The notes under the pieces: model-generated
Told to the model about the DNA's origin: nothing
Databases searched by the model: none
What the model saw: the letters and a program-made list of their open reading frames with translations, nothing else
Virus record (IMG/VR): IMGVR_UViG_3300048912_000151
Coordinates: 1 to 34,184 of that record
From: a virus
Length of the DNA: 34,184 nt
Strand: one strand, 5' to 3'
Translations under genes and position numbers: made by a program
Shown here: positions 1-34,184 of the stretch, one piece after another
Position numbering within the stretch: the first letter of the stretch is position 1
Layout of the letters: every line of letters starts with the position of its first letter

Positions 1-42
1 AGTTTGCCGCGAGCGCCCTAACGCTACCGCAGGTTATGTTGA

Positions 43-468
43 ATGAGAAGTAGCCCAGACGATCGCGCCGGTTCATTTTTTCGCAGCGGCGCACGAGCGG
101 CGCCGGACAAGGCGATGAGTGCGGATGCGAAGGTCATTTGGCGCAAGATTGTCGCCGGCAAGCCGGTCGATTGGTTTGATGCCGGTTCCTTGCCGTTGTT
201 GCGGCTTTATTGCGAGGCGCTTGACGGTGCGAACCGGTTGTCGGAGGGTTTGGCGGTATTGAAGGTCGGTTCGCCGGCCTATCGCGCGGCGCTCGCGGAC
301 TGGAAGATTCAATGCGGGATTGCGTCCAATCTGTCGAAGCAGTTGCGGCTCGGCGTACAGCACGCGGTCGAGCGCCAGGCGGCGAAGGCTGGTGAGAGCG
401 CGGGCGAGGCGCAGGCGGATGCGCTGATTGGCGGCGAGCCGGCGGCGGCGTTTCGGGTCGTGCAATGA
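43..468 (+). CDS. Terminase small subunit, P27-like
   Basis: This 141-residue protein probably recognises phage DNA at the packaging site and hands it to the large subunit. The helical core (about residues 25-110) carries the P27-type pattern of a Trp near the start, a central helix with LLRLYCEAL, and a basic C-terminal helix. An in-frame TGA lies directly upstream of the ATG, so the gene is complete at its 5' end; an ATG at 115 (MSADAK) is a shorter alternative. It overlaps the next small gene by ATGA and sits just before the large terminase, which is the strongest support. The family call is by pattern and position only. Confidence 0.7.
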   Translation: MRSSPDDRAGSFFRSGARAAPDKAMSADAKVIWRKIVAGKPVDWFDAGSLPLLRLYCEALDGANRLSEGLAVLKVGSPAYRAALADWKIQCGIASNLSKQLRLGVQHAVERQAAKAGESAGEAQADALIGGEPAAAFRVVQ

Positions 469-656
469 AGCCTTTAAGAGCGGGATTAACGCCTGCCGAC
501 GGTCCCTATTGGACTAAGGATAAGGTGGATCTGCGGCAGCGCTTGGTTGCGCTACGGCTGCAATATGGTGATGCCGCGTTTAATGCGGCATTAGAGAAAT
601 TAATGATAGTTGAGATGCCGCAAGCGGATGCCGAAAGCAGCGCCGGCCGTAGTTGA
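465..656 (+). CDS. Small hypothetical protein between terminase subunits
   Basis: A 63-residue, charged, probably helical protein of unknown function. It starts with an ATGA overlap with the small terminase and its 3' end overlaps the start of the large terminase by 29 bases, so it appears translationally coupled to both. It has no cysteines, signal peptide or membrane segment. Small ORFs are common between terminase subunits; a packaging accessory role is only a guess from position. Confidence 0.5.
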   Translation: MKPLRAGLTPADGPYWTKDKVDLRQRLVALRLQYGDAAFNAALEKLMIVEMPQADAESSAGRS

Positions 657-2163
657 AAGCCGGTCGAGCAAAATAATCCGCTTCGCGGAAAAGTACCTTG
701 TCGTGCCCGAGGGGGCGGACGTGGGCAAGCCGGTGCGCCTGCGCGAATGGCAGCGCGACATCATCCGGCAGATTTACGACACGCCGACGCGGCAGGCGAT
801 TGTCACGCTACCGCGCAAGAACGGCAAAACCGCGCTCTGTGCGATGCTGGTGCTGAGCCACGTGATCGGGCCGGAAAGCCAAAGGAATGCGCAGGTTTTC
901 AGCGCCGCACAGTCGCGGCAGCAGGCGGCTTTGGTGTTCGATCTGGCGGCCAAGATGATTCGCATGTCGCGAGAGTTGTCCGACCCGAACCTGATGGTCG
1001 TGCGCGATCACGCCAAAGAGCTGTTCAGCCCCTACACCGGCGTCCGTTACCGCGCTTTGGCGGCGGAGAGCGCGACGGTTATGGGCATTTCCCCCTCCAT
1101 GGTCATTCACGACGAACTCGGTCAGGTGCGCGGCCCGAGATCGGAGATGTACGACGCGCTCGAAACCGCGATGGGCGCGCATCCCCGGCCGCTGTCGATC
1201 GTGATTTCGACGCAGGCACCGACATCCTCTGACCTGCTCTCGCAGCTCATCGACTACGCGAAGACAGGCGCCGACCCACGCACGAAGCTAATTTTCTTCG
1301 GCGCGGACGACAGCGATCCGCTGGACGATCCGGCGACCTGGGCGAAGGCGAACCCGGCGCTTGGGGATTTTCTGAACCGGGATGAAATCGCCGGGCTCGC
1401 CGAGAAAGCCCAGCGGATGCCGGCGTTTGAGAGTGCCTTTCGCAACCTGCACCTGAACCAGCGCGTGTCCGCAAGCGCGGCGCTGTTCTCTGCCGGTGTC
1501 TGGAGTGCCAACGGCGGCGAGCCTGACATGGAGGCGTTTGTCACCGGCCCGGTTTATGGCGGGCTGGACCTGTCGGCACGGCAGGACCTCACGGCGCTTG
1601 TCTTGCTGGCGGAGGGGCCGCGCGGCTACTGGAACGTCTGGTGCCATTTCTGGACACCGGCCGACACGCTCCACGAGCGGGCGCAGCGCGACCGGGCGCC
1701 CTACGATCTTTGGGTGCAACAGGGGCACATGACGGCGGTGCCGGGTGTGACGATCGACTACGGCTATCTGGCAGCGCGGCTCGCGGTACTGCGCAGCCAG
1801 GTGAATTTCCGCGAAATCCAGTTTGACCGCTGGCGGATAAACGAGTTGAAGCAGACCCTACAGGCGCACGGCGTGCAAAACCTGCCGCTGACCGAGTGCG
1901 GCCAGGGTTACCGCGACATGGCCGGCGCGCTCGATGCGCTGGAGACAATGGCGTTGCAGGAGCGCCTGCGGCACGGCATGAACCCGGTCCTGACGATGTG
2001 CGCCAGTAACGCCACAGTGGTGATGGACCCGGCCGGCAATAGAAAGCTGGAGAAGAGCAAGTCGTCCGGTCGCATTGACGGCATGGTGGCCTTGGCGATG
2101 GCCGCTAAGAGCGCCACCGCGACGACACGGCCGGCATTCGACCATCGGGCGATGATCGCCTGA
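628..2163 (+). CDS. terL: Terminase large subunit, HK97 gp2-like (Terminase_1)
   Basis: ATP-driven packaging motor and headful or cos nuclease, 511 residues. The N-terminal ATPase has a Walker A-like PRKNGKT (about residues 62-68), Walker B plus catalytic Glu in SMVIHDE (about 157-163) and a coupling motif ISTQA (about 193-197). The C-terminal RNase H-like nuclease starts at GLDLS (about 312-316) with later acidic residues in QFDRW and RIDGMVALAMA. I chose ATG 628 because a TTG at 610 adds only six residues and the family usually starts close to the conserved helix. Length and motif order fit Terminase_1. It follows the small subunit and is followed by an intrinsic terminator. Confidence 0.93.
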   Translation: MPKAAPAVVESRSSKIIRFAEKYLVVPEGADVGKPVRLREWQRDIIRQIYDTPTRQAIVTLPRKNGKTALCAMLVLSHVIGPESQRNAQVFSAAQSRQQAALVFDLAAKMIRMSRELSDPNLMVVRDHAKELFSPYTGVRYRALAAESATVMGISPSMVIHDELGQVRGPRSEMYDALETAMGAHPRPLSIVISTQAPTSSDLLSQLIDYAKTGADPRTKLIFFGADDSDPLDDPATWAKANPALGDFLNRDEIAGLAEKAQRMPAFESAFRNLHLNQRVSASAALFSAGVWSANGGEPDMEAFVTGPVYGGLDLSARQDLTALVLLAEGPRGYWNVWCHFWTPADTLHERAQRDRAPYDLWVQQGHMTAVPGVTIDYGYLAARLAVLRSQVNFREIQFDRWRINELKQTLQAHGVQNLPLTECGQGYRDMAGALDALETMALQERLRHGMNPVLTMCASNATVVMDPAGNRKLEKSKSSGRIDGMVALAMAAKSATATTRPAFDHRAMIA

Positions 2164-2189
2164 ACACAACAGACACAACGCTCTGATCG

Positions 2190-2214
2190 GCCCGCTCGCA
2201 AGCGGGCTTTTTTA
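2190..2214 (+). terminator. Intrinsic terminator after terL
   Basis: A 7-bp perfect GC-rich stem (GCCCGCT / AGCGGGC, tetraloop CGCA) is followed immediately by six T residues. It sits in the 64-base gap between the large terminase and the capsid gene. It would separate packaging-gene transcription from head-gene transcription, or act as an attenuator. No clear promoter was seen in the short remaining gap. Confidence 0.85.
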
Positions 2215-2227
2215 TTGGACTGACAGC

Positions 2228-4183
2228 ATGCTGATCCGCAAACGGGTGTCTGCGGCGCCGCCGCCGGCTGCCGATCCGCTTGAGTTCGTGATGAGCGACG
2301 AGAGCGTCGATCGCATGGGCGATGTGATCGAGGCCGACGGCTGGCAGCTTCAGCACTTCCAGAACAACCCGATCGCGCTGTTCAACCATGACCCGAGTTT
2401 TCCGATCGGCACCTGGCGCGATGTCGGTGTCCGCAAGGGCAAGCTGACCGGCCGGCTGGAGCTGATGGAGCCGGTGTCGTACCGGCTGAAAGAGATCCAC
2501 GAGGCGGTCGCCGCCGGTGTTCTGCGCGCGGTTAGTGTCGGTTTCCACAGCGACAGTTTCGAGCCGCTCGGCAAGTCCGGCGGCGTCCGTTTCACCGAGG
2601 CCGAGCTGGTCGAGTGCTCGCTCGTCTCGGTGCCCGCGAACCCGAACGCCCTGGCGGTTGCCAAGGCGCTCGGCCTCTCCCGCGAGACGCAGAGCCTGCT
2701 TTTCGGCGCGCACGCCCTTGAGCAAGAGCCGGCGGCATCTCGCGGTTCCCCCGGCGCGCACGCCCAGGAGACGATCGTAAAATCAGGACATAGGACAATG
2801 AACTACAGCGAACGCATTCAGGCGGCGCAGCAGGAAAAGGTAAGTTTGCAGGACCAGTTGGCCAGTCTGCCCGATGTCGATGACGTCGAGCGGGTGACGG
2901 AGATCACCGCCAAAATCGGCGGGTTGGATCAGAAGATATTCGCGTGGGTGTCAGCGGAACAGGCGCTTGGCACTGAGGCGGCACCGATAACCGTGCCGAA
3001 AGAGCGGGTGACGGTGTACTCGCCGAACCAGGGGTTGCCACCCTCCGCGCCAAAGAGTTGGGCACAACCGAAGCGCAAGGAGACGGCGCCGGAGGAACAC
3101 ATCCTGCGGCACTTCGCGGCGACAGCCATTGCATACATCGAGCGTCTGCCGATCGAAGTGGCGCTGGCGAAGCTCTACGGCAGCTATGGTGATTTCGAAG
3201 CGACCAAGGGTGTTGTCGAGTGGCGCACCCGCGCCGCCACCGCGCCTGCAACCACGACCACCGCGGGTTGGGCCGCGGAACTGGCAGTGATCGGACAGGG
3301 CGCCTGGTTTAACGCGCTGATGGCCGGCAGCATCTTTCAGCCGGTCGCGAGCCGCGGGATGCAGATCACGTTGGGCCGCAATGCCTCGATCAGCATGCCG
3401 ACGCGGCAAGCGACACCGACGGTGGCGGGGTCTTTCGTGGCCGAGGGCGCGCCTATTCCGGTGCGTCAGGCAGCATTCACGGCGATCAATATCGGCCTCA
3501 AGAAAATGGCCGTCATCACCTCGTACACCCGCGAGATCGCCGAGCACTCGACGCCCGAAATCGAGACGATCCTGCGGCAGCTCATCATGGACGACACCGG
3601 CGTCGCGGTGGACACGGTGTTTATCGACGCGACCAGTTCGACAGCCGTGCGGCCTGCGGGCATCCGGGCTGGTGTCGCCGGTCAGACACCGACAACCGGT
3701 GGCGGGTTCAACGCGCTGGTCGGCGATATAAAACTGCTGGTCGGCATCCTCGCCGGAATGAATGCCCTGTCCAATCCGGTATGGATCATGAACCCGGTGC
3801 AGTCGATCAGCATCTCTCTGACACAGAATGCTGGCGGTGACTTCCCGTTCCAGGCCGAGATCAACGGCAACCGCCTGATGGGGTATCCGGTCGTGGTGTC
3901 ATCAACCGTGCCGGCCGGGATGATCATCCTGATCAACGCCGATGATTTGATGGTTGTTCAAGGTGATACACCGCGATTTGATGTCAGTGACCAGGCCACT
4001 CTGCACTTTGAAGACACCTCACCGCAGCAGATCAGCACGGTTGGAACACCGAATGTGGTGGCGGCACCAGTGCGATCTATGTTCCAGACTGACTCGCTCG
4101 CGCTCCGGATGATCCTGCCGATGAATTGGGCAATTCGCAGATTGCCGGCGCCGGTCGCGTGGATGACCGGCGTTACGTGGTAG
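2228..4183 (+). CDS. Fused prohead protease / major capsid protein (HK97 type)
   Basis: A 651-residue fusion. Residues 1-150 form an S78/U35 prohead protease, with catalytic His54 in LFNHD, Ser103 in AVSVGF and the conserved ECSLVSVPANP segment (129-139). Residues 191-250 are a charged helical delta/scaffold-like segment and residues 270-651 are an HK97-fold capsid protein. The protease would cleave the scaffold segment and itself inside the prohead. The start ATG follows the terminator region with little Shine-Dalgarno sequence. An internal ATG at 2798 (MNYSERIQ, residue 191), preceded by AGGACATAGGA-like sequence, could give a separate 461-residue capsid precursor. The fused arrangement is known in other phages. 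Unusually, the portal gene lies downstream of the capsid rather than upstream. Confidence 0.9.
   Translation: MLIRKRVSAAPPPAADPLEFVMSDESVDRMGDVIEADGWQLQHFQNNPIALFNHDPSFPIGTWRDVGVRKGKLTGRLELMEPVSYRLKEIHEAVAAGVLRAVSVGFHSDSFEPLGKSGGVRFTEAELVECSLVSVPANPNALAVAKALGLSRETQSLLFGAHALEQEPAASRGSPGAHAQETIVKSGHRTMNYSERIQAAQQEKVSLQDQLASLPDVDDVERVTEITAKIGGLDQKIFAWVSAEQALGTEAAPITVPKERVTVYSPNQGLPPSAPKSWAQPKRKETAPEEHILRHFAATAIAYIERLPIEVALAKLYGSYGDFEATKGVVEWRTRAATAPATTTTAGWAAELAVIGQGAWFNALMAGSIFQPVASRGMQITLGRNASISMPTRQATPTVAGSFVAEGAPIPVRQAAFTAINIGLKKMAVITSYTREIAEHSTPEIETILRQLIMDDTGVAVDTVFIDATSSTAVRPAGIRAGVAGQTPTTGGGFNALVGDIKLLVGILAGMNALSNPVWIMNPVQSISISLTQNAGGDFPFQAEINGNRLMGYPVVVSSTVPAGMIILINADDLMVVQGDTPRFDVSDQATLHFEDTSPQQISTVGTPNVVAAPVRSMFQTDSLALRMILPMNWAIRRLPAPVAWMTGVTW
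2783..2800 (+). promoter_or_regulatory. Possible internal ribosome site for capsid-only product
   Basis: AGGACATAGGAC lies just before the in-frame ATG at 2798, exactly at the boundary between the protease domain and the scaffold helix. Initiation here would yield capsid subunits in excess over protease, as assembly requires. The match to a Shine-Dalgarno sequence is only moderate, so this is suggestive. Confidence 0.4.
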
Positions 4184-4252
4184 CACGCCGATACGGCTGG
4201 CGGACACCGGCGCGCAACCTGCTGCGCCGGTACGTCACAAAGGAGAACACAC

Positions 4253-4708
4253 ATGCAGACGACGACGACACCGGAACAGGACGCACAACTGCGCGAGCGG
4301 CAGCAACAGATGATGCAAGCCGAGCAGCAGCGGGTGCAGGAGGGCAAGCAGGACTACCAGCAGCAGACCGAGCGGCGGCGGGCGCTGACCGATCTGACAC
4401 TGCGGCTTACCGAAAGCCAGACACCGACACCGACGCAGGAAGAGAACGACCTGGCAAAGCTCGGGCTGTTACACCCGGACGAAAAGGAAAATCCGAATAA
4501 TCCGGAGATGCCGCCGTTGCATGTGCAGCAGGCGTATCTGGAGACGGGCGAGAACAAGCCTGAGCCGGTGACGCCGCAACAGCCGCAACAGCCGGGGCGG
4601 CCGGCACCGGCACAATCGCCCGGTCAGCCACGCCGGCCGAACGAGCCGCCGCCGGAGCGGCAGCTCCCGGCAGCCGAGCGTAGCGTCCCGCGCGGCGAGC
4701 GGTCGTAA
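4253..4708 (+). CDS. Gln/Pro-rich hypothetical head-region protein
   Basis: A 151-residue protein with a strong Shine-Dalgarno AGGAG seven bases before the ATG. The N-terminal half is rich in Gln, Glu and Arg and is probably a helix or coiled coil. The C-terminal half is Pro/Gln-rich and disordered, with repeated PQQP-type motifs. It ends directly against the portal start codon (TAA then ATG). Function is not recognised. Its place between capsid and portal and its composition would suit a scaffold or head accessory protein, but that is inference. Confidence 0.6.
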   Translation: MQTTTTPEQDAQLRERQQQMMQAEQQRVQEGKQDYQQQTERRRALTDLTLRLTESQTPTPTQEENDLAKLGLLHPDEKENPNNPEMPPLHVQQAYLETGENKPEPVTPQQPQQPGRPAPAQSPGQPRRPNEPPPERQLPAAERSVPRGERS

Positions 4709-6085
4709 ATGGTGCAGAGCGTGGCCGGGATGCTGCAACGCATCCTGCGCCCGAGGGCCAAGGCGGCGCCGGTCACGCGATCAACCGGCGGCTATATTCC
4801 GCCGGAATGGCCGGTAAACTTCTGGCAGATGGGCTACGACCCGCTGCGCGTCGGTGGCGGCGCGATCGTGCATTCGTGCATCGCGGCCTACAGCCAAACC
4901 GCCGCGATGTGCCCGCCAACGCATTGGCGCTCGACCGGCGACGGCGGGCGAGAGCGGGTCACGAATTCGGCGCTGTCGCGGGTGCTGGTGAAGCCGAATA
5001 CGTATCAGTCTAGCTCGGATTTCGTCTTGAACCTCGTGGGCGCGCTCTACACCGACGGCAATGCCTACGCCTACGCGACGCGCAACAACCGCTACGAAGT
5101 CGCCGAATTGCACCTGATGGATAGCGGCTCGTCGGGCGCCTGGGTCGCCTCGAACGGCGAGGTGTTTTACACGATCGCCGGCAACCCGGTGGTCGAGCGC
5201 ATCCTCGACAAGGACGCGGCCAAGGCGGTGCCGGCGCGCGATGTGCTGCATCTGAAACTCGACGCCCGCGGCAACCCGCTGAAGGGCGAGCCGCCGCTGA
5301 CGAATGCGATGCTCGACATCGCGGCAAGCAATTCGATGGTTCGGCAGGCGCTGGACTTTGCCAACAACGCCGCGAAACCGTCCGGGGTGCTGACGACCGA
5401 CCAGCCGCTCGAAGATTGGCAGTCTCGCGAGATGCGGCAATTGTGGCGCGAGGCGACATCAGGGCCGAATGCCGGCGGGACGCCGATCCTGTCGAATGGG
5501 CTAAAATGGCAGCAGGTATCGTCGTCGTCGCGCGACGCGCAACTCGCCGAGTTGTTGCAGATCGCCGACGGGCGGATTGCCACCGCGTACCGCATCCCGC
5601 TCGCGCTCTTATCGCTGTGGGGCGCCCAGGTGCAGGCGCCCGGCGAAGATCAGATGCGGTTTTGGGTATCGTCCGCGTTTGGGTTCGCGCTCAACCACAT
5701 CGAGGACGGGATCGGCCGGTTTTTCGGCGTCAGCGGCTGGCCGCAGGAATATCTGGAGTTTGATACGCAAGCGTTGCTGCGATCGAACCAACGCGACCGG
5801 ATCGAGGCTCTGGCGCGCGGCGTGCAGGGCGGGATCTACGCGCCGAACGAAGCGCGGGCGATGGAGGATCTGCCGGCGGCCGAGGACGGCGACCAGCCAC
5901 GTGTCCAACAGCAGGTCGTGCCGCTGGACGCTTGGTCGCAGACGCCGCCGCAATCGCCGCGGCCGAATGCGCCGGCGGCACCACCGGCACCGGCGACGAC
6001 CGCGAACGAAAACGCCGCCGGGGACACCGCGGCGGCGAAGGCCGCGCTCGCGGCGATGCGGAGGCACTATGCCGGCACTCGATGA
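4709..6085 (+). CDS. Portal protein, HK97 family (Phage_portal)
   Basis: A 458-residue protein forming the dodecameric ring through which DNA enters and leaves the head and to which terminase and tail attach. Recognisable features are the N-terminal PPEWPVNFW region, the wing segment with GDGGRERVTNS and VKPNTYQSS, the central GNAYAYATRNN strand pair, and the clip/stem helices around ADGRIATAYRIPLALL. The last 60 residues are Ala/Pro-rich and look disordered. The start codon abuts the previous stop, so translation is probably coupled. Length is slightly above the usual 400-430 because of the tail. Confidence 0.9.
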   Translation: MVQSVAGMLQRILRPRAKAAPVTRSTGGYIPPEWPVNFWQMGYDPLRVGGGAIVHSCIAAYSQTAAMCPPTHWRSTGDGGRERVTNSALSRVLVKPNTYQSSSDFVLNLVGALYTDGNAYAYATRNNRYEVAELHLMDSGSSGAWVASNGEVFYTIAGNPVVERILDKDAAKAVPARDVLHLKLDARGNPLKGEPPLTNAMLDIAASNSMVRQALDFANNAAKPSGVLTTDQPLEDWQSREMRQLWREATSGPNAGGTPILSNGLKWQQVSSSSRDAQLAELLQIADGRIATAYRIPLALLSLWGAQVQAPGEDQMRFWVSSAFGFALNHIEDGIGRFFGVSGWPQEYLEFDTQALLRSNQRDRIEALARGVQGGIYAPNEARAMEDLPAAEDGDQPRVQQQVVPLDAWSQTPPQSPRPNAPAAPPAPATTANENAAGDTAAAKAALAAMRRHYAGTR

Positions 6086-6707
6086 GCTGGCCGAAGCCCT
6101 GGGCGGCGAACTCGGCGACATGGTGGCGCGCATCGAGCGCGACCTGATGCTGCGGTTTGCGGTCGAAATCGAGCGGCTGCGGGCCGAGCGCGCCGAGTTT
6201 GAGCTGCGGGTCGAGCGCGCGGTCGCCGAGCGGCTGGCTGCGGTGAAAGATGGGCCGCCAGGCCCGCCCGGAGAGAGCATTATCGGTCCGGCAGGCCCGC
6301 CCGGTGAGAGCATTGTCGGGCCACCGGGCGAGAGTATCGTCGGGCCACCCGGTCCGCCCGGTCCCGAGCCCTATGTCGGCGAGGTCTGCGGCCTGTGGGA
6401 TGCGGATCGCGAGTATCGGAAATACGACGTTGTTTGCTTTGACGGCGCCGAGTGGCGGGCCAAGCGCAATGCGCCGGGCGTCCTGCCGGGCGACGGGTGG
6501 GCGCTGGCGTCAAAGGCAGGGGAAAGAGGCAGGCGCGGGGAAATCGGCCCGCCCGGACAACGCGGATTGCCTGGGCCGGCACTGTCCATCAAAGAGTGGG
6601 TCGTAAAAGACTACCGCGCCGTGCCGGTCATGTCGGACGGCAGCGCCGGGCCGCCGTTGGATTTGCGCGCGCTGTTCGAGCTGTACCACGCCGAGGCGGC
6701 ACAATGA
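6069..6707 (+). CDS. Collagen-like virion protein with coiled coil and CBM-like module
   Basis: A 212-residue mosaic protein. Residues 1-60 are a charged coiled coil. Residues 62-100 are Gly-X-Y collagen-like repeats (GPPGPPGES units). Residues about 105-150 form a small Trp/Tyr-rich module (LWDADREYRKYDVV, DGAEWRAK, WALAS) resembling carbohydrate-binding modules of the chitin-binding type. A second short collagen stretch (GPPGQRGLPGP) precedes the C terminus. The ATG at 6069 is chosen because translation further upstream in this frame is only the Arg-rich shadow of the portal. It overlaps the portal by 17 bases and the connector by ATGA. Such proteins trimerise and may decorate the virion and bind surface glycans; this is inference from architecture. 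Confidence 0.75.
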   Translation: MPALDELAEALGGELGDMVARIERDLMLRFAVEIERLRAERAEFELRVERAVAERLAAVKDGPPGPPGESIIGPAGPPGESIVGPPGESIVGPPGPPGPEPYVGEVCGLWDADREYRKYDVVCFDGAEWRAKRNAPGVLPGDGWALASKAGERGRRGEIGPPGQRGLPGPALSIKEWVVKDYRAVPVMSDGSAGPPLDLRALFELYHAEAAQ

Positions 6708-7321
6708 GGCCGCTCTACACGACGATCGTCACACCGGCGGCCGACCGCAACCTTGTAACGCTCGACGATCTGCGCGAGCAACTGCGGGTGCGGCCGGGTG
6801 ATGTGGCGAATGATGCCTGGCTGAGCAAGGTCATTGCGCGGGCCAGCATGGCGGCCGAGCGCTACTGCAACCGGATTTTCGCGAAGCAAACCTATACCGA
6901 TATTTTTCTGGCGGGTGCCACCGGCTCCACCGGCGAGCCGCTGATCCTGTCACAGGCTCCGGTTGATCCGGCGTCGGTCGAGGTGACGTTGGACGGCGCG
7001 ATCATGACGACGGCAGATTACGCGGTGGAACCGTTGGCCGCGCATCTGTGGCGCACCGGCACGTACTGGAGCAACACCGCCGGCCTGTCCGTCACCTACG
7101 ACGCAGGCTTCTCACCGATCCCGGCGGACGTGCAGCAAGCGGTACTCGACCTATGCACGGCGGAAAATTCCGGCCGCGGACGCGATCCGATGCTGCGCGC
7201 CACCGAAAGTCCCGGCCTCGGGCGCCAGGAATATTGGGTCGGCGGCGTGCCGGGCGGCTCGCTCTTGCCGCAGGATATTGCATCGCTGCTCAACCCGTAT
7301 CGGCGGGGGCTTATCGGTTAA
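6704..7321 (+). CDS. Head-tail connector protein, gp6-like
   Basis: A 205-residue protein matching the helical head-tail adaptor family: an N-terminal VTLDDLREQLRV segment followed by helices with IARASMAAERYCNR, then a beta-rich region and a C-terminal VQQAVLDLC helix and PYRRG end. It would form the ring beneath the portal. ATG 6704 is chosen because it overlaps the previous stop as ATGA. Its own TAA stop borders the inserted RNA element downstream, so in the uninterrupted operon it would probably have overlapped the gp10-like gene. Confidence 0.8.
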   Translation: MRPLYTTIVTPAADRNLVTLDDLREQLRVRPGDVANDAWLSKVIARASMAAERYCNRIFAKQTYTDIFLAGATGSTGEPLILSQAPVDPASVEVTLDGAIMTTADYAVEPLAAHLWRTGTYWSNTAGLSVTYDAGFSPIPADVQQAVLDLCTAENSGRGRDPMLRATESPGLGRQEYWVGGVPGGSLLPQDIASLLNPYRRGLIG

Positions 7322-7719
7322 CATCTTCCCCGCCCTAAAGGGCAGGGATTTCCGTCGACAGGAGGGTGATGTTCCACCCCGGAGACTGAAGTGATCCAGG
7401 CCCCTTACTCGCAACCCTTTTCAGTGTCACCTGCCACCTTGCGGCGGAACGGGCTACGGAACCTTGGCCCAGAGCCGGGTGGCGTCATCGCCAGTAAATC
7501 CCAACCCTATCGGGCATGTTCATTTGACGGTCTAGCTTTTACGGCCAAGCCTATCTTGGCCAACCAGCAAACCAGATTTTCAAACAGCAGGCGACCACCC
7601 TACGCCTCTGCTTTGTCGGCGCAAAGCAGAGACGCTTTGGATTTGAGGCAATGTCGCCCTATCGGGCGACCCGCTATCCCTCCTCCCCCTGAAGGGGGAG
7701 GTTTCTCGCGGAGATTTCG
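7321..7719 (+). mobile_element. ORF-less HEARO/omega-RNA-like insertion element, copy A
   Basis: A 399-bp element between connector and gp10-like genes, clearly homologous over its full length to copy B at 8205-8604. Its left end has the hairpin CCCCGCCCT-aa-AGGGCAGGG and its right end CCTCCCCCT-ga-AGGGGGAGG, followed by TTTCTCGCGGAG. Boundaries are set by TTA on the left and ATGA on the right, which both copies share. The pattern of terminal hairpins, a conserved RNA between them and an ATGA right flank matches what is known of HEARO/IscB elements in the IS200/IS605-like group. No IscB or transposase ORF is present. The final GGAG supplies the Shine-Dalgarno sequence of the next gene. Confidence 0.75.
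7322..7670 (+). ncRNA. HEARO/omega-RNA-like structured RNA, copy A
   Basis: Several stems are visible: the left hairpin (7328-7347), GGCCAAG-cctat-CTTGGCC (7543-7561) preceded by the conserved GGTCTAGCTTTTAC, CTCTGCTTT / AAAGCAGAG, and TCGCCC-tatc-GGGCGA (7654-7669). Unpaired blocks such as CCCCTTACTCGCA, ACGGAACCTTGGCCC and TCAAACAGCAG are nearly identical in copy B. An omega-RNA read rightward would take its guide from the DNA just left of 7321, the end of the connector gene. Assignment to HEARO rests on recalled similarity and context, not on a covariance-model search. Confidence 0.55.
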
Positions 7720-8205
7720 ATGAACGGTGCCCGCGAACTTTTCCTTAATGCGCGACTGGACCTTAACGATACCCGACTGCGTGTGCGACTCGATGACATG
7801 CCGAACAAATTGCGCAAGCGGCTGGTGTCCACTATCGGACGGCTGACCCGCGAGTTGCTGGTCAAGGTCGAGGCGCGCGAGCCGGTGCGAACGGGGCGAC
7901 TGCGGCGGCTGACCGAAGCCTACGTGGACGATAATAAGATCAAGAACTTCGTGCGCGGGCGGGTGCGGGTGCTGCGGACGCGCGAGCACAACACCGCCGC
8001 CGCCGCCGGCGCACTCGAATATGGAAGCACCGGCCAGCAGTTCCCGGTGAGCGCCTATAGAAAACGCGGGTATGCCGTGCGCTGGTACACGCGGGTTGGC
8101 GGCATCAAGGAGATGCGGTTCATGCGCGGCCCGGCGACGATTATGCTGCCGAAGGCGCGGCGAGAGATCGAACGGGTGATAGACGAGGTTTTCGCACAAA
8201 ATTAA
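7720..8205 (+). CDS. HK97 gp10-like head-tail/tail completion protein
   Basis: A 161-residue basic protein with the HK97 gp10 pattern: an N-terminal LDDMPNKLRKRLV helix, the hallmark EPVRTGRLRR segment (about residues 55-64), an ALEYGS motif in the middle and a C-terminal amphipathic helix (REIERVIDEVF). It helps join or complete the tail. The ATG forms the ATGA at the right border of element A, and its Shine-Dalgarno (GGAG) lies inside that element. It is flanked on its other side by element B. Sequence appears intact despite insertions on both sides. Confidence 0.8.
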   Translation: MNGARELFLNARLDLNDTRLRVRLDDMPNKLRKRLVSTIGRLTRELLVKVEAREPVRTGRLRRLTEAYVDDNKIKNFVRGRVRVLRTREHNTAAAAGALEYGSTGQQFPVSAYRKRGYAVRWYTRVGGIKEMRFMRGPATIMLPKARREIERVIDEVFAQN

Positions 8206-8604
8206 CGCCTTCCCCTCCGTGAACGGAGGGGATTTCCGCTGTGGAGGTTGACGTTCCAACCCGGAGATCGAATTGCTTCAATCCCCTTACTCGCAGCCCT
8301 TTTCGACTTTCGGCCGCCTCCTTGTGGAGGGACGGACTACGGAACCTTGGCCCTCGATCCGGCGGCGTTATCGCCCAAAGTCCGGCCCGATATGGGCGTG
8401 TTCGTTTAGCGGTCTAGCTTTTACGGCCGAGCCTATCTCGGCCAACCCGCAAACCAGATTGTCAAACAGCAGACGCGCACCATACCGCGCACGTCTGAGC
8501 CAGCAAAGCGGAGACGCCTCGACTTTTAGGCATTTTCGCCCTGGCGGGCGAACCGCTATCCCTCCCTGCCGTGAACGGCAGGGTTTCTCGCGGAGGCCCT
8601 GTTG
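8205..8604 (+). mobile_element. ORF-less HEARO/omega-RNA-like insertion element, copy B
   Basis: A 400-bp element homologous to copy A, diverged by many substitutions and small indels. The left hairpin CCCCTCCGT-ga-ACGGAGGGG (8212-8231) and right hairpin CCCTGCCGT-ga-ACGGCAGGG (8564-8583) have different sequence from copy A but the same stem length and loop. The right end again reads TTTCTCGCGGAG. It lies between TTA and ATGAAC, exactly like copy A. The divergence means the two copies are not a recent duplication. No protein gene lies inside. Confidence 0.75.
8206..8552 (+). ncRNA. HEARO/omega-RNA-like structured RNA, copy B
   Basis: It shares the conserved blocks of copy A. The stem GGCCGAG-cctat-CTCGGCC (8425-8443) differs from copy A by a paired A-U to G-C change. 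The 3' stem is TCGCCC-tggc-GGGCGA (8536-8551), same arms with a different loop. Another stem changes together on both arms (GCAGACG / CGTCTG here, GGCG / CGCC in A). The predicted guide would come from the 3' end of the gp10-like gene to the left. No nuclease gene is linked. Confidence 0.55.
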
Positions 8605-9252
8605 ATGAACCGCGAGATCATCGTCGGCGCCCTGTATGCAAAACTCACGGGGCCGCCGCTGGTGGTCGCGTTCACCGCCGACACGACAACCGGAAGTGCT
8701 ACGCTCACCAATGTAAGCGACACGGCCGGGCTGATGGTCGGCATGCCGGTCGCTGGTGACGGGCTGTCGGTCGGCACCCGCATCGCCACCGTGGCCCCCG
8801 GGGTCACGCTATCATTGCCGGCGATTGCCGATCGTACCGCATCGCCGCTCTTGCAGGGCTTCCCGACGACCGGCCGGCGGCTGGCTGATCCGTCTGCCGA
8901 GCAGGATATGCCGGCGCTTTATCTGGTGGAGCTAAACGAGCTGCACGGCTATCGCGCCAGCAATGCCGCGGCGCTGATCGAGCTGAATTGCGAGGTGTGG
9001 ATCTACACCAACGCCGGCGCCGAAGCCGACGCGGTGCCGGCCGCGACGCTCAATGTGCTGATCGATGCCATCGAGGCTGCCTTGTATCCGACGCCATCAG
9101 GCTTTCGCCAAAACCTCGGCGTGTCGGGTGTCCATTACTGCCGCATCGAAGGTGAAGTTCAGAAAGACCCAGGACACGCCGGCCAGCTCGCGATGGCGGT
9201 TGTCCCGATCAAGATCGTGGTCGGACAAAGCGCCGACACCCAATTGCGTTAA
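8605..9252 (+). CDS. Tail terminator/completion-like protein with inserted beta domain
   Basis: A 215-residue protein. The outer parts (residues 1-22 and about 80-215) look like the tail-terminator/gpU-like group: short N-terminal helix, a central ALIELNCEVWIY strand, a long helix with LNVLIDAIEAALYP, and a final AMAVVPIKIVV strand. Residues about 24-72 are an inserted module (TTTGSATLTNVSD, GMPVAGDGLSVGTRI) of a kind seen in many phage tail proteins. ATG 8605 is preferred over TTG 8602, because the TTG belongs to the inserted element. The Shine-Dalgarno GGAG comes from element B. Confidence 0.6.
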   Translation: MNREIIVGALYAKLTGPPLVVAFTADTTTGSATLTNVSDTAGLMVGMPVAGDGLSVGTRIATVAPGVTLSLPAIADRTASPLLQGFPTTGRRLADPSAEQDMPALYLVELNELHGYRASNAAALIELNCEVWIYTNAGAEADAVPAATLNVLIDAIEAALYPTPSGFRQNLGVSGVHYCRIEGEVQKDPGHAGQLAMAVVPIKIVVGQSADTQLR

Positions 9253-9268
9253 ACCGGAGGTCATACTG

Positions 9269-9784
9269 ATGGCAGTCGCAACATTAAACATCGGCACGGA
9301 GTCACAAAAGCGCGGGACGCTGAGCTTTACCGGCGCGAATGACATCGGGCCGCAACTGACAATCACTCTGCCGCTGGTGCAGTTCAGCCCGAGCGGGGCA
9401 ATGAACTTCATCGGTGACGAATATGGTCTGATTGATATTACCGGCGAAGTATTGGCCGACGATCTGACCGGCAGCTTCGGTACGGTCGAGCACCCGGACG
9501 ACAGCGCGGTATCGCCGGACATCGGCAACTATTATGTCGGCACCGGCATCGTGACGTGGACGCCCGAACCGACCACAGCCGTTCCGACACCGACTGCCCG
9601 CGATGTCGGTAACGTCAACGTATTCGAGTTCACGCAGACGGCGACCATGCTCGATCACTGGAACCACCGTGGAGGTGTCCGGCGAAAAGACTTCCGGCCC
9701 GTCACCGAGCAGAGCGCCACCGTGCATCTGGTGATGGACGAATGGACAGCGGAAAATCTGCGGCTGGCCATGATGGCGGCCTGA
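9269..9784 (+). CDS. Major tail (tube) protein
   Basis: A 171-residue beta-rich protein with GGAGG eight bases before the ATG, the strongest ribosome site in this operon, as expected for an abundant tube protein. It lies between the terminator and the chaperone genes, the conserved place for the tube subunit. Composition is rich in Thr, Val and Gly, with alternating hydrophobic strands (TLSFTGANDIGPQ, TITLPLVQF, GLIDITGEVL). The C-terminal EWTAENLRLAMMAA ending is typical of tail tube proteins of this type. Upstream translation in this frame is a shadow of the previous gene. Confidence 0.8.
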   Translation: MAVATLNIGTESQKRGTLSFTGANDIGPQLTITLPLVQFSPSGAMNFIGDEYGLIDITGEVLADDLTGSFGTVEHPDDSAVSPDIGNYYVGTGIVTWTPEPTTAVPTPTARDVGNVNVFEFTQTATMLDHWNHRGGVRRKDFRPVTEQSATVHLVMDEWTAENLRLAMMAA

Positions 9785-9785
9785 T

Positions 9786-10214
9786 ATGCCGGTGAATTTT
9801 CTCGACCTTGTGCCGACACCGCCGAGCGAAACGCTAATCCTCGCCACCGCCACCGGCCCGGCCGAGGTGCAACTGACTGGCTTGCGTCTCGCGACGCTGG
9901 CGGATCTGGCAAAGCGCTACCCTGCCTTCGCTCGCATCATCGAGGGCGGTGCCGGGAGTATCATCCAGGCATCGGACGCGCTGCCGGCGGTCGTGGCGGC
10001 CGGGCTCGGGCATCCGGGCGACGCACAGTACGAGGCCAAGGTCGCGAGCCTGCCGACCGCGCACATCATGCAGATGGCGATGACTGTTGTCCGGCTGACC
10101 TTTCCGCAAGCGGAGGCCACCGCGCTCGACCCTTTGGCAGAGGCGCTCGCCAACGGCGCAGACGGCGACGCGGTGCCGGCAGTGACCTCGCTGCGGCCAT
10201 TGAGCAGCTCGTGA
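9786..10214 (+). CDS. Tail assembly chaperone (gpG-like)
   Basis: A 142-residue, mostly helical acidic protein directly after the tail tube gene and just before a short ORF and the tape measure, the standard location of gpG-type chaperones, which bind the tape measure and recruit tube subunits. It ends with a GTGA overlap with the next ORF. That ORF is in the -1 frame and its frame stays open upstream of the GTG, so a -1 frameshift product (G-T fusion) is possible. Confidence 0.65.
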   Translation: MPVNFLDLVPTPPSETLILATATGPAEVQLTGLRLATLADLAKRYPAFARIIEGGAGSIIQASDALPAVVAAGLGHPGDAQYEAKVASLPTAHIMQMAMTVVRLTFPQAEATALDPLAEALANGADGDAVPAVTSLRPLSSS

Positions 10215-10399
10215 ACTGGCAACACCCGCTGGAGCGTGTGTGGCAGATGACGCCGCGGCAAGTGCAGGCGTGGCTGGCATTGGGTGCAGCGCGCGAGGCG
10301 CGCGAGCGGGCGATGCGGCTGTCCGATACGGCCTTGGCCGCGCAAGGCCAGGGCGATGCGATCTCGAAGGCGATACGCGAGTTGAGCGGCGATGCCTGA
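10211..10399 (+). CDS. Tail chaperone T-like small protein (possible frameshift extension)
   Basis: A 62-residue helical protein starting at GTG in a GTGA overlap. It has a conserved-looking core, WQMTPRQVQAWLALG, followed by a charged helix (REARERAMRL), resembling the T part of gpGT proteins. The same frame reads sensibly upstream of the GTG (DLAAAIEQLVNWQ), which suggests it is normally made at least partly by a -1 frameshift from the upstream gene. No canonical slippery heptamer was found, so translational coupling is an equal alternative. It overlaps the tape measure start by 8 bases. Confidence 0.6.
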   Translation: MNWQHPLERVWQMTPRQVQAWLALGAAREARERAMRLSDTALAAQGQGDAISKAIRELSGDA

Positions 10400-12242
10400 C
10401 AATCTGACCGTCGAGATTTCCGCCAATACGCAGAAATTTCGTTATGAACTAACGAAGCTGCAAAACGACCTAAAGGGCCTCGGCAAGCAATTACGCGATG
10501 CTGTCAAGGCCGGCGACGAAGCCGGCGGCATGGCGCTTTCGAAAACCTTCGAGCAGACACGGGCGAGTATTGCGCGGCTCAACAAGGAGCTAAGCAACCA
10601 TAAGGACGTTGTAAAGGAAACCGGCGATACCTGGGCTGAAACCGGCCTAAAGATTAAGGAAGCGCTCGCGGCGTTTGCCGCTTTGGAAGGCGTCCGTAAG
10701 GTCGCCGATGCCTTCAGCGAAACCGCCAAGAAAATCAGCGAGACCTCCGATACGGCCAAGCTGATCGGCGCCAACGCGAATGATATCAAGGTTCTGCAAA
10801 CTGCGATCGAGCAGACTGGTTCGTCCGCCGACGGCAGTAAGGAAGCTATTGCCCGTCTTGCGGAGGCGCTCGCCGATGCGCGGGCGAAGGCACGCGCCGC
10901 CGGCACGGCTATGGAAGGCGGCGTAAATGTCTTGCGCGGCTCGATCGGCGGCGCCAGCGAGAAAATGAAGCAGTTCAACGAGATGCTGTCCGGCGTCAAT
11001 GTAGCGCGCGGCGGCGTAAGAAACGTCATGTCGGTCGCGGATGCGGTGGACGTGCTCAAAGAGCGCATGGGCAAGTTCCAACCAACCGAAGAGGGCGCGC
11101 GAAAAGCTATTGAGGGGCTTTTCGCCGATCTCGCCAAGATACGGAAAGCCGATGCCAGCCTCGGCACGGCCGTTGGTATCGAGTTTCTTGGCAAGCGCTA
11201 TGCGGCGTTCGCCGAAGGCGTCGATAAGCTCGGCAACTCCAAAGCGTGGCAGGAAATTAGGAAGGGCCTCGAGGCGAAAGGGCTGCTGATCAGCTCGAAA
11301 GATCAAGACAACGTCGATGAGTACAATAAGAAACTCGCTGAACTGAATGAATCCTGGGAGGCGTTGCAGAAAAAAGCGACGATGCCGCTGTTCCCGACCC
11401 TCAACGAAGGCATCCGCCTGTTGTCGGAAGCGGTAGATCAAGTCGGAAAGCTCGGGGAGAGATACGCTCAGCTCAAGAATGTCATCGGCGCGAACGCGCT
11501 TGAGGACGCCATCGTTGGCCCGATCCGGCGCGGCCTCGACAGCGCGCTCGATAAGATGCGGCAATGGGGCGAGGATGCCAAGATACCGCTGGGCGACCCG
11601 CTAAAGTTGCTCGCGGACCTGCTGAAAACCACGGTCGATCTGGTCACAGGAAATTTAAGCGGCGCCTTCAAAGATTTCGGCACGCTGGCGAATGATGTGT
11701 GGAAAACGCTGGGCGATCTCGTCGCTTGGGTCGGCACGCAGATCAACGACATGATCGACAAAGTGAAATCGACAATTACTTGGGTCGGTACCCTCGGAGA
11801 CAAGATTAGCGCGGCGGCTGCCGCGATTAGCGCACTGCCCGGCACGACCGCAGCCGGCGACCTGCCGCCGATGCCTGCCGGCAACGCAGCCGGTGGGCTG
11901 ATCCGCGGCCCCGGCACCGGCACATCGGACAGCGTCCTCGCGCGGCTGTCCAACGGCGAGTTCGTGATGCGGGCCGCCGCCGTACAGCACTGGGGCACCA
12001 GCTTCATGCAGGCGCTGAACGGCATGAGTGCGCCGCTGATGCCGCGCCGCGGGCGCGCGCACTTCGCCGATGGCGGTCTTGTCACCGCAACGACAGCCGA
12101 TGGCGTCACGGTCAATCTGCATTTCCCCGGCGGGACGTTTGCTTTGCGCGGCGACAAGGGCATCGTGCAGGGCCTCACCCGGGAGGCGCGGCGGGCGTCG
12201 ATGCTCAGCGCCGGCCGGGCGCCCGGCGTGGCGGTCGCGTGA
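10392..12242 (+). CDS. Tape measure protein
   Basis: A 616-residue protein that sets tail length and is ejected with the DNA. The N-terminal 250 residues are long charged helices (FRYELTKLQNDLKGLGKQL). The centre is amphipathic. The C-terminal region carries a motif common in alphaproteobacterial tape measures, GLIRGPGTGTSDSVLARLSN then GEFVMRA (about residues 508-535). At the usual ratio of about 0.15 nm per residue it would give a tail near 90 nm. No lytic transglycosylase or peptidase domain is apparent. It starts within the previous gene and ends with a TGATG overlap with the next. Confidence 0.85.
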   Translation: MPDNLTVEISANTQKFRYELTKLQNDLKGLGKQLRDAVKAGDEAGGMALSKTFEQTRASIARLNKELSNHKDVVKETGDTWAETGLKIKEALAAFAALEGVRKVADAFSETAKKISETSDTAKLIGANANDIKVLQTAIEQTGSSADGSKEAIARLAEALADARAKARAAGTAMEGGVNVLRGSIGGASEKMKQFNEMLSGVNVARGGVRNVMSVADAVDVLKERMGKFQPTEEGARKAIEGLFADLAKIRKADASLGTAVGIEFLGKRYAAFAEGVDKLGNSKAWQEIRKGLEAKGLLISSKDQDNVDEYNKKLAELNESWEALQKKATMPLFPTLNEGIRLLSEAVDQVGKLGERYAQLKNVIGANALEDAIVGPIRRGLDSALDKMRQWGEDAKIPLGDPLKLLADLLKTTVDLVTGNLSGAFKDFGTLANDVWKTLGDLVAWVGTQINDMIDKVKSTITWVGTLGDKISAAAAAISALPGTTAAGDLPPMPAGNAAGGLIRGPGTGTSDSVLARLSNGEFVMRAAAVQHWGTSFMQALNGMSAPLMPRRGRAHFADGGLVTATTADGVTVNLHFPGGTFALRGDKGIVQGLTREARRASMLSAGRAPGVAVA

Positions 12243-12688
12243 TGGCACCGCCGCCGGATACGCTCTTGGTCATCGCCGGCGCTGCTGGCGACATCATCGC
12301 GTCCTATAGCGCGCGCGGGCTCAGCCAAACGCTCGATCCTATCGACGCTGCTGCCGTTATGGCGCGCACCGTCAATGGCGCATTGATTGATTTGAGCCCG
12401 AGCCAGTTCCGCAAATACAAATCGCAAATATCCTGCACCGATGTCGAGGTACCCGCGCTCGATGATATGTGGCCCGGAATGGTCGTGACGGTCGATTGCG
12501 TCGCCGAGCTGGGCTATCGGACGAGCGGCGGGGCGCCAGCGCGTCCGGTCGTGCCCGGATCGCAGCGTACTGCCGGGGCGTGGACATACTATCGGCCGCG
12601 CCTCGATATGCGGGTCACCGAGTACACCGTCAGTCGGGACGAGTACGCGCATACTATCGAGTGGTCGTTGAGCCTCGAAGAGCTGTAA
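12242..12688 (+). CDS. Tail protein downstream of tape measure, possible distal tail
   Basis: A 148-residue beta-rich protein beginning in a TGATG overlap with the tape measure; a GTG one codon earlier is an alternative start. The order tape measure, about 150 residues, then a 600-residue hub suggests a distal tail or adaptor role. Strands such as YKSQISCTDVEVP and WTYYRPRLDMRVTEYTV are visible. No family is recognised. It ends TAATG with the next gene. Confidence 0.55.
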   Translation: MAPPPDTLLVIAGAAGDIIASYSARGLSQTLDPIDAAAVMARTVNGALIDLSPSQFRKYKSQISCTDVEVPALDDMWPGMVVTVDCVAELGYRTSGGAPARPVVPGSQRTAGAWTYYRPRLDMRVTEYTVSRDEYAHTIEWSLSLEEL

Positions 12689-14517
12689 TGCCCGGCCCGT
12701 TTTACTTTGCTTACTGCGACGAGGCCGACACGTTCGATGCGGTGGCGCACGCGGTCGAGGACGAGGCGATCACCGAGCTGAGCCTGTCGCAGCAAGAGGG
12801 CGATTTTGCCGGCTTGCAGTTAACCGTGCTCAATCCCTTTCAAGGTCTGCTGGCGCCGGCACGACAGCAATGGTGCTGGCTGTCCTGGGATGACGGCAAC
12901 GCTCTGGTGCCGCTGTTTCACGGACGTTTGACCGGCGTGCCGGAGAGTGTTGACGGCGAAAGCGTGCGGCTGCTCTTTACCGCAAGGCCGACCGGGTACG
13001 AAACAACGAAGAAAAATTTCGCCGATACATTGAAAGTATTGCCGTACTATGACGAGGTATGGATAACCGGCGATACCGACAACGCCGATAATGTCCTGGA
13101 AGCCTACGGCGCGCGGTGGCACATCGATCGCACCACATTGGATCTGTCAATATCGGACGAGTTAATCGGCGAGGACGGCACGCTCACATTTGGTGAGGCC
13201 GACCATATCTACGGCGATTTGAAGCTGTCCTATAGCGGGCCGCCATTGTCGCAGGTGACGATCGACGCAACGCTTGCCTGGACACAGGGCGGCAGCGGAA
13301 CGGTCGATTTGACCGAGCGGATATACAACGAATTTCAGAAACACAATTCGCTGATTGTGGCGCACCCGAAGAGCGGCATTATCACAACGATGACCGGCGA
13401 AGGGCTGGCAAGCGATTGGCCCGAGGGCGGCGCGAGTCTGGATGGCGGCTGGACCGTTAACGACGACACTTATTGCGAAGAGTTGAGCGATCAATTTTAT
13501 ACGAGATACACGTATCATGTCACGTATCAGGCATACACGTCCGGCACGGATGAATTGGTCGATAAGGTTATTGCAGAGGAGCCGGACAATTTAAGCAATA
13601 GTTGGTTTCGGACGGATGATTGGTGGAGCGTTGATTTCATTGTTTACCAGTTGCACCAGAACACGAAATTTGACTGGAAAGCCGATCGCAGCCGCACCGA
13701 GAAATTGCAATGCACGGTCTATGCCGATATTCAGCCGTTGTTGGCAGAAGTGCTGGACGAGAATATCGGCAAGATTAGCGTTAATGCCTCGGACACTGTT
13801 ACCGAGCCGGATGATAACGGCGTTATGCCGATCGGTGACGTGCGCCGCAGATCCTATCTCGACACCGATCGCGGACTATCGAGCGTCGAATATTTGATGC
13901 TGCTGGCGCGGGCCGATCTGCGGCGCGGCGCGCGTGCGGTCGAGGTCGAGTGCCGCGTGCCGTGGGCGCTCGGGATCGATGCGACCTTGCGGATGAACGC
14001 ACAGGTGGTCGATTACCGGCTGCCGGGCGGGCAAGCGTCCGGGAAGATAACCGCTTATGAGATGAATGCGTCGGGCACCGGCGAGCACACGGTCACAATC
14101 ACACTCGGCTGCGCGATCGGGCACGATGGCACTGTGGCCGGGAGCGCCGGTGATCCGACATGGGTTGCAGACGGCTACGTCGCGATCGGCTACCAACAGA
14201 TGAGCGGGGCGATGCTGACCGCGGCGAGCGGCGATATTGTGTATGAGACGCTGACCGATTTCGCGATCGATGATGACGGCGTTGATCTGCTGACGCTCGA
14301 TGAGGTGACGGCGGTTCAATCGCTAGAGGTCATAAACGGTCTGAAGGAACAGGCGGCGGTGGTTGATGCCTTCGACCCGGTCGAAAAAATGAGATCCCTG
14401 GCGACGCAAATCTGCGTTCAGCTCGTGCCGTTGACTGGCCAAGAATTCGAAACGGTGTTCACGCCGACGGTCGATCTGATGCCGATCCCGCGCACGATCG
14501 ATCTGGAAGCTGCGTAG
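12688..14517 (+). CDS. Tail tip / baseplate hub protein
   Basis: A 609-residue protein beginning at ATG 12688, which overlaps the previous stop as TAATG. The N-terminal 130 residues (FYFAYCDEADTFDAV, LQLTVLNPFQGLL, LFHGRLTGVP) resemble the first hub barrel of gp27-like tail proteins, with the LTVLNPF and FHGRLTG strands characteristic. The middle (about 130-430) is a large insertion of unknown fold rich in Asp, Tyr and Trp. The region about 440-520 (LLARADLRRGARAVEVECRV) looks like the second hub barrel. It would close the tail tube and hold fibres. The call is from pattern and position. Confidence 0.65.
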   Translation: MPGPFYFAYCDEADTFDAVAHAVEDEAITELSLSQQEGDFAGLQLTVLNPFQGLLAPARQQWCWLSWDDGNALVPLFHGRLTGVPESVDGESVRLLFTARPTGYETTKKNFADTLKVLPYYDEVWITGDTDNADNVLEAYGARWHIDRTTLDLSISDELIGEDGTLTFGEADHIYGDLKLSYSGPPLSQVTIDATLAWTQGGSGTVDLTERIYNEFQKHNSLIVAHPKSGIITTMTGEGLASDWPEGGASLDGGWTVNDDTYCEELSDQFYTRYTYHVTYQAYTSGTDELVDKVIAEEPDNLSNSWFRTDDWWSVDFIVYQLHQNTKFDWKADRSRTEKLQCTVYADIQPLLAEVLDENIGKISVNASDTVTEPDDNGVMPIGDVRRRSYLDTDRGLSSVEYLMLLARADLRRGARAVEVECRVPWALGIDATLRMNAQVVDYRLPGGQASGKITAYEMNASGTGEHTVTITLGCAIGHDGTVAGSAGDPTWVADGYVAIGYQQMSGAMLTAASGDIVYETLTDFAIDDDGVDLLTLDEVTAVQSLEVINGLKEQAAVVDAFDPVEKMRSLATQICVQLVPLTGQEFETVFTPTVDLMPIPRTIDLEAA

Positions 14518-14964
14518 ATGTATATCCCCGGCCCTAAAATAAATATTTACGGGACACCGCGATTTGTCCAGCGGCCGACGCTGTTTGACGAAAGCCGGAT
14601 CAAGAGGAAACCGCCTAAGAGCGCAACCGCGGACGAGAGCAAGCCGGGTTATTTATGTTGGGGCACGGTTGGCGATTTGCCGAGCCCAGAGCCAGTGCCG
14701 ACGGTCGGATTTGAAACGCACACTGAGGTCTCGCGCGAGACGACGCCGGTGCGTATCGAAAACCCGGATGATCCGGCTCAGTATGTCGATGCGTTGCAAA
14801 CAAATAAAATGAAATTGGAAAAGGACGTACCGGTAGAAAAGAACAACAGTTCGACTACGGATAGCAACACGTCGTCGTTCGGCGACGCGATGCAGACGGC
14901 GGCAACCAGCACAAAGAAAGAGACGTATACGGTCAACTACAACCCGCCCGAGCGCGCGCTGTGA
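14518..14964 (+). CDS. Hypothetical tail-region protein
   Basis: A 148-residue hydrophilic protein starting immediately after the hub stop codon. The N-terminal MYIPGPKINIYGTPRF is ordered-looking. The remainder is Thr/Ser/Lys-rich and probably extended, so it might act as a linker or fibre-attachment protein. It ends in a GTGA overlap with the next gene. Codon use is less GC-biased than neighbours (many AAA and AAT codons around 14800-14900). No homologous family is recognised. Confidence 0.55.
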   Translation: MYIPGPKINIYGTPRFVQRPTLFDESRIKRKPPKSATADESKPGYLCWGTVGDLPSPEPVPTVGFETHTEVSRETTPVRIENPDDPAQYVDALQTNKMKLEKDVPVEKNNSSTTDSNTSSFGDAMQTAATSTKKETYTVNYNPPERAL

Positions 14965-15914
14965 GCGATCCTCCGCGCTACGGCACCGCGACCAAACCAT
15001 GGCCGGAACTGCCGCCTGCGGCATCGCTGTATGCCGTTAGCTGGGCCGGCGTCGGTGCGATTGCATTCGATATGACCAACAATTCCATTCCGATGGCGTT
15101 TGCCGCGTGCCCGGCCAATCTGCCGGAGCGCGGGAGCTGGTGTACGTGGCTCTATTGCAACGAGGTATTTAGCGGCGACAGCTTTTACGGCATTCCGGTC
15201 GATCCGCTCGAACACAGCTTTACCGGCGAGGTTCGCGACGGCTCCATCAACCCGACGTTCGATCCACCCTATTCCACCGGCGCGGGGTTGTATCCGCGAT
15301 TTATCGGTTCCAGCGCCGACAATACACAACATTGGACGATCCGGCCGGAGGACTCGATCGCTGTGACGAAGATTGTCAATTTCCCGACGACGGGCGATTT
15401 CTACTATCGGGCAGACCAGGCTGTTACCAGCATCGAGCTTTGGCACCTGTTCCAGATGTCCTGGATCGTCGGCACGGCCGCCTCTATGGCGATTGACGAT
15501 GTCCCTTGTACTCTCGCATTCGAGCCGGAGCCATTCACCGGGTTTTGGTATGGCGACGTGCAGGATGACGGTGGCGCGATTGCGCCGGCGCCGCCGGATT
15601 GCGCTCTGGTTGTTGGCATTTCAACCCATATGGACTGGTGGCTGACGACCGAGTTTATTGATTGGAATCTTGTCGCGAACCGGCGGCGATTTATTACGGC
15701 TGATCGTAAACGGGTCAGCATCAGCGAAAACGGGTCGAGCGGGTCGCCGACCGGCCGCAAGCCCGAGTTCTATTTCCGTCCAAAAGAAACGCTTGCGGAT
15801 TTCAGCCAGAACCGCGGCACCGGCGGCCCGATCGTCTGGACGACGACGGGCGATTATCCCGACCCGATAACACCGAACTGGACAAAGGCTAAGGCGGGGA
15901 CGGGGGCGGGCTGA
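14961..15914 (+). CDS. Hypothetical virion protein (tail tip region)
   Basis: A 317-residue protein starting at GTG in a GTGA overlap. It is rich in Trp, Tyr, Pro and Gly with no long helices, so probably a beta-sandwich structural protein. Examples are WHLFQMSWIVGTAASMAIDD and PEFYFRPKETLADF. It lies between the hub and the fibres and so is likely part of the tail tip or an adhesin attachment. There is no signal peptide and no catalytic motif I can recognise. It ends against the next ATG with one shared base. Confidence 0.55.
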   Translation: MSDPPRYGTATKPWPELPPAASLYAVSWAGVGAIAFDMTNNSIPMAFAACPANLPERGSWCTWLYCNEVFSGDSFYGIPVDPLEHSFTGEVRDGSINPTFDPPYSTGAGLYPRFIGSSADNTQHWTIRPEDSIAVTKIVNFPTTGDFYYRADQAVTSIELWHLFQMSWIVGTAASMAIDDVPCTLAFEPEPFTGFWYGDVQDDGGAIAPAPPDCALVVGISTHMDWWLTTEFIDWNLVANRRRFITADRKRVSISENGSSGSPTGRKPEFYFRPKETLADFSQNRGTGGPIVWTTTGDYPDPITPNWTKAKAGTGAG

Positions 15915-17971
15915 TGGCGATCGTTTACCGCACCGACGGCGCCTGGGGCACCGGCAAGGGAAGCAACCTGGCGCCGGCCGAGGTTGACGGCAATTTTTAC
16001 GACCTCGATGGGCGCATAACGAATTTCGAAGACAACCCGCCCTTACCGATCGAGCCGATCAGCATAACCATTACTGGTTATGATTTTTCGATGGGGCTGA
16101 GCAACGGCGAGACGCTCGGCCCGGTGACGATGACCATGCCCGTTCCGCAGTGGCGCGGCGTGTGGACCCCCAACACGCTCTACAACGACCTGGACTTTAT
16201 CACTGCGCCCCCACCGCCCGACGGCGACGGCGGGTTTGGTGCGGTCATGATGACCCACACTAGCGGCTCGACGTTCTCCTGGGCGGCGACCGGCGCCTCT
16301 GATCTGCCGCTCTATCGCGAGATCGTCGGCGGCACCGGCATGACGGTCGGCATGGCCGACCTGACCGATGTGTCGCTGACCGGCACCGCGACCGGGCACA
16401 TGCTGGTCTACAACGCCGGCAGCGGATATTGGGTCAATCAGACACCCGCCCAAGTGGCGGCGAACTTCGCAAATTTCACCGGCGATACCGGCAGCGGTGG
16501 CACGCGCGGGATGGTGCCGGCTCCAGCAGCGGGCGATGCGGCAGCGAACAAGGTGCTGGGCGCGGGCGGCGGCTGGGTTACGGTCACGAGCACGGGCGGG
16601 GGTAGCAGCTCGCTGGCCGCGTTGACCGACGTTAACGTCGTCTCGCCCGCCAACAACGAATTGCTGCAATTCAAAAGCAGTGACGGCAAATGGCACAATG
16701 CACCGATCACCGCGATCGGCGGCACGGTGCAAACGGTCAATAGCGGCACCGGATTGGCCGGCGGCCCGATTACTGTAAGCGGCACATTGTCGCTCGCCGC
16801 GGTCAGCCCGAACCAATTACTCGCCAACGTGTCGGGCACGACAGCGGCCCCGACACCGCAGACGTTGAGCGCCGTACTGGATGCGATGGCCGGCTCGACG
16901 CGCGGCAATGTCTTGCACCGCACTGCGACCGGGTGGACGGTGCTTGCGCCGGGCACAGCGGGGGAGTTCCTGCGAAGCGGCGGCAGCGGCAATGATGTGT
17001 CGTGGGGCAGCCCCTCGGGCAACGGCACGGTCACGAGCGTTGCGGCTGGGGCGGGACTTGCCGCCAGCCCATCGCCGATCACCGGCGCGGGCACGTTGTC
17101 GTTGGCAGCAATCGGCGATCAGCAGGTACTCGCTAACATTTCCGGCGGCAGCGCGCCGGCTTCGGGGCACAGCCTGTCCACGATCCTGGATGACATCTTC
17201 GGTGCTCTGCGCGGCAATGTCTTGTTCCGCGGCGCAACAGGCTGGCAGGCGCTGGCCGCCGGCACGAGCGGGCAGGTCTTGACGACATATGGCAGCGGTG
17301 CTGACCCGGCATGGTCAACCGCAGCCGGCGGCGGCGCAAAAGTTACTATTAGTGATTCACCGCCGACCGTGCCGACGCCCTTGGCTGGCGACCTATGGTG
17401 GGCCAGCGATACCGGGCAGTTATTTGTTTACTACAACGACGGCACCAGCTCGCAGTTTGTTCAAGCTAACAGTCTGGTTGCCGGTGCGCCCGGCGGCGAT
17501 GTCAGCGGGCCGGCGGTAGCTGTTAGCGGCAACCTCGCTTCTTATAGTGGTACAACCGGCAAGGTGATCGCCGATAGCGGGCTGGCCGTCAGCAATATCG
17601 CCACGATCGACCAAGCGAAAACCGAGTTCTTTAGCTTTGCCGTGTCAGACGAGACAACCAATTTAACGACCGGGACCGCAAAGCTCACCTTTCGCATGCC
17701 CTTTGCCTTCACGCTCAGCGCGGTGCGCGCTAGTCTTTCAACCGCGAGTAGCTCCGGTCTCGTGACCATCGACATCAACGAAAACGGCATCAGTGTTTTT
17801 TCAACCGGACTGACTATCGATGCAACTGAGAAAACCAGCACAACGGCCGCAGTGGCCGCTGTCATCAGCGATAGCTCCTTAGCCGATGACGCGGAGATGA
17901 CAATCGATATTGACGCGGCCGGCACGGGAGCCAGAGGTCTGAAGGTCACGCTGATCGGCGTGCGCGCGTGA
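15914..17971 (+). CDS. Tail fibre-like protein with tandem repeats
   Basis: A 685-residue probable fibre. The N terminus (TDGAWGTGKGSNLAPAEVDG, residues 7-26) is a common phage fibre attachment motif. Residues about 270-369 and 370-473 are two tandem repeats of roughly 100 residues, sharing SGTLSLAA / GAGTLSLAA, QLLANVSG / QVLANISG and RGNVL-ATGW segments. The C-terminal 115 residues (FSFAVSDETTNLTTGTAKLT, VTIDINENG) are a jelly-roll-like domain frequent at phage fibre tips. It would bind the host surface. Its neighbours are also fibre-like, and the stop overlaps the next gene by GTGA. Confidence 0.75.
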   Translation: MAIVYRTDGAWGTGKGSNLAPAEVDGNFYDLDGRITNFEDNPPLPIEPISITITGYDFSMGLSNGETLGPVTMTMPVPQWRGVWTPNTLYNDLDFITAPPPPDGDGGFGAVMMTHTSGSTFSWAATGASDLPLYREIVGGTGMTVGMADLTDVSLTGTATGHMLVYNAGSGYWVNQTPAQVAANFANFTGDTGSGGTRGMVPAPAAGDAAANKVLGAGGGWVTVTSTGGGSSSLAALTDVNVVSPANNELLQFKSSDGKWHNAPITAIGGTVQTVNSGTGLAGGPITVSGTLSLAAVSPNQLLANVSGTTAAPTPQTLSAVLDAMAGSTRGNVLHRTATGWTVLAPGTAGEFLRSGGSGNDVSWGSPSGNGTVTSVAAGAGLAASPSPITGAGTLSLAAIGDQQVLANISGGSAPASGHSLSTILDDIFGALRGNVLFRGATGWQALAAGTSGQVLTTYGSGADPAWSTAAGGGAKVTISDSPPTVPTPLAGDLWWASDTGQLFVYYNDGTSSQFVQANSLVAGAPGGDVSGPAVAVSGNLASYSGTTGKVIADSGLAVSNIATIDQAKTEFFSFAVSDETTNLTTGTAKLTFRMPFAFTLSAVRASLSTASSSGLVTIDINENGISVFSTGLTIDATEKTSTTAAVAAVISDSSLADDAEMTIDIDAAGTGARGLKVTLIGVRA

Positions 17972-18681
17972 GCGTCCTCGTCAATCCGTACATTTACGGC
18001 TCTGCTGTAGCATCCGATCCGTTCTGGGCCAACGTTGTTTTGTTGTGCCATTTTGACGGAACCAACGGCCAGTCGAACTCCGTGGATAGTTCCACTGCGG
18101 GGCATGTCCTCAGTCACGCGACGTGTCCCTTAACAACGGCGCAGGCCAAGTTCGGCCCCAGCTCCATTGACATGGTGAGCAACGGCGCGGCGACGACACC
18201 CGATAGCGCCGATTGGGACTTCGGCGCGGGGCAGTTCACACTAGACCTTTGGGCGCGACCCTCAACGAACGTAACGACGCGGCGTGCCCTGCTGGCGCAA
18301 TGGCAAAACGGCGCGAGTACAAATCTCTCGTGGGTCTTTTGGTTTAATTCCAGCCAACTGCAATTCTTATACAGCACAAACGGCACGTCTACCGCTGCGA
18401 CAGTGGGTGGTGCCTCTGCGCCGACCGCAGGCGCCTGGTATCACATCGCTGCCGACCGGGATGCCAGCAACGTTTTACGTCTTTATGTTAACGGCGCTGT
18501 CGTTGCTTCGGCGACGGTTGCCGCAACGTTTTTCAACAGCACCCGCGTTTTGTATATCGGCAATGAGGGCGGAACATTGAGCTTGTGGCAGGGACAAATA
18601 GACGAGGTGCGGATCACAAAGGGCGTTGCGCGGTACGGGGGTGCCTTTACGCCGCCAATCGCGGCATTTCCTAACGGATAG
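17968..18681 (+). CDS. LamG/concanavalin A-like virion protein
   Basis: A 237-residue protein starting at GTG in a GTGA overlap with the fibre. Residues about 22-237 match the LamG-like jelly roll: VVLLCHFDGTNG at the start, then FTLDLWARP, WYHIAADRD, LRLYVNGAVV and the closing GQIDEVRITKGVARY. The family binds glycans. In phages it occurs on fibres or as receptor-binding accessory proteins. There is no signal peptide, as expected for a virion protein. Confidence 0.8.
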   Translation: MSVLVNPYIYGSAVASDPFWANVVLLCHFDGTNGQSNSVDSSTAGHVLSHATCPLTTAQAKFGPSSIDMVSNGAATTPDSADWDFGAGQFTLDLWARPSTNVTTRRALLAQWQNGASTNLSWVFWFNSSQLQFLYSTNGTSTAATVGGASAPTAGAWYHIAADRDASNVLRLYVNGAVVASATVAATFFNSTRVLYIGNEGGTLSLWQGQIDEVRITKGVARYGGAFTPPIAAFPNG

Positions 18682-18687
18682 GCTAGC

Positions 18688-20550
18688 ATGGCTCTGAATT
18701 TCCCGAATACACCCACCGTGGGCCAGACGTACTCGCAGTACCAGTGGGACGGAGAAGCCTGGGTCGGCGATCCGACGACCGGCGGCGGCGCCGTGACATT
18801 GAGCGGGGATGTTACCGGCACCGGCACTGGCACCGTGCCGAGCACCGTCACCGGGTTGCAAACGCGCCCGGTGGCGAGCACAGCACCGACGCCCAATCAA
18901 GTCCTGACGTGGGGCGGAACAAGCTGGGCGCCGGGCTCGCTTGCGGTGGGCGATATTACCGGCGTCACCGCCGGCACCGGGCTGAGCGGCGGCGGGACGA
19001 GCGGCGACGTGACGCTCTCGCTCGCTAACACCGCTGTTACGGCGGGCACCTATCAGGGGCTGACGGTCGATGCGCAGGGCCGCATTACGGGCGCGACGAA
19101 CCAAGGCTATTTGACCGGCAACCAGGCGATAACCTTGTCCGGCGCAGTTACCGGCAGCGGCACGACAGCGATTACAACGACACTCGCGACCGTGCCAGTG
19201 GCATCGGGCGGAACAAACATCACCACCTACGCGCAGGGTGATTTGTTGTATGCGAGCGCCGCCACGACACTCGCGCGGCTTGCTAAGGACGCAACGGCGA
19301 CGCGGTATCTCTCGAACACCGGCGCGACCAACAACCCGGCTTGGGCGCAGATAAATCTGGCCAACGGCGTGACCGGCGCTCTGCCGATCGGCAATGGCGG
19401 CACCGGCAATACCAGCCTGCCGCTTTTCAATGCGGTCCCCGCCGGATGGTTCACCGGAACGGTGCTACAGACCAAAGGCACACAAGTCTCGTCGGTCAGC
19501 GACACTATCGGCGCGGTCGGGACGTTTGGCGCCGGTTCGTTGGGTTGTTTTTCCTATGGCGTCGGCAACAAAGCGATTCTCAAACTCAGCTTTGCGCGCG
19601 GCACGCCAGCGGCACCGAGTGCTGTACAAGTCAACGACGTAATGGGCGGGATTTATTTCGACGGGTACGGAGCGTCATCCACCAATAGTGTCTCGCGGGG
19701 TTCCATCGAAGTTAAAGCGGCCGAAAACTGGAGCAACACGGCCCAGGCAACAAAGTTCATCGTTTCTACAACATTCGCCAACTCCACCAACACCTACACC
19801 GGTTTCATGGTTGATTATGGCGGCGGTGCAGTGGTGGCAGCACCAAGCACGATCGGGTATGGGCCGTATATTATTGCGGGTGCGCTCTATGCGAGTGGTG
19901 CTCCGACGCTCAATAGTGACCTCGGCGGTCTGTGGGTGCAACCGATACAAGGCGCGACCGCCGACAGCACATCGTTCCCAGGCGGCATAGAGATCCAAGG
20001 GGTAGCTACCGAAAACTGGAGCGGCACGACCGCGAACGGCGCCAAGATGGTTTTTCAGACGACGACCAATGGTACAGGCACCCTATCTATCGCCGGGCAA
20101 TTCGACCACAACCACGATTTCTATATCAACGGTAACACTGCCTACAAGCCCGGCGGCGGGTCGTGGACCGCACCCAGCGATCGCGAGCTGAAAGAGGCCG
20201 ATCGCCGCTTTTATGCGGCCGGGCTCGAACAGGTACTGGCCTTAACGCCGGTGGTCTACCGCTACAATGGGCGGATGGGGCTGCCAACCGACCGCGAGTA
20301 TATCGGCCTCGATGCCCAGGACGTGCAACAGGTGATGCCCGAGCTGGTCGAGCGGGTTGCGATGCACCGCGCCGGCAACGCCGCGCAGGTGGCGCGCGCC
20401 ACGGCGCTTGGGCAGGAGAGCATCCCAGAGTTGATCGAGGACGAGCACGGCGACTATCTCGTCGTCGATCCGAGCGCACTTGTGTATGCGCTGGTCAACA
20501 GCGTCCGCGAACTCAATGAGCGCATTGCCCAACTGGAGGCGGCGAAATAA
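18688..20550 (+). CDS. Tail fibre with C-terminal S74 intramolecular chaperone
   Basis: A 620-residue receptor-binding fibre. The N-terminal FPNTPTVGQTYSQYQWDG motif is typical of alphaproteobacterial phage fibres. The middle is Thr/Gly-rich with triple-beta-helix repeats (VASGGTNITTYAQGDLLYAS, PIGNGGTGNTS). Residues about 500-620 are a Peptidase_S74 endosialidase-type chaperone: PSDRELKE holds the Ser and Lys of the self-cleavage dyad, then IGLDAQDVQQVMPELV, and a final coiled coil (NSVRELNERIAQLEAAK). The chaperone assists trimer folding and is then cut off. It follows the LamG gene by six bases. Confidence 0.88.
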   Translation: MALNFPNTPTVGQTYSQYQWDGEAWVGDPTTGGGAVTLSGDVTGTGTGTVPSTVTGLQTRPVASTAPTPNQVLTWGGTSWAPGSLAVGDITGVTAGTGLSGGGTSGDVTLSLANTAVTAGTYQGLTVDAQGRITGATNQGYLTGNQAITLSGAVTGSGTTAITTTLATVPVASGGTNITTYAQGDLLYASAATTLARLAKDATATRYLSNTGATNNPAWAQINLANGVTGALPIGNGGTGNTSLPLFNAVPAGWFTGTVLQTKGTQVSSVSDTIGAVGTFGAGSLGCFSYGVGNKAILKLSFARGTPAAPSAVQVNDVMGGIYFDGYGASSTNSVSRGSIEVKAAENWSNTAQATKFIVSTTFANSTNTYTGFMVDYGGGAVVAAPSTIGYGPYIIAGALYASGAPTLNSDLGGLWVQPIQGATADSTSFPGGIEIQGVATENWSGTTANGAKMVFQTTTNGTGTLSIAGQFDHNHDFYINGNTAYKPGGGSWTAPSDRELKEADRRFYAAGLEQVLALTPVVYRYNGRMGLPTDREYIGLDAQDVQQVMPELVERVAMHRAGNAAQVARATALGQESIPELIEDEHGDYLVVDPSALVYALVNSVRELNERIAQLEAAK

Positions 20551-20562
20551 CTTGGCGGTAAT

Positions 20563-20790
20563 GTGCTCTTCGCCTTGCTTGTCGTATCGCTAGTCGAAGT
20601 GATCGCGCCGAGCGGGCAGTCCATTTGGATCGCGCCGGGTGCCGTGACCAGCGTGCGCGCGCCGCGCGGCGTCGAACAGGGACATTGGCCGCCGAATACG
20701 CGCTGTTTGCTGATGATGCTTGATGGGAAATTCGTGGTCTCAAGCGAGAGCTGTGATCGCGTGCGCCATAAGCTCGGGGCGCCGCCGTAG
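20563..20790 (+). CDS. Small phage protein of unknown function
   Basis: A 75-residue protein starting at GTG, 12 bases after the fibre stop and in the same frame, with GGCGG before it. It has a short hydrophobic N terminus (LFALLVVSLVEVI), then a soluble region with two Cys (NTRCLLMML, SSESCDRV). The pattern GQSIWIAPGAVTSVR followed by DGKFVVSSESC resembles a small phage protein seen beside tail genes; function unknown. The hydrophobic start may be a core beta strand rather than a signal peptide. Confidence 0.55.
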   Translation: MLFALLVVSLVEVIAPSGQSIWIAPGAVTSVRAPRGVEQGHWPPNTRCLLMMLDGKFVVSSESCDRVRHKLGAPP

Positions 20791-20805
20791 TAGCGCGAGG
20801 TGAAT

Positions 20806-20976
20806 ATGATCGTCCAGCTCGATATTACAAATAACCTGCCGGTCACGATAATCGTCAATAGCGCCAGCGCGACGGGACAACCGGTCGTGCCGGGCCAGGT
20901 GCTACAGGCGACGTTCTCGCTTGTCCCGGACAGCGACGGCGTCGCGCATATCCATCTGTTTATCGACCGCGAATAA
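20806..20976 (+). CDS. Small beta-rich hypothetical protein
   Basis: A 56-residue ORF with GAGG seven bases before its ATG and good third-position bias. It begins MIVQLDITNNLPVTIIVNSA and ends HIHLFIDRE. Alternating hydrophobic residues suggest a small beta-sandwich. It is too short for confident family assignment and its function is unknown. It follows the previous small gene by 15 bases, in the same orientation. Confidence 0.5.
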   Translation: MIVQLDITNNLPVTIIVNSASATGQPVVPGQVLQATFSLVPDSDGVAHIHLFIDRE

Positions 20977-20985
20977 CAGCGAGTA

Positions 20986-21076
20986 TGCGGCTCCCCGTCG
21001 GCCGCAGAGGGTGGGCTGCGCTCAGGCCGCTGAGCGCAGGGGATGGGGTTGTACATTGTAGCGCCGCGGCCGGCGC
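20986..21076 (+). promoter_or_regulatory. Three-hairpin leader before the Gly/Pro-rich gene
   Basis: Three perfect inverted repeats lie in a row in this 120-base gap: TGCGGC / GCCGCA (20986-21006), CTGCGCTCA-ggccgc-TGAGCGCAG (21016-21039) and GCGCCG-cggc-CGGCGC (21061-21076). None has a T tract, so simple termination is unlikely. They may stabilise mRNA, control processing or be a Rho-independent pause. Confidence 0.4.
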
Positions 21077-21095
21077 TTCTCAGAAAGGTAATATA

Positions 21096-21569
21096 ATGGC
21101 ATCCATACCTGCAACGTTCGTCGGACAGGCTTACCTGTCCGGTGTTGGAGTCAATCCGCAAGCAGCAGTCAATATCACGCTTGTCGGCGAGTTGTTTTAT
21201 TCCGGCGTTGGCGTCGGCGGCGGACCTATGCCGGGCGGGCCTGGACTTGGCTTCTGGGGCGGCGTCTCGCCACCGATGCCCGGTCATGACCTCCCGCCGG
21301 CAGGCGTCGGGATATGGCCCTCGCCGGGCCGGCCGGATCAGGGATTACCGCCAAGCGGGGTCGGCGTGTGGCCGAGTCCAGGGCATCCAGATAACACGCT
21401 CCCTGTGCCGCAGCCGCCGACAGAACCGCCGATCGATCCTGAAGAGCCGCCGGGCGATTTGGTCGTGAAAGCTCCACCGCAGGGGCAACCGGGCTGGGGC
21501 TATGTCTCAACCTGGGGCTGGGGTTATTTTCCCGGCACGACAGGAGCCGGACCCAAAGCAAACCCTTAG
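21096..21569 (+). CDS. Gly/Pro-rich hypothetical protein
   Basis: A 157-residue protein with AAAGGT before the ATG. The N-terminal 60 residues are beta-prone (FVGQAYLSGVGV, LVGELFYSGVGV: an internal near-repeat). The centre carries a tandem repeat of LPPAGVGIWPSPGRPDQG then LPPSGVGVWPSPGHPDNT, and the C terminus is Pro-rich, then Trp/Gly-rich. It is probably a virion-associated or disordered accessory protein; function is not recognised. Upstream translation to 20985 would run through the hairpin leader and is rejected. Confidence 0.55.
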   Translation: MASIPATFVGQAYLSGVGVNPQAAVNITLVGELFYSGVGVGGGPMPGGPGLGFWGGVSPPMPGHDLPPAGVGIWPSPGRPDQGLPPSGVGVWPSPGHPDNTLPVPQPPTEPPIDPEEPPGDLVVKAPPQGQPGWGYVSTWGWGYFPGTTGAGPKANP

Positions 21570-21636
21570 CAGCGCCGCCGCAGGCGCCGGAATCGCGGCG
21601 CTCCTCGCGGCGGCGTTTGCTCGATTTGGGGCGTAG
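21502..21636 (+). CDS. Small single-pass membrane protein, overlapping gene
   Basis: A 44-residue ORF that overlaps the end of the Gly/Pro-rich gene in another frame. The N terminus is polar (SQPGAGVIFPARQEPDPKQT), then a single hydrophobic helix (AAAGAGIAALLAAAFARFGA). The helix continues past the stop of the overlapping gene with Ala/Leu codons, which argues for real coding. It could be a holin-like or membrane accessory peptide, because no other lysis gene is visible, but that is speculation. Confidence 0.4.
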   Translation: MSQPGAGVIFPARQEPDPKQTLSSAAAGAGIAALLAAAFARFGA

Positions 21637-21649
21637 AAGGTAACGACAG

Positions 21650-21677
21650 CCCGGCGCTTGACGGCGCCGGGTTTTCT
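21650..21677 (+). terminator. Probable intrinsic terminator in late region
   Basis: An 8-bp perfect stem CCCGGCGC / GCGCCGGG with a TTGACG loop is followed by TTTTCT. The T tract is short, so it may terminate only partly. It lies after the small membrane peptide gene and just before the next small gene at 21690. Confidence 0.55.
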
Positions 21678-21689
21678 GTGAGGTGCGGC

Positions 21690-21872
21690 ATGGATACGCT
21701 CGACGCTCGCCACGCGGCCGTGGATCTGAGCACGTACCAAGAAATCGCGGGCGCACTTGGCGTAGACCTCGACGCGCGATTAGTGCTTATCAGACGCAAG
21801 CGATCCGGCGGGGGCGACGAAGAAATCGTCCTCCACTATCCGAGTGGCGTGCGGATCGTGAGGCGGCGATGA
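21690..21872 (+). CDS. Small hypothetical protein
   Basis: A 60-residue protein beginning at ATG with AGGT upstream; a GTG at 21678 would add four residues but lies against the terminator. Residues about 10-30 look helical (VDLSTYQEIAGALGVDLDAR), followed by two basic beta strands (LVLIRRKRSGG, EEIVLHYPSGVRIVRRR). Function unknown. It overlaps the next gene by ATGA. Confidence 0.5.
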   Translation: MDTLDARHAAVDLSTYQEIAGALGVDLDARLVLIRRKRSGGGDEEIVLHYPSGVRIVRRR

Positions 21873-22018
21873 GCTTGATACTTGTTCTACTTATTGTTTT
21901 GCTTGTTATTTCGCTCGCCGGCGGCTGGTATGTCGGGCCTCCTTATCATTGGCCCGGCGGCGCTATTGCATTGGTGTTATTGGTTATCATTGTCCTGCTT
22001 CTGACCGGGTATCTCTGA
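21869..22018 (+). CDS. DUF3309-like small membrane protein
   Basis: A 49-residue protein with two hydrophobic helices (LILVLLIVLLVISLAGGWYV and GGAIALVLLVIIVLLLTGYL) separated by a short PPYHWPGG turn. This is the typical layout of DUF3309, small two-helix membrane proteins common in proteobacteria and their phages. It starts in an ATGA overlap. No experimental role is known to me. In this phage without a recognised holin, the small membrane peptides here and at 21502 are the only membrane candidates near the late genes. Confidence 0.65.
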   Translation: MSLILVLLIVLLVISLAGGWYVGPPYHWPGGAIALVLLVIIVLLLTGYL

Positions 22019-22186
22019 TACGCGCCTGCGGAAAACACGCCGCCGATACGAGCGGATCGGCTCGCCGCCCCGTTTCGAATACAACATGACCTTGAAACGC
22101 AGCCGGCACAGCTCGCACGGGCAAAAGACGCGCTGTTCCAGCTTGTTAAACGCCCGTCGGCGAATCAGCCTATTGCGCATAGGCAT
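21977..22186 (-). CDS. Possible small basic Cys-containing protein
   Basis: A 69-residue antisense ORF, Arg-rich with three close cysteines (FCPCELCRLRF). Third positions are GC-biased and no other clear gene covers most of the interval, but its start has no Shine-Dalgarno sequence and its 3' end overlaps the DUF3309 gene. It may be a zinc-ribbon-like peptide or a chance ORF. Confidence 0.25.
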   Translation of the reverse strand: MPMRNRLIRRRAFNKLEQRVFCPCELCRLRFKVMLYSKRGGEPIRSYRRRVFRRRVSEIPGQKQDNDNQ

Positions 22187-22212
22187 CGTATATAAGATTG
22201 GAGGTCAAAGGT

Positions 22213-22353
22213 ATGCCAAGCGTCAGCAAGAAGCAGGCGCGCATGATGCGCGGTGCCGCGCATAGCCGCAGTTTCGCCAAGAAAGTGGGTGTGCCGCAGC
22301 GCGTCGCTCGGGAGTTCGTGCGCGCCGATAAGCGCAAGGCCCGGCGGCGGTAG
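22213..22353 (+). CDS. Small basic phage protein
   Basis: A 46-residue protein with a strong Shine-Dalgarno GGAGG eight bases before ATG. Its sequence MPSVSKKQARMMRGAAHS, then FAKKVGVPQRVAREFVRADK, matches a short protein widely seen in phage genomes (general form Ser-Lys-Gln-Ala-Arg, Ala-Ala-His, Phe-Ala-Lys-Lys, Val-Pro). Its function is not established; the charge suggests nucleic acid or protein contact. It is the last gene of the rightward late region, facing the leftward recombination genes. Confidence 0.65.
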   Translation: MPSVSKKQARMMRGAAHSRSFAKKVGVPQRVAREFVRADKRKARRR

Positions 22354-22377
22354 CGTTAGAGTTGCTGGCGGCTGACA

Positions 22378-22407
22378 CACGTGAAACTTTCGCGTTCTGT
22401 TCACGTG
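22378..22407. other. Inverted repeat between convergent operons
   Basis: CACGTGAA (22378-22385) and TTCACGTG (22400-22407) form an 8-bp inverted repeat with a 14-base gap in the short space between the last late gene and the end of the leftward recombination operon. There is no T tract in either direction. It might be a weak bidirectional terminator or a protein-binding palindrome. Confidence 0.35.
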
Positions 22408-22430
22408 GTCGTATCAATCAACCCAAAGGC

Positions 22431-23495
22431 TTAACCGTCGTCGCCTGGCTCGCGCTGCCGCAGTTCGCGCTCGCGGTCGGCCAACTCGCCCAGCACCGCC
22501 TCCCGCGTCGGCTTGTCGAGCGTGTCGATCGCCGGGTTATCGGATCGCAGCCGCTCGATCTCTGCGGCCGTGCGTGCCTCTCTCGTCCGGGCGTAAATCG
22601 CGGCGTGAAACTCCCGCGGGTTTTTGCCCTCGATGATAAGCTGCGGAGCGCTCCACCAAGTCTCATCTCGCGCGCGTTCGGCCGGCAACCCAAACGCATC
22701 GGTGGGTCCGTCGTCCGGCTGGGCGGCCTGGAACGCGGCGTCGCTAGCCTGCGCTAGCCGCAGCAGCTCGCCGGGTTTGTCTCGCGTGCCGGCTAACTCA
22801 CGCAGCGTTTCGCGATCCGCCGACGACAGGCCGCGCATGTGCTTGCGCAATGCCTCGGTGCCCCGGCTTGCCGCCGCGCGGGCGTCGCGCTCTAAGAGGC
22901 GCTCGTCCGGCGCCTCCTGCGGCTCCTCCTCGCGCACGGAGTCGTGCGACAGGCTGTGCTGCGGCGGCACGCCCGCGAATCTGTCGAGGTCGGCGCGCGT
23001 GTCCTGCGGCGCCGCCGGCTGGCGCGGGATGTCCTCGACCTCGGACTCGTCAAGAAAACCCAAACCGGACACCGACAGCGTTACCCGGCGCTTTGCCTTA
23101 GTAACCGCCTTCATTTCGGCATTTGCCCGCGCCTCGCCTTTGAGGCCGGCAATATTGACCGCGCCGAAATCCTCATCGGTGCGGCCGGCCTTGTCCTTGG
23201 CCCGGACATGGACGGTAAGAATCTCGCCGTCGATCTTGCGCGAGATGACTTCGAGGCTGATGCCGTTTAGCCGGCGTAGCTGGTCGGTTGCTTCCCGGCG
23301 CGCATAAAGCTGTAACCTGCCGTTCAGCATTATGTACTCAAACGGCCGCGTATATGGGTTTAGGCCGACGCTGCGGCAGACCTCGGCGTAATACTGCGTC
23401 TTTTCGACCGGCGACAGTTTTGTCAGATCACCTTTTGTAATAACGGCTTCGATGACATCGGCGCCGCTCGGGCGGGCAACAGCAAAATCACTCAA
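22431..23495 (-). CDS. RecT/Redbeta-like single-strand annealing protein
   Basis: A 354-residue recombination protein. Residues about 20-155 carry the conserved core: YYAEVCRSVGLNPYTRPFEY (35-54), RLQLYARREATDQLRRL (60-76) and the basic TKAKRRVTLSVSGLGFLDE (132-150). The C-terminal half is acidic, Ala/Arg/Glu-rich and poorly conserved-looking. It would pair ssDNA ends produced by the adjacent exonuclease. The start is TTG at 23493-23495, chosen because AAGGAG lies eight bases upstream, inside the exonuclease gene's end, and the frame is coupled to its stop. The exact SSAP subfamily is uncertain. Confidence 0.75.
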   Translation of the reverse strand: MSDFAVARPSGADVIEAVITKGDLTKLSPVEKTQYYAEVCRSVGLNPYTRPFEYIMLNGRLQLYARREATDQLRRLNGISLEVISRKIDGEILTVHVRAKDKAGRTDEDFGAVNIAGLKGEARANAEMKAVTKAKRRVTLSVSGLGFLDESEVEDIPRQPAAPQDTRADLDRFAGVPPQHSLSHDSVREEEPQEAPDERLLERDARAAASRGTEALRKHMRGLSSADRETLRELAGTRDKPGELLRLAQASDAAFQAAQPDDGPTDAFGLPAERARDETWWSAPQLIIEGKNPREFHAAIYARTREARTAAEIERLRSDNPAIDTLDKPTREAVLGELADRERELRQREPGDDG

Positions 23496-24387
23496 CGCTT
23501 ATCTCCTTTATGCGCAGCGTCCGTATTTCCGCCGCCGGCACTGTGTACTCGCGGCGATGATGCCGGCGGAATGTGATCGAATAGCCTGGCAACCAAGCTG
23601 TGCTCGCTGGCCCGATCGTGTTCTTGATGAGGTATTCACATTCGCCAAGCCGCTGATTGAGGCGACTAATTTCGGCCTTAATCTCGCGGCGATCTGCGAG
23701 CGCCTGGCGAATGTCCTCGCGATCGCTCAGATCCTTATGGCTGCCGTCATCGAGCATTGCCTCCAGTTCCTCGACCGGCTGCGGCGGCGCGATGCGGCCG
23801 GCATCGTGCTCCTGCCACCACTGCGCGACGGCATCCAATATGCGCTGCTCGGCGGCGGGATGGCGCTCGACCGCGTACTCAAAAACCGGGTAATCAGAAC
23901 TGAGCACCATGCACGCCAGAACGCCGCGCGTGCGGCCGGTGCACATGAGGCCGGTAAGCGTCTGCAAGGTATATTGAAGCGGCGGCGCCCCGTGCCACTC
24001 ATCCCATTTCCGGGGATGCACCGTTTTGCATTCGATCAATCCGTCATCGACGCCGCCCTCCGCGAAAACCGCGTCCGGTGTCGCGCCGATGCGATGCTCG
24101 GGCAGCCAGTGATAGGTGCGGCAGCGTTCGATTGTCCACTCGGGATGCGTCTCTTTGAGCGCCTCGATAACCGCGGCCTCAAGGATGCGCCCTCTCCGCA
24201 TGGGCGCGGTGTCGCCCTTAGTGCTCTGCCCCACTAGCTCGCCGGCGAGCTGCTCGCGCGACAGGAATGGATGGACGTCAAATAACGCGCCGAGACGACT
24301 GGCTGTGATGTGCCTCCGGCGACGTTCGAGCCAATCGCCGACGCTTTCGATCAGCACGCTCTCGCGGCGCAGGCCGTCCGCGCTCAC
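23488..24387 (-). CDS. YqaJ-like viral recombinase (exonuclease)
   Basis: A 299-residue PD-(D/E)XK exonuclease that would resect dsDNA ends for the annealing protein. Motifs: HITASRLGALFDVHPFLS (26-43), the helix RGRILEAAVIEAL with Glu70, GATPDAVF with Asp105, and the ECK pair Glu119/Lys121, then QYTLQTLTGLMCTG. The C-terminal 90 residues form a coiled coil (DIRQALADRREIKAEISRLN) unusual in length. The start is GTG, supported by GGAGG eight bases upstream and a GTGA overlap with the preceding gene. It pairs with the annealing gene like lambda exo/bet. Confidence 0.82.
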   Translation of the reverse strand: MSADGLRRESVLIESVGDWLERRRRHITASRLGALFDVHPFLSREQLAGELVGQSTKGDTAPMRRGRILEAAVIEALKETHPEWTIERCRTYHWLPEHRIGATPDAVFAEGGVDDGLIECKTVHPRKWDEWHGAPPLQYTLQTLTGLMCTGRTRGVLACMVLSSDYPVFEYAVERHPAAEQRILDAVAQWWQEHDAGRIAPPQPVEELEAMLDDGSHKDLSDREDIRQALADRREIKAEISRLNQRLGECEYLIKNTIGPASTAWLPGYSITFRRHHRREYTVPAAEIRTLRIKEISVE

Positions 24388-24623
24388 GATCGCGCCTCCA
24401 CGTACATAGCGACCAGCTCGCGCACGTGCTCCTTGTGCAGCGCAATCAGCTCCTCGTGGATCTGCCGCTCCTGCGCCGGGTCACTGCAACGGTGCCCGGC
24501 GATCCAGATCGCGCACAGGTCGGCGATGACGGCGCCTTGCAGCTCCGGCCCGTGCCCGGCCAATAGCGGCTGGATGCGCAGCGTCAGCGCGTCGGCCTGA
24601 CGGCTAAAGCGGCGGGCGGTCAT
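24384..24623 (-). CDS. Small helical protein of the recombination operon
   Basis: A 79-residue protein, mostly helical, with His and Cys residues (VIADLCAIWIAGHRC, HEELIALHKEHVRELV). It is placed directly before the exonuclease gene with a GTGA overlap. Function not recognised; a nuclease or annealing accessory is possible from position. No strong Shine-Dalgarno sequence precedes the ATG. Confidence 0.5.
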   Translation of the reverse strand: MTARRFSRQADALTLRIQPLLAGHGPELQGAVIADLCAIWIAGHRCSDPAQERQIHEELIALHKEHVRELVAMYVEARS

Positions 24624-24651
24624 GGCTAGACGGTGCCCTGCGTCGGGCGCA

Positions 24652-24831
24652 TTAGGGCAGCGCCACCAGCGCGAGCCAAAGCAGTACGCTCAGCAGCGCG
24701 ACCACGACCGCCTCGCCGACGCATAGCCGCGGGCGGGACGCGGGCCGGGGCCGCTCGATCGCGTTGCTGGCGCCAAGGAGGCGGCGCTCTAGGCCGGGAT
24801 CGTCATGATGACGCATGCCGTCAAGGATCAT
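24652..24831 (-). CDS. Small C-terminal membrane-anchored protein, first gene of leftward operon
   Basis: A 59-residue ORF. The N-terminal 35 residues are charged (GMRHHDDPGLERRLLGASNA) and the C terminus is one hydrophobic helix (GEAVVVALLSVLLWLALVAL) ending right at the stop, so a tail-anchored topology is likely. It starts about 45 bases downstream of the predicted leftward promoter start, with GGAAG upstream. Phage early leftward operons often begin with small membrane proteins that act on the host or on superinfection, but no function is recognised. Confidence 0.5.
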   Translation of the reverse strand: MILDGMRHHDDPGLERRLLGASNAIERPRPASRPRLCVGEAVVVALLSVLLWLALVALP

Positions 24832-24881
24832 GGGGACTTCCGGCCGTCTGATATCGTCCCGTTACAACGTACTAAACCGGG

Positions 24882-24910
24882 ATCTTATCGGGATTAAATT
24901 CCCTTGTCCA
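24882..24910 (-). promoter_or_regulatory. Predicted leftward early promoter PL with operator OL
   Basis: On the minus strand TGGACA (24910-24905) and TAAGAT (24887-24882) are 17 bases apart. The spacer contains the palindrome GGGATTAAATTCCC (24890-24903, plus-strand reading), nearly identical to the one in the rightward promoter at 25703-25716. Repressor binding there would block polymerase. Transcription would start near 24875 and feed the small membrane gene, the 79-residue gene, the exonuclease and the annealing protein. Confidence 0.6.
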
Positions 24911-25031
24911 CCGCACCCGGAGCAAATCTCGCCTGCAACAGGCTCGACGTGATCGAGATTGTCCGACGGTGGTAGCGGCCGTACTCTGACGAAATGTTCT
25001 AAGTTGTCTCAAATTTGTCGGAAAATAGAAA

Positions 25032-25229
25032 ATGACGGACGCGGGAGGTTCCCGAACAATCGTGATGTATCCCGTCGGGGAAGCAAGCTGGCGACTAAAC
25101 GGCGAATCGGGCGATTGCGTGCTGCGGCTGCGGGACGGTTCGCACCGCGTCGGGTATCGCGATGCTGATGGCACTTGGTACGAGGATGGGGGCGGCCCGG
25201 TCGAGCCGGTCGAGTACGGTCAGCTTTAG
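25032..25229 (+). CDS. Small hypothetical protein between PL and the repressor gene
   Basis: A 65-residue acidic protein (GESGDCVLRLRDGSHRVGYR, GTWYEDGGGPVEPVEYG) likely forming a small beta domain. It converges on the repressor gene and shares four bases with its end. The start has no strong Shine-Dalgarno sequence, although an AT-rich stretch suitable for a promoter lies just upstream (24985-25030). Coding is plausible from composition, function unknown. Confidence 0.4.
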   Translation: MTDAGGSRTIVMYPVGEASWRLNGESGDCVLRLRDGSHRVGYRDADGTWYEDGGGPVEPVEYGQL

Positions 25230-25678
25230 GTTTCAGGCCCACCGTTCTGGGTCCCGTTCGCATAGTCGATAATCTCGACCAGCATCCGAACGAGCTTTGC
25301 CATGTCCACCTGAACCGGTGGGCGGCGCTGCGCCATCGCCACATAAAGGTGCGCCGCTAAGCTGGAAACAAAAGCGACTTTTTCGAGCGCATCGCTTTCC
25401 TTACCGAGCGGCGCCCCGCCGCTTTCCAGGCCGATCAGCCAAACCGGATCGACTTCGAGCGCTTCAGCAATTTGCAGAACGTGACGGATGTTGCGCCCGT
25501 CAGGCAGATGGGGCCGGTCGTCGCGAAAGTATTTCGGATCAAGGTGCGCCCGACGCGCGACTTCCGAGAACGTCTCCATCCCGCGCTCCCGCGCAGCGCT
25601 CATAACGCGCTCGCGGAATCCGATCTCGTCCCAGGTTGCCACGCCCGCGGCGCCTCGCACTATTGACTGATAGAGCAT
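25226..25678 (-). CDS. CI-like HTH repressor without protease domain
   Basis: A 150-residue protein with an XRE-like helix-turn-helix at about residues 18-85 (WDEIGFRERV, TFSEVARRAHLDPKYF, IRHVLQIAEALEVDPVWLIG). The remaining 65 residues are helical (VDMAKLVRMLVEIIDYANG) and probably a dimerisation tail. No S24/LexA Ser-Lys protease region is present, so induction by RecA-stimulated self-cleavage is not expected. It is transcribed away from the Cro-like gene, with the operator 25 bases upstream. The ATG lacks a Shine-Dalgarno sequence, as in leaderless repressor mRNAs; a GTG at 25642 is an alternative start. Confidence 0.75.
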   Translation of the reverse strand: MLYQSIVRGAAGVATWDEIGFRERVMSAARERGMETFSEVARRAHLDPKYFRDDRPHLPDGRNIRHVLQIAEALEVDPVWLIGLESGGAPLGKESDALEKVAFVSSLAAHLYVAMAQRRPPVQVDMAKLVRMLVEIIDYANGTQNGGPET

Positions 25679-25686
25679 AAGTCAAT
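25662..25686. promoter_or_regulatory. Inverted repeat spanning the repressor start codon
   Basis: ATTGACT (25662-25668) and AGTCAAT (25680-25686) form a perfect 7-bp inverted repeat with an 11-base spacer, covering the ATG of the repressor. Its sequence differs from the GGGA/TCCC operators, so it could be a binding site for another regulator such as the Cro-like protein, or an mRNA hairpin hiding the start codon. Confidence 0.4.
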
Positions 25687-25695
25687 GGGCCGGCC

Positions 25696-25724
25696 TTGGC
25701 GAGGGAATTTATTCCCGCCATCAT
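25696..25724 (+). promoter_or_regulatory. Predicted rightward early promoter PR with operator OR
   Basis: TTGGCG (25696-25701) and CATCAT (25719-25724) are 17 bases apart and enclose GGGAATTTATTCCC (25703-25716), a perfect 6-2-6 palindrome. Spacer sequence and register align with the leftward promoter on the other strand (AGGGAATTTAwTCCCG in both), which supports a shared repressor site. The promoter would drive the Cro-like gene and the long rightward early operon. The -35 and -10 hexamers are individually only moderate matches. Confidence 0.6.
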
Positions 25725-25785
25725 GCGGTTCCCTTCGCGGACTAAAGTGCGTTAACATCGGATTTCAGTCCCGTGACCGTACCGC

Positions 25786-26034
25786 ATGACCAGCGAACAG
25801 CTTCTCACCCTAGCCAGCCTCTACGCCCAGCAGACTGACCTGTCACTGCGGCAGCTTGGCCGCGTTGCGCTCAACGGCAACCATAAGTTTTTCGCGCGGC
25901 TCGAATGCGGCGCTGGGGTCAATACCAAGTCGATCGAGCGCGCCGCCTGCTGGCTCGCTGCGAACTGGCCGGCTGATCTCCCCTGGCCCGCCGGCGTCCC
26001 GCGGCCCGAATCGTCGTCGGAAGACGCCGCATGA
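25786..26034 (+). CDS. Cro-like small DNA-binding protein
   Basis: An 82-residue protein whose N-terminal 60 residues look like a helix-turn-helix (LLTLASLYAQQ, LSLRQLGRVALNGNHKFFAR, SIERAACWLAANW), followed by a Trp/Pro-rich tail (PADLPWPAGVPRP). It is the first gene rightward of the operator and divergent from the repressor, the standard place for Cro. It would repress early promoters or the repressor gene during lytic growth. It overlaps the next small ORF by ATGA. Confidence 0.65.
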   Translation: MTSEQLLTLASLYAQQTDLSLRQLGRVALNGNHKFFARLECGAGVNTKSIERAACWLAANWPADLPWPAGVPRPESSSEDAA

Positions 26035-26135
26035 CTATCCCGCTCTCCTCCCGGCGCAGCGGCAACGGGGCTGTTAACGCCGGCCCCGAGCGGCATCAGC
26101 GCCGCGCCGTGTCTCCCCGCGCCGGGAGGGGATGA
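26031..26135 (+). CDS. Very small ORF coupled to Cro-like gene
   Basis: A 34-codon ORF (starts MTIPLSSRRSGNG), rich in Arg, Gly and Pro, that begins in an ATGA overlap with the Cro-like gene and ends within the ribosome site of the methyltransferase gene. It may be a real small protein or a leader peptide that couples translation of the two neighbours. Confidence 0.3.
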   Translation: MTIPLSSRRSGNGAVNAGPERHQRRAVSPRAGRG

Positions 26136-26137
26136 GC

Positions 26138-27307
26138 ATGGATCGGCTACCGATTCATCCGCTGGCCGATCTGTTTCCTATGTTGCCGGACGACGAGCTA
26201 CAAGCGCTTGTCGATGACATCAAACAGAACGGCCTGCAGCATCCGGCGACGACGCTGGACGGGTTGATTCTCGATGGACGCAATCGGGCGCGTGCTTGCA
26301 AGGCGGCAGGCGTGGCATTGCGCACTGTGCCTTATACCGGTACTGATCCGCGCGCCTTCGTCATCTCGTCCAATCTGCACCGCCGGCACCTGAATGAAAG
26401 CCAACGGGCAATGGTCGCCGAAAAGCTGGCGACACTGGAACGCGGCGACAATCAGCATGCTTCAATTGAAGCAACCTCACAGGCTGACGCTGCGGAGATG
26501 CTTAACGTTAGCCGCAGTGCGGTGCAGCGTGCCGCCGTCGTCCGTGAGCACGGCACACCTGAACTCATCACAGCAGTCGAGAACGGTGATATCGCCGTCT
26601 CTGTCGCTGCAGATTTGGCCGAGCTGCCGGCAGAAGAACAGAAGGAAGCGATAAAACAGCCTAAAAAGGCGAAGCACGCCGCGAAGGCGCATAAACGCAA
26701 GAAACGTGAGAAAGCACTAGCCGAAAAGACCAAGCAGGCGGAAGCCTCCCTAAGCTCTGGCAAGCTCTACAACGTTATCTACGCCGATCCTCCGTGGCGC
26801 TTTGAACCCTACTCGCGCGACACGGGCATGGATCGCGCCGCCGATAACCACTACCCAACCATGGCGCTTGATGCGTTGAAAGCGCTTCGGGTGCCGGCGG
26901 CCCCTGACTGCGAGTTGTTCATTTGGGCGACGGCGCCGATGCTGCCGCAAGCGCTGGAAGTTGTAGCGGCATGGGGCTTTACCTACAAGAGCCATTGCGT
27001 GTGGGTAAAAAAGGCAAACGGTGAAAGGGGGCTGCATTACGGAACCGGATATTGGTTTCGAAACGCCCATGAACTTTTGATTGTCGCAACCCGCGGGGGT
27101 GTCTTGCCGCCGCCACCTGATGAGATCCTTCCGTCCGTTATTGAGCTGCCAGTGGGTAAACACAGTGAAAAGCCAAATTTCTTTCACACTCAAATATCCG
27201 GTTGGTATCCGCACCTTGCAAAGCTCGAAATGTTCGCCCGTCCGTTCGATGAAGAATGGTTAAAGACAAATTATGACGGATGGGACCGGTGGGGGAACGA
27301 AGCATGA
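26138..27307 (+). CDS. ParB-domain / MT-A70 adenine methyltransferase fusion
   Basis: A 389-residue two-domain protein. Residues about 5-170 are a ParB/Spo0J-like N-terminal domain (LILDGRNRARACKAAG, NLHRRHLNESQRA, VSRSAVQRAAVV helix-turn-helix), then a Lys/Ala-rich linker. Residues about 205-389 are an MT-A70-type N6-adenine methyltransferase with the catalytic DPPW and a later ELFIWATAP strand. I chose ATG 26138 because GGAGGGG lies six bases before it; ATG 26132 is too close. It probably methylates adenines in phage or host DNA, protecting against restriction or altering regulation. It overlaps the nuclease gene downstream by ATGA. Confidence 0.85.
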   Translation: MDRLPIHPLADLFPMLPDDELQALVDDIKQNGLQHPATTLDGLILDGRNRARACKAAGVALRTVPYTGTDPRAFVISSNLHRRHLNESQRAMVAEKLATLERGDNQHASIEATSQADAAEMLNVSRSAVQRAAVVREHGTPELITAVENGDIAVSVAADLAELPAEEQKEAIKQPKKAKHAAKAHKRKKREKALAEKTKQAEASLSSGKLYNVIYADPPWRFEPYSRDTGMDRAADNHYPTMALDALKALRVPAAPDCELFIWATAPMLPQALEVVAAWGFTYKSHCVWVKKANGERGLHYGTGYWFRNAHELLIVATRGGVLPPPPDEILPSVIELPVGKHSEKPNFFHTQISGWYPHLAKLEMFARPFDEEWLKTNYDGWDRWGNEA

Positions 27308-28035
27308 TCCCGAATGAACTGCTTGCGCAGATCGATGCGACGCTTACGACTCTGAGACGCGCAAAATTCAAGCCGGACCCGCTAATCGGTTCAGACCTTG
27401 TTTCACTATGGAGTTCAGCGCAGAAAAGGCACGGCGCAATTATCGAGGCTGCAATCAGGTCCGCCCTTCGCCTGGGCGGGTATGAAGTGTGGTCTGAGCC
27501 TGCTTATCTAGTCGCACCTGCTGTCGATATGGTTGTAGCTGCGCAGAAAGATCCGCAAAAGATCGTGCAAACGCGCATGCCTTACGGCGACCGTGGACGA
27601 TCAATGCAGATTGACGTAATCGCATATTCCCCGGATCGACGAATGTTGGGTGCTTACGAGATAAAACGAGGCAACGGCAATCATGATGCCAAAGCCATTC
27701 AATCTATGCGTCGCGATGTGTTCGGCGTCGCGATGACATTGGAAGGATATGGCGTCGGGCGCGGGCTTGTCGTTGAACAAACACTTTCCCGACTTATTGC
27801 TTATTACGGAGTCGTAGAACTTCCGCCGCCATGGGGCTTAAACGGTAACCAATTGGACGACCATTTCGGGTGCCCGGTTCGAATACTCGTCGAGGAAGCT
27901 ACCGAATATTACAAATCTCAAGTGCAGGAATTGGTTCAACGACGCGGCGGGCACCAGCTTGAGATGATTTACGGACTAACTTTCGCCGCCAAACCCGCCA
28001 CAACCTTACTTAAGCCGAAGACTAGCGCCGCATGA
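27304..28035 (+). CDS. Putative PD-(D/E)XK endonuclease, restriction-like
   Basis: A 243-residue protein starting in an ATGA overlap with the methyltransferase. An early helix (RHGAIIEAAIRSALRLGGY) is followed by QIDVIAYSP with Asp104 and AYEIKRGNG with Glu119/Lys121, which fit the D...ExK core, spaced by 14 residues. The family is not recognised exactly. Adjacency to an adenine methyltransferase suggests a restriction-modification pair or a methylation-guided nuclease, but a repair or replication nuclease is also possible. Codon use is slightly less GC-biased than in neighbours. Confidence 0.6.
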   Translation: MIPNELLAQIDATLTTLRRAKFKPDPLIGSDLVSLWSSAQKRHGAIIEAAIRSALRLGGYEVWSEPAYLVAPAVDMVVAAQKDPQKIVQTRMPYGDRGRSMQIDVIAYSPDRRMLGAYEIKRGNGNHDAKAIQSMRRDVFGVAMTLEGYGVGRGLVVEQTLSRLIAYYGVVELPPPWGLNGNQLDDHFGCPVRILVEEATEYYKSQVQELVQRRGGHQLEMIYGLTFAAKPATTLLKPKTSAA

Positions 28036-28685
28036 CGCGCCCTGCCCGGCCCGGTCGAGATCCGGCTGTTTCCGCTGCGGGGGGTCGCGGCGGGACCCTG
28101 CCCCCGAGGCCGGGCAGACGACCGCGCATCACCGAAAGGGACATCCATTTACAGGTCGCGGATTATTTCCGAAAGGTCGGATTGGGACCAGGCGCGACAG
28201 CGCTGCATGTGAGGAACGAACGAACCGGAACCTGGCAAAAAATAGAAGCTCATCGTATGGGAATTTTGCCGGGTTGCCCGGATTGGTTAATAATTTCGCG
28301 GTCTCGTGCCGGCTTTATCGAACTCAAGCGGCCCGGCTTCAAGCGGCAAAAGGCACGCACCGGCAAATACAGCGCGCACGAACTGCGCCAGCACGAAGCA
28401 CAGCGCCTCCTACAACTCGCCGGCTGCTGGGTTGAGGTCTGCGAAAGCCTGGACGAAGTGCTATCCGCGCTGCGAAAACACAAGGTCCCGTTGCGCGAGA
28501 CAAAGGCCGAGGCACCGGTCATCACCGCGCTAAGGCAGGCGATGACCAAGGCCGAACTCGAAGCCGACGCGGCCGGATCGTACACGCATGCGGTGCAGGA
28601 GATTGGCCGCCTGGTACAAGCCGGCGAGACGCTGCCGCCATTGCACGCGCATTTGTTTTCACCGCGACGGCGAGGCCGGTCGTGA
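28032..28685 (+). CDS. VRR-NUC domain nuclease
   Basis: A 217-residue protein starting in an ATGA overlap. The N-terminal 32 residues are Pro/Gly/Arg-rich. Residues about 33-150 match VRR-NUC: HRMGILPGCPDWLII with Asp84, GFIELKRPG with Glu97/Lys99, and ELRQHEAQRLLQLAGCWVEV. These nucleases act on branched or junction DNA in phage replication and recombination. The C-terminal 65 residues are helical and not recognised. It overlaps the next gene by GTGA. Confidence 0.8.
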   Translation: MTRPARPGRDPAVSAAGGRGGTLPPRPGRRPRITERDIHLQVADYFRKVGLGPGATALHVRNERTGTWQKIEAHRMGILPGCPDWLIISRSRAGFIELKRPGFKRQKARTGKYSAHELRQHEAQRLLQLAGCWVEVCESLDEVLSALRKHKVPLRETKAEAPVITALRQAMTKAELEADAAGSYTHAVQEIGRLVQAGETLPPLHAHLFSPRRRGRS

Positions 28686-28872
28686 GACGCACCAAGATCC
28701 TCTATCTGATGGACGATCAGTTGATCCATGACCTCGCCGCACATTTCAGCTGCTGGAGGCCGGCGGCACGCAAACGCCCGAGGTCCAGGAAAATTTGTTG
28801 GCCCGCCTGCTCAAGTGCCAATTCGTCCGCGCCGATATTTCTGGCAATGACGACCCGGAGCAACCGTTTTAA
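28682..28872 (+). pseudogene. Small early gene with apparent frameshift
   Basis: The first part starts at GTG in a GTGA overlap and reads MRRTKILYLMDDQLIHDLAA in frame 2. From 28747 a different frame reads QLLEAGGTQTPEVQENLLAR, then LLKCQFVRADISGNDDPEQP with a TAA at 28870, just before the next gene's ribosome site. The frame-1 part has no start of its own and a TGA at 28729. A -1 shift near CATTTCAG would join the two into a protein of about 63 residues. It may be a mutation, an assembly error or a programmed shift; no canonical slippery site is visible. Confidence 0.5.
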
Positions 28873-28886
28873 CAAAGGAGAATGCC

Positions 28887-29612
28887 ATGCGTAATACAAT
28901 TGGACTTGGTGCCGTTGCCGGCCTCGCCGCGCTTATTTCTACGGCGCCGGCGCGCGCCGAGCTGATCGTGTCCTACAATGTCGGAGGCACGACGGCGACG
29001 TGCGTTGACAACAACCCCGCCTGCGATACCAATAGCACAATCGGCGTCTTGCAACTTGCCGATCAGACCATCAACGGCGTCTCCGTCAATGGCCAGATCA
29101 GCGCCTCGACCAAGGGCGGCGACAACACGATCACGACATCCAGCTTGAGCGTTATCAACAATAACACCACGCCGGTTGACATCACCTTTACCGTTGGCGA
29201 CACCGATTTCCTTGGCCCGATCAATCAGTTTTTTGTGTCGGGGAGCGGGACGTTTAACGGCGCGGTTACGGGTTCAACTGTAACCTATCAGTGGCTTAAC
29301 GACCCGGCAAATGCACAAGGCGCGCAGACTTTTGACGATCTGCCGGGAAATGTCCTCGACACCTTCACCGCGACGCAGACCCTCGCCCGTTCGCAGAGCT
29401 TCGCGTTTGACGACAGCGGCGCGACAACAGACGGCGCGCTGTTCAGCATGACCCTCACCGCCTCGGGGACATTACAACCCGGCGCGTCGCTCTTGAGCCG
29501 TGGCGAGTCGGAAATCAAGCCGCAACTTGTCGTCCCCGAGCCGGCCTCGCTGGCGCTGTTGGGCACGGCGCTCTTCGGGTTTGGCATCGTCCGGCGGCGG
29601 CGCGGCGTTTGA
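28887..29612 (+). CDS. Secreted PEP-CTERM sorting-signal protein
   Basis: A 241-residue exported protein with AGGAG seven bases before its ATG. Residues 1-24 form a signal peptide ending APARA. The body is a Thr/Asn/Gly-rich beta domain with two Cys (TATCVDNNPACDTN). The C terminus has the full PEP-CTERM signal: VPEPASLALLGTALFG, the rest of the hydrophobic segment, and a basic RRRRG end, which host exosortase would recognise and process. Such genes are unusual in phages; this one lies between nuclease and replication genes, like a moron. It would alter the lysogen's surface or exopolysaccharide layer; this is inference. Confidence 0.85.
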   Translation: MRNTIGLGAVAGLAALISTAPARAELIVSYNVGGTTATCVDNNPACDTNSTIGVLQLADQTINGVSVNGQISASTKGGDNTITTSSLSVINNNTTPVDITFTVGDTDFLGPINQFFVSGSGTFNGAVTGSTVTYQWLNDPANAQGAQTFDDLPGNVLDTFTATQTLARSQSFAFDDSGATTDGALFSMTLTASGTLQPGASLLSRGESEIKPQLVVPEPASLALLGTALFGFGIVRRRRGV

Positions 29613-29824
29613 GCGACCCGCAGCCGGGCAGCCGGGCGGTCGTGTCCGACAACGGCGCGACCATCCAGCTCCACGCCCACGCCGCGCCCGACGGCCCGCC
29701 GACGATCGTGCTGCTGGCGCCGCTGCGGGCGTTAGCGCTGGCGCAGGAGCTACTGGCCGCCGGGCTGCGGCATCTGCTGGCGGCGCGCAATCATCAGATC
29801 GGCGTCAGGCGGGGGCCGCCGTGA
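29609..29824 (+). CDS. Small hypothetical protein
   Basis: A 71-residue protein with a TTG start in a TTGA overlap with the PEP-CTERM gene. The first half is beta-prone (RAVVSDNGATIQLHAHAAPD), then a Leu/Ala helix (LRALALAQELLAAGLRHLLA). Coding is supported by GC-rich third positions and overlap. Function is unknown; small proteins of this look are frequent in alphaproteobacterial phage early operons. Confidence 0.5.
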   Translation: MSDPQPGSRAVVSDNGATIQLHAHAAPDGPPTIVLLAPLRALALAQELLAAGLRHLLAARNHQIGVRRGPP

Positions 29825-29844
29825 TCCGCGCTCGAGCCTCGCGC

Positions 29845-29897
29845 CCGGCAATCCTGCCGGCGCTATGGGAGAGAGATCCCAGAATAGCAAAGCCCCG
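29845..29897. repeat. Direct repeat unit 1 (pairs with 30051-30106)
   Basis: The block running from CCCGGCAAT through GGGAGAGAGATCCCAGAA and AGCAAAGCCC recurs about 207 bases to the right with few changes. Both units end in a GC-rich hairpin of different sequence. The shared part holds a CCGGC / GCCGG stem and GGGAGAGAGATCCC. Confidence 0.7.
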
Positions 29898-29912
29898 GCT
29901 GGAATCGGGGCT
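29885..29912 (-). terminator. Leftward terminator-like hairpin
   Basis: Minus-strand stem AGCCCCG / CGGGGCT with an 8-base loop is followed by TTTGCTATTCT. The T tract is weak. It is placed like the stronger terminator 205 bases to the right. Confidence 0.45.
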
Positions 29913-30050
29913 GTGCATATCGGCGCAAAGGCCGAGGGAACTCGGTGTCGCCACCGCCACCATTCCCTCGCACAGCGCGCCGATTTTCGCAAGCCCGATT
30001 CTTGCCATGAGCGCCTTGCCTCCAGCGCGCAGATGCGCCACGCTGGCGCA

Positions 30051-30106
30051 CCCGGCGATGGTGCCGGCATTACGGGAGAGAGATCCCAGAAAAAGCAAAA
30101 CCCGCC
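30051..30106. repeat. Direct repeat unit 2 (pairs with 29845-29897)
   Basis: Second copy: CCCGGCGAT, then GGGAGAGAGATCCCAGAA (30074-30091) and AGCAAAACCC, followed by the CCCGCCG / CGGCGGG stem. Confidence 0.7.
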
Positions 30107-30117
30107 GAAGCGGCGGG
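30088..30117 (-). terminator. Leftward intrinsic terminator
   Basis: Read on the minus strand, a 7-bp stem CCCGCCG-ctt-CGGCGGG is followed by TTTTGCTTTTT. It would stop transcription coming from the right, antisense to the early operon, or end a short RNA. Confidence 0.6.
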
Positions 30118-30289
30118 CATGCTCTATTCGGTGATGCACGGGGACATCGGCCCCCAGGCTCTGTACTGGCGTTCAGAGCTTTCCCCACATCACCGGCTTT
30201 TGCAAGCCCCTTTTGGGCCGCACAGGATTCGTGCGCCCAAATGCCGCCGCTCCGTGCGCGTTGCGCCGCAACGGAGAGGAGATCTTAGC

Positions 30290-31144
30290 ATGACCAAAAT
30301 CCACCACATTCCGTTCCGCTTTGACGAATGGCTGGCCGGCACGGTGGCGCTCGATGCGGTAGATGTCGGGGTCTACATCCAGGCCATAGCGCTGATCTAC
30401 AGCCACGGCGGCGAGGTCGAGAGGGAGGAGCTGAAGCGGGTCGTTCGCTGCCACGGGACGGCATTTAAGGCGTCGCTCGGGCGGCTTCTCGCGCTCGGTA
30501 AATTGGTCGAGAACGGTACGAAATTGACCTCTAAACGGTGCCTAAACGAGTTGGAAACGGCTCGAAAACGAGTCGAAAACCTCTGTTACAATGGCGCTAA
30601 AGGGGGTCGTCCTCCTAAGAAAATCAATGAGATAGCAAAACCAGATGGTTTCTACGCGCGCGCGAAAGGGAACCAGAACCAAATAAAAGAAGATTCTAAG
30701 AATCTTCTAGGGGAGGATCTTGGTCGCTGCGCTCCCTCGGAGGTGCCGGCCCCGACCGTTCCCGAGCCGGCGGAGACGCCGCCGCCCCGCCCCGAGGACC
30801 CGGACCCGCCCATCACCGCCGAGGACCGCGCCTACATGGCGCAGCGGCTGGACGAGCTTATCGCGCAGATGACGGGGGAGGCGCCCCGCGCCCCGGCGAT
30901 CCGCGATCCGGTGGCCTACGAACGCGCCCGGACGAAGAGCAAGCGCGACAACTGGCTGGACCTCAACCACGCCTTCGCCTCGGAGCACTTCGACGGCCAA
31001 GCGCGCTGGGATGCTTGGGAGGCGATCGACATCGCACGCCGAGCCGGGTCGCGGGAGGCGACGCCTGCGCACGTCAGCAAGCTCCTCGAAAGCCTCAACG
31101 ATGCCCGCTTGGCCGCCGCCGGAGCCGAAAGGGTCGCCGCATGA
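30290..31144 (+). CDS. DUF1376-like replication protein
   Basis: A 284-residue protein. The N-terminal 110 residues match the DUF1376 pattern of phage replication proteins: IPFRFDEWLAGTVALDAVDV, IQAIALIYSHGG, SLGRLLALGKLVENG and the following KRVENLCYNGAKGGRPPK. The middle is a Pro-rich linker and the C-terminal third is helical (RDNWLDLNHAFASEHFD). Start ATG 30290 follows a ribosome site GGAGAGGAG; upstream translation would run through the hairpin locus. It probably acts in replication initiation or helicase loading. It overlaps the KilA-N gene by ATGA. Confidence 0.7.
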   Translation: MTKIHHIPFRFDEWLAGTVALDAVDVGVYIQAIALIYSHGGEVEREELKRVVRCHGTAFKASLGRLLALGKLVENGTKLTSKRCLNELETARKRVENLCYNGAKGGRPPKKINEIAKPDGFYARAKGNQNQIKEDSKNLLGEDLGRCAPSEVPAPTVPEPAETPPPRPEDPDPPITAEDRAYMAQRLDELIAQMTGEAPRAPAIRDPVAYERARTKSKRDNWLDLNHAFASEHFDGQARWDAWEAIDIARRAGSREATPAHVSKLLESLNDARLAAAGAERVAA

Positions 31145-32097
31145 ACCAGGTTCCTGCTTTGAGCGCCGATGTCATGCACGATGTTGCCGGCATTCGGATC
31201 GGTCAGCGCGCCTCGGACGGCTATTTTGACGCGACCGCTATGTGCCGGGCTCACGGCAAGCAATTCAACGACTATCGAAGAATCCAGCAAACCGCCGAGT
31301 TTCTGGATGCGCTGAGTTCAAAAACGGGAATTCCCGTTTTTGACTTGGTTCAGTCAATTCAGGGGCCACACGGCGGGACTTGGGTGCATCACCGCGTCGC
31401 TATCAACTTGGCGCAATGGTGCTCCCCTCAATTCGCTGTGGACGTCACGGAATGGGTGGAGAACTGGCTGACGTCAGGAAAGGCGAGACCTTCCGCTGAC
31501 TGCCATTTGATAAGCCAGTTTATTCGTGAGCTTGGGCCATACCACCAAGCCGGCATCCGCGAGGGGCTGCGGCTCGGCATGGGGGTCGTGCTTCCGAAAG
31601 TCGAACAGATCGACCACAAGTCGGACACAGCACTAAATCTGGCAACCCAGGCGTTTGAAGTGTCCCGCAGTTATGGCGGCAGGATAGAAGCACTGGAAAG
31701 AGAGAAGGAGAAAAAGAACAAGAGAAAGAATCTTAAACCGTACGACAAATATTTAATGCGGCTGACAGTTGCCCGCCGGTTCAATGGCTACTGTCCGGTT
31801 AGAGGGCCATGCTGTCTCGGGCAGATCGTCGATGCCGACGGCGAGATGTTGTACGACGATGATGAACAACCGCTCGCAGAATACGATCATCATTATCACG
31901 TAGGAAATCCTGACATTCGGCAATCCCTTATCGCGTGCCGTAATTGTCATGCGGATAGAACGGCGCAACGTAGGGATGATCCGCGGCATGTAATCCAATC
32001 CGAATTCGAGGCCTTTCAAAAGCAGCTCGAAATCGTGATGCGGGAAGAACAAACCCCGCTGTTCGCCGGCACAAACATCACAGTGTTTCGCCGATGA
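31141..32097 (+). CDS. KilA-N domain protein with C-terminal HNH-like nuclease
   Basis: A 318-residue fusion. Residues about 15-112 are a KilA-N DNA-binding domain (DGYFDATAMCRAHGKQFNDY, HHRVAINLAQWCSPQFAVDV). Residues about 120-200 are helical with a highly charged coil (EREKEKKNKRKNLK). Residues about 205-280 look like an HNH/zinc-finger nuclease: CPVRGPCC, EYDHHYHVGNPD with Asp249/His250, and CRNCHADR with Cys266/Cys269. Codon use in the C-terminal part is less GC-biased, compatible with a separately acquired domain. It may be a phage regulator or a homing-like nuclease. Confidence 0.75.
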   Translation: MNQVPALSADVMHDVAGIRIGQRASDGYFDATAMCRAHGKQFNDYRRIQQTAEFLDALSSKTGIPVFDLVQSIQGPHGGTWVHHRVAINLAQWCSPQFAVDVTEWVENWLTSGKARPSADCHLISQFIRELGPYHQAGIREGLRLGMGVVLPKVEQIDHKSDTALNLATQAFEVSRSYGGRIEALEREKEKKNKRKNLKPYDKYLMRLTVARRFNGYCPVRGPCCLGQIVDADGEMLYDDDEQPLAEYDHHYHVGNPDIRQSLIACRNCHADRTAQRRDDPRHVIQSEFEAFQKQLEIVMREEQTPLFAGTNITVFRR

Positions 32098-32363
32098 CCA
32101 CACCCTCCGATCCCCTCTGGCCCGATTGGCTGCGCGACATCTACGGCCCGGCGCCCGCCGGCCCGCGCCGCCGCGCCAAGGCGCTGCGCGAGGACGCCGA
32201 ACGCAAGCGGCAAATCGAGGCCCGCCTGCGAGAAAGGCTACCGCCGGCACCGCGCCCGCCTGCCCCGGCCAGGAAACCCGACACCACGCCCGATGCGCTG
32301 CGCGAAGGCCGCATCGCGCTCGGGCTGGAGCCGCCCGAGCCGCCCGCCGAGGCCGCCGAGTGA
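32094..32363 (+). CDS. Small hypothetical early protein
   Basis: An 89-residue protein starting in an ATGA overlap. WPDWLRDIYGPAP opens it, then an Arg/Glu-rich helix (RRRAKALREDAERKRQIEAR) and a Pro/Ala-rich tail. It overlaps the next gene by GTGA. No family is recognised; tight coupling supports it as real. Confidence 0.5.
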   Translation: MTTPSDPLWPDWLRDIYGPAPAGPRRRAKALREDAERKRQIEARLRERLPPAPRPPAPARKPDTTPDALREGRIALGLEPPEPPAEAAE

Positions 32364-32557
32364 AATCCCGCCCGCCGGCCCCGCCCGATCCCTGCTTTCC
32401 GGTGGAGTCCGAGCTTGTGCCATCCTCGCGCTACTGCGTGCCGGGCCAATGCGTGTGGTACGGCGACGAACCGATGTGCCCGCATCCTCGTGGCTGCGAC
32501 CGCTGGGGCGGCTGCGTGCATCCCGGAGCATTCGGAGAAGAGGCGACCGTCCAATGA
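32360..32557 (+). CDS. Small Cys-rich protein, possible zinc binder
   Basis: A 65-residue protein starting at GTG in a GTGA overlap. Six Cys occur: one near the N terminus (PDPCFPV), then YCVPGQCVWYGDEP, MCPHPRGCDRWGGC. The spacing could bind zinc or iron. It ends in an ATGA overlap with the DUF6456-like gene. Function is unknown; a regulator or adaptor role is possible. Confidence 0.5.
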   Translation: MKSRPPAPPDPCFPVESELVPSSRYCVPGQCVWYGDEPMCPHPRGCDRWGGCVHPGAFGEEATVQ

Positions 32558-33108
32558 CCCAACGCCCGCCGGCACGTCCCTCGCGCAAGGCCGCCGCCGC
32601 CGGCATGGCGCTGCTGGCGCCGACGCCGGAGCGATTGCAGCATGGCCGGGTGGTCCGAGCTCAAAAGACCGTGGCCGACGCGCAAGGCAACATCGGCCTG
32701 CCGTACATCGCCGAGGGCACGTTGGCGCGCCTGCTGCGGCGCGGCGCCATCACAGCCGCCCAGTGGCACGCCGGTCTGAGGTTCGAGGAGCTGTTCGCTC
32801 GCGCCGGACTCGATCCTCTGCGCGCCATCGACCTCAGCGGGCGCATCCCCGGCGGCGACCTGCCGCACGGTGCCGACCGCGCTTATCGGCTGGTCCACGA
32901 GGCGCTTGACGCCTTGGGCGGCATCCACAGTCCGTGCGGCTGCGCCTGCTGGTTCATCCTCGGCTGCGGCATGAGCGTCCAGCAATGGGCCACTCGCGAA
33001 GGTTGGAACGGCCGACCCATCCGACACGAGACGGCAACAATCGTGCTTGTCGGGGCGCTCGGCGTGCTCGAATCACATTTTCGCATCGCCGAGCGCGATT
33101 GTGCTTGA
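32554..33108 (+). CDS. DUF6456-like regulator, last gene of early operon
   Basis: A 184-residue protein. The N-terminal 40 residues are basic. The C-terminal 80 residues fit the DUF6456 pattern: AYRLVHEALDALGGIHSPCG, CGMSVQQWATREGWNGRPIR, and a final LVGALGVLESHFRIAE helix. The family is found in alphaproteobacterial regulators and phages. As the last early gene before the terminator and late genes, it could control late transcription; that is inference. ATG 32554 is in an ATGA overlap with the Cys-rich gene. Confidence 0.6.
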   Translation: MTQRPPARPSRKAAAAGMALLAPTPERLQHGRVVRAQKTVADAQGNIGLPYIAEGTLARLLRRGAITAAQWHAGLRFEELFARAGLDPLRAIDLSGRIPGGDLPHGADRAYRLVHEALDALGGIHSPCGCACWFILGCGMSVQQWATREGWNGRPIRHETATIVLVGALGVLESHFRIAERDCA

Positions 33109-33144
33109 CAGCCCGTGGGAAAATGTCAGCGTTATTGTCCTATG

Positions 33145-33160
33145 GTGTCAGAGTTGACAC
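33145..33160. promoter_or_regulatory. Palindrome at the end of the early operon
   Basis: GTGTCA-gagt-TGACAC is a perfect 6-bp palindrome immediately upstream of the early-operon terminator. A TGACA / TGTCA pair also occurs just before it (33108-33130). It could be a regulator-binding site or the TTGACA part of a late promoter; no convincing -10 was found. Confidence 0.35.
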
Positions 33161-33163
33161 AGA

Positions 33164-33203
33164 AACCCGCCGCAGCTTGGCCGCCCGGCGGGTTTTGCGT
33201 TTT
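33164..33203 (+). terminator. Intrinsic terminator of the rightward early operon
   Basis: AACCCGCC (33164-33171) pairs with GGCGGGTT (33187-33194), with a 15-base loop, followed by TTTTGCGTTTT. It closes the early operon 55 bases after the DUF6456-like gene. A further 9-bp inverted repeat TGGCCTGAA / TTCAGGCCA lies at 33217-33267, between the convergent genes. Confidence 0.7.
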
Positions 33204-33301
33204 AAGCGTCGCTGAGTGGCCTGAATGCCGGACCCTATGTTGGGGACCAGAAAATGCCTTCAGGCCATCCAGCGGCCACGAGAACGGATTTAAACGGCAT
33301 C

Positions 33302-33595
33302 CTAGCGGTCTGGCATCCCGCGCATGACGTTGATGGTCTTGCCGTTGCGCTGGACGTGTTCAATCGATGGCTCGGGAATGCGGCTCTCGCGCTCGTTGGT
33401 CGTGCATTGCATGCTACCGCCGCGGCCATGCACGCATTCCATTTCGCTGTAGTGACCCGGGCTTTCGCTGATTGTCGTGCAGCGTGTCGCGCCGTTGCGA
33501 CCTGGCGAACAGGTGCGCTCATAGGTGGATGTCTGCGCCTGGGCGACGGTGCCCAGCGCGGCGAGGGTGGCAAGAGCCATGAGTGCTGTTTTCAT
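33302..33595 (-). CDS. Secreted small protein with duplicated Cys motif
   Basis: A 97-residue exported protein on the strand opposite to its neighbours. Residues 1-21 (MKTALMALATLAALGTVAQA) form a clear signal peptide. The mature part has two similar motifs, CSPGRNGATRCTT and CVHGRGGSMQCTT, each with two Cys probably forming disulfides. The ATG at 33593-33595 is chosen because it begins the signal peptide. Isolated position and orientation suggest a lysogenic-conversion gene with its own promoter. Function is unknown. Confidence 0.6.
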   Translation of the reverse strand: MKTALMALATLAALGTVAQAQTSTYERTCSPGRNGATRCTTISESPGHYSEMECVHGRGGSMQCTTNERESRIPEPSIEHVQRNGKTINVMRGMPDR

Positions 33596-33659
33596 GCAAA
33601 GGATATGGACCGATGCCGCAGCCTTGGATTGATAAACCCGGCCAGGTTGTTGATAGGCG

Positions 33660-34004
33660 ATGACTGCGCCAAGCCGACGGACCAAGCGAGGTAATCCGTT
33701 CTACTACTCGGCGGCATGGAAGCGTATGCGGGGGTTTGTCCTGGCAAGAGACGGGCACCGCTGCGTGCAGTGCGGATGTGGCGTGGTCAGCAGCACGGCA
33801 CGAGTGGACCACATCATCCCCATGCGCCATGCCCCACACCTGGCCCTTGTACCCAGCAACCTGCGTACCCTGTGCACCCGCTGCGATGGGGAGAGCCATC
33901 GTGAACGAGGCACGGGCAGCAATGTGAGGGTGGAACGGTTTGTGTATGGGTATGATGGCAATGGTATACCCTTGGACCCGAAGCATGTATGGCATGTGCG
34001 ATAG
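33660..34004 (+). CDS. HNH endonuclease, packaging associated
   Basis: A 114-residue protein with a complete HNH zinc nuclease: FVLARDGHRCVQCG (first CxxC), RVDHIIPMRHAP (catalytic DH and following helix), NLRTLCTRCDGESHRERG (second CxxC plus His). Phages with HK97-type heads commonly encode such an enzyme beside the terminase, where it is needed for cos cleavage and packaging. If the window's ends join, it lies about 220 bases upstream of the small terminase, which fits. Confidence 0.88.
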   Translation: MTAPSRRTKRGNPFYYSAAWKRMRGFVLARDGHRCVQCGCGVVSSTARVDHIIPMRHAPHLALVPSNLRTLCTRCDGESHRERGTGSNVRVERFVYGYDGNGIPLDPKHVWHVR

Positions 34005-34184
34005 TACAAAGCACAAGAATAACACAAAATGCACTAATACAAGTACAAGATACAAGTACAAACTCGGCTCAAGTCGTGATAAATATGGCGATGAACCAGT
34101 GGTTGCATAATGTAACAGGGTATAGGCTTGAAGCCAGGGGGGAGGGCGATTTTTGGCAGGGGGTATCGCAACAGCCGCGTTTGG
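34005..34184 (+). other. AT-rich intergenic DNA, possible cos/terminase-binding region
   Basis: No gene is seen. The first 70 bases are AT-rich, unlike the rest of the window, and contain short ACAA repeats. Beyond 34085 the DNA becomes G-rich (AGGGGGGAGGGCG). If joined to base 1, this precedes the small terminase, where packaging sites are expected. Confidence 0.4.
34037..34062 (+). repeat. Tandem 13-bp direct repeat
   Basis: ATACAAGTACAAG is followed directly by ATACAAGTACAAA, a 12-of-13 tandem match, each containing the GTAC palindrome. It is placed between HNH and terminase genes, where terminase-binding iterons would be expected. Confidence 0.6.

Follow-up and report, generated by a model that had tools for sequence, protein, structure and literature searches.

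The window, i.e. the whole stretch of 34,184 nt that was analysed (IMG/VR record IMGVR_UViG_3300048912_000151), is a 34.2-kb phage record with two homologous, ORF-less elements of ~400 nt between its head genes. The elements flank a gene for a 161-aa neck/gp10-like protein (7720-8205) that has a weak PHROG match to tail completion/Neck1, and a head-tail adaptor gene is the neighbour upstream of element 1. The features of the locus are given below.

7318-7719, minus strand: element 1, complete, 402 nt; in the TnpB sense its left end lies at 7719 and its right end, TTAA, at 7318; delimited by the repeat and its alignment, by ends that match IS605-type insertion sequences and by joined flanks that restore an ATGA stop/start overlap
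8202-8604, minus strand: element 2, complete, 403 nt; delimited by the repeat and its alignment and by joining of the flanks
7318-7474, minus strand: TnpB-type omega-RNA (reRNA) scaffold of element 1; the right-end hairpin forms part of it; from covariance model R2, pair changes and placement without the right end
8202-8357, minus strand: TnpB-type omega-RNA (reRNA) scaffold of element 2; from covariance model R2
7327-7348, minus strand: right-end hairpin of element 1; matches the right end of TnpB insertion sequences (E 8.6e-6)
8211-8232, minus strand: right-end hairpin of element 2; covarying stem
7682-7701, minus strand: left-end hairpin of element 1, then GGAGGGATAGCG; same left end in autonomous tnpA+tnpB insertion sequences
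8564-8583, minus strand: left-end hairpin of element 2; a TnpB insertion sequence of Marinobacter has a left end with 95% identity across 41 nt
7470-7600, minus strand: element-specific structured middle segment of element 1; covariance model R3
8353-8482, minus strand: element-specific structured middle segment of element 2; covariance model R3
7720-7724, minus strand: target/TAM site TTCAT of element 1; ATGAA on the plus strand, at the start of the 7720-8205 gene; TCAT/TCAC flank as at the left end of autonomous insertion sequences
8605-8609, minus strand: target/TAM site TTCAT of element 2; ATGAA on the plus strand, at the start of the 8605-9252 gene
7298-7317, minus strand: predicted guide of element 1 (CCGATAAGCCCCCGCCGATA), at the end of the head-tail adaptor gene; from its position 3' of the right end, as in reRNA (PMC8612924)
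8182-8201, minus strand: predicted guide of element 2 (TTTTGTGCGAAAACCTCGTC), at the end of the neck/gp10-like gene; likewise from its position

Two homologous elements of 399 and 400 bp around the gp10-like gene had been described in the original prediction. They proved to be real, and the bounds were refined to those listed, 3 nt longer on the left since the terminal TTAA is part of the element. Elements 1 and 2 share ~77% identity overall, with blocks of 73-87%. A third copy occurs elsewhere, in the related phage L003, where it separates the terminase from the protease-capsid gene. It is 87.7% identical to element 1 and therewith closer to it than element 2, so that a local duplication of one element within the window could be ruled out. 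The terminases of the two phages are 45% identical. The elements are therefore far more alike than the phages that carry them, which argues that they move. With copies at three different sites in two phages and no transposase gene, they are dispersed in the manner of MITEs or PATEs of the IS200/IS605 type. The known sample consists of these three copies: the elements were absent from all of ~80 further relatives of the window phage, interior scans of IMG/VR for further element-bearing phages gave chance matches only, and an interior-motif scan of 84,980 genomes gave three chance matches and none with a longer initial pattern. A phage with an empty insertion site was not found.

Some genes in the vicinity were also recorded. 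The head operon of L003 contains a gene (5798-6925, minus strand) for an HNH-type, homing-endonuclease-like protein with a weak match to the HNH region of IscB. In the window, 31015-32097 encodes a KilA-N protein that resembles BstA abortive-infection proteins (PHROG), and 28887-29612 encodes a secreted protein with a PEP-CTERM-like tail (VPEPASLALLGTALFGFGIVRRRRGV), possibly a moron gene and a clue to the host.

The previously claimed terminal hairpins are strong in both elements and their stems covary. Both ends match those of the complete tnpA+tnpB insertion sequences L197, L215 and L220 (E 1e-13 to 1e-14) and are the best conserved parts of the elements. Left ends of this family come after TCAT or TCAC (TCAT-C or TCAC-C in L197, L215 and L220), and, read on the opposite strand, ATGA or GTGA follows the insertion directly, where an open frame usually begins. 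The left flank is TTCAT at both window copies and GTCAT at the L003 copy. When the flanks are joined, a classic stop/start overlap with an in-frame TGA results in both cases, namely, LIG-TGA overlapping ATG for element 1 and QK-TGA overlapping ATG for element 2. The elements thus show the properties of the IS200/IS605 family: a hairpin close to either end, insertion 3' to a short motif and no duplication of the target. As ATGA is frequent, with 124 plus-strand sites in the window, this target together with purifying selection can account for the positions of the elements. They bring a new stop codon (in TTAA) and GGAG before the start, which may explain why the insertion is tolerated.

The claimed multi-stem RNA was confirmed as a fold that is far from chance and strand-specific. 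In comparison with shuffled sequences, the minus strands of elements 1 and 2 fold with -191.7 and -195.1 kcal/mol (z -6.9 each) and the plus strands with -160.2 and -167.0 kcal/mol (z -4.0 and -3.65). For the consensus of the three copies (alifold), energy and covariation term were -181.9 kcal/mol and 13.2 on the minus strand, versus -146.2 kcal/mol and 2.4 on the plus strand. Compensatory double changes were seen in 25 of the 127 pairs of the three-copy consensus fold, and G-U cells numbered 61 in the minus and 23 in the plus fold. The absence of an ORF holds broadly, as the substitutions show no codon-position bias, but a plus-strand frame of 110 codons (7391-7723 and 8273-8605) is open in all three copies. 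A protein-coding interior was ruled out on the same lack of bias. Given the stronger fold and covariation of the minus strand and substitutions without codon-position bias, the element RNA is most likely antisense to the head genes. A consensus promoter scan gave no promoter.

The end of the 110-codon frame (GGGFSRR) resembles a relic of the TnpA C-terminus.

The last 157 nt at the 3' end of all three copies served to build a covariance model (R2). Scanning for the right-end pattern led to 32 further viral loci; by tblastn, most of them have an adjoining gene for TnpB, an ancestor of Cas12, and many have tnpA as well. Pfam assigns the proteins of L102, L184 and L185 to TnpB. Over its full length, R2 matched most of the 32 loci (35-68 bits; E from 9e-8 down to 7e-17) as well as TnpB loci of plasmids (40-53 bits), the single-locus significance of its matches leaning on the right end. 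In L197 and L215, GUUCCGUGACCUGUUCUGC, GUUUGCGAGUGAG and CGGGGUGGAACGUCACCCUC correspond to GUUCCGUAGCCCGUUCCGC, GUUGCGAGUAAG and CGGGGUGGAACAUCACCCUC in the window elements. One hairpin has ~50-60 coding nt looped out in tnpB loci and a loop of only few bases in the elements, where a short covarying hairpin replaces the coding-derived loop. An alignment of 30 distinct sequences showed two-sided change in 36 of 48 pairs and 94.0% paired cells, versus 73.6% when shuffled and 45-52% when slid; the underlying alignments (A9 and A10) were fitted to the structure. A profile without the right end was run over 324 kb, and almost all of its top-ranked positions were still correct, lying just upstream of tnpB right ends and in the right orientation. 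Single matches of the covariance model or nhmmer were then weak (E 0.04-3), with no per-locus significance by the covariance model, and the argument rests on their collective placement. R1, the model of the commonest viral TnpB omega-RNA, matched the elements at the right end only, which points to a partner from a different TnpB clade, the one found via the right-end pattern.

The elements thus contain what is typical of a reRNA, a structured RNA of ~150 nt at the right end of an insertion sequence that is homologous to tnpB-associated RNAs, and they have no adjacent or overlapping tnpB gene. No TnpB, TnpA or IscB was detected in the window by tblastn; hence, the elements are stand-alone and not complete TnpB loci. 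Judged by their sequence, they are stand-alone TnpB omega-RNA mini-elements, PATE- or MITE-like, from which tnpB is gone and in which the coding-derived loops are trimmed. Ends, scaffold and tblastn agree here with the original prediction insofar as it saw stand-alone, omega-RNA-like elements of the IS200/IS605 type in a phage without a nuclease of its own. A permissive Rfam search gave no match to group I or group II introns, and ends and scaffold identify IS605 instead. The scaffold has been retained although tnpB was lost, which argues that it is still in use, and a nuclease would be expected to load the element RNA. The middle segment of ~130 nt is highly conserved among the copies. Relatives of it were not found: R3 matched the three copies only, and nhmmer was negative in all loci examined.

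Other tnpB-less loci were noticed in the course of the analysis. L202 and L205, both viral contigs, have an element of ~250 nt with both ends and a tnpB 3' remnant, a candidate for a stand-alone omega-RNA of a different TnpB clade. L207 and L214 have a right end and an omega-RNA hairpin but no detectable tnpB within the 2.6 kb searched and are probably truncated remnants.

With a probability of roughly 70%, each element is a non-autonomous IS605 derivative that is moved by TnpA in trans and whose RNA guides TnpB, likewise supplied in trans, to the empty site. The elements could otherwise be dead relics, IS605 remnants deleted for tnpA and tnpB like ordinary PATEs, with an omega-RNA part that was merely inherited and is inactive. 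PATEs that contain a tnpB 3' end as non-coding sequence have been described (HqIRS71; PMC3119063), the copy in L202 and L205 is also tnpB-less, and the phage has no partner nuclease. However, despite a divergence of ~23%, the copies have almost all pairs intact and show many compensatory changes, and the coding-derived loop is now a short covarying hairpin. Moreover, a relic would not gain a conserved structured middle segment. This explanation is considered unlikely.

In IS200/IS605, TnpA is known to recognise terminal hairpins, and the ends are the part of the elements that changed least. Both would suit a transposable element that acts on the DNA level only, its structure serving the recognition of single-stranded DNA by TnpA and its RNA being irrelevant. 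In that case, it would be surprising that the interior shows as much structure as the ends and that the strand preference comes from G-U pairs, which matter in RNA. It is rather improbable. Even less credit can be given to a domesticated leader that sets head-gene translation through a stop codon of its own (TTAA) and through GGAG, similar to a Shine-Dalgarno sequence, ahead of ATG. GGAG does lie at least 6 nt before ATGA in all three copies and TAA of the element is the stop codon of two upstream genes, but the ATGA target explains the position, autonomous tnpA+tnpB insertion sequences of the family occupy the same kind of site, and ~80 phage relatives do without the elements.

The proposed identity as HEARO/IscB omega-RNA was not borne out. 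The Rfam HEARO model (RF02033) did not match the elements at the gathering score or at E ≤ 10, while it scored 68.7-123.8 bits in related plasmid loci, the fold is on the other strand and the 3' half matches the TnpB omega-RNA. The homologues adjoin a different type of gene, here tnpB; homologues beside another gene type, together with a missing covariance match, were what the original prediction had itself named as evidence against it. The HEARO-positive plasmid loci, stand-alone in Allochromatium and Thiomicrorhabdus and with IscB in Cupriavidus, have the right end of the element (in the plus-strand view). This end, common to IscB loci and stand-alone HEARO elements (L006, L007, L099, L100), and the ATGA/GTGA target, which is also that of HEARO, would fit a divergent HEARO/IscB omega-RNA on the plus strand. 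Presumably, the end is common to both since TnpA acts on ends of one type in IscB and in TnpB elements. The distinguishing end is the left (plus-strand) end of the window elements, and it is of the TnpB and not of the HEARO/IscB type: it reaches 26.5-29.9 bits as a TnpB right end, whereas HEARO/IscB left ends have ≤15 bits. A HEARO RNA runs inward from the end without the target motif, here on the plus strand, but the minus strand folds and covaries far better. HEARO/IscB omega-RNAs are thus similar to the elements in the kind of right end and the ATGA-type target and different in strand, structure and nuclease (IscB instead of TnpB). The HEARO omega-RNA was ruled out by covariance model, strand and left-end type, and a divergent form of it is barely conceivable.

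Stand-alone IscB RNAs are already known. Two were observed among the plasmids, both with no annotated IscB nearby: one of 100.7 bits in an Allochromatium plasmid (L006, 4287-4525, minus strand) and one of 68.7 bits, below the Rfam gathering score, in a Thiomicrorhabdus plasmid (L007, 2482-2721, plus strand).

For the non-autonomous IS605 derivative with TnpA and TnpB in trans, the following course is proposed. The ancestor would have been an IS605-type tnpA+tnpB insertion sequence that lost both genes and kept both transposition ends, and its right end would have kept the TnpB omega-RNA scaffold as a structured non-coding RNA of the minus strand. As no recognisable TnpB or TnpA is encoded in the window, both would come from the host or another element. 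TnpA of a host insertion sequence would excise and insert the element as single-stranded DNA 3' of TCAT (ATGA on the plus strand), so that surviving copies lie directly before ATGA start codons in the phage operon. TnpB binds a reRNA of ~150 nt from the right end, and the last ~16 nt, from the flank, guide cleavage next to the TAM (PMC8612924). In the same way, RNA that runs out of an element through its right end would include 16-20 nt of the adjoining sequence, where the upstream head gene ends, and these would be the guide. Elsewhere in the window, no self-target of the two predicted guides was better than 7 mismatches in 16. Together with TnpB in trans, this RNA would target the empty site (TCAT plus guide sequence), and cleavage would occur as in donor-joint cleavage and repair or in a TnpB gene drive. 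Targeting of the empty site is proposed to favour element-bearing genomes.

The elements agree with the TnpB omega-RNA of the IS200/IS605, ISDra2 type (PMC8612924) in right-end position, orientation, ~150-nt scaffold, right-end hairpin, 3' flank as prospective guide and a TAM-like site at the left flank. They differ from it in that tnpB and the coding-derived loops are lost, a structured middle of 130 nt is added and the elements are phage-borne. With the IS605-type insertion sequences in viral contigs (L197, L215, L220, L189, L195 and others), they share both ends, the TCAT-C/TCAC-C target and the 3' scaffold; those encode TnpA and TnpB, whereas the window elements are non-coding and ~400 nt long. 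PATEs, small derivatives of IS605 that occur in haloarchaea, in some cases contain remnants of the tnpB 3' end (PMC3119063). They are similar in their near-terminal IS605-type palindromes, the lack of a transposase and, sometimes, a tnpB 3' end, and differ in that they lie in archaeal chromosomes and have core deletions; a conserved omega-RNA structure does not appear in the available part of the description. In plasmids, TnpB biases inheritance toward those bearing the insertion sequence (PMC11870625). The mechanism proposed for the elements is alike: a guide taken from the site of insertion, and cutting of copies that lack the insertion. The plasmid drive was shown for insertion sequences with tnpB, while here the guide would ride on the phage and the nuclease would come from elsewhere.

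A more far-reaching idea, offered tentatively and on the doubtful side, is that phage omega-RNAs are RNA-guided homing drives. Guide cassettes at conserved head-gene junctions would, with TnpB borrowed from the host, cut the empty-site genomes of rival phages in co-infection, and the middle segment may tune or replace part of the scaffold. If this is true, the elements would spread like homing introns with no encoded nuclease.

A targeted literature search of partial coverage found no description of stand-alone TnpB omega-RNAs in phages. Miniature IS605 derivatives are already known; what is new is a TnpB omega-RNA without its gene, compacted and covarying, in a phage head operon. The omega-RNA is separated from its nuclease gene, free of coding constraint and kept as a compact structured RNA. 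The rule for the site, directly before ATGA start codons, explains harmless entry into dense phage operons, and natural scaffolds trimmed of coding sequence were obtained. The phage seems to carry ready-made guides for a nuclease supplied by another party, and TnpB guides acting in trans as well as RNA-guided homing between phages without a self-encoded nuclease become directly testable.
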